NCBI GenBank assembly: GCA_016794505.1
Contig: JAEUJZ010000092.1
Coordinates: forward strand, 62,001-126,000
Source of the DNA: Myxococcales bacterium
Lineage (GTDB): Bacteria > Myxococcota_A > Polyangia > Palsa-1104 > JAEUJZ01
Length of the DNA stretch: 64,000 bases
Direction: 5' to 3'
The translations under genes were made by a program, and so were the position numbers. The notes under the pieces are model-generated. The model was not told the DNA's origin and ran no database searches. It saw nothing but the letters and a program-made list of their open reading frames with translations. Below, one piece after another: positions 1 to 64,000 of this stretch; position 1 is the stretch's first letter, and the number at the start of each line of letters is the position of its first letter.

Positions 1-422
1 TCCGATGTCTCCAGCTTGAGCTGCGGCACCGAGAGCAGATGAAGAAGCGCCATCTGACTTGGGGCGTACGTCCCCTCCTCCAAGCGCTGCAGCGCCGCCT
101 CGGGCACACCCGATAGCTCAGAGAGCATCTTGCGCGACAGGCCTGATGACTCACGTCGCGCCCGCAGGAGCGCACTCCAGTGCTGGATGCGCGAAAGCTC
201 GCTGGCCCGAATCTCTTCCAGGAAGGGCTCTGGGCTTGACCCCCGCTCCTCTGCCGTCGAGCGGGACGCCGCCAAGAACCCGCGCAGGGTCATCAGTGCC
301 ATCTGCAGCGGCTGCTGCTGATCCGCCGGCTTTTCTTGCATGGCTTCCTGAACGGTCGCGATCACCAGGTTCAGTGCCTGCTGCTCCCAGGGGATCTCGT
401 CCTTGTCCAGACTCGGTATCAT
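1..422 (-). CDS. HTH (XRE-like) domain protein, C-terminus cut by window edge
   Basis: An open frame reads leftward from an ATG at 422 off the window edge, giving at least 140 residues with no stop. Residues about 78-140 have the shape of a lambda-repressor/XRE helix-turn-helix: HWSALLRARRESSGLSRKML, then SELSGVPEAALQRLEEG. The N-terminal 75 residues are acidic, helical and not recognised. It is probably a DNA-binding regulator or an antitoxin-like protein. It points away from the RND exporter gene, so 423-683 should hold both promoters. The missing 3' end prevents a firmer call. Confidence 0.7.
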   Translation of the reverse strand, partial: MIPSLDKDEIPWEQQALNLVIATVQEAMQEKPADQQQPLQMALMTLRGFLAASRSTAEERGSSPEPFLEEIRASELSRIQHWSALLRARRESSGLSRKMLSELSGVPEAALQRLEEGTYAPSQMALLHLLSVPQLKLETS

Positions 423-683
423 GCGTGCCTCTTGCTGTTGTATTGAGTTCACTGGGCTACTGGCCCGCAGAGGGCATGAGCCGACAGCGGGCGCACTATA
501 ACGTGCCCCGCCAAATTTTTTGCTCTGAAACACCCCCGACAGCGACGGCGAACTCATCCATAGAAACATCGTGAAAGCCCGCCAAGCCTCTGATTTTTTT
601 ACTGCGTTTTGGGCTCAGTCTTGCCCATCTCGCGCCCCTGATTGCGGGCCCGCGGCGGCTCCAGAATCTCCTACACTGCCCAG

Positions 684-3263
684 GTGCCCTGCCTTTCCCA
701 CGAGCCGCACGCAGCGCAGTCTGCAGCGACCGCGCGACGCATCGATCGTGTCCTCGCTGCCTATGTCGACTTCGCCCAGCGTCGGGCCGGAGCCATTGTC
801 CTCGGCTTTGTCGTGCTCGCGGCGCTGTCCTTGTGGCCAGCGGTCGAGCTACTCGGCAACCTGCAGACCGATGTCGTGGATCTGCTGCCAGCCGAGCATC
901 CTGCCGTCGCTGCACTGCGCCGTGTCGCCCCTCGACAGATCAGCTCGACCAACCTGGTCGTGATTCTTGAAAGCCCCGATGCGCAGGCCAATCGCCAGCT
1001 AGCCGAAGCGCTGCGCCCCGAGCTTACGGCACTGGTCGGCCGCGTCTTTTCAGAAGTGCAGTGGAAGCCGGACTACGAAGTCGGTGCATTCCTGTTTCGC
1101 ACGCGCTTTCTGTATGCCGAGCGCGGCGATCTCGAAGTGGCCGAGGTGTTACTCAACCGCTTGCTCGCCGTACGAAGCTCCCCCCTGCTGGTCGATCTCG
1201 AAGGCGATCCTGAAGTCGAGCTGCATGCGCTGCGACAGCGCCTGGCCCCCAAGGCCTTGCCTGCGGTGACTCCGATCCGGGCCGAAGGCAGCGAGCCCCC
1301 CGCGTATTTCGAGCACCACCCACCGGGCTCACCGACGCACTATCTGGGCATCCTGCTCTGGCGGCGCAGCGATGGGCTGGCCACACTTGGCGATCAGGCG
1401 ACGCTCGACGCCGTACGCGCGCTCGTACGTCGCCTGCAGCCGCAGCGCTTTCACCCGGCGATGAACGTCGAATACAGCGGAGCCATCGCCATGGCTCTCG
1501 CCGAGCAGCGCGCGGTGGTCGACGACCTGTCGCTTGCGAGCACGGTCTGCGTGTTCCTGGTGTTGCTGTCGATCTATGTCTTCTTCCGTCGCCTGGCTGT
1601 TCTGCTGGCCGTTGGCGTACCGGCGATCCTGGGCCTGGTCTTTGCGCTCGCCGTCGCACGCTATGCCGTGGGTTCGCTGAACGCCAACTCGGCCTTTTTG
1701 ATTTCGATCATCTTGGGCAATGGCATCAACGCCCCCATCGTTCTTCTCGCCCGGTATGGAGAACAGCGCCGCTTTGCCTCCGACCGATGCGCGGCCATGC
1801 GAACGGCATGCTCCGCGACGATGCTCGGTACGCTCACAGCCATGGCGGCAGCGAGCATCGCATACGGCAGCCTGATGCTGACCAGCCTGCGCGGGCTCAG
1901 TCAGTTCGGCTTAATCGGAGGCATTGGCATGCTGCTGGTGTGGCTGACGACCTTTGTCGTCGTACCCGCGCTGGTGGCGTGGATTGAGCGTCGGTTTCCC
2001 GATGCCATGACCGCCGCACCACCGCCCTGGCATCTGCCCTTTGCCTGGCTGGGACGTGCCATCGCGCACCGCCCCTGGACCGTGGCTGTCCTGTGCATGA
2101 TCAGCGTCGCGGCGTTGTCTCGTCCGGCGCTGCGCTGGGCCCGCGAGCCGCTTGACTACAGCCCCAGCGCCCTGCGCACCGACAACCCCGAAGTCAATCG
2201 CCTGTGGGGCATCATGTACGACCTCGGCATGGGCAACCTGGGGGCCGGACACATCGCCCGCGACGGCGTCATTCTGGTCGATACACCCGAGCAAGCCGAT
2301 GCCGTGGCCGATGCGCTGTGGGCCCAGGATCAAGCTCTGGGCGAACGACGCGTGCTCGAAGAAGTGCGGACCCTGAACAAGATTCTGCCGCGCGACCAAG
2401 CGGCCAAGCTCGCCATCCTCGATCGCCTGCGCCGCACCCTCGATCGCTATCGTTCGTACATCGATGACAGCGAGTGGCAAGACCTAAAGGACTTCCGCCC
2501 CCCCGACGATCTGCACATCGTGGGCATCCCCGATCTGCCCCGGCGTCTGCGCGACAACTTCACCGAAGTCGACGGGACCATCGGCCGCTTGATTGGCATC
2601 GACGCCGACCCTCGCCGCTTCAATGAGGATGACGGCCGCGATCTGATTCGCCTCGATCGATCGCTGCGCGTGCAGCACGCCGGAACGACGTGGATTGCCG
2701 CGGCGACATCGACACTGTTTGCCAGCATGCTCAGCCTGATCATCCAAGATGCTCCGCGCATGATCGCCGCAGCGCTGCTGGGCGTTGGCGTGCTGCTCTT
2801 CGTCGCCTTCGGCCGACGGTCCGCGCTGTGGGTCGCGCTGCCGCTTTTTCTCGGACTCTATTGGATGCTCGGGTTGCTTGGCCTGCTCGGCTGGCGCTTG
2901 AACTTCCTCAACTTTGCCGCCCTGCCAATCACCATCGGCGTCGGAGCCGACTACGCCGCCAACTTGATGGCCCGCCTGCGACACGATGCCACGTCTGCTT
3001 CGTCCGGCCCTCCCAAGCCGCTGGCCGATCAGCTCTCGCGCATCGTTGCAGATACTGGATCGGCCGTGTCGTTGTGCTCGCTGACCACGATCCTCGGCTA
3101 TGGGTCGCTCTTGCTCTCGCGCAGCCGCGCGCTGCAGTCGTTCGGACGCCTGGCCAACTTGGGCGAGGCCGCATGTCTTTTGTCCGCGCTGATCGTCCTG
3201 CCCTGTCTGTTTGCCATCCTTGCGCGAACACGTCGTTCACACGAAGTGCAACGGGACCGATAG
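684..3263 (+). CDS. RND-family (MMPL/HpnN-like) exporter
   Basis: About 859 residues with the two-fold RND architecture. There is a first membrane helix (GAIVLGFVVLAALSLWPAV), a large periplasmic loop, a cluster of helices, a second loop, and a second cluster including ITIGVGADYAANLMARL. The G-x-x-A/D-Y helix is typical of MMPL and hopanoid-associated HpnN proteins, and the length matches that class. Such proteins use the proton gradient to move lipids or hydrophobic compounds out of the inner membrane. The start is uncertain: I chose GTG 684, but the frame is open to a TTG at 642 and neither has a clear Shine-Dalgarno. No hopanoid biosynthesis genes lie nearby, so the substrate is unknown. 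Confidence 0.85.
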   Translation: MPCLSHEPHAAQSAATARRIDRVLAAYVDFAQRRAGAIVLGFVVLAALSLWPAVELLGNLQTDVVDLLPAEHPAVAALRRVAPRQISSTNLVVILESPDAQANRQLAEALRPELTALVGRVFSEVQWKPDYEVGAFLFRTRFLYAERGDLEVAEVLLNRLLAVRSSPLLVDLEGDPEVELHALRQRLAPKALPAVTPIRAEGSEPPAYFEHHPPGSPTHYLGILLWRRSDGLATLGDQATLDAVRALVRRLQPQRFHPAMNVEYSGAIAMALAEQRAVVDDLSLASTVCVFLVLLSIYVFFRRLAVLLAVGVPAILGLVFALAVARYAVGSLNANSAFLISIILGNGINAPIVLLARYGEQRRFASDRCAAMRTACSATMLGTLTAMAAASIAYGSLMLTSLRGLSQFGLIGGIGMLLVWLTTFVVVPALVAWIERRFPDAMTAAPPPWHLPFAWLGRAIAHRPWTVAVLCMISVAALSRPALRWAREPLDYSPSALRTDNPEVNRLWGIMYDLGMGNLGAGHIARDGVILVDTPEQADAVADALWAQDQALGERRVLEEVRTLNKILPRDQAAKLAILDRLRRTLDRYRSYIDDSEWQDLKDFRPPDDLHIVGIPDLPRRLRDNFTEVDGTIGRLIGIDADPRRFNEDDGRDLIRLDRSLRVQHAGTTWIAAATSTLFASMLSLIIQDAPRMIAAALLGVGVLLFVAFGRRSALWVALPLFLGLYWMLGLLGLLGWRLNFLNFAALPITIGVGADYAANLMARLRHDATSASSGPPKPLADQLSRIVADTGSAVSLCSLTTILGYGSLLLSRSRALQSFGRLANLGEAACLLSALIVLPCLFAILARTRRSHEVQRDR

Positions 3264-3324
3264 AACCACGCCGCCGCGGAGCGATGCCTAGGGCCCGCGC
3301 CTGAGTGATACCATTTCAGCTACG

Positions 3325-5874
3325 ATGCAGTCCGATCTGCCTTGGGGTGGGTTGCCGATCGCAGAGCTTCTGGATGCAGCGCCGGTCCTTCTAGTTTGCG
3401 TGGACTCAGAAGGCCGCATCCTGCATGCCAACCGACGCGTTGAAGCGCTTTCTGGGCGACATGTCTCGTCGCTGGAAGGCCAACGTTGGTGTTCTCTGTT
3501 CGTCCCGCGTGAGGAACAAGCAGGGGTCCAACAAGCCTTCAAGGACGTGCTGAGCGGGGCAAAGGACCGCACGATCCTGCACCATCTGCAGACCGCAAAC
3601 GGCCCGAAGCTCGCGATCGAGTGGCGGACCACGCTGCTACGCGATGTGAAAGGGACTGCCTGTGCGGTGTTCGCAATCGGTGTCGATGTGACGGATCGAC
3701 AACAGACCGAGCAGGCTCTCTCGGCGCTAGAACAACACTATGGCGCGCTGATCTCGACAAGCCCAGTTGGGGTCTATCGAGCCGACGCGCAAGGTCGCTG
3801 TTCGTTCGCCAACCAGCGGTATTGCGACATCCTGGGCATTACCCAGCGCGAAGCCTTGGACGACGGACTTCGGGGCCGTATCCATCCCGACGATGTGGGC
3901 CCAGTCTTGGCTGAGCTCGATCGAGCGCATCACGAGCACTCGCTATTCCGCCTGGAGTATCGCCTGCGGCATGCCCGCGGCGAACACATCTGGGTGCTCG
4001 GACAGAGCACGCCCCTTTACGACGAACAGGGGCAGCTCACGGGTCACATCGGCACCCTGACCGATGTCTCGGACATGCGACGCACCGAGGCAGCGCTGCG
4101 CGAGACTGAGCAGCGCTATCAGTCGCTGCTCGATCAGGCCGGGCATGGCATCTTGCTGCTCGATCGCGACGGTCGCATACGCGACTGCAATCGACGGGCT
4201 GGCGAGCTTCTGGGGTACTCCGTTTCCGAGCTGGTCGGCCTGCGACTGGATGGCCTGTTCCGCCCCGGCGAGTCGCGGCGACACGAAGGCAGCTCAGCAC
4301 CCAGCGTTGAGTTCCGATCGAACTTCGAATTGCGACACAAGCAAGGGCACTATCTGCGCGTCGACATGCGCTTCATTGCGCTGAAAGGCGGCAGCAGCTT
4401 GGTCACCGCGCGCGAGCTGCCGGCGCGTCCCACGTCGACCGAGGAGCCGCGGGCCACCGAGGCGCGCGTTCGCGCTCAGTCTCGCTTATTGGATCGCATC
4501 TTTCAGCACACGGCCGATCCGATGGCAGTGCTCGACACGACGTTTCGTGTCATCCGAGCCAGCGAGTCCTTTTCTCGCGCAGCCGGCACACTGCCCGAGC
4601 GCGTCGTTGAGAAATCCTTGTTCGCGTACTTGCCAGACACGCTGCGCGTCGAATTCGAGCAGGCTCAGCTCACCCAGACCCCTCTGCGCAAGTGCGCGTT
4701 TCCCCTTTCTAGCTGGCCGAGCTCGCAAGGTGGCGCGACGTACTGGGATCTGGAGCTCGTGCCGATCCTCGACGGATCCCGAGAGCTGGACTTGTGGCTG
4801 TTGACGCTGCGCGATGTGTCCGAGCGCATCCGCTGCGAACAAGATCTGCGGCGCGCTGAGCAGCGCCTGGCAGAAGCACAACGGCTGGCACATGTCGGTG
4901 CGTGGGAGCTCGACCTGCGGACGCAGTCCATCTGGTGGTCTGACGAGATGTACCGCATCGCAGGCATCGAAAAAAAGGAAGGCCTGGTCAACAGAGAGTT
5001 CTGTCAGAGCCTGGTTCCCGAGGAGGATCGCCACGTTACGAGCCTCGCCATTCCCAGCGCCTTGGCCTCCGGGGAATGGGCAGGTCACTTCCGCATCCGC
5101 CGCCCCGATGGTGAGCTGCGCACTCTGTACTCGATCGCTCGTGTTATGCGCGATGCCGCAGGCATGCCCATGTCCCTTGCCGGCGCCAACCAAGATGTGA
5201 CCGAGCAGTGCTGGGCAGCACAGCGCCTAGCCGATTCTCTGCGCGAAAAAGAAACGCTCCTGCGCGAGATCCACCACCGCGTCAAAAACAACCTGCAGGT
5301 GGTCGCTGGGCTCTTGCACTTCCAGTCGAAAAAATCGGCGAGCGCCGCTGATCGCGATGCCCTGGCCGAGGCACGCTTGCGCCTGCAGGCCATGCTGCTT
5401 GTGCATGAGCGCCTGTACCAATCGACCCATCTTTCGCGCATCGACATGGTGGCCTACATCCACGCGCTCGTAGATGCGCTGCAGCGCTCAATGCTCGCGA
5501 GTGAACACGTGCAGACGGTGCTGTCCGTGCAGCCACTGCACCTGCCCATCGAAAGCGCGCAGCCTATCGGCATGATCTTGTGCGAGCTTCTGACGAATGC
5601 CTATCGTCACGCGTTTCCAGCTCGCCGACCGGGTCAGGTGCAGGTGAGCGCGACATGGACCTTTGGACGGATCGAACTGTTGGTGCAAGACGATGGCATC
5701 GGACTGCCGCTCGACTTCAACCCGCAGACCGCTGGAGACTTTGGCTGGCAGCTCATTCGTACGCTGATGATGCAGCTCGACGCGAGCTTGCTGCGCGTGC
5801 CCACCGCTCGCGGTACCGGCATTTCAGTGGTCATCCCGTGGGTCGATGGCGGGCGGCCCGCTGCCCATCCCTAG
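3325..5874 (+). CDS. Multi-PAS sensor histidine kinase, HisKA_2 type
   Basis: 849 residues. About five PAS/PAC units fill residues 10-635 (roughly 10-125, 137-258, 262-372, 386-500, 510-635). A HisKA_2 dimerisation domain follows, with the box EIHHRVKNNLQ; the phospho-accepting histidine is His650 or His651. The HATPase domain shows its N box (ELLTNAYRHAFP) and G1 box (VQDDGIGLP). There are no membrane helices, so it is probably a soluble sensor. PAS domains commonly bind haem, flavin or small ligands, but no ligand can be assigned here. No response regulator is adjacent, so it is an orphan kinase. It lies 61 nt after the RND gene on the same strand. Confidence 0.93.
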   Translation: MQSDLPWGGLPIAELLDAAPVLLVCVDSEGRILHANRRVEALSGRHVSSLEGQRWCSLFVPREEQAGVQQAFKDVLSGAKDRTILHHLQTANGPKLAIEWRTTLLRDVKGTACAVFAIGVDVTDRQQTEQALSALEQHYGALISTSPVGVYRADAQGRCSFANQRYCDILGITQREALDDGLRGRIHPDDVGPVLAELDRAHHEHSLFRLEYRLRHARGEHIWVLGQSTPLYDEQGQLTGHIGTLTDVSDMRRTEAALRETEQRYQSLLDQAGHGILLLDRDGRIRDCNRRAGELLGYSVSELVGLRLDGLFRPGESRRHEGSSAPSVEFRSNFELRHKQGHYLRVDMRFIALKGGSSLVTARELPARPTSTEEPRATEARVRAQSRLLDRIFQHTADPMAVLDTTFRVIRASESFSRAAGTLPERVVEKSLFAYLPDTLRVEFEQAQLTQTPLRKCAFPLSSWPSSQGGATYWDLELVPILDGSRELDLWLLTLRDVSERIRCEQDLRRAEQRLAEAQRLAHVGAWELDLRTQSIWWSDEMYRIAGIEKKEGLVNREFCQSLVPEEDRHVTSLAIPSALASGEWAGHFRIRRPDGELRTLYSIARVMRDAAGMPMSLAGANQDVTEQCWAAQRLADSLREKETLLREIHHRVKNNLQVVAGLLHFQSKKSASAADRDALAEARLRLQAMLLVHERLYQSTHLSRIDMVAYIHALVDALQRSMLASEHVQTVLSVQPLHLPIESAQPIGMILCELLTNAYRHAFPARRPGQVQVSATWTFGRIELLVQDDGIGLPLDFNPQTAGDFGWQLIRTLMMQLDASLLRVPTARGTGISVVIPWVDGGRPAAHP

Positions 5875-5920
5875 ACAAGCAGCGACGAAACAAACAAACG
5901 AAACGAAGCCGCTGCACGAC

Positions 5921-6532
5921 CTAGCGAATGCCGCGACGATCTTCGCGTAGCTCGCGCCGATCTTCCCGCAGCTCGGTGTGCGATCGCTGCAGCTCAGCTC
6001 GGGCCAGCTCGACGAAGCGCACCATGATCTGCCGGGCGCGCACCAAGATGGGCACCTGCGGTCCCCACGCATACTCCGCGGCAACCGTGCGCTCAAGCTC
6101 GGTCAGCAGGTTCCGCTCTTCGATGAGGGCGGCGCTCTCTTTGATGGCGTCGCGGCGGTCATCGCGCAGATCACGGGCGTCCTTGCCGTTGCGGTCGCGC
6201 ACGAGCTCGCCGGTTGAGCGAGTCACCTCACGATTGGCCTGTCCGACTTCTCGCGTCTGTTCCGCGATCTCGGCGCGGCCCTGGGCAACAAAGCTGGTCA
6301 GCGCGGCGCGCACGGCCCCGGCATCTCGACGAGTCACAGCTGCGTCGAAGGCATTGAGTGTCGTTTGAAAGCGCACGAGGTCTCGCTGATCATCGCGGAC
6401 TTGCCGGGCGTCGCGGTTGATCGCCGCGCGATCGCCATGTAGCTCAGCTTGGCGGGCGCGACCCGGCCTGGGTTGCGCGAAGGCGGTCGTGGCAGACAAA
6501 AGCAAAAGAGCGGTGATGGTCAGGTTGCGCAT
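5921..6532 (-). CDS. Secreted Arg/Asp/Glu-rich coiled-coil protein
   Basis: About 203 residues from ATG 6532, which is preceded by GGAGAG at good spacing; the frame is open further upstream. A signal peptide (MRNLTITALLLLSATTAFA) is followed by a highly charged, helical protein, so it is probably periplasmic. The C-terminus carries a short repeat, ELREDRR twice. I do not recognise a family. The composition suggests a long coiled coil, perhaps a stress or envelope spacer protein. It converges with the upstream kinase gene (46 nt between stops). Confidence 0.8.
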   Translation of the reverse strand: MRNLTITALLLLSATTAFAQPRPGRARQAELHGDRAAINRDARQVRDDQRDLVRFQTTLNAFDAAVTRRDAGAVRAALTSFVAQGRAEIAEQTREVGQANREVTRSTGELVRDRNGKDARDLRDDRRDAIKESAALIEERNLLTELERTVAAEYAWGPQVPILVRARQIMVRFVELARAELQRSHTELREDRRELREDRRGIR

Positions 6533-6720
6533 CGGTCTCTCCATAGAAGCAGTCGGCAAGCGCCGCGGGTTCAAAGTACGCAAGAGAGGACGGGCAGCAT
6601 GGCTGCCGGATTCACACGCGGATCATTGTATGCGCAAGGTGGCGTCATCGCGTCGCTTCTCAAACGTCTAGGAGGCACCTCGCCGCCGTGGTGCGACTGG
6701 TTTCTGCCGGGTGGACGTGG

Positions 6721-9105
6721 CTATGCGGCCGAGCCAATGCGCAGGAGCAGCGCGCTTAGCTCGGCCAGCGAAAACGGCTTGGTCAGGTAGTGCCGATATC
6801 CAGCCTCTAGCGCTCGCCGCACTTCTGAAGTCTGCGCCGCCGCCGATACGGCAATCGCCGGAATCCCAGACAGGCGGGGGTGCTGTCGCAGCGCCTGCAG
6901 CACGTCATAGCCGTCCATATCGCCCAGGTGCATGTCGACCAGAATCACATCCGGCGGGTCGGCCTCTGCCATCGCCAGGCCTTCCGAGCCTCTCTCGGCA
7001 CAGCGCAGCGACATCGCGGCGTGCTTGGCCAAGGCCGCCTGCATCAGCCTGCGGTTGATCGGATCGTCCTCGATGTACAGCACGCGCAGGCTTCGTCGCG
7101 GCTCCGCCAGCGGCACGTCTGCGGGCGGTGGCGCAGCGGGCGTGTCCTTGCCGGCGGGCAGATCCAAAAAGAACGTCGTGCCGTGGCCCGGCACGGACTC
7201 GACGCCGATACGCCCGCCCATGAGCTCGACCAGCTTGCGTGAAAGTGCCAGGCCAATGCCATCCCCCGCAACGGGAGTTTTCTCGGCGCCCAGCCTCTCG
7301 AAGGGCACAAACAAGTCCTTGAGTTTGTGCGCCGGAATGCCGACCCCGTCATCGGTCACCGAAATGCGAATGTGGCCCTCGCTCGTGCGGCCCGCGGACA
7401 GCGCGACGCGCCCACCTTCGTGCGTGTACTTGGCGGCATTGGACAAGAGGTTGACCAGCACTTGCCGCAGGCGCGCACCATCGGCCTGCACGAACAGCCC
7501 ACCGTCAGCGTGGCAGGAGTACTGGATGCGACGAGCCAGCAGCGCCGCCGATGTCAGCGACGTAGCTTCAGCAAACACGCGGGTCAGTGGCAGCGATGTC
7601 AGCTCAACCCTGGGCCGACCCACCTCAATGCGCGCCAGATCCAACAGATCGTCGATGAGTGCCATCAAGTGCGTACCGGCGCGCCGAATGTCCTCGGCCT
7701 GCCCGCGCGGCTCGTCTGGAAGCCCCGCAGAAACCAGCATATCGGCAAATCCCATAATGGCACTTAGCGGATTCCGAAGTTCATGAGACATATTCGCCAA
7801 GAAACGGGTCTTCGCTTGATTCGCAGATTCCGCCATTTCTTTTGCGGTTTTTAATTCTCCAGTTCTCTGCGTCACACGTGCTTCCAGTAATTCATTGAGC
7901 TGGCGAAGTTCATGTTCCGCTCGTTTTCTCTCACTAATATCCTGCAAGCTCCCAAATATACGCACAGGCATCCCAGAGTCATCAGACACAACGTTTCCAA
8001 TGGCATGCAAATGTTGAATATCGCCATCGGGTAAATAATGACGATATTCTACATCCAGAGAATTTCCATCCTTTATCGTTCGCTGCACCGCTTCAAGTAG
8101 ACTTGCACGATCTCCTGGATGTACCATTTTTATATATTCATCAACGACATCGCCATTATATTTCTCAGATATCTGGCCAGGTAAGCGATTCATTCCTTCT
8201 GTTACGGTGATGCTGTTATTCGTCAAATCCCATTCCCACGATGATAATTTCGCTAACTTTTGCGCATGCGTGATCAGAATATTTTGATGAACGAGCTTTT
8301 TCTCGGTGGCAAGACGCTCGGTCATGTCTCGCACGATAGCTGTGTACAGCGTTCGGCCTGCGGTATTGACTCTTGAAATGGCGATTTCTGATGGAAAAAC
8401 CGAGCCATCCTGGCGCAGGCAGGTCATGCTGCCCAGGTGCCGCATCGATCGCCCCGAGCATGGTTCCGTTGAAAATGCCGAGACGGCCGCTGCGTGTCGG
8501 ATGCGTAAGTTGGCCGGGATCAGCCGCTCCACAGGCTTCCCGACGATCTCGCTGCTGCTGTATCCAAATAACTTTTCTGCTGCGTTATTGAATGCGATAA
8601 TGATACTAGAACTATCCATCGTAATAATTGCATCACTGGCGAATTCAACAATACCACGATACAACGCTTCGCTGCGTTGTATGATTTCACTTTGTTCCTC
8701 AATTTTCCGAAAAGCCTGACGCAAGGCGCGTTCGATTTTATGTTTCTGCAATGCGAGTCGAATCGTGGCACGTAGCGAGGACGGTTCAATCGGTTTCACC
8801 AGATATGCGAATGCACCAACCTGCTCTGTCTTGGCCAGTGTATCTTCATCAGTATATGCAGTCATGAATACCACGCCAACACCATATTTCGAAGTCAGAA
8901 CAGATGCTAACTCAATGCCATCCATGTTGCCGGCAAGTCGAATATCCATTAACACAAGATCTGGAGCAAGCTCAGGAATAATCTGCAGAGCTTTTTCCGC
9001 ATGTGCCGAATGGCCACATACAGAATAACCAAACAATTTCAAATAATCCATAATAGCCATAACCGCCATGGCTTCGTCTTCAACAATGAATATTCTTTCC
9101 ATCAT
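6721..9105 (-). CDS. Hybrid histidine kinase (REC-PAS-PAS-HisKA-HATPase-REC)
   Basis: 794 residues. An N-terminal receiver (acceptor Asp54 in LVLMDIRL, Lys in LVKPIEP) is followed by PAS at about 145-270, a second PAS/PAC at about 290-400, and a coiled linker. HisKA follows (SHELRNPLSAIMGFA, His441), then HATPase (NLLSNAAKYTHEGG, DDGVGIP) and a C-terminal receiver (Asp724 in VILVDMHLGDMDG). The start is supported by GAGGAA just before ATGATG. No membrane segment is seen. Base composition is uneven: most of 7790-9105 is far more AT-rich than 6721-7780, with a GC-rich patch near 8290-8560. This suggests the sensor half was assembled from another source. Targets are unknown. Confidence 0.94.
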   Translation of the reverse strand: MMERIFIVEDEAMAVMAIMDYLKLFGYSVCGHSAHAEKALQIIPELAPDLVLMDIRLAGNMDGIELASVLTSKYGVGVVFMTAYTDEDTLAKTEQVGAFAYLVKPIEPSSLRATIRLALQKHKIERALRQAFRKIEEQSEIIQRSEALYRGIVEFASDAIITMDSSSIIIAFNNAAEKLFGYSSSEIVGKPVERLIPANLRIRHAAAVSAFSTEPCSGRSMRHLGSMTCLRQDGSVFPSEIAISRVNTAGRTLYTAIVRDMTERLATEKKLVHQNILITHAQKLAKLSSWEWDLTNNSITVTEGMNRLPGQISEKYNGDVVDEYIKMVHPGDRASLLEAVQRTIKDGNSLDVEYRHYLPDGDIQHLHAIGNVVSDDSGMPVRIFGSLQDISERKRAEHELRQLNELLEARVTQRTGELKTAKEMAESANQAKTRFLANMSHELRNPLSAIMGFADMLVSAGLPDEPRGQAEDIRRAGTHLMALIDDLLDLARIEVGRPRVELTSLPLTRVFAEATSLTSAALLARRIQYSCHADGGLFVQADGARLRQVLVNLLSNAAKYTHEGGRVALSAGRTSEGHIRISVTDDGVGIPAHKLKDLFVPFERLGAEKTPVAGDGIGLALSRKLVELMGGRIGVESVPGHGTTFFLDLPAGKDTPAAPPPADVPLAEPRRSLRVLYIEDDPINRRLMQAALAKHAAMSLRCAERGSEGLAMAEADPPDVILVDMHLGDMDGYDVLQALRQHPRLSGIPAIAVSAAAQTSEVRRALEAGYRHYLTKPFSLAELSALLLRIGSAA

Positions 9106-9380
9106 AGCTTCCTCGTTTCGTATCTGGTCAGTCAGCCATCACAGACACACAGACAAGACGGACGCCCCAGGAGAGCCCGTGGCTCTTCCCCTAACTAGAA
9201 ATCGAATACCAACATATCACACAAAGCTCGGGCGAAGTGTAGCCACCGCGCGAGGACGGCAGTCAATCCCGCCGCGTCTCGCGCAGACTGGGCCGCCTGC
9301 ATCGGGCAGGTCGGCAGAGCGAACGAAGGATGGGGGGGCTGAAGCGACGCGCGCGGACCGATCGCGTCGTCGCAGAGCGA

Positions 9381-10571
9381 CTAGCCGATGATGACGTTGC
9401 ACTCCAGCAGGAATTCGATCTTGGCGCCGCTGTCGGCTTGCACATCGTCACACGTCGTGCCGCACAGATAGACACGCCGGTTCTGGATATAGAACGCATC
9501 CGGCCGGCAAGACGCCTGGTCGGCCACCTGATTGAAGATGCGCGGCGCACCGCCGTTGCTGGGTGTGAACTCAAGCTGAGCCGTGTTCAGCTTGAACTCC
9601 TTCATCGGCGGGGGATCGGGAATGTTGAAGTCGCACGCCACCTTCGATCCGCTGACAACCCCCTGCGCGACCGCGTTGAAGATCGCGTTGTAATCGGTGG
9701 TGCGGCAGACCGGGTAACGCAATCCACCCGTCAGACGCGCCAAGCGCTGGTGCTCGATGCCCACGTTCTGCGCCGTCCCGCAGGCGTTGGTCACTTCTGG
9801 GTCAGTGGGCTGATACGGAGTCGTCGCCCCAGCAGGATTGTCCCGCACCCCAACGATGGCGTGGAAGATGTAGTTGCGCTTGGTCGCTGTACCAAACTGC
9901 GCCGGATCCAGCGCCAGGAGCGCCCGGTCGAAGTTCACGGCCGTGGCATTGCCCCCACCGTTTGGCAGCGTGCCGCTGGTCGCGTCATCGGTGATCTCGA
10001 CAAAGGTCTTAAACGCGCTGGGGCGCAGCCAAGCCGACCAGCCGGTTGGCGCCAAGTTGAACTCATCCGCGGTCCGGTACGAGTTCAAGATTTTCTGATA
10101 CGAGTCAGTGCTAGCGATGAACAGGCTATAGTGACGGAACGTGGGAGTATTCACAGGCTGCGCCGGAATCGGGTTACAAGTTGTTCCCGAGACTGGCGAT
10201 TTGATGCAGATGCGCTGATTGCCTGAATTGCCGTGCCTTGACACCATAATAATTCGATAATCAAGTCCGCTATTGGCAATGATTGTGGCGAAGTCTGAGT
10301 TGATGCGATTTTCGACTTCGACGATCTCGGCGGTCATGCTCCCCGAGTTGTCGATGACGAAGATGACATCAACTGGCGACTTGCTCAGCGTCGCCGTGGC
10401 CTTCACTGACGCGCAGGCGGCATCGGGGTCGATGCGTCCTCGCATGTCGCTGCCACCGTCGCTGTTGCCGTTGGGATCATCGACGCCGCCGCCACCGATG
10501 TCACTGCTGTTGCAGGCCACCGCGGCTGCGTAGCCAAGTCCTAATCCTAGTACCAGGAGTGTTTTTTTCAT
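9381..10571 (-). CDS. VWA-domain lipoprotein
   Basis: 396 residues from ATG 10571, which follows a strong GGGGGG Shine-Dalgarno. The lipoprotein signal peptide ends AAAVAC with lipidated Cys20. A Gly/Asp-rich linker follows, then a von Willebrand factor A fold starting at VDVIFVIDNSGSM, whose metal-ion site motif D-x-S-x-S is Asp74, Ser76, Ser78. Paired cysteines occur throughout the C-terminal half. VWA lipoproteins of this shape are common in Myxococcota and are thought to bind surface ligands. The partner is unknown. The 5' region (10572-10876) is AT-rich. Confidence 0.88.
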   Translation of the reverse strand: MKKTLLVLGLGLGYAAAVACNSSDIGGGGVDDPNGNSDGGSDMRGRIDPDAACASVKATATLSKSPVDVIFVIDNSGSMTAEIVEVENRINSDFATIIANSGLDYRIIMVSRHGNSGNQRICIKSPVSGTTCNPIPAQPVNTPTFRHYSLFIASTDSYQKILNSYRTADEFNLAPTGWSAWLRPSAFKTFVEITDDATSGTLPNGGGNATAVNFDRALLALDPAQFGTATKRNYIFHAIVGVRDNPAGATTPYQPTDPEVTNACGTAQNVGIEHQRLARLTGGLRYPVCRTTDYNAIFNAVAQGVVSGSKVACDFNIPDPPPMKEFKLNTAQLEFTPSNGGAPRIFNQVADQASCRPDAFYIQNRRVYLCGTTCDDVQADSGAKIEFLLECNVIIG

Positions 10572-10876
10572 AAGCCCCCCTTTCTTAGAATGGGTGGTTT
10601 TCTGCCCATCATTTAAGAAACGATCATAGCAAACAAACGATATCACGCAGCCCGGCCATACATCAAGCGCGCACGCTTTTCAAACACACTTCTTTGATTA
10701 CTATATGAATTTACACTGAATACCCACTCCAAAATTTATCACACAATTCGGGCTGTCCCGCGAAAAAGGCCCACCGGACCTCGACGGGGTAGGCGCGCCG
10801 CCGAGCCCGCGATCGCAGCTGAGTAGGCAGTCTGTAGAGGCCGCAGCCGGCCTCAGAGCGGCGCGAGGCGCGCTGC
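10572..10876. other. Intergenic region, AT-rich, with a hairpin
   Basis: No gene is seen in these 305 bases. The half next to the VWA gene is AT-rich and probably holds its promoter, though I cannot place clear -35/-10 boxes. A perfect 6-bp inverted repeat (GAGGCC at 10837-10842, GGCCTC at 10849-10854, 6-nt loop) lies just after the stop of the minus-strand gene at 10877. No T-run follows it, so it is at best a weak terminator. Confidence 0.4.
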
Positions 10877-11569
10877 TTAGACGCGCTGGATCTGCAGGCT
10901 GGTCTGGTAGTCGGCTAGACAGCGCAGCGTGACTTCGTATAGCTGCACTTGGCCCGGCCCTGCGGCCTGCTTGAGCAGAAAGCGCAGCGTCACCACGCCG
11001 GAAGCCCCCAAAGAGCGCTGCGGTGCCATGTACATCGCCCGACTGCCTGGCGACAGATCGAGCGGGCTGCGGACCAAACGCAGCGCCGGCCCGAGCATCC
11101 AGGCCAGCCGCTCGGCCACGCCCAGCGGCGAAAGGGCTGGCGTCGCAGAGCGCAGCGCGACCGCCCGCATCAGCCGGCCCAGCTTGACGTTTTCCGGCAG
11201 CACGACCGCGCCCTGATCATCGACCCAGCCACGGATCTCGTGCCCGGCAGAGCGCGCGACATACGGCGACAGATCGCCGATGCGAGCGATGGCCATGCCG
11301 CTGCTCTCGGCATCGGCTGGAGTGACGCGAACCTGTGACGAGTCCAGGCGATACTGCGCGGCCACAGCCTCGCGAAAGGCCACAGCCTGCAGCGAAGGCC
11401 GAGCCGCCGCCTCTGCCGACTGCGCCAGGTCGACGCCCAGCGCCGCCTGCCTTCCCGGAATCACCGAAAGCAAGCGGCCTTTTGGCATCGCCCGCGCCTG
11501 CATCGGCTGCATGAACATCACAGCCAGCTCACTGGCCAGGCCCAACAACAGAACAAGTGTGGCTCGCAT
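10877..11569 (-). CDS. Secreted protein of unknown function
   Basis: 230 residues from ATG 11569, which follows GGAGG at 5-nt spacing; a GTG directly before it is a less likely start. The N-terminus is a signal sequence (MRATLVLLLGLASELAVMF). The rest is a soluble alpha/beta protein with no motif I recognise and only one cysteine in the mature part. It lies downstream of parE on the same strand with a gap of about 220 nt. Function cannot be assigned. Confidence 0.72.
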   Translation of the reverse strand: MRATLVLLLGLASELAVMFMQPMQARAMPKGRLLSVIPGRQAALGVDLAQSAEAAARPSLQAVAFREAVAAQYRLDSSQVRVTPADAESSGMAIARIGDLSPYVARSAGHEIRGWVDDQGAVVLPENVKLGRLMRAVALRSATPALSPLGVAERLAWMLGPALRLVRSPLDLSPGSRAMYMAPQRSLGASGVVTLRFLLKQAAGPGQVQLYEVTLRCLADYQTSLQIQRV

Positions 11570-11795
11570 CACGTCCTCCGCCCGATCTGTGCGGGAACTT
11601 CAGCAAGCGCGATACCAAGCCAGCCGCTGCCGTGTATGTGCGCAAATTTCTGGGGATGCGCGCCTGCGCGTCGCCACTCACTCGGACGCGCACAGCTGGG
11701 CGCCCATGGGCTCGGCAAGCCAGCAGGCTGCGGGGCCTCATCGACGGGCTGCTCGGCCGCGTCCGGCCGTGGCTGTCATCCCCGTCACGAGCCTT

Positions 11796-13745
11796 CTAGA
11801 TGTCGAGGGCCTGGGCGTCCTTGGCGCGGTCCATGATGAAGCGAAAGCGAGCGCTGGCATCCTTGCCCATCAGGTCGTTGAGGATGCGATCGGTCGCGTC
11901 TTTGTCATCGATGCGGACCTTGAGCGCGATGCGACGCTTGGGGTCCAGCGTCGTCGCCCAGAGCTGCTGCGGCATCATCTCGCCCAAGCCCTTAAAGCGC
12001 GTGATCTCGGGCTTGGCGTTTTTGGGCAGCTTGGCCAGGATGCGTTCTTTTTCGGCGTCGTCGAGGACCCAGTGCGTCTCTTTGCCGTGGTCGATGCGGT
12101 AAAGCGGCGGCTGCGCCAGGAAGATGTGCCCGTTTTCGATGAGCTTGGGCAGATAGCGATAAAAGAAGGTCAGGAGCAGCGTCGAGATGTGGTGCCCGTC
12201 GCTGTCGGCATCCATAAGCAGGAAGATACGGCCATAGCGCAGGCGCGACTCGTCGTACTTGTCGCCCATGCCACAGCCCAGCGCCGACACGATGTCTTGC
12301 AGCTCTTTGTTCGAAAGTAGCTTTTCAATCGTCGCTTGCGCTGCGTTCAGCACTTTGCCACGCAGGGGAAGAATCGCCTGCGTCTTGCGGTTGCGACCCT
12401 GCTTGGCCGAGCCACCTGCCGAGTCTCCCTCGACAATAAACAGCTCGGTCTGATCGGGATCGTTGCTCTGACAGTCGGCGAGCTTGCCGGGCAGGTTCAA
12501 GCGGTGGCTAACCGGGCCCTTGCGCTGGACCGCGGCACTTGCAGCCTTGGCGGCCTCGCGAACGCGGGCGGTGTGAACGACGCGAGCGGCGATGGCATCG
12601 CCCGAGGACTTGTTGTTGTTCAGCCAGCTCTCGACGAAGGTGCGGACGGCACCGTCGAGCTCAGCGGTGACTTCGGGGTTGTTGAGCCGCTCTTTGGTCT
12701 GCCCCTGGAACTGCGGCTCGCGTACGTAGCAGGACAAGATCGCGCACAGCCCATCGCGAATGTCTTCGGCGGTGAGCGTTAGGCCCTTGGGCAGCAGGCC
12801 ATGCGTGTCCATGTAGTTGCGCACGCCCTTGACCAAGCCGGCCTTCAGCCCGTTTTCGTGCGTGCCCCCCGATGGAGTCGGGATGCCGTTGACGAAGCTC
12901 TTTATGTACTCGCCGTCGCCCTCGCTCCACAGAAACGACACCTCGAAGCGCGTGGCCCCCCCCTCGCCGCCGCGCTCGACGTACACCGTCGGGCACAAGA
13001 CGGGCTTCTGCCGGTCGTTTGCGATCTTTTGCAGGTAATCGGCAATGCCGCCCTGGTGCTGAAACTCGACGCGCTCGCCGGCTGCTTCGTTCACATAGAC
13101 GACGCGCAGGCCCTTGTGCAGATAGCTCTTGGCTTCGAGTCGCTCGCGCACCAGGTCCGCATCAAACTGTGCCTTGTCGCCAAAGATCTCGGAGTCGGGG
13201 CGGAAGAATAGCTTGGTGCCGTTGCCGCGGGCTTTTCCGAGGACAATCGGCGGTCCTTGAGGAACACCGCGAGCGAAGCCCTGCTCGATCTCTTGCCCCT
13301 CGCGCTTGACGCGCACCCAAAGCTCGGACGACAGCGCGTTTACGACCGAGGCGCCGACGCCATGCAAGCCGCCCGAGTGGGTGTAGCTGCCTTCTTGAAA
13401 CTTCCCGCCGGCATGCAGCGTCGTCAGGATGATCTCAAGCGCGCTCTTGCCGTACTTGGGCATCATTCCGGTTGGGATGCCGCGCCCGTTGTCTTCCACC
13501 GTCGCGGAGCGGCCGTCCTTGTGCAGCGTCACGGTGATGCTGCTGGCATAGCCGTTGATTGCTTCGTCGACGGCGTTGTCGAGAATTTCCCACAGCAGGT
13601 GGTGGTAACCGCGGCTATCGATGCCGCCTATGTACATACCCGGTCGTTTGCGGACTGGCTCAAGACCTTCGAGGACGACGATGTCCTCTTCGGTGTACTG
13701 CGTTCCCGCTTTGCTTTTGCTGGGGCTTTTGCTCGTTGCGGCCAT
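11796..13745 (-). CDS. parE: DNA topoisomerase IV subunit B
   Basis: 649 residues from ATG 13745 (MAATSKSP...); the frame is open to 13850 but that part overlaps parC. It has a GHKL ATPase with the N-box [19 protein letters not shown] and the lid [14 protein letters not shown], then a transducer, then a TOPRIM domain with EGDSAGGSA and DADSDG, plus the lysine loop LPLRGKVLN. The length fits ParE and lacks the long TOPRIM insertion of Gram-negative GyrB. It supplies ATP-driven strand passage for chromosome decatenation with ParC. It starts 19 nt after the parC stop, so the two are one operon. A GyrB identity is not fully excluded without a tree. Confidence 0.93.
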
Positions 13746-13764
13746 GGGCACGGTTCCGTTTTCG

Positions 13765-16143
13765 TTAGGTCGATCCGAACAGCGGTCCAGAGTCAGGTGG
13801 CCCGCCCCCCGGTGGGCTGGTGGCCGGGTTCGTGGGCTTGCCCGCCCCAAGCTGCGGCACCGTCGGTGGCGGCGACAGATAGCGCATCAAGCGACCGCGC
13901 TTGAGCACCTCGCGGCCTTTGCCGCCCCGCGCGCTCATGTCCGAAAGGGTCGCGACATCCAGGACGTCGCCTTTGTCCGTCTCGACGCGCAGTGGCTCAG
14001 CCACGCTGAAGCCAAGCACCTTGTCGTCGCCCTGCAGCTTCAGAAGCTGCACGCCTTTTCCAGCGCCCGAAAGCACAGGAACCTCGTGTGCTGCGCAGGC
14101 GAGCGCGCGGCCTTCGGCAGACACGACATTGACGCGCGCCACGTCCGGGGCCAGACGAACGCCTAGCACAGCATCGCCCGTCGCTGGCTTGGCAAACATA
14201 CGACCGCTTCGCGTCGATACCTCGCTGTGCTGGGACAGCGCAAAGCGCAGCGCCAAGCCCGTCTTGGTCACCGCCAAGAGCTGAATGTTGTCGATGGGAC
14301 CGGGCAGCGTCCGCGGATCCAAGGACAGCGCTGCGACGACCTGCTCGCCATCGTCGAACTTGAACAGCTTCTGCACCGGCTCGCCATAGCCCGTCGTCGC
14401 TGGAATATCGAGAATGCGACAGACATACGCCGACCCCAGGCTGCTAAAGAACACAACCAGCTCTTTGGTCGAGCCGCCGAGGACGCACATGACCTCGTCG
14501 CCTTCGCGTACGCGCGTCGTCGAGATGTCGCGCAGCTGACCGACGCGCTTGACCCAGCCATCGCGCGTCACCACGACATTGCTGTCCTCGTGAGCGATGA
14601 ATGCGGTCTCGTCGACGGTGACTTCTTCAGCGGGCACGCCGATGCGCGTGCGCCGCTTGTCGCTGTATTTCTCGCGCAGCTCACCCAGCTCGCGACGGAT
14701 CAGCTCCCAGCGTTTTCCATCGCTGGCGAGCAGGCCCTCGATGCGCCTGGCCTCTTTTTGGCGCTCAGCCAGCTCTTTTTGGATGGCCAGGATCTCAAGC
14801 TTGGCCAGCTTGTACAGCTTCAGTTCCAGGATGGCTTCCGCCTGATCCTCGTCGAACTTGAAGCGGCTGATCAGCTTCTCTTTGGCGTCCGCTTTGCCTT
14901 CGCTGCGCCGGATCATGGCGATGATCTCGTCGAGCGCGTCATAGACGCGAGCAAAGGCATCGAGCACGTGGATGCGCTTCTTCAGCTCACGGAGCTCGTG
15001 CTCTAAGCGACGCGTGACGACGTGAAAGCGGAAGTCGAGGAAGTGGCGAATGCAGTCGCGCAGGCTCAGCCGCTGCGGCGCCCCGACCTCGGGGTTTTCC
15101 GTCGGAACCAGGCAGGTCATGTTGATCTGCACGCTGGTCTGCAGCGCCGTGTTCTTAAACAAGTACGCCATGACCAGCGTCGGGTCCGATCCGCGCTTGA
15201 GCTCAAAGACAATGCGCGTATCGGTCGTCGACTCGTCGCGGCAGTCCTGCACCATCGGCAGCTTCTTCTCTTCGACAAGCTCGCCGATCTTTTCCATGAT
15301 CGACGACCGCACAACGGCGTACGGGATCGAGTCGATGACGATGCGCTTGCCCTCGCGTCGGTCGGCTGGCTCTTCAATGTGATAGGTCGCGCGCAGACGC
15401 AGCGAGCCATGGCCCGTCTCGTACACCTCGGCCAGCTCAGCCTTCGAGGTCAGGAGCTCGCCCGCCGTCGGGAAGTCGGGGCCGCGGACATAGCGCAAGA
15501 GCGCCCGCGTATCGAGCTGCGGCTCGTCGATCAGGGCCAGGCAGGCATCGAGCAGCTCGCCCGCGTTGTGCGGCGGCATCGAAGTCGCCATACCAACGGC
15601 GATGCCCTGCGTGCCATTGAGCAGGAGATTCGGAAGCTGCGCCGGCAGCACCACGGGCTCGAAGCGCACGCCGTCGAAGGTCGGGCGAAAATCGACCGTG
15701 GTCTGCCCCAGCTCGCCAAGCAGGGCGATGGCCGACGGACGCAGCTTGCACTCGGTGTATCGATAGGCAGCCGGCGCGTCGCCATCTTGCGAACCAAAGT
15801 TGCCGTGTCCGTCGATCAGCGGATAGCGCAGCGAAAAATCCTGGGCCATGCGCACCAGCGCTTCGTACACCGACGAGTCACCGTGCGGGTGGTACTTGCC
15901 CAGCACATCGCCGACCACCGACGCGCACTTGCGAAACTTGGCGTCGGGGTACAGCCGCTGGTCGTGGTACATGGCGTAAAGGATGCGCCGCTGCACCGGC
16001 TTCAGTCCGTCGCGCACATCGGGCAGCGCACGCGACGTGATGACCGACAGCGCGTAGTTCAAATACCGGCGCTGCGTCTCCTGATCCAGCGAGACCAGGA
16101 TCTCTTGCAGCGCCGTAGGGCCGTTGGGAGTGCTGACGCTCAT
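13765..16143 (-). CDS. parC: DNA topoisomerase IV subunit A
   Basis: 792 residues. The winged-helix breakage-reunion domain shows the quinolone-resistance region [19 protein letters not shown] with Ser90 and Glu94 (drug-sensitive type at both usual sites). The catalytic tyrosine is Tyr129 in AAYRYTE. A tower/coiled-coil region follows, then a C-terminal beta-propeller. Near the end is SARGGKG, a near match to the gyrase-specific GyrA box (QRRGGKG). The Glu at the second drug site, and a partner of ParE length, favour ParC. The tail after the propeller is Pro/Gly-rich. The gene order parC-parE, A before B, is worth noting. Confidence 0.92.
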
Positions 16144-16557
16144 TCGGGCGCAAGAAGATAGAGGCCCCCTCTGACAGGGTCAAGTCAACGTTGCTGGGAT
16201 CGCTTGGCTGAGCGACGGTGCGCGGCGTAGGCGCCCATCCTTCGGGGTGGAAGCGGGCGATGGGGCTCTGGTGGCTGCGGATCCGGCGTCCAGCTAGCCA
16301 GCCCTCGACCTTCACGCCGAGGGGTACACGATCCGATCGAGCGTGACGGGCGAAGCTGCAGTTTCTTGAGCCACCGGGCAGCGGCCTCTGTCTGCAACCG
16401 GGTGGCCGCGTACCCGTCTACGACGATCCGTGGAAGATCAGGCTGCGCCAGGACCTCGCGCGTCTCTGCGCTAGCTGCGCCGAGCGATAGCGACGGCCGA
16501 TGCGCCCGATCGCGCCGCGAGCCAGCCAACGCCACTCGTGATGCGCCCGACCGACCA
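16144..16557. other. Intergenic region without a convincing gene
   Basis: These 414 GC-rich bases lie between parC and a lipoprotein gene on the same strand. A minus-strand frame stays open (16185-16655) and contains a plausible helical stretch (TEAAARWLKKLQL), but its only long start lies inside the neighbouring gene and it turns Arg/Pro-rich, as GC-rich shadow frames do. It may be a decayed gene. The parC promoter should be at the left end. Confidence 0.35.
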
Positions 16558-17385
16558 CTACTTGTCAACGCGACCGTCGCTGCGCAGGAATTCCGGATCG
16601 GTGTGCCAGTCGAAGGTCTTCTGCTGCAGCACGACCGCTTCCAGCAAGCGTCCATCTGCCGCGAAGCGCAACTTCCAGCGCCGCACCATATCGATCGGGC
16701 CGGGAAACGATGGCTGCGTAAACAGCGTTGCCGTCAAGCTGCCATCCCGCAGGGTCTCGACGCGGGGCGCCGCAAACTTGGGTGCGCCGGAGCGACGGAA
16801 CACGGCGGTCGGCTGGTCGAGCACAGGCTCGAACGCGAAGTACACCAAGCGGATAAAGCGCAGGGCGGCTTTTCCGCGATCCGGGCTGTGGCTTTGGGTC
16901 GGGCTGGGCGGTCCGATCCAGGCCGCCGCTGTGTCCGCAAGCGAACGCAGCGCGCCGCCCTCCCAGACGCTCTGTGCGATGCAGCCAAAGGGCTTGTCGT
17001 AGTCGGCATAGCCGTGCTCGCGACCCAGGACACGCATCCCTGGAACCTCGGCCACCGGCCGACTGCAGACCTGGCTTGGTGCCAGCTTGGGCGTCTGCGC
17101 GGTCGCAAAGCGCTCTTCGGGCTGCACGGCCGCCGCGACATCCGCGGCTGGAAGCGCTGCATCGCTCGCGTGTGTCGCCGTGGGCGCTGGCTTCGTCGGT
17201 GCCGCCGCCTGTGGATGGGTAAGCGGGGGCGTGACGCGGGGGCTGCCTGCATCCTGCGGAGGCGACGAGGCCGGCTGTCTACAAGCGGCCGTCGCGCCCC
17301 AGATGAGAAGCCACACCCACCAGCCGAGAGCCCCACAGGGCCACAGCACGAGTCGATTGAGAACCATCCGCTGTGTGTATCGCAT
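16558..17385 (-). CDS. Lipoprotein of unknown function
   Basis: About 275 residues if started at ATG 17385; an ATG at 17367 is equally possible and neither has a good Shine-Dalgarno. The N-terminus has a Trp-rich hydrophobic segment (LGWWVWLLIWGATAAC) ending in a lipobox-like cysteine. A Pro/Ala/Thr-rich linker of about 70 residues follows, then a globular domain with FIRLVYFAFEPVLDQP and WKLRFAADGRLLEAVVLQQK. It is probably anchored to the envelope. No family is recognised. Confidence 0.7.
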   Translation of the reverse strand: MRYTQRMVLNRLVLWPCGALGWWVWLLIWGATAACRQPASSPPQDAGSPRVTPPLTHPQAAAPTKPAPTATHASDAALPAADVAAAVQPEERFATAQTPKLAPSQVCSRPVAEVPGMRVLGREHGYADYDKPFGCIAQSVWEGGALRSLADTAAAWIGPPSPTQSHSPDRGKAALRFIRLVYFAFEPVLDQPTAVFRRSGAPKFAAPRVETLRDGSLTATLFTQPSFPGPIDMVRRWKLRFAADGRLLEAVVLQQKTFDWHTDPEFLRSDGRVDK

Positions 17386-17541
17386 CTCTGTCAACCAAAA
17401 CAATGTCGCCAGCTCTCGGGGCGGCCCCCGGCCAGGCTGGCTGCGCGTTGAAAACGTGACTGTGGCCACAGTCTGCTGCGTTGGCCGTGCTTACGACCCG
17501 TCGGTCGCTCGTTCCATGCCACGGGGCGATTTGCCGATTGC

Positions 17542-19674
17542 TTACGGGGCGAGCGGTTCATTCAAGTGAACTCGGCCATCTACCATCGTATAGCCAGTCG
17601 CGGCGTCCTTATTTAGTGTAACCGGGCGAGCATCCAAATGGATATGCAATTTATCGGGATGCGGGCCATGATGCGGGGCGTGAATGACGCGCTCATTGCC
17701 GTATTTCTTGTTGATCTCCTCGGCCAGATCGTGATCGTTATAGATGGCTCGCCAAGCGAATTTGCCTTCTTCTGTATCCGTCATTTCTGCAGCGGTATTC
17801 AGGTCATCAAAGAACCGCCGCACGGCTGCACGGTCCCAAAATCCGGCGGCGTCTTTATCGAATCCGGCAGAGATAAAAATGTCCGCCGAAAACTCGGCCC
17901 AGCTATGGCCATGGTATGTTCCAATGCTAAACTGGGTATTTAATTCCCGCAATCTCTTAAACAGGACCAGATTTTCTTTGGAAAACGTGCGATACGCTTG
18001 GCTGGCGTGCAGCTCATGCTGAGCCGCTTTGATCTCGCGCTGAAGCTGCTCGCGACGCTTCAGCGTTGCCTCGCGTGTGCCACTGGCCAGCGGCTCGATG
18101 GCCTCGGGTTCATCGGACAACACCAGGGGCTTTGCCTGGCCCGCGATCTCGATCTGCCAGCCGGTCGTCTTGCCGTTTTCATCTTTTTGCTCATGTGCGG
18201 TTGCCGACTTGGCGCCAAAGATAGGCGCTTGCGCTTTCCCCTTCTTGGCGGCAGGATAAACCACGTATTCGCCCATCTTTGCCGATAAATTAGTAAGTTT
18301 AATATTTGCTGCTTTTTCTTTTTTCACAGCACTGAAATCTGATGACCACTCCATGGGCGCCAGATCGGTCTCGACCACGGATTTCTGCGGACTCTTTGCA
18401 TGTACCCGTTTTTTAAAGCGCTGGGTAAATGCGGTAATATCGCGATGCGCGTTATCAAATTTAGATCGCCGCAGCTGCTTCGCGGCATATGGCACTCTTG
18501 TCTCGACATTGATCGTGTAATTTTTACTGGTGGCACTCGGTCCATTGATAACGCCGTAATGTATCAAAATATCCAGAATAGGCTTCAATTCGGCGGCGGA
18601 TTTTATTTGAATACCTGGGATCTCGGCTTGAATGGTTTTCTTTTTTCCGGTTGTTTCCGTCCGTGGCTGCGTCGCGGCGAATAGTTCGTCGATGGTGAAC
18701 TCAAAGCTCTCGTCGGGATGTTGGCAGCGCTTTCCTTCGATCCATGCGATCACGCGCTGCCCGTGCCGCAGCAGCGAGGTTTCCCGTTCCAGCTCGGCAA
18801 CCATTTGCCGCTGCGGCTGGATGGCATTCTTCGCGATGGGGGCAGTCGTCTGCGCGGTGCCCAAGGTCTCGGGGTCGGGGCTGCGATAGATGCCAAACGG
18901 CGCGGCCTGTACTCGACCCAGCGGGCGGCGAGCGCTGCGCGGCGCAGCCTGATCCCCGGCGGTCATGGCGTGCGCGATGGCGTCGGCTTCCTGCTCGGGG
19001 GCGCTGTCCGGTGCGCTGATCGCCGGGCTGGCGCCGCTGCTGGCCCCTTGCTGCTGCGCCGCGTGGACAAGCTCATGGATCAGCAGTCGATCGCCGTCGA
19101 CGGTCCCCGGCCGATACTGGCCAGCGGCAAAGAACAAGTCGCTGCCCTGCGCATACGCGCGAGCACCATATTCAGCCGCGCTTGCCTGTGCCTTGCCGCC
19201 GATGTGGACGCGCACCTGATCGAGACGCGCGCCTGTGTGTTGTTCGACGCGCCGCAGAAGCTCTGCCGGTGGCGCATAGGTCTGTGCGCTGTGCCGGTCG
19301 GCTGCAGGGTGTTCCTCATCGACGGGCGAAGAGGCAAGAAGCGCCGTCGCGCCAGAGACCCCGAGGCGCTGATCACACAGATGACCAAACAGGTGGCTGG
19401 CCATGCCCAGGGTCAGGGCCGGGCTGCCAGCGTCGGTCTGCGTGCCGCTGCGCACGGCTTGCGGGTCGGCAGCTGTCCCGTCGGTGCCGGCGCTGCCTGC
19501 GTGGGGGGCTACGAAGTCATCGGGGAACGGCAGAGCCGACTCTGCTTGCCCGGTCGAATGCGCCGCGGTGCCATCGTCCTCTGCGGCCCATGGGGGGGCC
19601 ATGGCTGGGCTAGCGCCCATGGTGGATCCGCTGGAGTCATCGTCGCTGTGGTGTGCAAACTGAACGTCCTGCAT
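17542..19674 (-). CDS. eCIS-type DUF4157 protein with putative zinc-peptidase C-terminus
   Basis: 710 residues from ATG 19674, with GAGG 7 nt upstream. Residues 1-120 are low-complexity and disordered. Residues about 125-208 form a DUF4157 domain (LDQVRVHIGGKAQASAAEYG, RAYAQGSDLFFAAGQYRPGT) ending in HELVHAAQQQ at 200-209. DUF4157 marks proteins linked to extracellular contractile injection systems. The C-terminal domain has YHGHSWAEFSADIF (His590, Asp598) and later HHGPHPDKLHIHLD (His677, His679). This resembles the metal sites of M15-like peptidoglycan peptidases, but spacing differs by one, so activity is inferred. GC falls sharply from about 18720 leftward. It is divergent from the other DUF4157 gene. 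No immunity gene is evident. Confidence 0.85.
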   Translation of the reverse strand: MQDVQFAHHSDDDSSGSTMGASPAMAPPWAAEDDGTAAHSTGQAESALPFPDDFVAPHAGSAGTDGTAADPQAVRSGTQTDAGSPALTLGMASHLFGHLCDQRLGVSGATALLASSPVDEEHPAADRHSAQTYAPPAELLRRVEQHTGARLDQVRVHIGGKAQASAAEYGARAYAQGSDLFFAAGQYRPGTVDGDRLLIHELVHAAQQQGASSGASPAISAPDSAPEQEADAIAHAMTAGDQAAPRSARRPLGRVQAAPFGIYRSPDPETLGTAQTTAPIAKNAIQPQRQMVAELERETSLLRHGQRVIAWIEGKRCQHPDESFEFTIDELFAATQPRTETTGKKKTIQAEIPGIQIKSAAELKPILDILIHYGVINGPSATSKNYTINVETRVPYAAKQLRRSKFDNAHRDITAFTQRFKKRVHAKSPQKSVVETDLAPMEWSSDFSAVKKEKAANIKLTNLSAKMGEYVVYPAAKKGKAQAPIFGAKSATAHEQKDENGKTTGWQIEIAGQAKPLVLSDEPEAIEPLASGTREATLKRREQLQREIKAAQHELHASQAYRTFSKENLVLFKRLRELNTQFSIGTYHGHSWAEFSADIFISAGFDKDAAGFWDRAAVRRFFDDLNTAAEMTDTEEGKFAWRAIYNDHDLAEEINKKYGNERVIHAPHHGPHPDKLHIHLDARPVTLNKDAATGYTMVDGRVHLNEPLAP

Positions 19675-19928
19675 GGCGAACCTCAACTGGTGGCGATGAA
19701 GGGGGCAGCCGTGGTTCATCGCAAGGTGAATGCCAAGGCCGAAACGGCCGAGGTGGCCAGCGCGCCGGGCCAGGTTGTTGTTGCCAGCGAACGTGGGCCG
19801 TCGGGATCGAGCGACGGCGAGTACGCGACGGCAGCGCCGGGGCGGACCGTCCGAGGCCGGTGGCGGTGGTACATCGCTTGCTGTGGCTCTGCGCGGTCGC
19901 AGTCACCCGCTGCGCGACGAAAGAGCCC

Positions 19929-22181
19929 ATGTCGCAGACAGATAAAACGATCCATTCCCCCGCCGCCCTGACCCAGCATTCAGCGCCGAGCCAAGCCCCG
20001 CAGAGCAGACGCCCAGTGGGCGCCCATGGCCACGAGCACACCGGGCGGCCGAGCTTTTGGCACGGCGCCGGGGGAGCGCCAGACATCGCGGCCCGTGTCT
20101 TGAATCATTGGAGTACGCCCGCTGCGCTGGGAGCGGGGACGCCGTCGCCTTTCGTACCCGGAAGGGCGGACGCAGCAGCGCTGGGGCAGCCTGCGTCCAG
20201 TGGGGCGCCTGGCGGTGCCAGCCCGGCCCAGAACGGCGGGGACGCGGCAGCTTGGCAAGCCAGCTTGCAAACAGCCGAGCCCTTGCAGACTGGGCTTGCC
20301 CTGGACGAGTGCAGCGAAGCTGGGTTTGCTCGCGAGTGGCCATCGGACCGGTCCCCGTTTCTGCCCAGCGGACAAGGCAGCGCGGTTCAGCAGCTCCTGC
20401 TTCCCATGAGCCAGCTCTTTGGTCTGGAGCTTCGCGACGTGCGCCTGACCCCCGCCGGGGACGATGGCCTGGTGCGGGCGGGCCAGGCCGTGGCCACACG
20501 GGACGAGGTTCGCTATGACCCGGCTCGCCTGGATCCCAGCTCGCGCAGCGGGCTGCAGCTGCTCGGGCACGAGCTAGCCCATGTCGTGCAGCAGCGACGC
20601 GGCCAGCAGCAGGCGGATCGCGTGGACGCTGGCCTGGCTGCCCCGACGGGGGAATTCCCCGACGCGGCGTCGACCGACGAAGACTCTGCCCGGCGCCGCC
20701 AGCTAGAGACCGAAGCCGACGAGGCTGGACAGCGGATCGCCGATGGACAAGCCGCCCACGTAGCCAGCGCCGCCCAGACCCCGCTGCGTCAGTTCAAAGA
20801 GACCGTCGATGTGCTCAGCTGGCCGCAGGCCCTGCGCTCCTCTGAGACCTCGGCAGCGACGAAACAAGCGATCTGTACCCAGATTGCGGACAATCGAACC
20901 AAGGTCGATGTCAGCATGCTGCGCAGCGCGAAGAATGGCTATTTCTATGGTGGTAAAGATCTGGCCAAACCCAAGAAAAAGATGGCCCTGGAAAACAAAA
21001 AAGATCGCACGGATGCCGAGCGGGTCATGTTGATTATCGCCAAAGAGCTTGAGAAAGAAGGCGGATATTCTTCGATTAATAGCTATGACAATCAGAAATT
21101 CACCTGGGGACGTGGTTTTTCGGCGCTAGGCGATCTGCCCAAGGTCCTAAAGACGGTCTTTGCGGACGCAAAATTGAGTGCGACCTTTCTTTCGCACGGC
21201 ATTCGCTACAGCACACAATTTGAGATCGTTGATACTCAAAATCAAAGCATTGTTACCGGTGCTGACGCGCTGAATGAATTATCAAAAAATCAGTCCCTGC
21301 TTGGCGTCTTTGTGCACGTGGCCGAGGACACTTCAGCAGAGCCAGGAAGCGACTCGCCAGCCCAGAAAGTCGCCGATGCCCAGTGGGATCAGCTTGAAGC
21401 TGGACCGTTCCGAGCCCCCGATTTTGTGCATGCCTGGAAGGACGATCGGCTGGTGGCCTTTGTCGCTCATTTGGTTCATTGGCTGCCTAAAGTTCCATGG
21501 TCACGCTATGCCGCGGTCACAGATATCGCAGGTGCGCTCGACACCTGGCTGCAGCATATTGGCACAGTCGGTGGAATCACCCATAAAGCGGGGTGTGGCG
21601 CAGTTGTAATCTCCGATTCTGCGCGCAAAAACTTAATGGAGGCTTTCGGTAGCCGCATTGCCGGTGAATACATTACTTCAATTTGTCAATATCCAATCCC
21701 ATATACCAAAGAACAACTCAATACTGAATCGGCTCTCAGTGGCAAGTATCTGTTCTCGAAGGGAGAGACGCCTGGAAAGGATGGTTATTATGTGTACCCT
21801 GACATGCCGAAGATTCATGGAAACGATGGCAAAGAGCAAAACGACGAAACGAGCCAATCGTCCATTTATCACTATTTTCACACCCTACATCAGCTATCGA
21901 TGCCGGACGTGATTGCCAAGCTGGGACAGCGCAGCAGTGCCGAACGCAGCGACTTGTTGGCGCGATACACGTTTGATCCCACGCTGGGCACGCGCTGCCG
22001 GGCGGCCCTGCGCACACTCGCCCTGCAACCCACGAGCGAAGCCGACTTGATTGATGTCGCGGCGGACCCCGACTTTGCTGCGCTGAGCGCCGACGAGCAA
22101 CAGCACCTGCTGGGCCTGATGAAAAAGAAGCTGCCCAAGCCCAAGAAGCCGCCCGCCTCGCCAGGAAGCAAGCGCCAGTAA
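19929..22181 (+). CDS. eCIS-type DUF4157 protein with lysozyme-like region
   Basis: 750 residues from ATG 19929; the frame is open upstream to 19653 but that part is composition-driven and overlaps the divergent gene. A disordered Ala/Gly/Pro-rich N-terminus leads to a shortened DUF4157 domain ending in GHELAHVVQQRRG (His214, His218). The metal-like HExxH is kept. Residues about 366-420 contain EKEGGYSSINSYDNQKFTWG, which resembles the catalytic region of lysozyme-like hydrolases; Glu377 is a candidate catalytic residue (inference). The C-terminus ends in a Lys/Pro tail. The middle part (20880-21900) is much more AT-rich than the DUF4157 part, as in its divergent partner. Confidence 0.83.
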   Translation: MSQTDKTIHSPAALTQHSAPSQAPQSRRPVGAHGHEHTGRPSFWHGAGGAPDIAARVLNHWSTPAALGAGTPSPFVPGRADAAALGQPASSGAPGGASPAQNGGDAAAWQASLQTAEPLQTGLALDECSEAGFAREWPSDRSPFLPSGQGSAVQQLLLPMSQLFGLELRDVRLTPAGDDGLVRAGQAVATRDEVRYDPARLDPSSRSGLQLLGHELAHVVQQRRGQQQADRVDAGLAAPTGEFPDAASTDEDSARRRQLETEADEAGQRIADGQAAHVASAAQTPLRQFKETVDVLSWPQALRSSETSAATKQAICTQIADNRTKVDVSMLRSAKNGYFYGGKDLAKPKKKMALENKKDRTDAERVMLIIAKELEKEGGYSSINSYDNQKFTWGRGFSALGDLPKVLKTVFADAKLSATFLSHGIRYSTQFEIVDTQNQSIVTGADALNELSKNQSLLGVFVHVAEDTSAEPGSDSPAQKVADAQWDQLEAGPFRAPDFVHAWKDDRLVAFVAHLVHWLPKVPWSRYAAVTDIAGALDTWLQHIGTVGGITHKAGCGAVVISDSARKNLMEAFGSRIAGEYITSICQYPIPYTKEQLNTESALSGKYLFSKGETPGKDGYYVYPDMPKIHGNDGKEQNDETSQSSIYHYFHTLHQLSMPDVIAKLGQRSSAERSDLLARYTFDPTLGTRCRAALRTLALQPTSEADLIDVAADPDFAALSADEQQHLLGLMKKKLPKPKKPPASPGSKRQ

Positions 22182-22231
22182 GGCCGCCAAGGGCCAAACG
22201 ACGGACGGGCTGCGCGGCGGTTTGCCGCCCC

Positions 22232-22267
22232 AGCGCGGTCAGCGCGGTCAGCGCGGTCAGCGCGGCC
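22232..22267. repeat. 9-bp tandem repeat, four copies
   Basis: Three exact copies of AGCGCGGTC are followed by a fourth, AGCGCGGCC. They lie in the 137-bp gap between two convergent genes. The array could vary in copy number by slippage. No function is apparent. Confidence 0.85.
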
Positions 22268-22318
22268 AAGCTGAGCGCAGGCGCGGCTTGGCGCTGCCTT
22301 CTGCGACTGGGCCCCCGG

Positions 22319-23956
22319 TCATGTCGTGCGCGGGTCCCAGATCGCGATGGTGCCGTCATAGCCCGCGCTCGCCACGCTGCCATCGGCGAGCACGACGAGG
22401 CTGCGGACAAAGTTCGGGTGCGATCCAAGCTGCGGCGGCTGCGCCGGCTGTAGGCAAGCACCGACGAGCCGCGTCCGTGCGATGCGCCCATCTTCGCCGG
22501 CTGACAGGACGTGGCCTGACTGCGTTGTGCAGACCGCATAGATCTCGCCGCGATGCACGGCGCAGGTGGCCTGTGGGCGCAGCGGGAAGTCGCCCTCGCC
22601 CTCGGTCAGCCACACCAGGTGACCATCGCTGCAGCCGGCCACGATGCCCGGCGAGCGCTGCCCTGGCTGCGCGTCCAGGCCCGCGCAATCGGCCAAGGCA
22701 TGCACCGCGCCATGACCGAGCGCGCACTCGGCCAGCAGCGACCGACTGGCCAGATCCCACAGGCGCAGGCAGCCATCTTCCCCCGCAGAAAGCAGGCGCC
22801 CTCGCGGACGCGGCAAGAGCGCCCACACCCACCCGCCGCGCGGCGGCAGGACCGACGCTGGATCGAGCGATGGGCCCAGGCGCTGGTGCGGCGGCCGGCC
22901 ATCGAGCGCACGCAGCGACCGACGATCGAACAGATAGATCCCACCATCGGCACAGCCTGCCGCGACGAACGCCGGACGGCAGTCGGCGAAGCTCAGCACG
23001 GCGGCAGGAAGCTCGGCGAGAGGCGTCGATTCGCCGCGCTGCAGATCGTGCAAGAACACCGCATGATCGCGTCCGCCGCTGAGCAGGCGCATCATCGACG
23101 TCGAAGCGCCATCGCTTACAGGGCACAGGCTGCTGATCGAGCCGCGGTGCCCCGTAAAGCAGGCCCGCTGCTCACCGCTTGAACGCTGGAAGATGCGCAG
23201 CGTCCGATCGCGCGAGCCACTGGCCAGCTCGCCGTGCGGCAGCGCTGCCAGCGCAAAGACATAGCCCCGGTGCCCTCGGAGGATCTGCGCTGGCTCGCGT
23301 CGATTGGGATCGCGCGCTGTGGGCTCGATCGCGGCTGCGATGCAGGCGCGCTGATACATCACATCGGTGCGCAGCACGTGCTTTTCGCCCTGGTGGACCG
23401 GCTCGCCGTCGTGCCACAGGCGGTGCTCAAAGACGATGGCCCGTCCGATGCGTGGCGTCACGCCACCCAGCAGGCCGCCGCTGCGCTCGGAGTAAAAGCG
23501 CGTCTGTCCTCCGACCCGCGCCGGATCGTCGTCAAGATAGACCTGCAAGGTGAGGATCGAGCGCCGATCCGGCCCCGGCTCGTGCGCGCCATCTTGATGA
23601 ATGCGAAAGCCCTGGCCATCGCGATAGCGACAAAAACGAAAGCGGCTGTTCAGTCCGCACAGCGTCCAGGTGTTGCCCTCGGCGTCCGTCAGCTGGGCCG
23701 GCAAGAGCGAGCCCAGCTCAGCAAACAGCGCAGAGGCAAGCTCGGCATCGTCGTAGACCCGGCGATCGTTGTTGCGATACGAGGGCGGATAGTCGTCCGC
23801 GGTGGCGCAAAAGCCCAGCGCGCGGGCCTGCTCCTGAAGCAGCTGGCAGCGCTGCGCACTCAGCGCAGCCTCGATCAAGAACACGACGCCTGGGCAGGCA
23901 AAGGGCACGGGCACTCGCTGACGCCCCAGTGCGTGATCCATCGTGCTGCGATCCAT
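22319..23956 (-). CDS. 2OG-Fe(II) oxygenase (prolyl-4-hydroxylase-like) fused to WD40 propeller
   Basis: About 545 residues from ATG 23956, which has GGAGA about 10 nt upstream; ATG 23974 is an alternative and the frame stays open to 24265. Residues about 20-205 form a double-stranded beta-helix oxygenase. The iron triad is His120 and Asp122 (HQDG) with distal His182 (LWHDGEPV), and Arg196 (VLRTD) should bind 2-oxoglutarate. Residues about 215-545 contain seven WD40 blades, e.g. ILRGHRGYVFALA, LLSAGEDGCLRLWDL and VASAGYDGTIAIWDPR. No signal peptide is seen. The propeller may present a protein substrate to the hydroxylase. The fusion is unusual for bacteria. It converges on the DUF4157 gene to its left. 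Confidence 0.9.
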   Translation of the reverse strand: MDRSTMDHALGRQRVPVPFACPGVVFLIEAALSAQRCQLLQEQARALGFCATADDYPPSYRNNDRRVYDDAELASALFAELGSLLPAQLTDAEGNTWTLCGLNSRFRFCRYRDGQGFRIHQDGAHEPGPDRRSILTLQVYLDDDPARVGGQTRFYSERSGGLLGGVTPRIGRAIVFEHRLWHDGEPVHQGEKHVLRTDVMYQRACIAAAIEPTARDPNRREPAQILRGHRGYVFALAALPHGELASGSRDRTLRIFQRSSGEQRACFTGHRGSISSLCPVSDGASTSMMRLLSGGRDHAVFLHDLQRGESTPLAELPAAVLSFADCRPAFVAAGCADGGIYLFDRRSLRALDGRPPHQRLGPSLDPASVLPPRGGWVWALLPRPRGRLLSAGEDGCLRLWDLASRSLLAECALGHGAVHALADCAGLDAQPGQRSPGIVAGCSDGHLVWLTEGEGDFPLRPQATCAVHRGEIYAVCTTQSGHVLSAGEDGRIARTRLVGACLQPAQPPQLGSHPNFVRSLVVLADGSVASAGYDGTIAIWDPRTT

Positions 23957-23979
23957 CGGTTCGGATTTCTCCATCGCAA

Positions 23980-24007
23980 CGGGCCCTGCGCATCGGGCCC
24001 TGCGCAT
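23980..24007. repeat. 14-bp tandem duplication
   Basis: The sequence CGGGCCCTGCGCAT occurs twice head-to-tail, just upstream of the chosen start of the oxygenase-WD40 gene. Because 14 is not a multiple of 3, copy changes would shift any frame read through it. This favours a translation start downstream of the repeat. Confidence 0.8.
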
Positions 24008-24268
24008 CGGTTCAAAACGTGGGGCCGGCCTCGACACCAAAGTCCCGCGTCGCTGCCCTACCCGCCCGTCCAGATCGAAAACGCGCACCAGCGACCGGAC
24101 TGCCTGAGCCCCCAGCCAGGAGGCAGCGATGCCGCAGATCGTATCGCGAAACACGACGTGCTGGGGACCGCGGGTCGAGCGAGGGGTCGGGCCCGGTCTG
24201 CAGCAGGCAGGACGAAGCGCCCCTGGCTCCTTCTTGAAGCCAGAGCGGCCGCGAAAAATATTCACGTA

Positions 24269-24294
24269 GAAAACACGTTTTCGCAGAAATTTCT
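24269..24294. promoter_or_regulatory. Paired palindromes upstream of sigma-54 promoter (possible activator sites)
   Basis: GAAAAC-AC-GTTTTC at 24269-24282 is a perfect inverted repeat with 6-bp arms. AGAAATTTCT at 24285-24294 is a perfect 10-bp palindrome directly after it. They sit about 40-65 bp upstream of the -24 element, where enhancer-binding proteins of sigma-54 promoters often bind. Their use as such is inferred from position. Confidence 0.4.
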
Positions 24295-24334
24295 GGAAAT
24301 AGCGGTATTTTCATGTTGCAGCATAGTCAAGTAC

Positions 24335-24349
24335 TGGCACGAATATTGC
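24335..24349 (+). promoter_or_regulatory. Sigma-54 (RpoN) -24/-12 promoter
   Basis: TGGCACG-AATA-TTGC matches the sigma-54 consensus TGGCACG-N4-TTGC at every core position, with the required GG-N10-GC spacing. Transcription would start near 24361 and run rightward towards the giant-protein operon at 24893, leaving a leader of about 530 nt. It lies in AT-rich non-coding DNA, which lowers the chance of coincidence. Confidence 0.6.
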
Positions 24350-24892
24350 CTCCAATGCAAGGTGCTGTGCGCGCAGCATCAGATTGCTGGGTACCTCGAT
24401 GACTCCCGTAGGGGATGAGTGTCTTTATCGCCGGAGTATCCACTAGATAAAATATCACATGACTCTTAATTAAAGAAGGAAAACAAATCCCAAAATATTC
24501 GCGCTCAAACTGCAGCAAGAAAAACGCCTGCACTTGCAGTGGATGAACGACGTTGCGAGTGATCAAGATGAGGCAGACACACTACAGGCTGACGCGATGC
24601 CCATAAAGGCATTTCACGTTGCGCTACTTTGTTTATATCCCGCGCGTGCATGGGTTTGAGTCTTGGATTCTGCGCACAGATGGCAGTCCATATGAGTCCT
24701 ATAGTATCCGCGATTCATTCCCTGCCACGTGGTGCGCGCTGCCTGTGTGTGCGAAGGATACTGAGTTTCCGATTGTCCTGGTTTAATGGGCATAGCCAAA
24801 GAAGGCTCTTTGGCGGATAAAACAGCGCGGCGACGAAGGGCTGCGGTTCGTTTGCGCGATGCCGGCGATGCTCGCTCGGCAGGAGGCCGTTC

Positions 24893-27800
24893 ATGTCATC
24901 TCTTGTGTTTCGCCTGCTCCGTCCCGCGGACCTGTTGGATCTGCAGGTGACTGCGGTCGGTCTTACGCGTTCGAACGTCGACGGCAAGCCGGTCCTTGTC
25001 GCAGAGCCGGGGGGAAAAGCCCGGCTGATTGTGTCGTTTCCGCCGCAGCACATGGCCGAGAGCGCCACCTACGCCGTCGAGAAGCCGCCTGGCGAGACGA
25101 CGACGCCAAAGGTTCCCGAGTGGTATCGCGATCCGCTGACGGGCGCGTACAGCTACAAGGAAACCGTTGCGCAGCCGGTCGAGTCGGAAGAGGCGGTGCC
25201 GATCACGGTGCGTTCGGCGCAGCGCAGCCGCTTGGTGTTCGCAGTTCCCGACGGAGAGCGTATCGACTTCACGACCGAAGGGGTGCTGTCGGCGCTCCGT
25301 CGGTTCAAGCTCGTCGTGGCCCCAGCGGCCCGGCCGCGACCCAGCGTGCCCCGACTGCCTTTGGCGGGAAGCCGCCCGCTGGCCACGCTGCCTGGCGTGG
25401 GAACGCTTCATCTGTTCGACGACGGCCGCTTCGTCCTGTCCGACGCCGAGAACACGCCGCCGAGCACGCCAGCCCCAAGCACGACGCTGCGGCGCTTGTC
25501 CTTGGGCCGTTCGTTGGCCCTGTCGCGGGCCCTGCTGGGCCGTGAGGCGATTCGCGATTCGTTCGAGACGCTGCCGCCGCTGGAGCGGCTGCCGGATGTG
25601 CGCAAGCCGACGGGCGACGAGACGGCGATCGAAGCCCCGTGGCGGCTGTTTCTGTCCCCAAGTGAGCTGGGAGGCTTTGCCCATAGCTCGCAGCCCGTGC
25701 GCTCGCTGCAGCATCGAAATCTCGTCGAGCTTTGGCACACGCGACTGGGAGTCCGAGCAGAGAGCGGCTCGCGGCGCTCTATCCGCATTGACGAAGGGCG
25801 CCATCCGCAGCGCCTGGTGCGGGCCATCTGGGCGCGCGACCAAGAAAAAATGACCGAGCCGACGTCGCACAGCGATGCCGGCTTTCGCACTTCGCTCGAC
25901 TCGCTGGACCGGTTCATTCTGGTGCGCCAGTCCGCAGGCGACGCGCAGGTCGCCAACGTGCGGCCCGAGCCGATCGACGTGCAGCAGCTTATGTTGTCGT
26001 CGCTGGGGGCTTGGCTGAACCTGCACGGCGTGTGGAACACAGAGCCCTATAGCGAAAGAGAGCTGGCGGGGATCCTGTCGTGGGATCACGTGGCGCCGAT
26101 GGGGCGAGACCAGTTCGTGCGCGTGGTGTATCCGGGCCTGCTGTATCCGTTTGGCCATCGCGCGGCGCTGGTCAAGGTCACCGAGCGCAAGATCGCAAGC
26201 GCAGTCAATCCACAGGCCCGTCTGTATCAGCGCAAGTTCCTGGTGATTGGCGAGCCGGATCGCGGCTACGTCGATCGCGCGTTGCCGTTTCTGCGCGTGT
26301 CGGTGCGACCGCTGACGACGCCGGATCTGGCGGACCCTGGGGCGGCGACAGCGGGTGCAAGCAACGGCGCAATCAGCGGGCAAGAGGTGTTTTGGCCATC
26401 GCTGGCCGCGAACCAGAAGCTGTCGTTTGTGCTGGATGCGCTGGATCAAGACGGGCGCGCGGTGCGGCTGAAGACACCGCTGATCTTCGTCGCAGAGCAC
26501 AAGGCCAAAGACCCAGCGGTGCAGGCCACGCTGAAGACCGAATGGGCCAAGCTGGCTGCCATCGCCGCGGGAGGTCAGCGGATCTCGTTCGCGCCATCGG
26601 AAGAAGATCGCAGCGGCCCCACGACGCTAGAAACGCAGTCGCTCAGCGTCGAGGTCAAGAGCTGGTCCAGCGATGTGATTCCGCGACCGCGTCCGCTGCT
26701 TAAGCAAGCGTCGGTCGTCATCCCGGCGATGCGGCAGCTTACGCCGACGGCTGCTGCGGTCAGCGTCGCCTATGCCGATGGCTACGTCGCGGGGGGCTTC
26801 CAAGGCGGCGCCGAGGTCTTTATGAAGATCGTCGGCGACACCGCGAAAGTCAGCTTCGCGGGCGCCACCGATCGAGCCGGTGGCTTCTTGCAGCCCGATC
26901 TGCCGGTGCGTGGTCTTTCGCGCAAGCTGGGTCTGTCCAGCAATGAGACGGGCGCGTGGCCGCTCTACAACAAAGAGAGCTTTCCGACGGATCTTCTGCC
27001 GAAGCTCTTTGGGCTGATTCCGCTCAGCGAGATTCTAAACCTGGGTGGCCTGGACGATGCGCCGACGTTTGTGCAAGAGCTCAGCGATACGATCTCGACC
27101 TTCCTGCGCGATCTTCAGACGCTGCGAGATCTGCTGGCGCAGGCGATCACGCAAGGCGCTGCGAGTCTTTCTGCGCTGAAGCAAGCGATCCACAACGCCG
27201 TCACGGATCTGCCCGCGGCGATCGAGGCGCTGTTTCAAGCGACGGATTTCGAGTCTGCGAAGACCGCATTTGAAAGCGCGATTGCGGAGCTTCGCGAGAC
27301 GCTGACATCGCTGAAAACGGCGCTCTCTGGCCTGCCCTTGCCGGTTGCGCTCGTCGAAAAAGCAGTCGCCAAGATCGCCAGCCTGCTCGACGTGATGTCC
27401 GACATCGACCGGTTTGTAAAAGAGTGCCTGAGCTTTGCGCAGGGACTCTTGCCGCGCGATGGCAGCGTGCGGGCTCGCTTCGAGTGGCGCGCCCCCATCA
27501 AGCCGTGGCCATCCGCGTCGGCTCCGATCTTTGATCCAGGGGACGAAAACAGCCTGGTGCTGGCGGTGGAAGCGGCGGCGAGCGGCTCGGCTGCGGGCGC
27601 CTATGTGCTGGCAGAGCTGCGCAACTTCCAGCTGAACTTGGTGCCGGGCTTTGAGCTGATGCAGCTGGGCTTTGAGCGCATCGCGTTTCGCTGCGGCACA
27701 GCGCGCTCGCCTGAAGTCGACGTCGTCCTGAAGAACAAAGAGTTCCTCGGGGTCCTTGGCTATCTGGCCAAGCTGTCCGAGTGGATTCCCATGGATGGCT

Positions 27801-28468
27801 TTTCGGATCCGCCATTTTGCGATGTCAGTGCCGAGGGGGTTCGCGTCGGATTCACGCTGGCGCTGCCCAGCATCGCAGTCGGCGTGTTCAGCCTGGAAAA
27901 CATCAGCCTGGGATCGGATATCCACGTCCCGTTCCTAGGCGAAGCGATCACCGTCGGATTCAACTTCTGCAGCCGCGAGAAGCCCTTCGTTCTTACGGTC
28001 TGCTGCCTTGGCGGGGGCGGCTTTGTCTCGCTGCGCTTGTCCGCAGAGCGACTGGTCCTTTTGGAAGCAGCGCTTGAGGCGCGAGCCCAGCTCGGCGTCG
28101 ACTTCGGTGTCGCCTCTGGATCGATCTCGGCTGCCATTGGCGTGTATCTGCGTCTGGAAGGAAAGGGTGGCTCGCTCACCGGCTATTTCCGGCTGCGCGG
28201 CGAGGTCAACGTCCTTGGAATCGTCTCGGCCTCGATCGAGCTGTACTTGGAGCTGGTCTACGAATTCGAGACCGGCAAGCTGGTTGGGCGGGCGCGGCTC
28301 ACCATCGAGGTCGAGGTCTTTTGCTTCAGCGTCTCGGTCTCGTTCGAGGTGGAGCGCCGCTTCGCCGGCTCATCCGGCGACCCAACGTTCCTGGAGCTTC
28401 TCGGCGCCGATGTCAACCAAGCCAACGAGCGCTGGTCGACGTACTGCCTTGCCTTTGCGGGAGCGTAA
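24893..28468 (+). CDS. Giant protein of unknown function, first gene of two-gene operon
   Basis: 1191 residues, started at ATG 24893 after GGAGG. No signal peptide or membrane helix is visible, so it is probably cytoplasmic or exported without a Sec signal. Three regions can be seen. Residues 1-720 are mixed alpha/beta and contain AGATDRAGGFLQPDLPVRGL. Residues about 724-855 are strongly helical and probably coiled coil (LRDLQTLRDLLAQAITQ). Residues about 870-1180 are regular alternating beta strands (GYFRLRGEVNVLGIVSASIE) with several cysteines, resembling a long lipid-binding or barrel-like sheet. I do not recognise a named family. The next gene begins 3 nt after its stop. Confidence 0.85.
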   Translation: MSSLVFRLLRPADLLDLQVTAVGLTRSNVDGKPVLVAEPGGKARLIVSFPPQHMAESATYAVEKPPGETTTPKVPEWYRDPLTGAYSYKETVAQPVESEEAVPITVRSAQRSRLVFAVPDGERIDFTTEGVLSALRRFKLVVAPAARPRPSVPRLPLAGSRPLATLPGVGTLHLFDDGRFVLSDAENTPPSTPAPSTTLRRLSLGRSLALSRALLGREAIRDSFETLPPLERLPDVRKPTGDETAIEAPWRLFLSPSELGGFAHSSQPVRSLQHRNLVELWHTRLGVRAESGSRRSIRIDEGRHPQRLVRAIWARDQEKMTEPTSHSDAGFRTSLDSLDRFILVRQSAGDAQVANVRPEPIDVQQLMLSSLGAWLNLHGVWNTEPYSERELAGILSWDHVAPMGRDQFVRVVYPGLLYPFGHRAALVKVTERKIASAVNPQARLYQRKFLVIGEPDRGYVDRALPFLRVSVRPLTTPDLADPGAATAGASNGAISGQEVFWPSLAANQKLSFVLDALDQDGRAVRLKTPLIFVAEHKAKDPAVQATLKTEWAKLAAIAAGGQRISFAPSEEDRSGPTTLETQSLSVEVKSWSSDVIPRPRPLLKQASVVIPAMRQLTPTAAAVSVAYADGYVAGGFQGGAEVFMKIVGDTAKVSFAGATDRAGGFLQPDLPVRGLSRKLGLSSNETGAWPLYNKESFPTDLLPKLFGLIPLSEILNLGGLDDAPTFVQELSDTISTFLRDLQTLRDLLAQAITQGAASLSALKQAIHNAVTDLPAAIEALFQATDFESAKTAFESAIAELRETLTSLKTALSGLPLPVALVEKAVAKIASLLDVMSDIDRFVKECLSFAQGLLPRDGSVRARFEWRAPIKPWPSASAPIFDPGDENSLVLAVEAAASGSAAGAYVLAELRNFQLNLVPGFELMQLGFERIAFRCGTARSPEVDVVLKNKEFLGVLGYLAKLSEWIPMDGFSDPPFCDVSAEGVRVGFTLALPSIAVGVFSLENISLGSDIHVPFLGEAITVGFNFCSREKPFVLTVCCLGGGGFVSLRLSAERLVLLEAALEARAQLGVDFGVASGSISAAIGVYLRLEGKGGSLTGYFRLRGEVNVLGIVSASIELYLELVYEFETGKLVGRARLTIEVEVFCFSVSVSFEVERRFAGSSGDPTFLELLGADVNQANERWSTYCLAFAGA

Positions 28469-28471
28469 GCC

Positions 28472-31400
28472 ATGGCCACAGAGCGATTTGCCGTCACCGT
28501 TCTTCCTTATTCCGTTGCTGCGGGCGAACCCTTTCACGTCTCGCTCTATGTGTCGCCGCGCCTGTCTCCCGACGGAGGCTCACAGCCGCTGCGGGCGTTT
28601 CCGCTGTTCTGCAACTTCGGTCATGCCATCGCAGAAGACGTCGAGTTCGTCTTGGTCGACGACACCGGGTTTCGCTACAAGATCACGCGCGCATCCGAAG
28701 TGGACCCGACGCTGTGGCCGATGCTGTTTCCGCCGGACACGGTCGTGCGGGAACGACAGGCGTCGCGATTCTCGGGTCGCACCTGGCGCAGCTTCGCCGC
28801 CAAGCGCGTGGCGGATCTGGGCAAGGGGGTTCACTCCCTGAGCACGCTGACCTCGCCGATCGAGCTGCACTCACCGCTGCGCTCCCCGCTGTCGCTGGGT
28901 CTTAAGAAGGTGCTGCAGCAGCAGTTCAAGCTGTCCCCGGATCGGCATGCCTATGACGAGCGCGAGGTGACAGAGCGCCTGGACACGCTGCTCATGCGGC
29001 GAATCGAGCTACGCGGGGTGAATCCCGTGGGCCTGTCTACATCGACCCACACCCCAACGGTCGACGAGCTCTTGCTCGGAGCGCTGCTGGATAGCCACGA
29101 AGTCCGACGGTTTTATGAGCGCAAAGAGACAAACAATCCCTTCTGTGCCCGGCCCAATCCGTCGGCCGTGCGTGCAGCGCTGCCCAAGCCAGCCCCCGAC
29201 TTTCACGAACGACTGTCGCTGCTCAACGACCATCCAGAGCTTCTGCGCCTGATGGGGCTCGTGATCGATCTGAAGGTCGACGCCAGTCAGCTCGACACGC
29301 TGCGCCGGGCCCAGTGGCTGCAGGCGTCGATACACTTCGCTGGGCCGCGTCGCCCAGGTCTGCAGCTTCCGCCATCGCGTACGCTGGTCAAGGTCTCGGG
29401 CCAGGCGCTGCTGACGGTGCCCGAGTCGCAGGACTTCGCGCTGGGTCGCCTGCGGCTCGGGGACAGCGAGCGCTTTGCGGTGCTCGATGTCGATCCCGAT
29501 GCCAGCGGCATCAAGCAGGATCGCTTTGTCTGGACACTGCCGCGCCTGTGGAAATTGGAACAGACCGGAGAGCCGGTTAACGCCGCGCCACCGACCATTC
29601 GCTCGACGGGGTTTACCGTGGTGCGCAACGGTCGGCACGAGCTTGTGCAAGCGCGCGTCGAGGCAGCCAAAGCCAAGGATGCAGCGCTTGAGTCTGCCGG
29701 CCTTGCTCTGCAAACCGAAGACCTGCTGCGCGGCTACCGCGTCGAGGTGTACGACCACCAAGCGCACCGCTGGTTTTCGCTGCATCAGCGCAAGTCGGTT
29801 CTGCGCGTCGGGCAAAAGACTGTGTCCACCAGCATGGATGGCTTTGTTCGGACTGGCGCGGTGTCTGAGACGAGCGGCGTTCCCAATAGCGATCTCTATG
29901 TCCACGAGGCGCTGTTTGGCTGGGAAGGCTGGAGCTTGTCCGTGCCCTATCCCGGCCGGACGCTACGCCACGAAGGCGGCAGCGAGGCGTTCTATGACGG
30001 CAGCGATGGCGCAAGCGGCTCACTGGTCCTGGCGCAGCACGATGTCGTGCCGGGTTCGTTGCCGCGCTTGCGCTATGGCCGAAGCTATTCATTTCGCGCC
30101 TGGACCGTGGATCTGGCGGGCAACAGTGCCCCCCATACGCTGACGCCGCGTCCGCCGGTTGTTCCGCGGTCGCCTCTTCCGCCTCTTCATCTGCCGGATT
30201 CGCCTGTGCCTCCGACGGAAGCACCGCCTGTGTCGTCGCGTCTGCCCTTGCCAGCCCGCAACGCAGCCGACGCTCCATGGCTGGCCGCGCTGCGATCGTT
30301 GGCCAAGGCAGAGCTTGCAGGACCCCAGCTTGCGGTGTCGTTCGCTCAGGATGCGAGCGGAGCTAGCTCGGCTCCCCTTGTGATCACCGGCCAGCCAGCC
30401 GTCGATCGCTTCATTGGCGATCGGCTGTCGGCGGGCATCGCTCCGCTAGAGTTTCGCCGCGCAGGGGTCCAGCGCCGCGAGCAGGTCACGCGCTCGGTTG
30501 CAGCGGTCCTGCAAGGCACGGCACCGCTGGTTTCGGATACCGCAGCCTGGTCGACCGAGGCGCTTTCGTCGCTGAGCAACCACGTCGCCGTGCTGGATCC
30601 CAGCGTATCGCTGGAGGGCCGCGCAGCGCTGACGCTGGATACGGTGACGGCACCGCAGCCGTTTCTGCGCTGGGCCTCGGTGTCACACCCGGTGGTGGTG
30701 GCGCGTCGACGCTTCAGCGAAGGCGAGTCCCTGCATCACGTCGTCATCCGCAGCCGCGTGGTCGAGACCGAGGGCGGTCAGCTTGTCGTCGAGCCGTGGA
30801 GCGAGACGCCAGGTCAGCCCGGCGATCATGGCTATCGTGCGCAGAGCGAGCGCCACTTGCTGCCGCCCAAGACGACGCAGAATGAGGCCGAGCGACACGG
30901 CTGCTTTGACTTCGCGATCGGCTCGCAGGACAAGGTCAATCATCAGCGGGCGTTTCAGATGGCTCTGCGCGAAAGCGGGACGCTGCTCGATGTCGACGTG
31001 CCCGATCTGAACGACCCAGGCGTGCGGCACAGCCAGTCGGGGATCGCGCTTGTGAATCCAAACCCGTCGCAGCCCATCGACCTCGCGACGCGAAAACGAG
31101 ACGAGGCGCTGCCCCAGGGGAGCTATGTCGTTCACGACACCGACTCGCTGCGAGTGCCGTGGCTGCCCGATCCGCTGGCGGCCGGGGTTACGCTGACGTT
31201 TCCCGACGCCAACGCCGACCGCGCCATTCGCTGGCCGCTGAATATCGAGAGCGTCACGGTTCCCTATTCCGGCACCTGGCCCGAGCCGATGTCGTATCGC
31301 TTGATGCTCACCCATGGCGCCCAGCTTGCCGCGAACGTACAGGGGGCGGTGCTGCAGTTTGCGCTGCCTCCCGCGGCAGCCCTGCGTCTGCGATCTTCGT

Positions 31401-33034
31401 CGCAGCTCAGCGATGAAGCGCTGGCTGTGCTTGGCCCGTGGCAGATGCTGCCCGACGCTGCGCGGTCGCAGCGCGTGCTTCAGGAAGCCGCCAAGGATGG
31501 CTGGCTGTGGTCGCTCACACCGGGCGAAGACATGCAGCTTGTCCACGCGGTACAGCGTCCCATCGCGCGGCCGCGTCCGACGATCATTCTGCCGGTTCGT
31601 CAACCCGGAAGCACCACCGTGACCCTCGCGGGGGTGGTCGACTGCGATGGACCCAGCACAGGTCGGCTCGACATCGAGGCCAGCTGGACGGATCAAGTTG
31701 ACGACGTGGGACAGCACGCGCCGTCGCAGCAGAAGCTCTCGGGACACGTGCTTGGCTTCACGCTCGATCGCGACGAAGACTTTGTCGTGCTTCACGGTGT
31801 AAACGGCAGCGTTCCGGTGCCGACTGGCGAGACCCTGCGGGTTCACGCAGCCAATCACGCGCTGGGCGATACCCGACACCGCAGGATTCGTTACACCTTC
31901 CGCGGGACGACGCGCTTCAAGGAGTATTTCGCTCCCGATGTCTATGCCAACGACACACCCTATGTCGATTCTGAGGCCAAGGAAGTGTCGGTGCCGGCCA
32001 GCACTCCGCCCGCGACGCCAGAGGTCCTGCAGGTGATGCCGCTGTTCCGCTGGGAAGAAGGGCCCGAGCCCGATCAGCCGTTTGCGTTCCGACGAACACG
32101 ACGAGCGGGCCTGCGACTGTATCTCGCCCGACCTTGGTTTTCGTCGGGCAATGACGAAAAGCTGGCGGTCCTGCTCGCGCCGCCCGCCGGAGCCGAGGCA
32201 GGCTCCGTCAGTGAGTGGGGTGCCGATCCGGCGTGGAAGCAGCGCGGCCCAGCCAAGCGCGCCATGGCTGCAGAGCTGGATTCCTTCCTGCATGCAATCG
32301 GCGCCGATGATCGCCAGGTCCCCGCTGGGCCCTGTGCTGCACCGCGCGTGGTCACAAACGAGCGCTTCCCCAAAGGCGTATACGTGCTGCCGTACTCGCC
32401 GGAATACAACCCAGACCGCGAGCTGTGGATGGTTGACATCGGCATTCGACCCGGCCCAACGCTGTGGCCGTTTGTGCGGCTGCAGGTGGCTCGCTATCAG
32501 CAGGAATCGCTGCCTGGTTGCGAGCTGTCAACGTCGGTGCGCTGCGACTTTGCGCTGCTCCCCCCCGAGCGAAGCTTCACGCTGGCGCGACCGGATGATC
32601 AAACAGCGCGCGTGGTGGTGAGTGGTCCAATCGCTCTCGGGCGGGACGGTCTTACGAGCTTCGCGCGAAGCGCACGCGATGGAAAAATCCTGCCCCAGGA
32701 GCTGCATCAGGCCATCGCGGAAAATCGCATCCTCAAGGCACGCTTGGAGCGTCGAGATCCCGGACAGCGGTCCGATCTGGCGTGGCAGACGGTTCAAGCC
32801 GTCGAGCTGACCGTCGAGGGCTATGACCTTGCCAGCCATCACGTGTCGTGGGTCGGCTCGCTTACGCTGCCGAAGAATGTGGCGGCCGCGCAGCCCGGAC
32901 ACAGCCACGAGTTTCGCGTCACCGTTGAAGAAGAGGAGATCCTGCCGGCCGACTACGAAGGCCCCCCTCTCGCCGTCGTTACCACGCAGGGCTCGGCCCG
33001 TCGCACCGTCTACGCCGATACCATGGCCCTATAG
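28472..33034 (+). CDS. Giant protein of unknown function, second gene of operon
   Basis: 1520 residues; ATG 28472 lies 3 nt after the preceding stop with GGGAG in the overlapping region, so the two genes are translationally linked. No signal peptide is present. It appears beta-rich with many short sheet-like domains. A recognisable stretch is LRYGRSYSFRAWTVDLAGNS at about 534-553, followed by a Pro-rich linker (residues about 558-590). The C-terminal 400 residues again alternate strands and loops. No catalytic motif is evident. The size, operon link and lack of enzyme motifs suggest a structural or scaffold pair, but this is inference. Confidence 0.85.
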   Translation: MATERFAVTVLPYSVAAGEPFHVSLYVSPRLSPDGGSQPLRAFPLFCNFGHAIAEDVEFVLVDDTGFRYKITRASEVDPTLWPMLFPPDTVVRERQASRFSGRTWRSFAAKRVADLGKGVHSLSTLTSPIELHSPLRSPLSLGLKKVLQQQFKLSPDRHAYDEREVTERLDTLLMRRIELRGVNPVGLSTSTHTPTVDELLLGALLDSHEVRRFYERKETNNPFCARPNPSAVRAALPKPAPDFHERLSLLNDHPELLRLMGLVIDLKVDASQLDTLRRAQWLQASIHFAGPRRPGLQLPPSRTLVKVSGQALLTVPESQDFALGRLRLGDSERFAVLDVDPDASGIKQDRFVWTLPRLWKLEQTGEPVNAAPPTIRSTGFTVVRNGRHELVQARVEAAKAKDAALESAGLALQTEDLLRGYRVEVYDHQAHRWFSLHQRKSVLRVGQKTVSTSMDGFVRTGAVSETSGVPNSDLYVHEALFGWEGWSLSVPYPGRTLRHEGGSEAFYDGSDGASGSLVLAQHDVVPGSLPRLRYGRSYSFRAWTVDLAGNSAPHTLTPRPPVVPRSPLPPLHLPDSPVPPTEAPPVSSRLPLPARNAADAPWLAALRSLAKAELAGPQLAVSFAQDASGASSAPLVITGQPAVDRFIGDRLSAGIAPLEFRRAGVQRREQVTRSVAAVLQGTAPLVSDTAAWSTEALSSLSNHVAVLDPSVSLEGRAALTLDTVTAPQPFLRWASVSHPVVVARRRFSEGESLHHVVIRSRVVETEGGQLVVEPWSETPGQPGDHGYRAQSERHLLPPKTTQNEAERHGCFDFAIGSQDKVNHQRAFQMALRESGTLLDVDVPDLNDPGVRHSQSGIALVNPNPSQPIDLATRKRDEALPQGSYVVHDTDSLRVPWLPDPLAAGVTLTFPDANADRAIRWPLNIESVTVPYSGTWPEPMSYRLMLTHGAQLAANVQGAVLQFALPPAAALRLRSSSQLSDEALAVLGPWQMLPDAARSQRVLQEAAKDGWLWSLTPGEDMQLVHAVQRPIARPRPTIILPVRQPGSTTVTLAGVVDCDGPSTGRLDIEASWTDQVDDVGQHAPSQQKLSGHVLGFTLDRDEDFVVLHGVNGSVPVPTGETLRVHAANHALGDTRHRRIRYTFRGTTRFKEYFAPDVYANDTPYVDSEAKEVSVPASTPPATPEVLQVMPLFRWEEGPEPDQPFAFRRTRRAGLRLYLARPWFSSGNDEKLAVLLAPPAGAEAGSVSEWGADPAWKQRGPAKRAMAAELDSFLHAIGADDRQVPAGPCAAPRVVTNERFPKGVYVLPYSPEYNPDRELWMVDIGIRPGPTLWPFVRLQVARYQQESLPGCELSTSVRCDFALLPPERSFTLARPDDQTARVVVSGPIALGRDGLTSFARSARDGKILPQELHQAIAENRILKARLERRDPGQRSDLAWQTVQAVELTVEGYDLASHHVSWVGSLTLPKNVAAAQPGHSHEFRVTVEEEEILPADYEGPPLAVVTTQGSARRTVYADTMAL

Positions 33035-33310
33035 CCCTGGCATCCAGCGGTCGCCTTGCTTCGTCCGCCCCGCTCTTGCCCTCTTGCGCCCGCGGCGTCT
33101 GTTTTCCAGGCTCAGCAAGCTAGCCCGTGACCAACGCTGCGACGGGAAGTTCGGACATGGGCCGGAACAACCATACCGCATCATCGCGCGCTGGATCGCT
33201 ATTCGCATATATCTTCATTTAAGACTTAAATATAAAATTTATCATTGAACGCCTGGCTATTCGCGGTGGTGCGGTAATGAACACAGCAACGAGCGTGACC
33301 TGTCGCGCGC
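33035..33310. other. Convergent intergenic region with AT-rich palindrome
   Basis: No gene is seen between the giant-protein operon and the convergent hydrolase gene. ATTTAAG-A-CTTAAAT at 33217-33231 is a perfect 15-bp palindrome in an AT-rich stretch. It could form part of a bidirectional transcription stop, but the stem is pure A/T apart from one G-C pair. Confidence 0.35.
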
Positions 33311-34150
33311 CTACTCGCTCGAAAGCTCGCCGTAGAGCGCCGGCAGGAACGAGGCCAGGTGGGCCATTTCCTGCGAGGCGTGGACCATCAGATCCTGCGC
33401 ATCCTGGCGCGACGGTCTTTTTAGGCGGCGAGCCAGCTTCGACAGCCAGTCGCCCATGGGATGCTGCGTGCGCAGGCGCGCCGCATGGCCGCCGATCCAG
33501 AAACGACAGCGCATCTCGCTGCCGCCGGGCACGCGACGGACGTGATGCACCAGATAGCCGATCTGCAGCGGCTGTGCGACGAAGCCGATGCGCGCACAGA
33601 CCAGTGTGGCCTGCTCGGCATCGGCGATGCGGGACGCATCGAAGCCCAGCTCAGACGGCGCGATGAACGAAATGGCGACGGCGTTGAGCTGGCTGCCGAT
33701 GTATTCATGCACAAACGAGGTGCGGCCGACATAGCGGGCGCGGCCGGTCTGCGTCGGGGAATCGCGGTCGCCGAACTCGGCATTGACGTGCGCGCGTGGG
33801 TGCCAGAGCTTGTAGCGCTGCGGCTCGCCGTTGTGCCACCAGAACCACCAGTCGACCATCTTGGGCACGGTGCCGGGCATCGGCGTCGTAAGCGCGATGT
33901 GCAGCGTGCCGTCTTCGGCGAAGCCATAGCCTTCTTCGATAGGCTGGGGGCCGTCGAGCAGAAGCTCATGCGCCTGCGCGAGCCCTGGGACCAGCGGTGG
34001 CGGCAGTGGGCCGACGAGCAGCGCCTCGTTCGTCGCGGCAGAGAGCGGCGCGAGCTGCGGGTTCCAGAACTTCGCATAGGGCTTGTCGACGAGATCTCCG
34101 GGGCGCATGCCCAGGTACAAAGGACGGCTGGGGTTTGGGTGTCGCATCAT
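33311..34150 (-). CDS. Phloretin/DAPG hydrolase-like enzyme (PhlG family)
   Basis: 279 residues from ATG 34150 (GAGG just upstream). The family signature DWWFWWHNGEPQRYKLWHPRAH is present in the range 101-121. PhlG-type enzymes use zinc to hydrolyse the carbon-carbon bond between an acyl group and a phloroglucinol ring. The expected ligands are visible: His117 (LWHPR), Glu149 (VHEYIG), and the pair His257-x3-Glu261 (VHASQEM), with spacing close to that of PhlG. It follows the flavin oxidase gene by about 54 nt, so the two probably form an operon acting on an aromatic or acyl-phenol compound. The true substrate is unknown. Confidence 0.85.
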   Translation of the reverse strand: MMRHPNPSRPLYLGMRPGDLVDKPYAKFWNPQLAPLSAATNEALLVGPLPPPLVPGLAQAHELLLDGPQPIEEGYGFAEDGTLHIALTTPMPGTVPKMVDWWFWWHNGEPQRYKLWHPRAHVNAEFGDRDSPTQTGRARYVGRTSFVHEYIGSQLNAVAISFIAPSELGFDASRIADAEQATLVCARIGFVAQPLQIGYLVHHVRRVPGGSEMRCRFWIGGHAARLRTQHPMGDWLSKLARRLKRPSRQDAQDLMVHASQEMAHLASFLPALYGELSSE

Positions 34151-34204
34151 CACTGCCTCGCTTCGTGGCTGCATGGGATGTATCCGTGGTTCTTGGTGAA
34201 GTAA

Positions 34205-35572
34205 TTAGAGTCTGCCCATATATGGATAAAAGCGGGCCGCGGCGTCGCGCTCGCCGCGGATCTGATCCAGGCGGGCCAGGTTGCGTTCCGCCATAAAGCG
34301 GGCCGGGCGCCGTCCCAGGTTTTCGTCGGCAAGCTGACAGCCCGAGGCCAGCGGCGAGAGCTCCCGCATGCGCTCTGTCGACCAGCTGTCGTATCGGGCA
34401 TCGTCGGACGCGTCTTTCCAGGCGCCGTACAGCGCGATGTAGATCTCGTCCTCCATCGAGAACGCCATGTCCGCTCGTGGCTGTGGCTGCGTCGACGGCA
34501 TCCAGTTCAGCCACAGCATGTGCGAGGGCGCAGGCGGCAGGGTCCTGGCAATCGTGTGCAGGCCGGGCAGCAGCGCATCGATGCTGGCGCGCGTCCACAT
34601 GTTGTCGACGGAGTAGCGGTGGAAGTCGGGATAGCTCCAGCCAGCCGCCGCATACAGCCAGCGGATCCGGGCCGGCAAAAGCGGAAGCCTGAGCTGGGCG
34701 TGTCGCCCGATCGAGTGGTCGAGCAGAAAGCCCAAATCGCGCCGCGCCTGGCGATAGCTGTCGGCGAAGACCGGCGCAAAGATCTCGATATGCGGGCGCT
34801 TCCGAAGCCGCCCCCCCGGCCGCATGATCAGCTGAAATTCGACGGAGCGCGGCACGTCATGGCGCACGCCATGGGCAAAGCGGAAGACCTCTTCGAGCGC
34901 CTCGATGGGATACACCTGAAAGACCTGGCCGACGAAGCGCGGGCAGGGATACAGGCGCAGATGAAAGCGGGTGACGACGCCGAAGAAGCCCGGCCCAGCA
35001 CCGCGCGCCGCCCAATACAGGTCGGCGTTCTCGCTCTCGCTGGCATGCACGATGTCGCCGTCGGCGGTGACGATGTCCAGGCCCAGCACGCTCTGACACG
35101 CGGGGCCCAGCACACGGCCGTTCCAACCAAAGCCGCCCTGCAAAAGATAGCCGCCGATGCAGACGCCGCGGCAGTGTCCGGCGGGAAAGAACAAGCCCTG
35201 GTCCATGAGCGCAGGCAGAAGATCGCTGCCGGCGCAGCCCGGACCTGCGGTGGCGCGCAGGGCCACTGGATCGATGCGGCTCTGGTTCAAGCGCGAGACG
35301 TCGAGCAGCATGCCGCCGTCGCGGACGTGGTTGCCCGCCCAGCTATGTCCACCGGAGCGAACGCCCATGCGCAGCCCCTTTTTCTTGGCCAAGCGGACGG
35401 CTGCCACCACGTCGTGGACATCGCAGGCCTGCACGATGACGTCGGGATAGCGGGGCGGCAGCCGAGCATTCCACAGGGCCTCGCGGCGCGCCGGTTCATA
35501 CCCCGGTTCTCCACGGTGAAGGATGCGAGCGCTGCTGATCGGGGTCGAGCTGTGATGTGACATGCGGTTCAT
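34205..35572 (-). CDS. FAD-linked oxidase, BBE-like with bicovalent flavin
   Basis: 455 residues if started at ATG 35572; ATG 35563 is also possible and the Shine-Dalgarno is weak for both. The FAD-binding PCMH fold shows RSGGHSWAGNHVRDGG (His76, the 8-alpha histidyl site) and AGHCRGVCIGGYLLQGGFGW (Cys134, the 6-S-cysteinyl site of berberine-bridge-type enzymes). The C-terminal BBE segment is ARFMAERNLARLDQIRGERD with the closing aromatic FYPYMG. These enzymes oxidise alcohols, sugars or natural-product intermediates with O2. The signature His and Cys support double covalent attachment. It is upstream of and probably cotranscribed with the PhlG-like gene. Confidence 0.88.
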   Translation of the reverse strand: MNRMSHHSSTPISSARILHRGEPGYEPARREALWNARLPPRYPDVIVQACDVHDVVAAVRLAKKKGLRMGVRSGGHSWAGNHVRDGGMLLDVSRLNQSRIDPVALRATAGPGCAGSDLLPALMDQGLFFPAGHCRGVCIGGYLLQGGFGWNGRVLGPACQSVLGLDIVTADGDIVHASESENADLYWAARGAGPGFFGVVTRFHLRLYPCPRFVGQVFQVYPIEALEEVFRFAHGVRHDVPRSVEFQLIMRPGGRLRKRPHIEIFAPVFADSYRQARRDLGFLLDHSIGRHAQLRLPLLPARIRWLYAAAGWSYPDFHRYSVDNMWTRASIDALLPGLHTIARTLPPAPSHMLWLNWMPSTQPQPRADMAFSMEDEIYIALYGAWKDASDDARYDSWSTERMRELSPLASGCQLADENLGRRPARFMAERNLARLDQIRGERDAAARFYPYMGRL

Positions 35573-35839
35573 GCTAGGGCGCCGTTCCGTCGAGGAAACC
35601 GGGAAGAGCTGTCCACAGTTGGCCATGCCCTGCCCCGAAAGCGGACACAGCCTGCTCAGCCTCCCGAGTCCAGCCGGCGGCGTGCGCCGCGCCGGGCGTC
35701 GATGCCGCTCGCCACAGGCCCGCGCTTTCCATGGGCTGGGCACGGGGTTGTGCGGTGGGAGGCAAAGAAGCTGGCTTGCTGGTTGGGCAAATTGCCGGGC
35801 GTTGATTCCGTCGGAGATGTGAGCGAAACTACAAATACT

Positions 35840-36931
35840 ATGGAACCAGCAAAATCGTCTCAGCGTGACATTCAGGCCTTGGCGGGGCTCAGCAGTGCGG
35901 CGCTGCCGGTGCTGATGGCGCGACCGCAGTCGATGCGGGCGCTGGAGCTGCGGGCGTACGACGGCGTCTCGCTGGTCTACGTCAACAACCGCCCGGTGCC
36001 CCAGCCAGCGCCTGGCGAGGTGCTGGTGCGGGTTCACTCGGCGGCGGTGGGCGAGGCCGATCTGCTGCTGCTCAACGGCCGCTATGGCGTGCAAAGGCCG
36101 CTGCCCATCGTCCCCGGCATCGAGTGCAGCGGCCTGGTCGTGCAGAGCGGCGGGGGTCTGCTCGCGCGGGCGCTGGTTGGGCGACGCGTGGCCTGCCTGA
36201 TCTCGGGCGCATCCGACGGGACCTGGGCGGAATACGTCTGCGTTCCGGCTTGGCAGTGCGTGCCGCTGCGCAGCTTCGTCAGCTATGAGCAGGGCGCAAC
36301 GCTGCTGAGCAGCGGCATCATGGCCTGGGCGCTCTTGGACACGGCGCGCAGTCGAGGATCGCGCGGCGTGGCGCATACGGCGGCGGACTCGCAGCTTGGG
36401 CGAATGCTGGCGCAGCTTTCCTTGCGACGACGCGTGCCGACGCTGCACATCATCGAGCGCGGCGAACAAGGCGAAGCGCTGTCGGGCCTGGGCGCCACCC
36501 ACATCCTAAACAGCCAGTCGACGGTGTTTCCGCAGCAGCTCTCGCAGGCGTTTGAAAGCCATGGCATCAGCGTGGTCATCGAGGCCAACGCCGGCCTCAA
36601 CAGCGACCTGCTTTTGCGAGCGCTGCCGACGGGCGGCAGCCTGCTAATGTGCGGCAGCCAGCCCGACGTCGACTGCACCTTTGATCCCAGCGAGCTGGTC
36701 TATCGCCACAAGCGCCTGGAAGGCTTTCTGCTGTCGGACTGGATGGCGAATGCCGGCTATGCCCGAGTCGTGCAGGCAGCGCTGGTGGTGCAGCGCTTGC
36801 TAAGCAACGACGCACGGGCCGAAGCCCCCCAGCTGATGTCGCTCGACAACTATCACACGGCGCTGGAGCTGGTCTTCCGTCGACGCGTCAGCAACAGCCG
36901 CATCCTGTTCGCGCTGCACCGCGACAACTAG
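35840..36931 (+). CDS. MDR-superfamily dehydrogenase (zinc-type fold, zinc-free)
   Basis: 363 residues from ATG 35840; the frame extends upstream to 35702 and a GTG at 35819 has GGAG close by, so the start is uncertain. The N-terminal GroES-like domain shows PAPGEVLVRVHSAAVGEADL and VPGIECSGLVV. The Rossmann half shows VAHTAADSQLGRMLAQLSLR and LGATHILNSQ. The classical zinc ligands of alcohol dehydrogenase are missing, which fits quinone-oxidoreductase or enoyl-reductase subfamilies. It is divergent from the flavin oxidase gene, so the roughly 265-bp gap may hold a shared promoter region. The substrate cannot be assigned. Confidence 0.83.
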   Translation: MEPAKSSQRDIQALAGLSSAALPVLMARPQSMRALELRAYDGVSLVYVNNRPVPQPAPGEVLVRVHSAAVGEADLLLLNGRYGVQRPLPIVPGIECSGLVVQSGGGLLARALVGRRVACLISGASDGTWAEYVCVPAWQCVPLRSFVSYEQGATLLSSGIMAWALLDTARSRGSRGVAHTAADSQLGRMLAQLSLRRRVPTLHIIERGEQGEALSGLGATHILNSQSTVFPQQLSQAFESHGISVVIEANAGLNSDLLLRALPTGGSLLMCGSQPDVDCTFDPSELVYRHKRLEGFLLSDWMANAGYARVVQAALVVQRLLSNDARAEAPQLMSLDNYHTALELVFRRRVSNSRILFALHRDN

Positions 36932-36964
36932 GCCGCAATCATTCAAACACAGCCCTCAATAATC

Positions 36965-36998
36965 AATTTGTCTTGGCAAATTTGAAAACGAATTTTTC
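36965..36998. terminator. Possible terminator between convergent genes
   Basis: An inverted repeat AATTTG-TCTTGG-CAAATT (36965-36982) is followed by a second small hairpin (GAAAA/TTTTC, 36984-36998) and T-rich sequence. It lies between the stops of the MDR gene and rdgB. The stems are short and AT-rich, so it may be weak. Confidence 0.3.
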
Positions 36999-37057
36999 GC
37001 CGTTTTATTTATATTAATAATGGTATCCGGGCCCCCTACAAGCCGGCTTCGCGGATA

Positions 37058-37804
37058 TCACGGGCAAAGAGCGGTCAGGGCTGGGATCAGGGCGACCACG
37101 GCTCGCGTGCGATGGGATAGGCGGTTCTTTTCTTCGGGTGAAAGCAGGCCAAAGGACAGGCCAGCGCGAGCGGCGGCAAGGCCCGCTTGCTGAAGCTCGG
37201 CTGCGTCGGGCACGAACAGCGGGTCATAGCCAAAGCCGCCGCTACCTGACTCAGACAGGAGCAGCCAGCCACGGCACGCGCCTTCGGCAAAGGACACCGC
37301 GCTGGGCGGAACGACCGGGCCGACGGCGGACGCAGACGAGCCCGGCGGATGCAGACACAGCACGCAGACGAAGCGGGCGGCTCGCTGCGGGCGCGGGATG
37401 TCGGCCATGCGGGCCAAGAGCACCTGGCGGTTCCTGGCATCCTGCGACTGACCAGGGGCGGGCAAGCCACCAAAGCGTGCCGAGTGTACGCCGGGCGCGC
37501 CAGCAAGCGCCTCGACTTCGAGCCCGCTGTCATCGGCCAGCGACCACAGACCGGTGTGAAACGCGGCATGTCGCGCTTTGATGAGCGCATTTTCGCGGCA
37601 GTCTGGCCCGTCTTCCACGGCCGCCTCGCGCACCCCCACGTCGGAAAGAGAGAGCAGGTGAAGGCGGCTCGCCAGCGTCGGAGCATGCAGCGCGAGCAGC
37701 GCGCGTAGCTCGACGACTTTGTGCTCGTTGTGCGTCGCCAAGCACAGTCGCAAGCGGCCATCGCTGCTCGGGTCTGCGTGGGTCGCGTCGGCGCGCTGGC
37801 TCAT
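37058..37804 (-). CDS. rdgB: Non-canonical purine NTP pyrophosphatase (RdgB/HAM1)
   Basis: 248 residues. It has the family features [18 protein letters not shown] near the N-terminus, [23 protein letters not shown] and [10 protein letters not shown]. The enzyme hydrolyses XTP, dITP and ITP to monophosphates and keeps them out of DNA and RNA. It is longer than the usual 200 residues because of an N-terminal extension and a loop after [10 protein letters not shown]. Its ATG overlaps the stop of rph (ATGA), a common bacterial pairing. Confidence 0.93.
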
Positions 37805-38574
37805 CCGGCCCTCTGGGCGTTCTTTAGCGCGGTGGCCTGCAGCGCCATGAGCTGCTCGATGCCAATTGCGGCCAAGGACAGCAGGCGGTCTAGCTCGACC
37901 TTGCTGAAGGTGCCGTGCTCGCCCGTGCCCTGCACTTCGATGAACTGCGGCTCACTTGCGGGCTGGGCCAGCGGGCGGGCCATGACGATGTTCATGTCGA
38001 CCTCGGCTCTTGCGTCTTCTTCGTACGGCAGATCGAGGCAGGGCACCCCGTCGATGCGGCCGACCGAGATGGCGGCCAAGCAGGATCGCATGGGGTCTTC
38101 GCTGAGCGCGCCGCGTGCGACGAGCCGCGAGACCGCCAAGGCCAGCGCGACATAGCCGCCGGTAATCGAGGCCGTGCGCGTGCCGCCGTCGGCCTGCAGT
38201 ACGTCGCAGTCGATGGTCAGCGTGCGTGGGCCGAGCTTGCTGAGATCGATGGCCCCCCGCAGCGAGCGGCCGATCAGGCGCTCGATCTCTTTGCTGCGGC
38301 CGTTGCTGCCGCGGCTGGATCGGCTGCGCGTCGAGCCAGGCAGCATGCTGTACTCGGCGGTGACCCAGCCGCTTTGACTTTTTTGCGCCCGCAGAAACGG
38401 CGGCTGCTGCTCGTCCAGCGACGCGGTACACAGCACCCACGTGCCGCCGCTTTTGACGAGCGCGCTGGCCAGCGGCGCCGTGATGTAGTCGGTCTCGATG
38501 TGCGTGGGGCGCAGCTCAGACGCGGTGCGCCCGTCGCTGCGACGATGGGAAGACGAAGGCTCAAGGACAGACAT
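37801..38574 (-). CDS. rph: Ribonuclease PH
   Basis: 257 residues. The RNase PH fold is clear from [56 protein letters not shown] and [19 protein letters not shown]. It is a phosphorolytic 3'-5' exoribonuclease that trims tRNA precursors. The C-terminal segment [20 protein letters not shown] is also typical. It is translationally coupled to rdgB and divergent from eutB, with about 160 bp between the two start codons. Confidence 0.96.
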
Positions 38575-38734
38575 GGCGCGACCATAACAGCCCCGGTGCA
38601 GCCGGCCTAGCCTTCATTTGCGCGGGCTCGCCACCGAGCGCGGCGACACCGCGAACGAGCGCTGCCCAGGATTGTGCGCTGCGCATCACAATCAGGCTTT
38701 TCGCCTGCAGCGGTTCGCGGTATCCATCGGGGCC

Positions 38735-40213
38735 ATGGGCTCTCGTCTCAGCGCCTGTGTGTTCGGTCGAACGTTTCACTTCGCATCCATCAAAGAAGTG
38801 ATGAACAAGGCCAATGACCTGCGCTCGGGCGACGTACAAGCGGGGCTGTGCGCGCAGAGCGATCGCGAGCGCGTCGCGGCCAAGCGCGTGCTGTGCCAGC
38901 TAACCCTGGACGATCTGTACGAAGCGCCCAGCGTGCCGTACGAAAAAGACGAGCTGACGCGCCTGTTCCAAGACGGCTGCGATCCGCGGGCCCGTCGACG
39001 ACTGGCTGGCAAGTCGCTGTCCGAGATCCGCGAGTGGATCTTGGACACGCGCACGAGCGGCGAAGATCTGCTGGCCGTGTCACCAGGGCTCACGCCCGAG
39101 ATGATTGCCGCGCTGGCCAAGATCATGTCGAACATGGATCTGGTGATTGCAGCGCGGAAGATCCGCGTTGTCGTGCGCTGCAACAACACGCTGGGCTTGC
39201 CGGGGCGCATCTCGTCGCGGCTGCAGCCCAACCATCCGCGCGACTCGGTCGAGGGCATCTTGGCGGTGATTCTCGACGGGCTTTCGTATGGAAACGGCGA
39301 TGCCGTGATCGGGGTCAACCCATCGACCGAGACCGTCGAGTCAACGATCGAGATCCTGTCGCGCACCAAAGCGCTGATGAACAAGCTGGGCGTGCCGACG
39401 CAGAACTGCGTGCTGTCGCACATCACGATTCAGATGCAAGCGATGCAGCGCGGTGCGCCCTTGGATCTGTGCTTTCAGTCGATCGCGGGGTCCGAAGGGG
39501 CCAACAAGAACTTCGGTGTGAGCATCGCTGTCCTCGACGAGGCGCTGGCCATGACGCGCGAGCTAGGGACGGCGCGCGGCGAAAACGTCATGTACTTCGA
39601 AACCGGGCAAGGAACTGCGCTGTCGGCCGATGCCCATCACGGCACGGATCAAGTGACGATGGAGGCCCGCGCATATGGCCTGGCTCGTCGCTACCAGCCG
39701 TTTCTGGTGAACAGCGTCGTCGGATTCATCGGGCCTGAGTACCTGCACGACGGCAAACAGATCACGCGAGCCGGTCTGGAAGATCACTTCATGGGCAAGC
39801 TGTCCGGCCTGTCGATGGGCTGCGATGCCTGCTACACGAACCACGCCGAGTGCGACCAGAACGATCTGGAAAACCTGGAAATGCTGCTCGCCTCGGCGGG
39901 GGTGAACTACCTGATGGGCATTCCGGCAGGCGATGACGTCATGCTGAACTACGAGACGACGTCGTTTCACAACAATGCCTCGCTGCGCGAGATCTATGGC
40001 CTGCGTCCAGCTCCTGAGTTTGAAGGATGGCTCGAACGCATGGGCCTGTGGCGCAACGGCCGGCTGAGCGAGCGCGCCGGGGATGCCTCGCTGCTTCTGC
40101 GTCGCGACGATCTGCGCCCGCTGATCTTTGGCAGCAGCCGAGGCGAGAGCCGCCCGCGCGTGTTGAGCCAGCCCATGCCCAAAGGCACGCCGACCTGGAG
40201 CCGCACCCCATGA
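38735..40213 (+). CDS. eutB: Ethanolamine ammonia-lyase large subunit
   Basis: 492 residues from ATG 38735 (GGGG upstream); the frame is open back to 38618 but the family starts near here. It shows the EutB motifs VMNKANDLRSGDVQAGL, GLPGRISSRLQPNHPRDSVE, CFQSIAGSEGANKNFGVS and MGCDACYTNHAECDQNDLE. With EutC and adenosylcobalamin it converts ethanolamine to acetaldehyde and ammonia. No shell, EutA, EutE or transporter genes are adjacent, so it resembles the microcompartment-free type. eutC follows with a 4-nt overlap. Confidence 0.96.
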   Translation: MGSRLSACVFGRTFHFASIKEVMNKANDLRSGDVQAGLCAQSDRERVAAKRVLCQLTLDDLYEAPSVPYEKDELTRLFQDGCDPRARRRLAGKSLSEIREWILDTRTSGEDLLAVSPGLTPEMIAALAKIMSNMDLVIAARKIRVVVRCNNTLGLPGRISSRLQPNHPRDSVEGILAVILDGLSYGNGDAVIGVNPSTETVESTIEILSRTKALMNKLGVPTQNCVLSHITIQMQAMQRGAPLDLCFQSIAGSEGANKNFGVSIAVLDEALAMTRELGTARGENVMYFETGQGTALSADAHHGTDQVTMEARAYGLARRYQPFLVNSVVGFIGPEYLHDGKQITRAGLEDHFMGKLSGLSMGCDACYTNHAECDQNDLENLEMLLASAGVNYLMGIPAGDDVMLNYETTSFHNNASLREIYGLRPAPEFEGWLERMGLWRNGRLSERAGDASLLLRRDDLRPLIFGSSRGESRPRVLSQPMPKGTPTWSRTP

Positions 40214-41175
40214 GCCTGCGACCTGCGCGCCCTTGCGCGTCCCCCGGATCCGGCTGCGAGGATGCCGTCGTCGAGGCCATCGTCGAGGCTGTCCTGAAAA
40301 ACGTACAAGTGAGCGGCGGCGCCGACCTGACACCGGATCGCATCTCGGCTGCGGTACGCTCGCTGGCTGGCGAAAGCGGAACAGCGCAAACGCGCCTGCC
40401 CGGAGAAGCCTGCACACCGCCGCTGCGTCCCGTGCATGCCGTCGCGGACGCACTTGACGATGCGGCACTTGCGCGCTTGGTCGCGCTGACGCCGTCGCGC
40501 ATTGCCATGGGTCGGGCGGGAAATCGCTTGCGCACCGATGATTATCTGCGCACGCGCGAAGGTCATGCCGATGCCCGCGACGCCGTCCACAGCGAGGTTC
40601 CCGTTGAATGGGCGCAGCGCTTGGGCCTGCTGTCGCTGCAGAGCCAGTGTCGCGAGCGCAGCGAGTATCTTTTGTACCCAAATCACGGCCGCCGCCTGGA
40701 CGCCGCATCCAAGGCCGCGCTGGCGCCGACTCTGGCCGCAAGTGTGCCGCCCGATGTGCAGTTGATCGTCGGGGATGGCCTGTCGCCAAACGCCATCGTG
40801 CAAAACGGCGAAGCGACTCTTTGGGCCATGCAGCGAGCCATGCACGCCGCAGGCTTCTCGTTGGGCCCGCTGTGCTTTGTGAAGTTTGCTCGCATCGCCA
40901 TCGCGGATGAGATCGGCGTCCTCGCCAAAGCGCGGGCTTCGGTGATCTTGGTGGGCGAGCGTCCCGGCCTGGGTACCGGCGACTCGCTGTCGGTGTACAT
41001 CGCAATCGGGCCAAAGTTGGGACAGGACAACGCGGAAAAGAACTGCATCTCGAACGTGCGGCCAATTGGCATCCGACCCGATGAAGCAGCGGCGCAGACC
41101 GTGACCATCTTGCAGCGCGGCTTCGAACGCGGAGTCGGCGGCGTCGCGCTGGGCTTGGGCTGGGGCCGACAGTAA
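40210..41175 (+). CDS. eutC: Ethanolamine ammonia-lyase small subunit
   Basis: 321 residues from ATG 40210, whose ATGA overlaps the eutB stop. The EutC region spans about residues 95-320: LTPSRIAMGRAGNRLRTDDY, VQLIVGDGLSPNAI, RPGLGTGDSLSVYIAI and NCISNVRPIGI. It helps bind adenosylcobalamin in the EutB6EutC6 enzyme. The N-terminal 90 residues are a longer, less conserved arm than in enteric EutC. Confidence 0.95.
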   Translation: MSLRPARPCASPGSGCEDAVVEAIVEAVLKNVQVSGGADLTPDRISAAVRSLAGESGTAQTRLPGEACTPPLRPVHAVADALDDAALARLVALTPSRIAMGRAGNRLRTDDYLRTREGHADARDAVHSEVPVEWAQRLGLLSLQSQCRERSEYLLYPNHGRRLDAASKAALAPTLAASVPPDVQLIVGDGLSPNAIVQNGEATLWAMQRAMHAAGFSLGPLCFVKFARIAIADEIGVLAKARASVILVGERPGLGTGDSLSVYIAIGPKLGQDNAEKNCISNVRPIGIRPDEAAAQTVTILQRGFERGVGGVALGLGWGRQ

Positions 41176-41208
41176 GGTCGCCGCCTTTTTCATCCCGGAA
41201 CGTGGCTC

Positions 41209-41560
41209 ATGTCGATCATCGACATCGACGCGGTGCAGGCTGCTGCCCTTCGCTTCGGTCACGACAGCAACCCCGACGAGCCACTGCTGCGCCCGTATTT
41301 TCAGACGCTCCTCGGCCTGGCCATCAAGTGGAGCGAGCGGGGGCTTCTGCCCTATCGCCTGCCGACACCTCAGTCTGCTGATCTGCGACGGGCCACCGAC
41401 CTGATCCAGCGTCAGCTGGGCCAGCCGCTTTCGGTGCCAGCTTTGGCCCGTGCCGCCGCGATGCCGGAACGCACGCTGCATCGTCGGTTCCAGCCGGGCT
41501 TTTTCCGCCTTTGCGTTTGAGACGCCGCGCGACTATCGGCAACGCGTTAGCTCGGCCTAG
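41209..41560 (+). pseudogene. Decayed AraC-family regulator (frameshifted, truncated)
   Basis: The frame from 41209 gives 103 residues with an AraC-like linker (LLPYRLPTPQSADLRRATDL) and first HTH (LSVPALARAAAMPERTLHRR), then runs into GFFRLCV and a stop. A second reading frame immediately continues with AFETPRDYRQRVSSA, which matches the second half of an AraC HTH, and then stops at 41560. A small indel near 41495-41505 explains the break. The usual N-terminal cupin and the rest of the second helix-turn-helix are missing. It lies 33 nt after eutC and may once have regulated eutBC. Confidence 0.65.
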
Positions 41561-41584
41561 CCCGAGCTCTGCGATAATGGCTCG

Positions 41585-42955
41585 ATGACAAATAGCCTCT
41601 CATCCCTTGCCGAGTTATGGCCGTCGCCGACACGGGCTGGTTTTCCCTGCATGCCCGACGAGCTTCCGGTCGTTGGGCACGCCCTGGCGCTGCACCTGGA
41701 TGCCGTCGGGGCGCTGCGTCGCGCCCGTGAACAGTGTGGCCCGCTGTTCTGGGTTCACTTGGGCTTCGGTGCCCGCTTTCTGTTCTGCACCGGCAGCGGA
41801 TCGTTCGAGCTGATGAAAGACCCGCGCCTGGTAACCGACGGAGCGCGCAGCACACTGGAATACCTGATCGGCCGCAGCCTGCTGAGCCTGGATGGGGCGG
41901 CCCACCGTCGAATTCGCGGGGTCTTAAACCCGCCCTTTGCGCCGCGTGGTCTGTCGGAAAGCGTCACAGGCGATCTGATTCGGCAGGTGGCGACGGATCG
42001 CGCCGAGCGTCTGGTTCAGCAAGACCAGGCTGCGATTCACGAAGAAATGAAAGAAATGGCGCTGGATCTGGTGCTGCGCATCGCCGGAGTCGGTACCCAG
42101 GATCTGCCCGAGTGGCGACACCAGTACAGCGAAGCCATGCTCGGCTTGGTGCCGCTGCCTTGGGATCTGCCCTACTCGCCTCGCCGTCGAGCGCTGCGCG
42201 GTGTGGCCTGGCTCAACAAGCAGATCTCGGCGCTGCTAGAACGGGCGCGTGCCGAAACCAAGGGCAACAGTCTGCTGCACGTACTCTTGCAAGCCCGCGA
42301 CGAAAACGGCCGGGCGCTCGATGAAGCGGAGCTTCTGGACAACATCCGCACGCTGTTCCTAGCCGGGCACGAGACGACAGCGACGACGGCAGCTTGGGCG
42401 GTCCTGCACCTGTGTCTGGATCCCGGCCTGTGGCAGCGCATGGTCGATGAAGCCTGTCGCGGCAGCGGAGTCCCACGCTCGCCCGCTGAGGCCAAGCAGT
42501 TCCCGCTGGCCGAGGCGATCTTCCGCGAGAGCGTGCGCTTGTACGGCCCGGCCTGGTTCATAAACCGCCGCACGACGGCTGTTATCGAGCACGCCGGACA
42601 CCCCATTCCAGCCAATACCACCGTCGCGGTCACGCCCTCGCTTTGGGCCCGTGATCCAGATCTGTATCCCGAGCCCGACGTCTTTCGCCCTGAACGCTGG
42701 CTGGGCCGGCCGTCGCCCACGCCGTATGAGATCTCGCAGTTCGGGGCGGGCGCGCACTTCTGCCTGGGCTATCACTTGGCCTGGCTGGAAGTCGTCGCCT
42801 TCTTGGTGGCCCTGGGTCGAAGCGCGCAGAAGCAAGCTCCCGGACAGCGCCCCCGCCTGTTCTGCCCCGAGGCCCTGCGACCCCGCTTCTTTCCGACGCC
42901 ACATCCCCCGACTGTGGCGCGGGTCTCGTTTCGGGCTACGGCCGCGATACGGTGA
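41585..42955 (+). CDS. Cytochrome P450
   Basis: 456 residues with every P450 hallmark. The I-helix oxygen-binding motif is AGHETT (260-265), the K-helix E-x-x-R is Glu315-Arg318 (RESVRLYG), the PERF-like motif is FRPERW, and the haem loop is FGAGAHFCLG with Cys393 as iron ligand. It has no membrane anchor, so it is soluble and needs separate ferredoxin or reductase partners, which are not adjacent. The overall pattern resembles class I bacterial enzymes that hydroxylate fatty acids, terpenoids or polyketides. Its 3' end overlaps the convergent lipoprotein gene by 20 nt. Confidence 0.95.
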   Translation: MTNSLSSLAELWPSPTRAGFPCMPDELPVVGHALALHLDAVGALRRAREQCGPLFWVHLGFGARFLFCTGSGSFELMKDPRLVTDGARSTLEYLIGRSLLSLDGAAHRRIRGVLNPPFAPRGLSESVTGDLIRQVATDRAERLVQQDQAAIHEEMKEMALDLVLRIAGVGTQDLPEWRHQYSEAMLGLVPLPWDLPYSPRRRALRGVAWLNKQISALLERARAETKGNSLLHVLLQARDENGRALDEAELLDNIRTLFLAGHETTATTAAWAVLHLCLDPGLWQRMVDEACRGSGVPRSPAEAKQFPLAEAIFRESVRLYGPAWFINRRTTAVIEHAGHPIPANTTVAVTPSLWARDPDLYPEPDVFRPERWLGRPSPTPYEISQFGAGAHFCLGYHLAWLEVVAFLVALGRSAQKQAPGQRPRLFCPEALRPRFFPTPHPPTVARVSFRATAAIR

Positions 42956-43772
42956 AGTTGAAGGCGCCGCCCGACAGCGTCAGCGTCTTGGGCACCATCG
43001 TCCACGGCGTCGGCTTCTTGTCCTTGGCGTTGTACATGATCTCCAGGCCGTCCTGCAGTCCAGCGGTGACCGACGGCTTGTCGAGCGCCTTGCCCAGCGC
43101 GTCGGCCAGCGGCGTCTCGATCATCTTCTTCATGTTGTCTTTGAGCAGCTTGTCGACGATGCCGTTGCACCAGCCCGAGCCGCCACACTTCTTGGTCTTT
43201 ACATCGAAGGCTGCGGTCACTCCAGCCACCTTCACGCGCTCGGCCGTCGCGTCATAGGCCAGAGCCGCGGACAGGCTGGAAGCACGAATCTCTAGCTCGG
43301 CCGGCAGCTTGCCGAACACGGGCACCTGGACCTCGACGCGCAGCAGGCCCGAAAACGCCAGCTTCACCGTCGCATTGCTGCCCGCCAGCGTGATGCCGGT
43401 CTTGGTCATGTCGGCGGTGAAGTTCTTCACCTCTAGCGTCACGTCTGGAGTCGTCACCACCGGTACCGCAAACGTCGTCTTGTGGGCCGCTCCGTTGGGG
43501 TCGCCATACAGCACACCCGCTAGCTCGTTCGACGGGGTAAACGTCGCGGTCCCGCCGGCAATGACAAAGGTGCAAGCGGACAGCTTCACCGAGTTGGTGT
43601 AGCCATTCAGATCCATCTGGTTGATCTGCGCCGACTTCGTCTCGGCCAAGAGCTCTTCCTGGTACGAACCCAGCTCGTCGGTGCCACAGCCTGACATGGG
43701 CAGCGTCGCGACGCTCCACAGGCCCAGGCTCAGCAACATCGGGGTGGTCTTGGCAACCAGTCGCTTCATCAT
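42936..43772 (-). CDS. Lipoprotein of unknown function
   Basis: 278 residues from ATG 43772, with GGAGG 6 nt upstream. The signal peptide ends LPMSGCG, a good lipobox. The mature protein is beta-rich with repeated strands (VTLEVKNFTADMTKTGITL, LLRVEVQVPVFGKLPAELEI) followed by a helical C-terminal part (CNGIVDKLLKDNMKKMIETP), a pattern compatible with a TULIP-like lipid-binding fold, though that is a guess. It is probably in the outer membrane or periplasm. Confidence 0.82.
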   Translation of the reverse strand: MMKRLVAKTTPMLLSLGLWSVATLPMSGCGTDELGSYQEELLAETKSAQINQMDLNGYTNSVKLSACTFVIAGGTATFTPSNELAGVLYGDPNGAAHKTTFAVPVVTTPDVTLEVKNFTADMTKTGITLAGSNATVKLAFSGLLRVEVQVPVFGKLPAELEIRASSLSAALAYDATAERVKVAGVTAAFDVKTKKCGGSGWCNGIVDKLLKDNMKKMIETPLADALGKALDKPSVTAGLQDGLEIMYNAKDKKPTPWTMVPKTLTLSGGAFNFTVSRP

Positions 43773-43950
43773 GGGAAGCCTCCTAACTTGTCTGCAGTGC
43801 GGGTGGATGAGCTGACGATCGCCCGTATGTCACACAGCGCGTCGAGGACGGGGGCGCGCGGCAATCGCCTGAAAGACGCGTCGTACCTGCATTGCCACGG
43901 ACCCGTCAAGCGGATCGAAGCGGCAGACCAGAGCGTGCTAGCCTACAGAC

Positions 43951-44406
43951 ATGCATACACATCGTGGCGCCGTGCGCGCAGTGCTGGTGGGCTTGTCCTT
44001 CGTGTCGCTATCCATGCTGGCGACACGGCCGGCAACCGCGGACATGACCCTGAACCTCGGCAAGCTGTCGAGCAATGGACTGGAAGTCCGCAGTCTGTCC
44101 TGCAAGCTGCAGAGTGGAGGTCTGCTGGGTTCGATGCTGATCATCGCCGAGCTAGCCAAGCAGAAGAAGGCGTTCGACGCCTGCGCAAAGACGCCCGCAG
44201 CATTCCGGGCCGAGTTCATCTGGCAGCAAGGCAAGCCGACCCAGGCTAAGGTTCTGGCATCGACCGAGCCCAAGGGCGATGCCTGCGTCGTGGCTGCGCT
44301 GAAAAAGACCAAAGCCGCCGTCGTCGGTACCTGCACGGCCGTGCTGCTGACCGGCGATACCGCCAAGGCCGAGGCCGCCGCGCAAAAGCTCGCAGCGCCT
44401 GAGTAG
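43951..44406 (+). CDS. Small secreted protein, possible AgmX-like C-terminus
   Basis: 151 residues with a signal peptide ending near TRPATA. The mature part includes KAFDACAKTPAAFRAEFIWQ and DACVVAALKKTKAAVVGTC. These faintly resemble the C-terminal TonB-like domain of myxobacterial AgmX/PglI proteins, where paired cysteines flank a short beta unit. The match is weak and shorter than that domain. Probably periplasmic. Confidence 0.7.
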   Translation: MHTHRGAVRAVLVGLSFVSLSMLATRPATADMTLNLGKLSSNGLEVRSLSCKLQSGGLLGSMLIIAELAKQKKAFDACAKTPAAFRAEFIWQQGKPTQAKVLASTEPKGDACVVAALKKTKAAVVGTCTAVLLTGDTAKAEAAAQKLAAPE

Positions 44407-44417
44407 GTCGCGCGCTC

Positions 44418-45023
44418 TTAGCTGTTTCCGAAGTTCTCGGGAATCTCTGAAGTGCCCAGGCCCGAGGTGTTCATGGCGGGCACGGGCGGGACCACGGGCT
44501 CGCTGCTCTCACCTGGGGGCGCAGCGTTTGCGACGGCGGCCATCATCTCGCGGGCCGCATCTTCCAGGACCCCTTCCGGCATAAGCTCGCCGCTAATAAT
44601 GCGACGCAGCGTCGGGACCAAGTCCGCGCCGCTCTTGACCGCGATGCGAAAGCAGGCGCGCAGCAGATCAGGCGACACGCCAAGCTGCGGCAGCATCGGC
44701 AGCGTCACGCGATAGGCAACGAAGCGATGTTGGTGATTCAGGTCCAGGCCGGGCACGGCCAGCAAGTGATTCAAGCGATTGACCGCGCTTTCGACGGCCG
44801 GCATGGCGCTCTGCGGGATGTTGCTGATCGGCATCCATTGGATGAACTGCACGACCCCGTCCGCGTCTTGAAAGCGAATGATCTGCTCGCCGTCGATGCC
44901 GCGCATCTGCGTGGCGACGCGCACCGACTGCGACTGCGGCTCGGCGGTGTACGAAACGCCGTCATGGGTGAGCAGGTTCACAAGGTCCTGGTAGGTGGTA
45001 ATCAGCGCGGGACTAGCAGGCAT
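44418..45023 (-). CDS. YbjN-like (T3SS chaperone-fold) protein
   Basis: 201 residues from ATG 45023 (AAGGA about 8 nt upstream); the open frame continues to 45473 but that part is not credible. The first 160 residues resemble the YbjN/chaperone-like fold: LINLLTHDGVSYTAE-type opening (here LVNLLTHDGVSYTAE), a central sheet with IIRFQDADGVVQFIQWMPIS, and NHQHRFVAYRVTLPMLPQLG. The tail is Pro/Ser-rich. YbjN proteins act as chaperone-like or regulatory factors, role here unknown. It converges with the small secreted gene to its left. Confidence 0.75.
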   Translation of the reverse strand: MPASPALITTYQDLVNLLTHDGVSYTAEPQSQSVRVATQMRGIDGEQIIRFQDADGVVQFIQWMPISNIPQSAMPAVESAVNRLNHLLAVPGLDLNHQHRFVAYRVTLPMLPQLGVSPDLLRACFRIAVKSGADLVPTLRRIISGELMPEGVLEDAAREMMAAVANAAPPGESSEPVVPPVPAMNTSGLGTSEIPENFGNS

Positions 45024-45205
45024 GGCGGTTTCCTTCCGAGTGCAGTGTATCACCCTTGTCGCGGAAATGGCCGCCCGTCTACCGTCGACAACCGGCACCC
45101 GCTGGCATGCGCGCATTGGCCTGTCAGCGAACGCGAGTAGCATCGGCAGGTCGGTAGCCGCGCGCTTTCCGACACAGCAGACAACCCGCAAGGCAGGAGG
45201 ACCCC

Positions 45206-45895
45206 ATGCACGGCATTTCGTCACACTCTCTTCATCGCTGGACTGGTCTTTCGCGGCACGTCGGTCGGTCGACACTGGCTGTCGTCTTGGCGTTCGCTCT
45301 CGCTCGCTGTGGCGGCGATACCGGCGGCGGCAAAGACGGTGGCAGCCCCGGCGATGCCAGCAGCGCCACCCTAAGCTGGTACAAGACCTGCGGCGATCCC
45401 GTCTGTCGCGGCTATACGGCCCCGGCCGGCGTCCCGCGCTGCACCACCGAGACGGTCGGAGCCGCCTGCACAAGCGAAGGACAGCGCTGCGATCCGATGG
45501 ACGCCTGCAACGCTCTTTTGATCTGCGCCAAGAGCGATCCCAAGACCGCCCCCGGTGGCTGCCCCATCTCGCGACGCGAGGCCAAGCAAGAGATCACCTA
45601 TCTCGATGACGCTGCGCGCGGTCGCCTGGCCGACGAGATCCAGCGCACCAAGCTCGCCACGTACCGATACAAGACCGGCGGGCCGCTGCGTCTGGGCTTT
45701 TTGATCGATGACCAGCCACTCAGCATGAGCGTCGATCCCAGCCGCGACATGATCGACCTATACGGCTACACCAGCATGGCGGTCGCCGCGATTCAGCAGC
45801 AACAGAAGCGCATCGCGTCGCTGGAAGCCCAGCTTGCCGACCTCAAGCAAAGCCAGGGCTGCAAGAGCCCGTCGCCCGCGCGCCCCCGCAAGTAA
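45206..45895 (+). CDS. Lipoprotein with peptidase S74-like (intramolecular chaperone) C-terminus
   Basis: 229 residues; ATG 45206 follows AGGAGG. The signal region ends FALARCGGDTGGG, a likely lipobox despite the Arg. A Cys-rich middle (eight cysteines between about 62 and 115) is followed by SRREAKQEITYLDDAARGRL, TYRYKTGGPLRLGFLIDDQ, DLYGYTSMAVAAIQQQQKR and a short coiled coil. This order matches the S74 chaperone domain that trims phage tail spikes and some bacterial surface proteins. The usual Ser-Asp opening is changed (SRREAK), so self-cleavage is uncertain. Confidence 0.78.
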   Translation: MHGISSHSLHRWTGLSRHVGRSTLAVVLAFALARCGGDTGGGKDGGSPGDASSATLSWYKTCGDPVCRGYTAPAGVPRCTTETVGAACTSEGQRCDPMDACNALLICAKSDPKTAPGGCPISRREAKQEITYLDDAARGRLADEIQRTKLATYRYKTGGPLRLGFLIDDQPLSMSVDPSRDMIDLYGYTSMAVAAIQQQQKRIASLEAQLADLKQSQGCKSPSPARPRK

Positions 45896-45970
45896 GATCG
45901 GCCGCGACCCGCGCCACCACACAGACGGGATGAAATCCGTCGGCCGCGCTGTTTGTGGTACATGGGTCTT

Positions 45971-47218
45971 ATGAGCGTCTTTCTCGATCAGCTGCGCGAT
46001 GTGTTGCAGGCGCTGCGTCAGCACAAAGCGCGCAGCCTGTTGACGCTTTTGGGCATGATCATCGGCGCCGGGTCGGTGGTGCTGCTGTCCGGCCTGCTGC
46101 AAGGCGGGCAGGAGGCGCTCGACCGAACCAACCAGTTCATCGACGAGTCCGATGTCATCGAGGTAGAGACCGCCGATGCACCACCGAGCCAGCGCGGGCG
46201 CACGCAGCGGCCCTTGGACAGCGGCGATCAAAAGCTGATCGACGACGCGCCCGTCACCACCAGCGGCGCCGAGGGCGAGCTTTTTCTGTGGAGCAAGTAC
46301 GCCTATCGCGGCGCTGAACGCAAGCGAGTCATGGTGCTCGGCGCATCGACGCAAGCCATGGAGCTCTACCGCGTTCGGCTAGAGGTCGGCCGCTTTCTCG
46401 ATGACGACGATCAGCTACGCCGCACGCGCAGCGCCGTGATCGGGTACGAGATCTGGCAAGAGCTGTTCGGCGGTCGCAAAGATCTGACGGGCGCGTCGCT
46501 GCGCATCGCGGGCGTGCGCTGGGAAGTGGTCGGCGTGCTCGCCCACAAGGCGCCGCTGGTCGCCGGTCCCGGCACGTGGATGTGGGATCGCCGTGTCGTC
46601 GTGCCAGCGACGACGTTTCAGGCCGTGCTGCGCCACTCGCGCCGTGTCGACAGCATCTATATCCGCGTACTACCAACGCTCAACGAGCTGACCACGCAGA
46701 TGGAACGGGCCCGCGCCTTCATCCGTTCGGCGATCTTGCAGCGCCACTATGGCGTCGAAAACTTCCGCGTCGACCAAGACAAAGGGCAGAAGCAGCAGGC
46801 CGAGATCATCTTTACCGTCATCAATGTGCTCATGCTGTGTACCGCCGCGCTGTCGCTGTTCGTCGGCGGAATCAACATCATGAACATCATGCTGGTCACC
46901 GTGACCGAGCGCACGCGCGAGATCGGCATCCGCCGCGCCCTGGGTGCCACGCGCAACAACATCCTTGGCCAGTTCTTGCTAGAGGCGGCGCTTTTGTCCG
47001 GCATCGGCGGACTGACGGGTGTGCTAGCCGGATCTGGCTTGCTGTTTGTGGCCAGCAAGGCCCTGACAAGCTGGCTGGGCTCGTGGACCGCGTACTACCC
47101 AACGTGGGCCATCGTCGCTGGACTCAGCAGCAGCACGCTGACCGGCTTGGTGTTCGGCCTGTATCCCGCGTGGCGTGCCGCCCGCATGGATCCGGTGGTG
47201 GCCCTGCGCTACGAGTAG
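45971..47218 (+). CDS. MacB/FtsX-type ABC transporter permease
   Basis: 415 residues from ATG 45971; upstream in-frame ATGs at 45953 and 45962 are alternatives. One N-terminal helix (ARSLLTLLGMIIGAGSVVLL), a periplasmic MacB-like domain of about 230 residues, and three C-terminal helices with the FtsX signature NIMNIMLVTVTERTREIGIR and RALGATRNNILGQFLLEA. It belongs to mechanotransmission-type ABC exporters (lipoproteins, peptides, macrolides). No ATPase or membrane-fusion gene is adjacent, so the partner must lie elsewhere. Confidence 0.93.
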   Translation: MSVFLDQLRDVLQALRQHKARSLLTLLGMIIGAGSVVLLSGLLQGGQEALDRTNQFIDESDVIEVETADAPPSQRGRTQRPLDSGDQKLIDDAPVTTSGAEGELFLWSKYAYRGAERKRVMVLGASTQAMELYRVRLEVGRFLDDDDQLRRTRSAVIGYEIWQELFGGRKDLTGASLRIAGVRWEVVGVLAHKAPLVAGPGTWMWDRRVVVPATTFQAVLRHSRRVDSIYIRVLPTLNELTTQMERARAFIRSAILQRHYGVENFRVDQDKGQKQQAEIIFTVINVLMLCTAALSLFVGGINIMNIMLVTVTERTREIGIRRALGATRNNILGQFLLEAALLSGIGGLTGVLAGSGLLFVASKALTSWLGSWTAYYPTWAIVAGLSSSTLTGLVFGLYPAWRAARMDPVVALRYE

Positions 47219-47231
47219 CCGCGTCCAGTTC

Positions 47232-47279
47232 GGCGCCCTTTTCAGCGTCCTTTTCAGCGTCCTTTTCGGCGTTGTTTAC
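47232..47279. repeat. Imperfect 12-bp tandem repeat
   Basis: Unit AGCGTCCTTTTC occurs twice exactly, flanked by degenerate copies GGCGCCCTTTTC (before) and GGCGTTGTTTAC (after). It lies directly between the permease stop and the next gene and could vary in length by slippage. Confidence 0.8.
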
Positions 47280-47311
47280 AGGTCTGCGACGCTTGCGCTA
47301 CAACGCGCCGC

Positions 47312-47857
47312 ATGCGGATTCTTGTGCGTGGTTTCGTCGCTGTGCTCGCCACAGCCAGCTTGCTTGGGCCGGGCTTGGCTGGCTGCTCTGTCGTCGACGT
47401 ACAAAAAGAGCGTGGCAGCGTCGATCTGCGCGCCAAGTGGGCCTTGCTGCCGGTCCTCGACTACAGCGACTCGACCCAGGCCGGTGGCCGCGTTGAAGAG
47501 ACGCTGTCATCGCTGTTGCGCACCCGTCTGCGCGTCGACGTCACCAAGTATCCCGTGTCGACCGAGAGCGAAAGCCCGGCCGATCTCGACGAGCGGCAGC
47601 GCTTTCAGCGCGCCCTGTCCTGGGCCAAGAAGGAAGGGTTTCAGTACGGCATCAGCGGCAGCGTCAACGAGTGGCGATATCGCAGCGGTGCCGATGGAGA
47701 AGCCGCCATCGGCCTGACCCTGCAGGTGGTCGAGGTCGACAGCGGCAAGACCGTGTGGACGGCTTCTGGATCGCGCTCTGGCTGGGGACGCGAGACGGCC
47801 AGCGGCACCGCCCAGCGCCTGTTGCGCGACATGTTGAGCAAGCTGGAGAGCAAGTGA
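47312..47857 (+). CDS. CsgG/LpoB-like periplasmic lipoprotein
   Basis: 181 residues. The signal peptide ends GPGLAGCS, a good lipobox. The mature fold has LPVLDYSDSTQAGGRVEETL then LSSLLRTRLRVDVTKYP, and later KKEGFQYGISGSVNEWRYRS, LTLQVVEVDSGKTVWTASGS and a C-terminal helix. This matches the CsgG/LpoB/TolB-N group, which anchors envelope machines or activates penicillin-binding proteins. Its stop overlaps the GTG start of the next gene (GTGA), so they are translationally coupled. Confidence 0.78.
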   Translation: MRILVRGFVAVLATASLLGPGLAGCSVVDVQKERGSVDLRAKWALLPVLDYSDSTQAGGRVEETLSSLLRTRLRVDVTKYPVSTESESPADLDERQRFQRALSWAKKEGFQYGISGSVNEWRYRSGADGEAAIGLTLQVVEVDSGKTVWTASGSRSGWGRETASGTAQRLLRDMLSKLESK

Positions 47858-49098
47858 CCGCGCCGGCTCCCCCCGTTCCATCGGCGATGCCCACGCTGTC
47901 GCCCGCGACGCTGCGCCCGCACTACAGTGACTTTCTGAACGCCCGGGATATGCGCGCCGATGGCTCGCCGATGCCGCGACGTATTTTGCTCACCGGCCAC
48001 TCGCACCAGGCCTGGCCCGATGTCGCGCAACAAGGCCTGCTCGACTGTTTTGCCGATGCGGCCCTGCACGTCGATGACAAGTGGGGCGCCGCCTTTTCTG
48101 CCGTCGACGAAGTGCGCCGGGCCATCGTTGCCCGCATCGGGGGTCGGCCCGAAGAATACGCCCTTGGCAGCAGCACGCACGAGCTGGTTGCGCGCTTCCT
48201 GAGCGGCCTCGATCTGCGCCGACGTCGCCACATCGTCACCACCACCGCAGAATTTCACTCGCTGCACCGTCAGCTTCGCCGCCTGGCTGAAGAGGGCGTC
48301 GAGATCACCTGGGTCCCAGCGCAGCCCGTCGCAACCCTGGCCGGACGCATGGCCCGCGCGCTGCGTCCTGAGACCGCTGCGGTGATGGCCTCGACGGTGC
48401 TGTTCGAGACCTCGGACGTCGTGCCGCACCTCGCGGGCCTGACGCTGGCCGCGCAGCATGTCGGCGCCCAGATCCTCTATGACGCGTACCATGCCTTCAC
48501 CGCCCTGCCTTTTTCGCTGGCGTCGCTGGGCCCGGAGCCGCTGTTTCTCACGGCAGGCGGGTACAAGTATGCGCAGTGGGGCGAAGGCGTCTGCTTCTTG
48601 CGGGTCCCGCCGGGCACGCCACTGCGCCCGCTATACACCGGCTGGTTCGCCGCGTTTGCCACGCTTTCCGACCGTCGCACCGACGCGGTCGTACCCTATC
48701 CCAGCGAGGGGGCTTGGCGCTTTGCCGGCAGCACCTTTGACCCGGCCAGTGCGTATCGCGCCCGCGCCGTCTGTCGCTTCTTCGATGCACAGCGCATGAC
48801 GCCCGCCGCCTTGCGCACCCTCTCTCTAACGCAGCTTGCCCGCCTGCGACAGCACCTTTCTGCGCTGCCCAGCCTGCCCATCGTCACCGCCGCGGATGCC
48901 AGCCAGCACGGAGCCTTTCTGACGGTCCGCACACCGCAGGCCAGCCAGATCGTCGATGCGCTGCGCCAGCACGGCGTCTACGTCGACTCGCGCGGCGATC
49001 TCTTGCGAATCGGCCCCGCCCCGTATCTGCTCGACGAGGAGCTTGACCAAGCGATGCGGCTCCTCGTAGAGGTGCTGCGCACGCTTCCCCGGCTCTAG
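47854..49098 (+). CDS. Kynureninase-like PLP enzyme (aminotransferase class V fold)
   Basis: 414 residues from GTG 47854, with GGAGAG upstream and coupled to the lipoprotein gene; ATG 47887 is an alternative. The fold is class V: TGHSHQAWPDVAQQGLL, a PLP-phosphate region (GSSTHELVARFLSGL), YDAYHAF with the PLP-contacting Asp, and GGYKYAQWGEGVCFL with Lys238 as Schiff-base lysine. Kynureninase cleaves kynurenine to anthranilate, but related enzymes have other substrates. No other tryptophan-catabolism gene is present here. Confidence 0.88.
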   Translation: MTAPAPPVPSAMPTLSPATLRPHYSDFLNARDMRADGSPMPRRILLTGHSHQAWPDVAQQGLLDCFADAALHVDDKWGAAFSAVDEVRRAIVARIGGRPEEYALGSSTHELVARFLSGLDLRRRRHIVTTTAEFHSLHRQLRRLAEEGVEITWVPAQPVATLAGRMARALRPETAAVMASTVLFETSDVVPHLAGLTLAAQHVGAQILYDAYHAFTALPFSLASLGPEPLFLTAGGYKYAQWGEGVCFLRVPPGTPLRPLYTGWFAAFATLSDRRTDAVVPYPSEGAWRFAGSTFDPASAYRARAVCRFFDAQRMTPAALRTLSLTQLARLRQHLSALPSLPIVTAADASQHGAFLTVRTPQASQIVDALRQHGVYVDSRGDLLRIGPAPYLLDEELDQAMRLLVEVLRTLPRL

Positions 49099-49112
49099 CC
49101 CTTCCCAAGGGC
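49098..49112. terminator. Possible stem-loop between convergent genes
   Basis: GCCCTT-CCC-AAGGGC is a perfect 6-bp hairpin starting at the last base of the kynureninase-like gene and facing the convergent acylase gene. No T-run follows on either strand, so rho-independent function is doubtful. The following 80 nt are AT-rich. Confidence 0.3.
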
Positions 49113-49194
49113 GAGAACACAAAGCAATCTACCAAAATGAAATAAAATTATTGCGCTTGGTTATTCATCAATATTTGATCCCTGCAATGCCCTC

Positions 49195-51405
49195 TTATGG
49201 CTGGTAGCTGCGCTCGGTGTTCTTGGCCAAGTCGGCTTCGCGGAAGTAGCTGTCTTTCAGCGTTCGTTTGGCAAACAGCGCGGCCTGGTCACTGTAGTGC
49301 GGTGAGTTCTCACGCAGGCTCGATCCGTACTGATGGATCGACTGCGAGCGCGGTCCATCGGGGCCGAACTCGACGATCAGCACGTACGAGTCCCCTTGGA
49401 TCCCCACCAAGTGTCCCCCGACTTTCTTGGTGTATGCGGCGTTCAAGATGTCCGCGCCACCGCCGAGCGGCAGGTCAATTGCGGTCTTCCCCTGGCCGTG
49501 CCGCAGCCGCTGCAGCGTCCCCAGCGGCACATCGACCCGCCCATGCTGCTTTTTCAAGAACCGCACCGACCGTCGGAAGGCATCGACCGGATCTTTGGTC
49601 AGCATGCCGTCGCCATCGAGGTCCGAGTAGTAAAAGACATGGCGAATCGCCAGCGCTGCGACGCTGGCCCCCACGCTGTCCTCATCGGTGTTGCCATCCC
49701 AGCGCCGCAGCAGATCGAGCGCCTTGGCTTCGTCGTCGTTCTGCGGCGTGTACGTTGCAAGAAGCGGTGCGAACAGCTTGGGATAAATCGGCGCCTGCGG
49801 GTCGTACTGTCGATCCCACTTCATCGTCAGGAACGCCTCGCGCGAGATGGGCGCCGTGCCCCCCAGAAGCTTCAGCGTGCGCAGCGAACGATTCGTCTCT
49901 TCTCGCTCGATCGAGGCCGTCTGTGGATAGTCTTCCGGCCGCGGATTTCCCGGCCCCACCGTCGCCGAAAACGGAGTCGAGTTGCACGACAGCACCACCC
50001 CCGACGACGGATTCAGCACCTGCGGCAGTCGCTCAAAGGGCAGATAGCGCGTCCACAGGGTTCGCGGCTCGTCGCCCGTCAGCACCTTGGTGTAATCGAA
50101 GCCCGGTGCGCGATCGGGCAAGAGCGCATTGTAGACGTAATACACGTGGTCGCGGTCGGCGTAGACCGTGTTGAACATCGGCACACCCAAGATGCGCATC
50201 GCGTCTTGAAACTCGCCCAGGTTGCGCGCCTTGTTCATCTTGAACCACTGCTCGGTCGCGCGAATCAAGCCCTCGTGCCCGGCGTAGCGCAGCGCAAAGA
50301 ACCCCGCGTCGGTCTTGACCACCGGTCCATGCACGCTGAAGTACACGTCACGCTGCACCGTGAACTCAAACAGGCCGGTATCAATCGTCAAGTTTGCTTG
50401 ACGAACTGCAAGCGGCCGCCACGCGCCATCAAAGCGGTACTGCAGCGGTGCGTCTGGGTTCATCGTCAGCCGATAGATATCGACCAAGTCGGGCGCATTC
50501 ACCGTGTGAGCCCAGCCCAGGTGCGCATTGTGTCCGTGCAAGATCAGCGGCGAGCCGGGGAACAGACCGCCGATCGTGTTCCAGCCTTCCTGCGACTGAA
50601 CCTGTGCTTCGTACCAGGTAACCGGCCCTTCCCACGGCTGATGCGAGTTGACGTTGAGCCGAGTCACGTCATCGGTCGAGCGCCCGCGATGCACAGCATG
50701 CGCGTTCGATCCCGGCTCGGTGGCAGCCTGTTCTTCGCGCAGTCGCGGCGCCATGGCCAAGGCTCCTCCCGTTGCGTCGCCGACGCTGCGCACCTGCCCG
50801 GTCAGGATCTGCTTGAGCGCGGTCACCACGCCGACCATAAACGGCAGCTTGTGCGCAAAGCCGCGTGCCACGTCGCGCCCGCTGTACGGCATGAAGCGCG
50901 CATCGACCTCGTCCGCGTGCTTGTATGCGTAATAGTTCACGCCCTCGGCATAGCCCTGCAACACCGCCCGCGTCGCTGGATCAAGCTGATCGTACTGCGC
51001 CGCGACCTGATCTTCGACGCGCACCAAGGCCGCGTAATAGTCATTGATCAGCGCATCTTTCGAAAGAACCAGCCGCGCAAGCTGTCCCCGCGCTGCCACC
51101 AAAGCGCCTTGGATCGTCGGGAAGTTATCTTCCGCATGGGCATAGCCCAGGCCAAACGCCGCGTCGGCATCGCTCTGCCCGCGCACGTGCGGCACGCCAA
51201 ACCGATCGCGAACGATCGTCACGCGCTGTGCGTGCTCTAGCGCAGCCACCGTCGGGGCCGGAGGCTTGGGGCGACGCAACACATGGACGGCGCGCAGCAT
51301 CCCCAGGACCAAAAGCAGCCCTGCCAGAATGCGCCCCACCCGACGCAGAGACAGCCAGCGAGCCAACGTCGATCGAACGGAAGAAGCAAGCAACACCCAG
51401 CGCAT
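49195..51405 (-). CDS. Penicillin acylase-family amidohydrolase (AHL-acylase-like)
   Basis: 736 residues from ATG 51405; the frame is open to 51489. A membrane or signal segment (VGRILAGLLLVLGMLRAVHV) is followed by RDRFGVPHVRGQSDADAAFG and an Ntn-hydrolase precursor. The autocatalytic junction is at EPGSNAHAV, with Ser233 as the nucleophile that becomes the N-terminus of the beta chain. NSHQPWEGPVTWYEAQVQS and HGHNAHLGWAHTVN follow. Family members deacylate penicillins or acyl-homoserine lactones; which applies is not visible. It is divergent from a small membrane protein gene. Confidence 0.9.
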   Translation of the reverse strand: MRWVLLASSVRSTLARWLSLRRVGRILAGLLLVLGMLRAVHVLRRPKPPAPTVAALEHAQRVTIVRDRFGVPHVRGQSDADAAFGLGYAHAEDNFPTIQGALVAARGQLARLVLSKDALINDYYAALVRVEDQVAAQYDQLDPATRAVLQGYAEGVNYYAYKHADEVDARFMPYSGRDVARGFAHKLPFMVGVVTALKQILTGQVRSVGDATGGALAMAPRLREEQAATEPGSNAHAVHRGRSTDDVTRLNVNSHQPWEGPVTWYEAQVQSQEGWNTIGGLFPGSPLILHGHNAHLGWAHTVNAPDLVDIYRLTMNPDAPLQYRFDGAWRPLAVRQANLTIDTGLFEFTVQRDVYFSVHGPVVKTDAGFFALRYAGHEGLIRATEQWFKMNKARNLGEFQDAMRILGVPMFNTVYADRDHVYYVYNALLPDRAPGFDYTKVLTGDEPRTLWTRYLPFERLPQVLNPSSGVVLSCNSTPFSATVGPGNPRPEDYPQTASIEREETNRSLRTLKLLGGTAPISREAFLTMKWDRQYDPQAPIYPKLFAPLLATYTPQNDDEAKALDLLRRWDGNTDEDSVGASVAALAIRHVFYYSDLDGDGMLTKDPVDAFRRSVRFLKKQHGRVDVPLGTLQRLRHGQGKTAIDLPLGGGADILNAAYTKKVGGHLVGIQGDSYVLIVEFGPDGPRSQSIHQYGSSLRENSPHYSDQAALFAKRTLKDSYFREADLAKNTERSYQP

Positions 51406-51497
51406 ACCGCAGCTTGTCCGCAGATCGCGCAGCCGCGCAACTTCCCGATGCCACCGCTCCGCCGAGCAGCCCGGCCTGCGTGATACCATCGCAGTTC

Positions 51498-51749
51498 ATG
51501 ATCGAGCCGTCCAAGACCCCTCTTACCAGCGCGCGAAAGGGCCTGCAGTACCTCAAGATCGCGCTCGGTGTGTTGCTTTTGCTTTCCAACATCACCCGCC
51601 ATCTTGGCCCGGCAGCGGACCACGCCGCCCCGGCACTGCGGCCCCCCGCGGCGGCACTTGGGTATCTGATCGGAACGCTCCTGTTGGGCATCGTCCTGCC
51701 CATCTGGCTGATCAACTCGGCGGTCAAGCGCCTGCGCAGCGGCTCGTAG
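51498..51749 (+). CDS. Small two-helix membrane protein
   Basis: 83 residues from ATG 51498 (a longer open frame to 51228 overlaps the divergent acylase gene and is rejected). Two hydrophobic helices are visible (LKIALGVLLLLSNITRHL, GYLIGTLLLGIVLPIWLINS) and the C-terminus is positively charged (AVKRLRS). No family is recognised. It converges with the STAND NTPase gene. Confidence 0.6.
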   Translation: MIEPSKTPLTSARKGLQYLKIALGVLLLLSNITRHLGPAADHAAPALRPPAAALGYLIGTLLLGIVLPIWLINSAVKRLRSGS

Positions 51750-51819
51750 CCGCACCGGCCGTCTCAGCCCCTGCCAAGCCGTGGGTCGAGCGCTTGGGCT
51801 GAGCCAGTTCGCAGTCTGT

Positions 51820-54096
51820 CTAGCTGCGCGGCAGCAGGCGGGCGAGCAGCGTGCCCATGCGAGCATCGGGGCTGCGCAGCAGATGGCGCCGCGCCAGCGC
51901 GAAGTGTTCGTTGGCGCGCACCTGCTTGCCTCGCCGCAGATAGTGATTGGCACACGAGCGCTCGATCACCCCGATGCTAAAGGCAATCGGCGGCTCGACG
52001 CGGGCAGCAAGAGCGACCGCTTGCTCATAGAACGCTTCTGCCGCGACATCCCCCGCCTCGTCGCCCCGCGCGCTGTACAGGTCGGCAAGAATGGTCAGCG
52101 TCTGGGCGATGTTCTCGTCGTCGCGGTGCGCAACAAAGTGCGACAAGGCCTGCAGGATGTCATCGAGCGCCGCCTGCCACTCAGCCGCCCGGCTCTCACG
52201 CTCTGACGCGACCGCCTCAGACGCCATCGGCCCCGAAAGAAGCAGCCAGAGCACACGGGCATAGCCACGTGCCTGCCGTGCTTTGTGTGGCAAGTGCAAG
52301 CACCAGTCCAAGACATCCGTTCCTGCCGTCGCCAGGCCCAGCGCCGTGCGCGCCTGCACGATCGCTTCTTCCGACAGCGAGAGCAGCGCATCGAGCTCAG
52401 CCATCGCCTGCGTTAGCTCATCGCGCTGCGCGATGGGCAGCGGCGCCGACTCGCTCAACGAGGCTGGCTGCGACCAGTCCACGCTTTGAACGCGCGCCCG
52501 CGCCCTCCTAAACCACAGCTTGGGGGCGACATCACGCAGCGCGATGCGCAACGGGTGGAGGCGCGGCGCCAAGCCATCGAACAGCTCGGCAAAGGCGCGA
52601 TGCCAGCCGGCTCGCCAGAACAGAATCTCCATCTCGGAAAGAAGCTGCAGCGCCTGACCCAGTGCCAGCGGATCCCGCGCGGCCCGCTCAGACAAGACCG
52701 AGATCGCTGTCATTCCCGCCAGCAGCGATTCGCGCCCCAGGCCCCGCCGCAGCGTCGACAAAAGCTCAGCCAGCCAGCGACTCTGATAGACCTCAAGCAG
52801 ACCGTGGCGAGCCAGCACGTGACAGATGCCGTCACGAGCCTGGGCATTGGCGGGTACGAGCGGCCAGCCAAGCAGGTCCCCGGCCAACGTCTCGGCCGTC
52901 GGCACCGCGGGCCGCAGACGCCCTGGTTCTGCCTCTTCATCGAAGCGCACAGGTTCCACGGCCACATCGGCCAGCGCCGCCTCTTCCCGCGGTCCGTCGG
53001 GGCCAGCCGATCGAGCAACCAGCGGTGCCATGGTCGCGCACAGCGCCCGCAGAAGCGGCATCTGACGAAGCTGAGAGAGCTCGATCGGCCGCAGCTCGGA
53101 TTCCGGCATACCGTCGGCATCCTCGCCGCGCAGCCGCCGCAGCGCCAGCTGCACAGTCAAGGGCTGCTGTGGCCGGGTCGTCACCGCAACCAGCGCGCAC
53201 AGCTCAAGCAGCCGCGGGTCAGCGTCGGCGCGTGACAGTCCCAGCTCGAACATCATCGCGTAGCGCGTTGTGATATCGCGCTCTAGATACCCAGCCACCG
53301 CCGATAAGCCCGCCTTCGGATCGCGACCCAAAAAGGCATACAGGTGTACGATTTGCGCTAGGTCACCCGGCAAAAGGCTCAGCCGGCCACCTTCGACGAT
53401 GTCTCGCGATGCCTGGTCCATGCGTCCCAGGCGTTCTTCCAGATACTGCGTCGCTTCAGCGGGCGAAAAGGGCCCGGCGGGCAAGCGCTTTTCCAGCGGC
53501 ACATGGACCAAGCTGTTCTGACCACCGGGGTGCGCAAACAGCAGCACGACCGTCGGAGGTAGCTGATCGCAGAGGCGCGCAAAAAAGTCGCGCACGGGCG
53601 CGCTGACCTCGCCTCCCAAAAGGTCGATCCCAATGCACAGCGGCCCGCCCGAAGAAAGCGCCCGCGCTCCCGACTCGGCCAGCGCCTGCGCCGCGATCGT
53701 CGACAGCGGCCGCATATCGTCGGGCAAAAGCGCCGCCAGGAGCTTGCCGGCTTGCGCCATACCCGGCACCTCTTGCGCCATGTCCGCGGCCAAGCGCGCC
53801 AGCTTGTCGGGCTGCGGATATGGCACCAAGTTCAGCAGGCCCACCTCGCGCACCAGGCGACGCGCAAACTCCGACGGAGCTTCATCGCCCCATAGCTGCA
53901 GGATGCGCACGAAGCCACGCCCCGCTTTGCCACGCCGCTCCCGCTCGTTGGCCAGCCCGTGCAGAAGCGCTGCTGACTTCCCCGCCCCCGACGGACCTTC
54001 GAGGGCAAACGCCCCGGTGCCACGCTCCATGCAGCGGGCGATCGCCGCATCCAAGGCCGGCCGCTCGACATACCCTGCGCTTAGCGGTGCGGGCAT
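51820..54096 (-). CDS. STAND-type P-loop NTPase with helical-repeat C-terminus
   Basis: 758 residues from ATG 54096, with GGAGG 7 nt upstream. Walker A is GPSGAGKS (34-41). The Walker B-like strand is LCIGIDLLGG, with Asp but no following acidic residue. The central region (FARLCDQLPPTVVLLFAHPG, FLGRDPKAGLSAVAGYLERD) fits an AAA/STAND NTPase, and the last 350 residues are helical and repeat-like (TPR or similar). STAND proteins act as signal-sensing switches, in regulation or defence. No effector domain is fused. It is divergent from the DUF4403-like gene. Confidence 0.82.
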   Translation of the reverse strand: MPAPLSAGYVERPALDAAIARCMERGTGAFALEGPSGAGKSAALLHGLANERERRGKAGRGFVRILQLWGDEAPSEFARRLVREVGLLNLVPYPQPDKLARLAADMAQEVPGMAQAGKLLAALLPDDMRPLSTIAAQALAESGARALSSGGPLCIGIDLLGGEVSAPVRDFFARLCDQLPPTVVLLFAHPGGQNSLVHVPLEKRLPAGPFSPAEATQYLEERLGRMDQASRDIVEGGRLSLLPGDLAQIVHLYAFLGRDPKAGLSAVAGYLERDITTRYAMMFELGLSRADADPRLLELCALVAVTTRPQQPLTVQLALRRLRGEDADGMPESELRPIELSQLRQMPLLRALCATMAPLVARSAGPDGPREEAALADVAVEPVRFDEEAEPGRLRPAVPTAETLAGDLLGWPLVPANAQARDGICHVLARHGLLEVYQSRWLAELLSTLRRGLGRESLLAGMTAISVLSERAARDPLALGQALQLLSEMEILFWRAGWHRAFAELFDGLAPRLHPLRIALRDVAPKLWFRRARARVQSVDWSQPASLSESAPLPIAQRDELTQAMAELDALLSLSEEAIVQARTALGLATAGTDVLDWCLHLPHKARQARGYARVLWLLLSGPMASEAVASERESRAAEWQAALDDILQALSHFVAHRDDENIAQTLTILADLYSARGDEAGDVAAEAFYEQAVALAARVEPPIAFSIGVIERSCANHYLRRGKQVRANEHFALARRHLLRSPDARMGTLLARLLPRS

Positions 54097-54257
54097 GTCG
54101 ATCCTCCACACTGGATGCGTAGGTGCCGACCCATGCCAAGCTCCCGCTTCCACGTCGCTGATCCGGGCGCCGCCTGCCGCCCGGCGAATCTGCTTGCAGA
54201 CATGCCAGGGATGCTACCATTCCCCGCATGCAAGCACGCCGCAGAAAGGACCTGCCT

Positions 54258-55700
54258 GTGATTCCCGCCACGCCCGTTGTGACCGTCGAAAACCTTCGCA
54301 ATCAACGACCCCAGGCCTCGCTCTTTCGGCGTCGCCTGCTTGGCCTTTTGGGCCTGTCCTTGACCCTTGCCGCGTGCAGCGAGGCCCTGTACCCGCCGCG
54401 TCCGCCGCAGACACCGGGGCCAGCGCTCACCGACCCGCCAACGTCTCGCGTGACGATGCACCTGAGCCTGACCTCGGCCGGCTTGTCGCAGCTTATCGAG
54501 GCCAGCGTTCCGCAGAAGGGCGAAGTGCCCTTCACCTTGCTCGGCCAGCGCAAGCTGCTGTGGCAGCGAACGCCCGTCACCCTGACCTTCGACGGCGCCA
54601 CCGGCAAGCTCGGCGTCCGCGCCACGATCACCGGGGAAGCCCTTCTGCCCGTCGGCAGCAAGAGCTTTTCCCTGACCATGGCCGCCGAGGCGCAGCCCGT
54701 CTTGTCGTCGGACTATCTGGCCCAGCTGCAGGCTCCCAGCGTCAGCGTCAGCAGTGAAGACCGCTTGCTGCGCGCCGCCGAGTGGGGCGCGGGCGTGCTG
54801 TCGGATCTCAAGGAACAGATCCAAAAACAGCTCGCCGAGCTACGCATCGACCTGCGCCCCATGCTGGAGCAGAGCTATCTCAAGCTGGCGCAGCCGTTTT
54901 CTTTCGCCGTCGGCGATGCCAAGGCCTGCGGTCGCCTGGGGCTGGTCGGCATCGAGGCAGGCCCGACGGTGCTGGCCGGTGGCTTAGAAAAAGACCTGGC
55001 CGCCATCATCGCCCCGTCGATCTCGATGCCTTGCACGCAAGAGCTCGGCATGGGCAAAGGCGCGACCAGCGTCCCGCCCTTGCACAACGTATCCAGCATC
55101 CCGTCGGGGCCGTTTACAGTCACGCTGCCCGTCGCCGCCACCTATGAAGAGCTGCAGAAGGCCATGAAGCAAGCCTTCACCAACGGCAAGCTGTTCTTTT
55201 CCAAGGACTACCCTGACCTGTACCTGGAACGCCCCGAGGTCTATGCCTCGGGCGGGCAAGTCGTCACCAAGCTGCATCTAAACGGCTTCGTGAAAAAGGG
55301 CTTCAAGGTCTCGCTTGAAGGCGACCTGTTCATGGCCGGTCACCCGCAGGTCCGCGACAACGAGCTCTCGATCCCCGATCTAGAACCGACCGTCGAGACC
55401 AAAAACGCCCTGCTCAAGCTCAAGACCACCCTCGACACCGACGGACTACGCCGCCAAGTGCGCGAGGCCACGCGGCTCGACATCGGCGCCCGCCTGCGCA
55501 CCGTGCGTGAGAAGTTTGAAAAGGATCTCGTCGTCCGTCACAAGATCCAGACCCCCGGCGGCAATGGCCCCGAGGCCTGCGTGCGCGTCGATCTCGGCCG
55601 CATCGAGGTCTCGGACATCTTCGCCCACGATGCGTACCTGCGCCTGTACGTCAAAGCCACGGCCAGCGCCGCCGCCTACCTGCCCTGCCCCACCAAGTAA
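54258..55700 (+). CDS. DUF4403-like lipoprotein
   Basis: 480 residues from GTG 54258, which follows AAAGGA at 8 nt; ATG 54228 in frame is an alternative with a weaker ribosome site. The signal ends GLSLTLAACSE, a good lipobox. The rest is long, beta-rich and without cysteine clusters (RVTMHLSLTSAGLSQLIEAS, GPFTVTLPVAATYEELQKAM, LPCPTK at the end). The pattern fits DUF4403 lipoproteins, which have an extended TULIP-like fold and unknown function. Confidence 0.8.
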   Translation: MIPATPVVTVENLRNQRPQASLFRRRLLGLLGLSLTLAACSEALYPPRPPQTPGPALTDPPTSRVTMHLSLTSAGLSQLIEASVPQKGEVPFTLLGQRKLLWQRTPVTLTFDGATGKLGVRATITGEALLPVGSKSFSLTMAAEAQPVLSSDYLAQLQAPSVSVSSEDRLLRAAEWGAGVLSDLKEQIQKQLAELRIDLRPMLEQSYLKLAQPFSFAVGDAKACGRLGLVGIEAGPTVLAGGLEKDLAAIIAPSISMPCTQELGMGKGATSVPPLHNVSSIPSGPFTVTLPVAATYEELQKAMKQAFTNGKLFFSKDYPDLYLERPEVYASGGQVVTKLHLNGFVKKGFKVSLEGDLFMAGHPQVRDNELSIPDLEPTVETKNALLKLKTTLDTDGLRRQVREATRLDIGARLRTVREKFEKDLVVRHKIQTPGGNGPEACVRVDLGRIEVSDIFAHDAYLRLYVKATASAAAYLPCPTK

Positions 55701-55795
55701 GCCCCGCTGCCGTGGGGCCCGCGTCTTTGCGTTCCCGGCTCACGCGGCACGCCTGTGCGCCTTCGCGCCCGTATCCGGCATAAAGGTCCATTGCC

Positions 55796-56320
55796 ATGGC
55801 TGCTCCCTTTATCAATCTGCGTATCCGCGATGCCTGCGTAAGCGATGCGGCCCTTTTGGTTGCGGCGCAGCGGGCCATCGCGCGCATCCCAGGGCGCTTG
55901 GCATCGCAGCCCCACGAGCTCAGCGAGGCGGCCATGGCCGAGCGCATCGCCCGACTCAGCGGCAGCCAGCAGGGGGCCTTTGTCGTGATCGAGGCCGACG
56001 GCGAGATCCGCGGCCATGCCCTGCTGGATCCGCTGAAGCTCGCCGTGACGTCGCACGTCGTCGACCTGACGATCGCCGTTCACGAGGGCGCCCAAGGCCA
56101 GGGACTTGGGCAGCGCCTGTTGGCGCACCTGATTGCGTGGGCACGCGCCCAGCCGACGATCGAGCGCATCGAGCTACGCGTCCGCTCTGCGAATACTCCA
56201 GCTATTCAGCTATATAAAAAGATGGGGTTTATCGAGGAAGGGCGCATGGTGAAACGAATCAAGATAGGCCCCCAGGCTTATCTTGATGACGTGGTCATGG
56301 CCTTGTGGGTCGGCGACTGA
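55796..56320 (+). CDS. GNAT-family N-acetyltransferase
   Basis: 174 residues. The GNAT fold has the acetyl-CoA motif GAQGQGLGQRLLAHLIAWAR (motif A, Q-x-x-G-x-G), then ELRVRSANTPAIQLYKKMGF (motif B). A leader of about 70 residues has no recognised motif. The acceptor may be a small amine, antibiotic or protein; unknown. It sits 95 nt after the DUF4403-like gene. Confidence 0.9.
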   Translation: MAAPFINLRIRDACVSDAALLVAAQRAIARIPGRLASQPHELSEAAMAERIARLSGSQQGAFVVIEADGEIRGHALLDPLKLAVTSHVVDLTIAVHEGAQGQGLGQRLLAHLIAWARAQPTIERIELRVRSANTPAIQLYKKMGFIEEGRMVKRIKIGPQAYLDDVVMALWVGD

Positions 56321-56435
56321 TCGCTCGACCTGTCCGCCCAGCGCCCCGCTTGCTGGCGCCCCGTCCGACCGACGGCGAGCGCGGCCCAAGGCGGCATTTA
56401 CAGGCGCGGATCGGCGCGATAAGGTGGGGCCAATC

Positions 56436-56981
56436 ATGGCGCTGCGTACCATTGTTCGCTTCCCCAATGCGTTTCTGCGACAGAAGACCCACGAGGTAAA
56501 GATCGTCGACAAGGCGATCCGCTCGCTCGTCGACGACATGATGGAGACGATGTGCGACGTAAGTGGCGCGGGTCTGGCCGCCATCCAAGTCGGCGCGCTG
56601 GAGCGCATCTTCATCATCGACGCGTCGGCAGCCGGCGGCGAGCACACGGACCCGCCCCGCGTCTTCATCAACCCGCGCTTTGAGCTTCTGTCCCCCGAGA
56701 CCGACGTGGCTGAAGAAGGCTGCCTGAGCTTTCCCGGTATCTATGTGCCGGTGAAGCGCTCGCTGAGTGCTCGCCTGCGCTACCTCGATCTCGATGGAAC
56801 CGAGCAGCTTGTCGAGGCCGAGAACTTCTTTGCCCGCGCGCTGCAGCACGAGTTCGATCACCTGGAAAACCGCCTGCTGTTCGATCACGCAGGCGCCATC
56901 AAAAAGCAGATGATCAAGCGCAAGCTGGATCGCATGACCGACGAAGAGGCCATGGAGATCCTGCGCCACACGGGCGAGTAA
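56436..56981 (+). CDS. def: Peptide deformylase
   Basis: 181 residues from ATG 56436. All three motifs are present: GAGLAAIQ (44-51), EGCLS with zinc ligand Cys96, and HEFDH (138-142) with ligands His138 and His142 and catalytic Glu139. It removes the formyl group from nascent proteins. Motif 3 continues as LEN where most enzymes have LxG, and there is an insertion GGEHTD before motif 2. The M16 gene follows 51 nt downstream. Confidence 0.96.
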   Translation: MALRTIVRFPNAFLRQKTHEVKIVDKAIRSLVDDMMETMCDVSGAGLAAIQVGALERIFIIDASAAGGEHTDPPRVFINPRFELLSPETDVAEEGCLSFPGIYVPVKRSLSARLRYLDLDGTEQLVEAENFFARALQHEFDHLENRLLFDHAGAIKKQMIKRKLDRMTDEEAMEILRHTGE

Positions 56982-57032
56982 ACGCACCCGCCTGCGCACC
57001 TGCGCTGGATCCGGCGACCGATCGAGGGCTAC

Positions 57033-59795
57033 ATGAACTGGCTTTCCTACCGCGCCGCGACCCTGGCGATGGCGCTTGTATTGTTTCGATCCGCGAACGC
57101 CGCGCCGCCCCGCGCACCGACGCCCCAGGCTGCACCGCTTACGCTGCGGGATACCGTCGAAGGGGTCGAGCACTACAGCCTGGAAAACGGGCTCTCTGTG
57201 CTCTTGGTGCAGGAGCCCTCGCAGAGCAAGCTCTCGGTCGAGATCGTCTATCGCGTGGGCTCGCGCCACGAAGGAAGCGGCGAAGCGGGCATGGCGCACC
57301 TGCTGGAGCACATGTTGTTCAAGGGCTCGCCGCGGCACCCCGATCCGCGCGCCGAGTTCCAAGCCCACGGCGCCGACTTCAACGCCGAGACCTCGCTGGA
57401 CTACACGGCGTATTACGAGACGCTGCTGGCGACGCCCGAAAACCTGCGCTTCGCCTTGGATCTGGAAGCCGATCGCATGACGCGGGCCCGGCTTGTGGCC
57501 CAGGATCTTTCGCGCGAGTTTTCCGTCGTCCGCAACGAGCTAGAAAACGGCGAGAACTCGCCGCATGAGATCCTGCAGCAGCGGCTCTTGCGCATCGCCT
57601 ATTCGTGGCATGGCTATGGTCGCGACACCATCGGCAGCCGCAGCGATGTCGAAAACGTCCCCATCGAACGGCTGCGGCAGTTCTATCAGGCGCACTATCA
57701 GCCCGATAACGCGACGCTGATCCTCGCTGGAGGCTTCGACAAAGCCATGGCGCTGCGCGAGATCGGTCGCCTGTTTTCGCGCATGCCGCGCCCGACGCGT
57801 CGCCCACCGCCGACGTACACCGTCGAGCCCGTGCAAGATGGCGAGCGCACGGTGCGCGTGCGACGCAGCGGCGACATCTTCGTGCTGGGTCTGGGCTATC
57901 ACAGCGTCTCGGCGGCGGACCCCGACTTCGCCGCGTCGCAGGCCGCTCTGGATGTGCTGTCGCACGAGGGCAGCGGTCGCCTGGATCAAGCGCTGGTGCA
58001 GACGGGCCAGGCCACCAACCTGCAGGCCGAAGCCCTGCACACCGCCGAGCCCGGCATGGCCCTGCTTTCGGTCGATGTCCCCAAGGGGCAGCCGCCAGAC
58101 CGGGTGCGCGATTCCATGCTGACCCTCGTTGAAGAGCTCGGCCAAAAGGGCCCCACTGTCGAGGAGCTACGACGCTTTCAGCGCAGCCAGCGCAAAGAGT
58201 TTCGCCGCATCAGCGCTGACTCGCAGGCCCTGGCTTCCGACTTGGCGCAGTGGGTCGCGGTCGGAGACTTTCGCCTGCGCTACCTGCATCGCGACCGCAT
58301 TGCAGCACTGACGCCCGCCGATGTGCAGCGCTTTGCGGCGCGCTACTTCGTGCCCGACAACCGCAGCCTGGCGGTGTTTGTGCCGACGGACACACCGCAA
58401 AGAAGCCCGCTGCCCGCGACCCCAGATGTCCAAAGAGCGCTCGCCGGCTATCGCGGGCAGGCGGCTCCCAGCGCGGGCGAGGTCTTTGCCGCGACGTTTG
58501 ACAACATCGAGTCACGAACGCAGCGCCTGACGCTCAAGAGCGGCGTGCAGGTGGCGCTTGTGCCCAAGCGCTCACGCGGGCAGCAGGTGGCGGTGGCGGT
58601 GATCCTGCACGGCGGCAGCTTGCAGGCCCTGCGTGGACGGGGTGGTCTGACGCAGCTCTTGGGGCCGATGCTGTCGCGCGGCACCCGGCACAAGACCTTC
58701 GCGCAGATCAGCGATGCCTTCGACGATCTCGACACCGAGCTGCGCCCGCCCGAGCCCAGCTTCTTTGCCTCGACCAGCCCCGATCTGGGCCTGGCGCTTG
58801 AGACCACGCGCGCCCAGCTTCCGGCGACCCTGCGCCTGCTGGTCGAGCTGGTCACCGAGTCGAGCTTTCCCGCCGATCAGCTAGAGCGCGTGCGCAAAGA
58901 GCAGATCGTGCAGGTCGAAAGTCAGCTGCAGCAGCCCGTGGCGCTGGCCGGCACCGCCCTTTTGCGCCGCTTGGCCAGCTATCCCAGCGACGATCCGCGC
59001 TATGTGCCGACGCTGCCCGAGCGCATCCAGCAGCTCTCGACCCCGAGGGCCCCCGACCTGGTGCGCTTTTATCGCGAACACTTTGGCGGGCCACATGCCC
59101 AGATCGCGCTCGTCGGCGACTTCGATCCGCAGGCCGTGACGCAGGATCTGGACGCGCTGCTTTCCGGCTTTCTTGCGGCTCAGCCCTATCAGCGCCTGCC
59201 GAGCCCGGCGCAAAAACACCCTGGCACAGAAGAGACCCTGATCGTCCCCGACAAGCAAGGCGCCGTGGTCCTGTCCGGGCAGAGCCTGTTGGTGTCCGAT
59301 CGCGATGCCGATGCTCCCGCCTTGAGCCTGTTTAACTTTCTGCTCGGCGGGCATGACAACTCGCGCCTGAACACGCGGCTGCGCGAAGAGTCGGGCTTTG
59401 CCTATACCGTGGCCAGCCTGCTTCAGCTCAGCGCGCATGAGCCGAGCGGTACGTTTCTTTTGTTCTTCACCTGCGCGCCGCAGAACGCGCGGCCCGGCCT
59501 AGAGCGGCTGCGACAGGAGCTTGCGCTGCTTTTAGAAAAAGGCCCCACGCCAGCCGAGCTGCGCTTGGCACAGCAGGCCTATCAAAAGCACGTCGAGACC
59601 GCGCTCGCCGACGATCCCGCGCTGGCAGCACGCCTGGCCCTGCGCCTGGAGCAAGGCCGCAGCCTGCGCTTCGATCAAGAACACCTGCGGCGCGTGACAC
59701 AGCTTACGTCCGCCGAGCTCTTGGCTGCGGCGCGACGCCACATCGATCCGCAGCGCTTGGTCACGGTGCTCGCGGGCTCGCTGCCGGCTCGCTAG
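57033..59795 (+). CDS. M16-family zinc metalloprotease, secreted, two-unit
   Basis: 920 residues with a signal peptide (MNWLSYRAATLAMALVLF). The first M16 unit has the inverted zincin motif HLLEH (His89, Glu92, His93) and the acidic partner region. The second unit (about 480-915) lacks the motif, as usual for the non-catalytic half of one-chain M16 enzymes (pitrilysin/PqqL class). It is probably periplasmic, degrading peptides. Its 3' end overlaps the convergent gene by 35 nt. Confidence 0.94.
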   Translation: MNWLSYRAATLAMALVLFRSANAAPPRAPTPQAAPLTLRDTVEGVEHYSLENGLSVLLVQEPSQSKLSVEIVYRVGSRHEGSGEAGMAHLLEHMLFKGSPRHPDPRAEFQAHGADFNAETSLDYTAYYETLLATPENLRFALDLEADRMTRARLVAQDLSREFSVVRNELENGENSPHEILQQRLLRIAYSWHGYGRDTIGSRSDVENVPIERLRQFYQAHYQPDNATLILAGGFDKAMALREIGRLFSRMPRPTRRPPPTYTVEPVQDGERTVRVRRSGDIFVLGLGYHSVSAADPDFAASQAALDVLSHEGSGRLDQALVQTGQATNLQAEALHTAEPGMALLSVDVPKGQPPDRVRDSMLTLVEELGQKGPTVEELRRFQRSQRKEFRRISADSQALASDLAQWVAVGDFRLRYLHRDRIAALTPADVQRFAARYFVPDNRSLAVFVPTDTPQRSPLPATPDVQRALAGYRGQAAPSAGEVFAATFDNIESRTQRLTLKSGVQVALVPKRSRGQQVAVAVILHGGSLQALRGRGGLTQLLGPMLSRGTRHKTFAQISDAFDDLDTELRPPEPSFFASTSPDLGLALETTRAQLPATLRLLVELVTESSFPADQLERVRKEQIVQVESQLQQPVALAGTALLRRLASYPSDDPRYVPTLPERIQQLSTPRAPDLVRFYREHFGGPHAQIALVGDFDPQAVTQDLDALLSGFLAAQPYQRLPSPAQKHPGTEETLIVPDKQGAVVLSGQSLLVSDRDADAPALSLFNFLLGGHDNSRLNTRLREESGFAYTVASLLQLSAHEPSGTFLLFFTCAPQNARPGLERLRQELALLLEKGPTPAELRLAQQAYQKHVETALADDPALAARLALRLEQGRSLRFDQEHLRRVTQLTSAELLAAARRHIDPQRLVTVLAGSLPAR

Positions 59796-61050
59796 GGGTC
59801 AGACGACTCTCGGGCAGAAGCTCGGCCCGCGGCTCGCTGCTCGCTCGCCCGCTGTAATAGCGCCCCGACAAATCGACCGTGTACGCGATGCGCACGGCCG
59901 CCGCGCCCGCAAGCAGCTGCTGGTGCAGAAAGATGCGCTTGCCCGGCGTCGGGATGCGCTGCGTGTACTCGGCATCGGAAAAGGCCTCGCGCGGGGCCAA
60001 GCTGCCGCCTTCCCACTGATAGTTGAACACCGGGGGCAGGTTCAGCGTGACGTACAGGTCGTTGATGTTCCACGACGCAGTGGGAAAGGCATAGTCCAGG
60101 CGACCCGACAGCGCATAGCCGCCTTGGGCTTCTGACAAGACCAGCTCGACCCGCGCCGACTCATCCCCGGCCCGCGCCGGAGACACCTGCACCGCAAGCA
60201 GCCCCTTTTCGATGCGGAACGGGATGCTCGCGCCGTTTAGAAACACCTTTTCCAGCGTCTGTCGCGGCGGCAGCGAAAACTCGACGGGCCGCGTGCCCTC
60301 AAGCTGCATCGTGTACAGCACGCGCAGCAGCCTGCGCCCTTCCAGCGTCGACACCACCGAGGCATGCGCCGCCGTGATGACCGGCTCGATGGGTGGACGT
60401 CGCGCCACCTGCTTTTGCGGGCCGCGATCGCTGCCGCTGCGTTCCCACAGGAGCTCAAAGCGATTGCCCTGCGGGTACAGCGTAAAGCCGTCGCCTTCTT
60501 CGATGCGATCGCCGGTCTGCAGCGAAAACAGGTGGGCATCGAAGCGCAGCTTCAGCACCGACAGCGCCGCCGCGGGATAGCTGATCTCGGCCCGGCGCCG
60601 CGCCCCCACGATCTGCGCCGTCGTCAGAAACGAGACATCAAAGGCATAGGTCGCCGCCTTGTTCGTCAGAAAGCACAGGTAGCCATCGACGACCGCAAAC
60701 ACGCCGTGCTCGACCGTCGGCAGCCGGCTGATGCGCATGGCCGGGTCCTTCTTTACGAGCTTCACCGTCACCCAGCCATCGGCGGCCAGGACCGACAGCT
60801 CGACATGCGCCTGGACATCGACCGCGCCATCCAGAAGCCGCCCCACTAGCTCTAGCTTGCCGACGCTGGCCGCCATCGGTGCGGCCGCTTCTTTGCCATC
60901 CTTCTTTGCTTCGTTTTCGCGGTACAGGCGCAGCACTTCCGGCAAGGGCAAGGTCGCGCTTGGCGGTGTCGGGTTGGCGTGCGCGCTCGGCGACACGCAC
61001 AGGGACGCCCCAAGCAGGGCACAGCCAAGCAGGTTACGCAGTCGGGACAT
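59761..61050 (-). CDS. Secreted protein of unknown function, partner of CreD-like gene
   Basis: 429 residues with a signal peptide ending SPSAHA. The mature part is beta-rich (LELVGRLLDGAVDVQAHVEL, VARRPPIEPVITAAHASVV, YALSGRLDYAFPTASWNIND) with a single cysteine. Its start overlaps the end of the CreD-like gene by 17 nt, so the two are probably one operon and act together at the inner membrane or periplasm. No family recognised. Confidence 0.82.
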   Translation of the reverse strand: MSRLRNLLGCALLGASLCVSPSAHANPTPPSATLPLPEVLRLYRENEAKKDGKEAAAPMAASVGKLELVGRLLDGAVDVQAHVELSVLAADGWVTVKLVKKDPAMRISRLPTVEHGVFAVVDGYLCFLTNKAATYAFDVSFLTTAQIVGARRRAEISYPAAALSVLKLRFDAHLFSLQTGDRIEEGDGFTLYPQGNRFELLWERSGSDRGPQKQVARRPPIEPVITAAHASVVSTLEGRRLLRVLYTMQLEGTRPVEFSLPPRQTLEKVFLNGASIPFRIEKGLLAVQVSPARAGDESARVELVLSEAQGGYALSGRLDYAFPTASWNINDLYVTLNLPPVFNYQWEGGSLAPREAFSDAEYTQRIPTPGKRIFLHQQLLAGAAAVRIAYTVDLSGRYYSGRASSEPRAELLPESRLTPSEPAASPRAP

Positions 61051-62308
61051 GGGCCTCTCCTTCCAGCGTGGGCGCGACGGGGGCGGCTTCGGGCAGCGCC
61101 AGCACGCGATCGATCAGCGCGCGGACGTGTGGACGCGTCGTCAGCACCATCCCGGTGGCGATGAGCGCGACGATTTCGAGCGTATAAATCAGGCCGGTAT
61201 AGCCCTGCAGCACCACCGCGGCCGTCGGCACCACCAGCGACGACGCCAGCAAGCCCACGACATAGCGCGTGGCCACCGCGGGCAGCACGAAGCGCAGATA
61301 GCCCAGGGCCAGACCTCCCGCTGTGGCCAGCGACAACAGCCAGGCGACATAGAAGTTCAGAAACGCCGCCAGATACGCGAGCAGCACGAAGAACAGGGCA
61401 TAGCTCGACGACAAAAGATAGCTCTCGTACATGCGCAGCGGCCGGTCGACGTACAGGCACAGCGCGCACAGACCGGCAAAGAACAAAAGGAACGGCGCCC
61501 AGCCCCGCCGCACCATCGTCGCGATCAGCTGATCGAACGACTTTTCCGATGGCAGGATCACGCCCACGGGAATGCCCGACTGCAGCGAGTCATAGCGCCA
61601 GTCCAGCCACACCTCGTCCCCGTGCGAGCGCGAGGCATTGGCCGGCACCACGCCATCGGGATAGTCGAAGTTTTCGCCGCCGCGGATGTGCATCGAAAGG
61701 TGCAGGTTGCGAACCGGTGCCGCCGGATCCAGCGAGTACGTCAGCGAGTCGAGCCCGCGACCATGGAAGGCGACGCGAAACGCCACCTGCGCCCCCGCCG
61801 AAAGCCGCCCCGTCCACACCAGCTTGTCGCTGCCGTTTTCCAGATCGACCTTGGCCGGCTGCCCGTTCACCGTAAACAGCAGGTTCGACAGCAGCACCTT
61901 GTTCGTCTCAAGCTGGATCGGAAAGACAAAGGCGATGTCGATGTCGCGCGCCTGCTCGTTCTTGGCCGTGTAGTCGCCGCGAAACGTGAAGTCGAAGCCG
62001 GAAAAGTACACTAGGCCGCGCTTGCGATAGTTCATCGTCGCGTCGACCACCACCTCTTGCGACTGCAGCGGCAGCGGCGACAGCGTATTGAACACCGCAC
62101 CGCTTGGCACATAGCGCACCGAGGGGCTCGGCTGCACGATCGGCGCCCCCCAGCGATCCATGACATCGCGGTGCAGCTCGCTGTTGGCAAAGCTCGTGCG
62201 GTCGAGCATCTGGCCCGAGATCACCGAGCCAACCAGAAGCACGATCGCCAAGCTGCCAAGCAGGTGATAGCGGGTCGGAAGCAGCAGCAGGGCCAGCACT
62301 CGTCTCAT
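61034..62308 (-). CDS. CreD-like inner-membrane protein
   Basis: 424 residues; ATG 62308 follows AGGAG. One N-terminal helix is followed by a periplasmic domain of about 240 residues (FDFTFRGDYTAKNEQARDID, VWTGRLSAGAQVAFRVAFHG). Then come about six helices (PFLLFFAGLCALCLYV, YALFFVLLAYLAAFLNFYVA). The layout matches CreD/Cet proteins, linked to envelope stress and colicin tolerance. No CreB/CreC two-component pair is adjacent, so only the family resemblance is claimed. Confidence 0.75.
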   Translation of the reverse strand: MRRVLALLLLPTRYHLLGSLAIVLLVGSVISGQMLDRTSFANSELHRDVMDRWGAPIVQPSPSVRYVPSGAVFNTLSPLPLQSQEVVVDATMNYRKRGLVYFSGFDFTFRGDYTAKNEQARDIDIAFVFPIQLETNKVLLSNLLFTVNGQPAKVDLENGSDKLVWTGRLSAGAQVAFRVAFHGRGLDSLTYSLDPAAPVRNLHLSMHIRGGENFDYPDGVVPANASRSHGDEVWLDWRYDSLQSGIPVGVILPSEKSFDQLIATMVRRGWAPFLLFFAGLCALCLYVDRPLRMYESYLLSSSYALFFVLLAYLAAFLNFYVAWLLSLATAGGLALGYLRFVLPAVATRYVVGLLASSLVVPTAAVVLQGYTGLIYTLEIVALIATGMVLTTRPHVRALIDRVLALPEAAPVAPTLEGEAHVPTA

Positions 62309-62450
62309 TGCGGTCTCCTTCGTTACGGAACGAAGACCAGCCTAGAAATCGACGGTGCAGCAGCGATGGACAGATCAAGGAATGGACAAGGCAGACCTGT
62401 GCAGAACCTGTGCAAAGCCCCGCAAGCGGGCCGTGGCCCCAGCCCGGAGG

Positions 62451-63383
62451 CTAGCCCGGAGGTACGGGCGCTGGGTCGATGGGCGGGGTGGGCTTTTTCT
62501 TGGCGACGATGCGCGACTGCAGGCCGGGCACGTGGTCATCGAGCGCGTCGCGAAACAGGTAATACCCCGCCGCCCGCAGGTCGGAAAAGCGCAGCAAAAG
62601 CAGGCTGGCCAGGCGATCGCGCACGTCAATCTGCGCCTTTGCATCCGCCGACGGCGCGTGTCTGTGCGCGCCCTGCGGCGTAAACAGGCGCAGCACCGTG
62701 CTCGCCGCGTCCGCCGCCTGCTTGGCGTGCTCGCGTCGAATCGGGCTGTTCTTGAGGAACGCCGACTCGTGCTTGGCAAACAGGCTGGCTAGCTCGATGG
62801 CGTCCTTGGCCTGATCGATCGAGCCGTGGCCCTGGCGAATCTTTTCCACCGGCCGCGCCGGGATCAGGCCGCTTGCCGCCAAGGACTCGGCGGCCAAAAG
62901 CAGCTGGCTGCGCAGCGGGCGCAGCGCCGCGAGCAGGCGATTGCGCTCGACTGCCGTGGCAGCCGGCTCGGCACTGCGATCGACCTGGACCGCCGCGAAC
63001 TGCAGCGCCGCCGCAAGCTGCGGCAGATCCCACAGCTCGGCCCAGGGCAGAAGCGGCAGCGCCGTTTCCAGCACGCTTTTCTGCGGTCGCAGCACCGCGA
63101 TCGCTCCCTGGACGTTGTGGGCCGCCAGATCGACATCCAGCCGAAACGGCCGCACCTCGGCTGCCGGCAGCGCCTGCGCCGCCGCCCGATACGCCTGATA
63201 CGCCGACTCACTGCCGATACCAATCCCCGCCCCCACCGCCGGCTGCTTCCCCGCCGGCTGCTTCCCCGCCTTCGCCGCCGGCTTCTTCCCCGCCGGCTTC
63301 GGCGCCGCCTTCTTCGCCGGACTCGGGCTCTTCCCCTTCGCTCCCTTTTTATCCAACCGCTTCGGTTTCTTCGTTTTGGCCAT
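62451..63383 (-). CDS. Helical protein with basic Lys/Ala/Pro-rich tail
   Basis: 310 residues. The first 50 are a histone-H1-like basic repeat tail (KKAAPKPAGKKPAAKAGKQP), with matching short repeats in the DNA at 63240-63310. The remaining 260 residues are mostly helical (KDAIELASLFAKHESAFLKN, DRLASLLLLRFSDLRAAGYY). No motif is recognised. The tail suggests binding to nucleic acid or another polyanion, as in AlgP-like proteins, but this is only compositional. Confidence 0.78.
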   Translation of the reverse strand: MAKTKKPKRLDKKGAKGKSPSPAKKAAPKPAGKKPAAKAGKQPAGKQPAVGAGIGIGSESAYQAYRAAAQALPAAEVRPFRLDVDLAAHNVQGAIAVLRPQKSVLETALPLLPWAELWDLPQLAAALQFAAVQVDRSAEPAATAVERNRLLAALRPLRSQLLLAAESLAASGLIPARPVEKIRQGHGSIDQAKDAIELASLFAKHESAFLKNSPIRREHAKQAADAASTVLRLFTPQGAHRHAPSADAKAQIDVRDRLASLLLLRFSDLRAAGYYLFRDALDDHVPGLQSRIVAKKKPTPPIDPAPVPPG

Positions 63384-63420
63384 GCAACTCCTCCGTTTCA
63401 GTCAGGGTCAAGACGACTGC

Positions 63421-63966
63421 TTATCCAGCCTTTAGCTGCCGTAGGTTCTGCGCCCCCAGCCGCAAGGAAGCGGGCGCCTGCGGATCCTGGGAGCATCGCG
63501 CCAAGCGACTCGCCGCAGCGCGGACCTCCTCAATCGACTTCGGCTTGTAGTCCACCGACTCATCCGTGCTGGGATCCCCGGCACAGCCCCCGTTTTGCAG
63601 GGCGTGTACCCAGGTCTCGATGTGTCGCTTGGGCACCAGAAGACAGACGATCTCCAGACCCTCTGGGGTCTGCTCGATGCAGCACTGGCTGAGCCGAGCC
63701 ACGCGCTGCTGCACCGTCTCGGCATCGGCATCTAGCATGACGATCACCCGCGTCTTCGCCTTGGATCGAGCCCGGCTCATCGCCGCCTTCACCACCTCGG
63801 CGGCACGGGACAGGACGAACGAGAGGCCGCCAGCATGGGCGGGGGGCTCAACCGTATGGATGCAGCGATGCGAGACACCGCTGGCCAACAGCCAGGCGCG
63901 GACAAAGCTGCGCTGCGCCGGGTCTTCCCCCAGCACATAGAACAGCGAGACCTCAGACAGGCTCAT
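63421..63966 (-). CDS. TOPRIM-like protein of unknown function (DUF4276-like)
   Basis: 181 residues. After an N-terminal Rossmann-like strand (VSLFYVLGEDPAQRSFVRAW) comes TRVIVMLDADAETVQQRVAR, with a D-x-D element, and VCLLVPKRHIETWVHAL, where strand-E-T-W is shared with TOPRIM-like nuclease partners of OLD/AAA ATPases. Its ATG lies inside the end of the preceding gene (14-nt overlap), so it is the downstream partner in a coupled pair. Nuclease activity is inferred only. Confidence 0.7.
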   Translation of the reverse strand: MSLSEVSLFYVLGEDPAQRSFVRAWLLASGVSHRCIHTVEPPAHAGGLSFVLSRAAEVVKAAMSRARSKAKTRVIVMLDADAETVQQRVARLSQCCIEQTPEGLEIVCLLVPKRHIETWVHALQNGGCAGDPSTDESVDYKPKSIEEVRAAASRLARCSQDPQAPASLRLGAQNLRQLKAG

Positions 63967-64000
63967 CGAAGAATCCTTGGGCGATCAGATCGGCGACGGG
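63953..64000 (-). CDS. 3' end of gene upstream of TOPRIM-like gene
   Basis: Only the last 15 codons are in the window, reading PVADLIAQGFFDEPV and a TGA stop. It overlaps the start of the TOPRIM-like gene by 14 nt. The other minus-strand frame that I checked meets a stop within this short stretch, which supports coding. By arrangement it may be an AAA/ABC ATPase partner, but that cannot be seen. Confidence 0.55.
   Translation of the reverse strand, partial: PVADLIAQGFFDEPV

Follow-up and report, generated by a model that had tools for sequence, protein, structure and literature searches.

The window, a stretch of 64,000 nucleotides from a Myxococcales bacterium, contains a divergent pair of genes whose products are probably orphan cargo of an eCIS: each would combine a delivery domain with a peptidoglycan-cutting tail, a LAS endopeptidase in protein 1 and a glycosidase in protein 2, and would be injected into bacteria. 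We give this reading a probability of roughly 0.6. It is carried by the eCIS_core (DUF4157) domain of both proteins, by a step in base composition inside both genes, by an eCIS locus elsewhere in the genome, by a cargo swap seen in relatives, and by the linkage of the protein 2 tail family to injection loci. From these observations we infer that the two proteins are loaded into a particle, that their tails are catalytic and that the prey is bacterial.

The gene pair and its composition step

Protein 1 is encoded on the reverse strand (17542 to 19719, 725 aa from the ATG at 19719) and protein 2 on the forward strand (19929 to 22181, 750 aa from the ATG at 19929), both assigned from the open reading frame and its Pfam match; the divergent DUF4157 pair of the preliminary description is indeed present at these positions. 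Protein 1 has two possible starts, since an alternative ATG at 19674 would give 710 aa, and the reading frame of protein 2 is open from 19653, upstream of its ATG. The intergenic gap, previously given as 254 bp, has that length with the start at 19674, but is 209 bp (19720 to 19928) with the start at 19719. A recent duplication of proteins 1 and 2 was rejected, given that they produce no mutual blastp alignment (E 1e-3). Searches by tblastn and blastn gave no support for a plasmid or phage origin of the gene pair.

The eCIS_core domain of protein 1 (PF13699, E 2.8e-22, 79.1 bits, aa 151-226) lies at 19042 to 19269 on the reverse strand, with the HELVH codons starting from 19077, and that of protein 2 (E 5.6e-9, 36.5 bits) at 20403 to 20603 on the forward strand, with the HELAH codons from 20568. 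Both scores are above the gathering cut-off of 22 bits, and the two HExxH-type ends described earlier are intact. The genome holds 11 eCIS_core genes in all, spread over nine contigs, and in the long ones the N-terminal modules of the proteins align mutually at 27 to 48% identity. Their C-termini do not align, except for a trio (contigs C82, C38 and C85) whose tails match the NlpC/P60 part of a tail hub-hydrolase (PDB 8v3w, E 1.6e-4). One further eCIS_core protein (L038:3719-6754, 1011 aa) has a very acidic N-terminal stretch and, after the core, many repeats of the GLKSLGGKAL type; it shares 34% identity with protein 2 over 175 aa.

The question arises as to which part of these proteins is the toxin. 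The HExxH-bearing eCIS_core might itself be a toxic metalloprotease, which the C-termini would merely target or stabilise. None of the 11 eCIS_core proteins of the genome has lost the motif, and VgrG2b, a periplasmic T6SS toxin, emerges from the literature on DUF4157 and peptidoglycan (PMC6899460). However, the C-termini possess conserved putative active sites of their own and are swapped while the core stays, and the toxicity of the eCIS toxin Cgo1 is reported, in the passage of PMC11297309 that cites it, to be independent of the metalloprotease motif. We therefore regard a toxic core as very improbable, and place the activity of the proposed eCIS cargo in the tails.

Measured per block of 50 codons, GC content is 0.64 to 0.74 over the N-terminal 350 to 400 codons of proteins 1 and 2, and mostly 0.43 to 0.57 in the C-terminal parts, with one block at 0.62 in each gene. 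As controls we took 100 other genes, all 400 codons or longer, from 18 loci of the same genome; the best N-minus-C step is 0.172 and 0.170 in the window pair, against a control maximum of 0.110. The drop that had been noticed in both C-termini is thus real and exceeds that of every control gene. When the nine eCIS_core genes of at least 400 codons were compared in the same way, seven had a step (0.17 to 0.28) larger than all 100 controls (Mann-Whitney p 5.8e-7). Because seven of the nine long genes surpass the controls, while N-terminal modules align and C-termini mostly do not, the window pair exemplifies a pattern found across the genome, in which a host-like delivery module is followed by AT-rich cargo. 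The composition step suggests that module exchange occurred in the window genes themselves, and recombination may have placed the AT-rich cargo halves behind a GC-rich delivery module that was already resident. Alternatively, relaxed selection instead of transfer could account for the low GC of these halves.

Injection machinery and a module swap in relatives

The contig that contains the window (C42, 222 kb) has no sheath, tube or baseplate gene, so that the earlier statement that no sheath gene is adjacent extends to the entire contig. A search of the genome for eCIS structural genes, proposed in the preliminary description, found a complete locus on contig C12, comprising a sheath, three gp19-like tubes, CIS_tube, a Phage_base_V spike with an OB domain, gp25, a tape measure and an AAA+ gene; the absence of such a locus, which would have spoken against injection, is not what we observe. 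Two other contigs carry further loci, one (C178, L046-L047) with two different sheaths, four gp19-like tubes, Pvc16_N and a GPD hub, and the other (C95) with a sheath, a tube and a hub.

In two relatives, G271 and G245, an eCIS operon orthologous to that of C12 (sheath 73% and first tube 80% identical) ends, on its 3' side, with a relative of the protein 2 tail, hereafter cargo 2. Counting from the tape measure, this relative comes third in G271 and second in G245. It also lies downstream of an eCIS_core gene, immediately next to it in G245 and two genes on in G271. The cargo regions of the two operons are about 95% identical in DNA over 10 kb, and the lysozyme-like gene keeps 95% identity along its whole length. 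The neighbouring eCIS_core genes (L062:16351-17604 and L065:13271-14944), by contrast, share 375 bp at 93.9% identity and then no longer match; beyond the shared part, GC drops from about 0.70-0.75 to 0.53-0.67. The pair G271/G245 thus shows cargo being exchanged within an eCIS operon while the module in front of it stays constant. The N-terminal leader appears to be shuffled too, since the G245 gene matches a different G271 gene at 81% over its first 167 bp. The preliminary description had proposed a shared delivery domain with exchanged C-termini, and the eCIS locus in the genome, the GC step in seven of nine genes and this swap all bear it out.

Of 192 genomes sampled from the class, 42 have both eCIS_core and CIS_tube, 28 have eCIS_core only, 5 CIS_tube only and 117 neither (Fisher p 3.5e-18). 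Twelve of them have at least ten eCIS_core genes, and 11 of these twelve also have CIS_tube. The window pair is unlinked to any eCIS locus, and this, together with the 28 genomes having eCIS_core without CIS_tube, counts against the injection of proteins 1 and 2. Both observations would rather suit enzymes of predation or autolysis that are secreted or released by lysis, with eCIS_core as a mere scaffold. The number of eCIS_core genes goes strongly with the presence of CIS_tube, and cargo 2 relatives lie inside orthologous eCIS operons; neither observation fits this scenario, which we hold to be very improbable.

In the preferred reading of injected cargo, proteins 1 and 2 would be expressed from scattered sites, away from the eCIS operon, and the disordered N-terminus and eCIS_core of each would recruit it to the particle or help in its loading. 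Loading would take place into a particle of the C12 type, or possibly into those of C178 or C95, and would be followed by injection into other bacteria.

The two proposed cargo domains

The cargo domain of protein 2 is AT-rich, occupies 20781 to 22178 on the forward strand and belongs to a lysozyme-like family linked to contractile injection loci. Its putative catalytic patch, E-GGYSSIN-SYD-NQKF-TWGRG (21057 to 21113, forward strand), begins at E377 in the 750-aa numbering and is conserved in 11 to 12 relatives. Members of the lysozyme superfamily have a catalytic Glu followed by a hairpin with Y/W-D and T/S-x-G. The relatives of cargo 2, recovered at 18 to 28% identity in searches of the class and phylum, keep the Glu, then (I/M/L/V)(N/Q)(T/S)(Y/W)D, then T/S-x-G, with members carrying E...NTYD...TWGxG, as read from an alignment (A10) of 11 sequences. 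The family thus has the Glu and hairpin pattern, as a motif likeness alone.

Gene company points the same way. Several relatives carry PG_binding_1, and one of these (L055) also has an amidase-like segment, recognised by eye. Six of the family's 11 loci adjoin contractile-injection genes: in addition to the two operons above, a relative lies near a VgrG-type gene (GPD, Phage_base_V, Gp5 C-terminal domain) in G261, G179 (contig C123) and G154, and a second copy in G271 is located about 6.5 kb from a sheath/tube cluster. In the eCIS operons, separate genes encode the eCIS_core and the lysozyme-like domain; in the window both are part of one polypeptide, a correspondence that supports a functional link between them.

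Cargo 2 had no significant match in Pfam, NCBIfam, PHROGs, PADLOC or PDB sequences, and its C-terminus belongs to a family that is absent from Pfam and PDB by sequence. Viral contigs, scanned also for the ESGG...GMAQF subfamily, contained no relatives; tblastn against phages and plasmids gave chance matches only, and blastn against plasmids none. AlphaFold, from the single sequence, reached a pLDDT of 36. The lysozyme-like patch announced earlier is therefore upheld as a conserved E..GGYSSINSYD motif with PG-binding fusions and injection-gene linkage, but not as a fold, and the lysozyme-like reading, supported in part, relies on motif and gene company.

The cargo domain of protein 1, also AT-rich, covers aa ~292-725 (17545 to 18846, reverse strand). 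It has a single clear relative, on contig LNFB01000095 of a deltaproteobacterial MAG (L027/L061), with homology across most of the domain and 42 to 46% identity in the best-matching stretch; a genome scan for further relatives gave one, which was this same locus. In the relative (L075:9390-12500), the domain sits behind hemopexin repeats. The residues H605-x7-D613...H684-G-P...D689...H692-x-H694 (17638 to 17907, reverse strand) form a LAS-like set: H605, D613, H684, D689, H692 and H694 are invariant between the two members and come in the same order as in LAS peptidases, which the predicted order of helices and strands also fits. The downstream HxH motif is HIH in both, and the H-x7-D spacing, likewise found in both, is one residue longer than the H-x6-D of the M15/M74 relatives that were fetched.

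The profile comparisons are less favourable. With hhalign against M15_4 and M74, using sequences taken from relatives, scores were within those of shuffles; the best local M74 alignment is in the right register on HxH, but its score is reached by about 4 of 100 shuffles, and with global alignment by 17 of 200. A profile search with the catalytic part gave weak extra matches (E 0.01 to 0.1) that look like chance, and nothing significant was found for cargo 1 in Pfam, NCBIfam, PHROGs, PADLOC or PDB sequences. AlphaFold, run from two sequences, gave a pLDDT of 50, so that the structural and profile check suggested earlier for the C-termini (50 and 36) established neither a peptidase nor a lysozyme fold. 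As for the HxH and H..D cluster attributed to protein 1, it is present and conserved in the relative, but the M15 label lacks significant profile or fold support. To judge from the residue pattern, the odds are roughly even that cargo 1 is a zinc-dependent peptidoglycan endopeptidase of LAS type.

An alternative is that both proteins are eCIS cargo whose C-termini act in the cytoplasm of the target, eukaryotic or bacterial, the wall-enzyme motifs being superficial. The C-termini of most DUF4157 toxins are unannotated, and many of these toxins have other targets (PMC11297309); the fusion partner of the cargo 1 relative consists of hemopexin repeats rather than wall-binding domains, and AlphaFold gives neither cargo a supported fold. 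Against it, the Glu patch is kept across cargo 2 relatives, some of which have PG_binding_1 and one an amidase-like domain, and three other eCIS_core proteins of the genome have NlpC/P60-like tails. We consider a cytoplasmic target unlikely, though a serious competitor. If the tails are instead wall enzymes, as we favour, that of protein 2, a glycosidase resembling the lysozyme superfamily, would break the glycan strands of the prey wall, and that of protein 1, a probable zinc-dependent LAS-type endopeptidase, would break its peptide crosslinks.

Both genes had been described as lacking an adjacent immunity gene. This holds for protein 2, after which there is no co-directional candidate, but not fully for protein 1: a co-directional ORF (16558 to 17367, reverse strand), lying 72 to 174 bp downstream of the gene, has a lipoprotein-type N-terminus (WLLIWGATAAC). 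This predicted lipoprotein has no Pfam match and no relative in the fetched loci, and it could be the immunity gene of protein 1.

Relation to known toxins and further features of the window

The toxin architecture is a known design, while the two cargo domains are undescribed. DUF4157-fused eCIS toxins have published precedent (PMC8213781), and the EATs and PVC-metallopeptidase proteins (PMC8213781, PMC11297309) share an N-terminal eCIS_core with HExxH, a long linker, a C-terminal toxin domain and an eCIS in the genome. The window pair differs from EATs in being off-operon, whereas one study places 88% of known EATs no more than ten genes from the eCIS operon (PMC11297309), and in its 11 scattered copies, C-termini absent from Pfam and strong intragenic GC step. 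Cargo directed at the cell wall is shared with EAT10 and the pesticin-type eCIS peptidoglycan hydrolases (PMC8213781); EAT10, however, is without DUF4157, and the domain families of both differ from the window cargo. One wall-cutting eCIS toxin was more toxic in the periplasm, and many of the tested EATs are without immunity genes (PMC8213781).

C-terminal exchange behind a conserved module, as observed in G271 versus G245, recalls polymorphic toxins, from which the window pair differs by having no confirmed immunity gene and by its proposed delivery in phage-tail-like particles. Cargo 2 relatives near VgrG-type genes resemble the T6SS lysozyme-type effectors encoded beside VgrG, whereas cargo 2 itself is fused to eCIS_core and not encoded beside VgrG. 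LAS metallopeptidases (MEROPS M15, M74/MepA) have the same order as cargo 1 (H..D, helix, strand, helix, HxH), from which cargo 1 departs in its H-x7-D spacing and in a profile similarity that is not significant.

eCIS cargo is mostly unknown, and the question whether some eCIS kill bacteria is still open. This genome, which combines a complete eCIS with eleven eCIS_core proteins and has several tails resembling cell-wall hydrolases, makes the antibacterial (predation) hypothesis directly testable, and the G271/G245 swap, which separates exchangeable cargo from a constant delivery module, can guide cargo finding in other genomes. A wider proposal, which we put forward tentatively and at somewhat less than even odds, is that cargo 2 founds an undescribed lysozyme-like family common to T6SS-type (VgrG-linked) and eCIS machines of the phylum. 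Genomes would hold off-operon sets of eCIS_core proteins, numbering 11 in this genome and at least 27 in several others, in which recombination replaces the AT-rich cargo while the loading module stays fixed; a single type of particle could then deliver many wall-cutting enzymes against bacterial prey.

With regard to the size of such sets, some of the genomes G018, G027, G052, G072, G098 and G108 have at least 27 eCIS_core matches, about the most that the search counts per genome and above the 18 predicted EATs of Moorena producens (PMC11297309). Elsewhere in the window, a gene convergent to protein 2 (22319-24265) fuses a 2OG-Fe(II) oxygenase domain to WD40 repeats. It is followed by two adjacent, very large ORFs (24893-33034, 1191 and 1520 aa) that have no Pfam match above cut-off and no relatives in the fetched loci. 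Finally, a gene with a DAPG hydrolase (PhlG-type) domain (33311-34150, E 8e-60) lies beside a gene for an FAD-binding oxidase.
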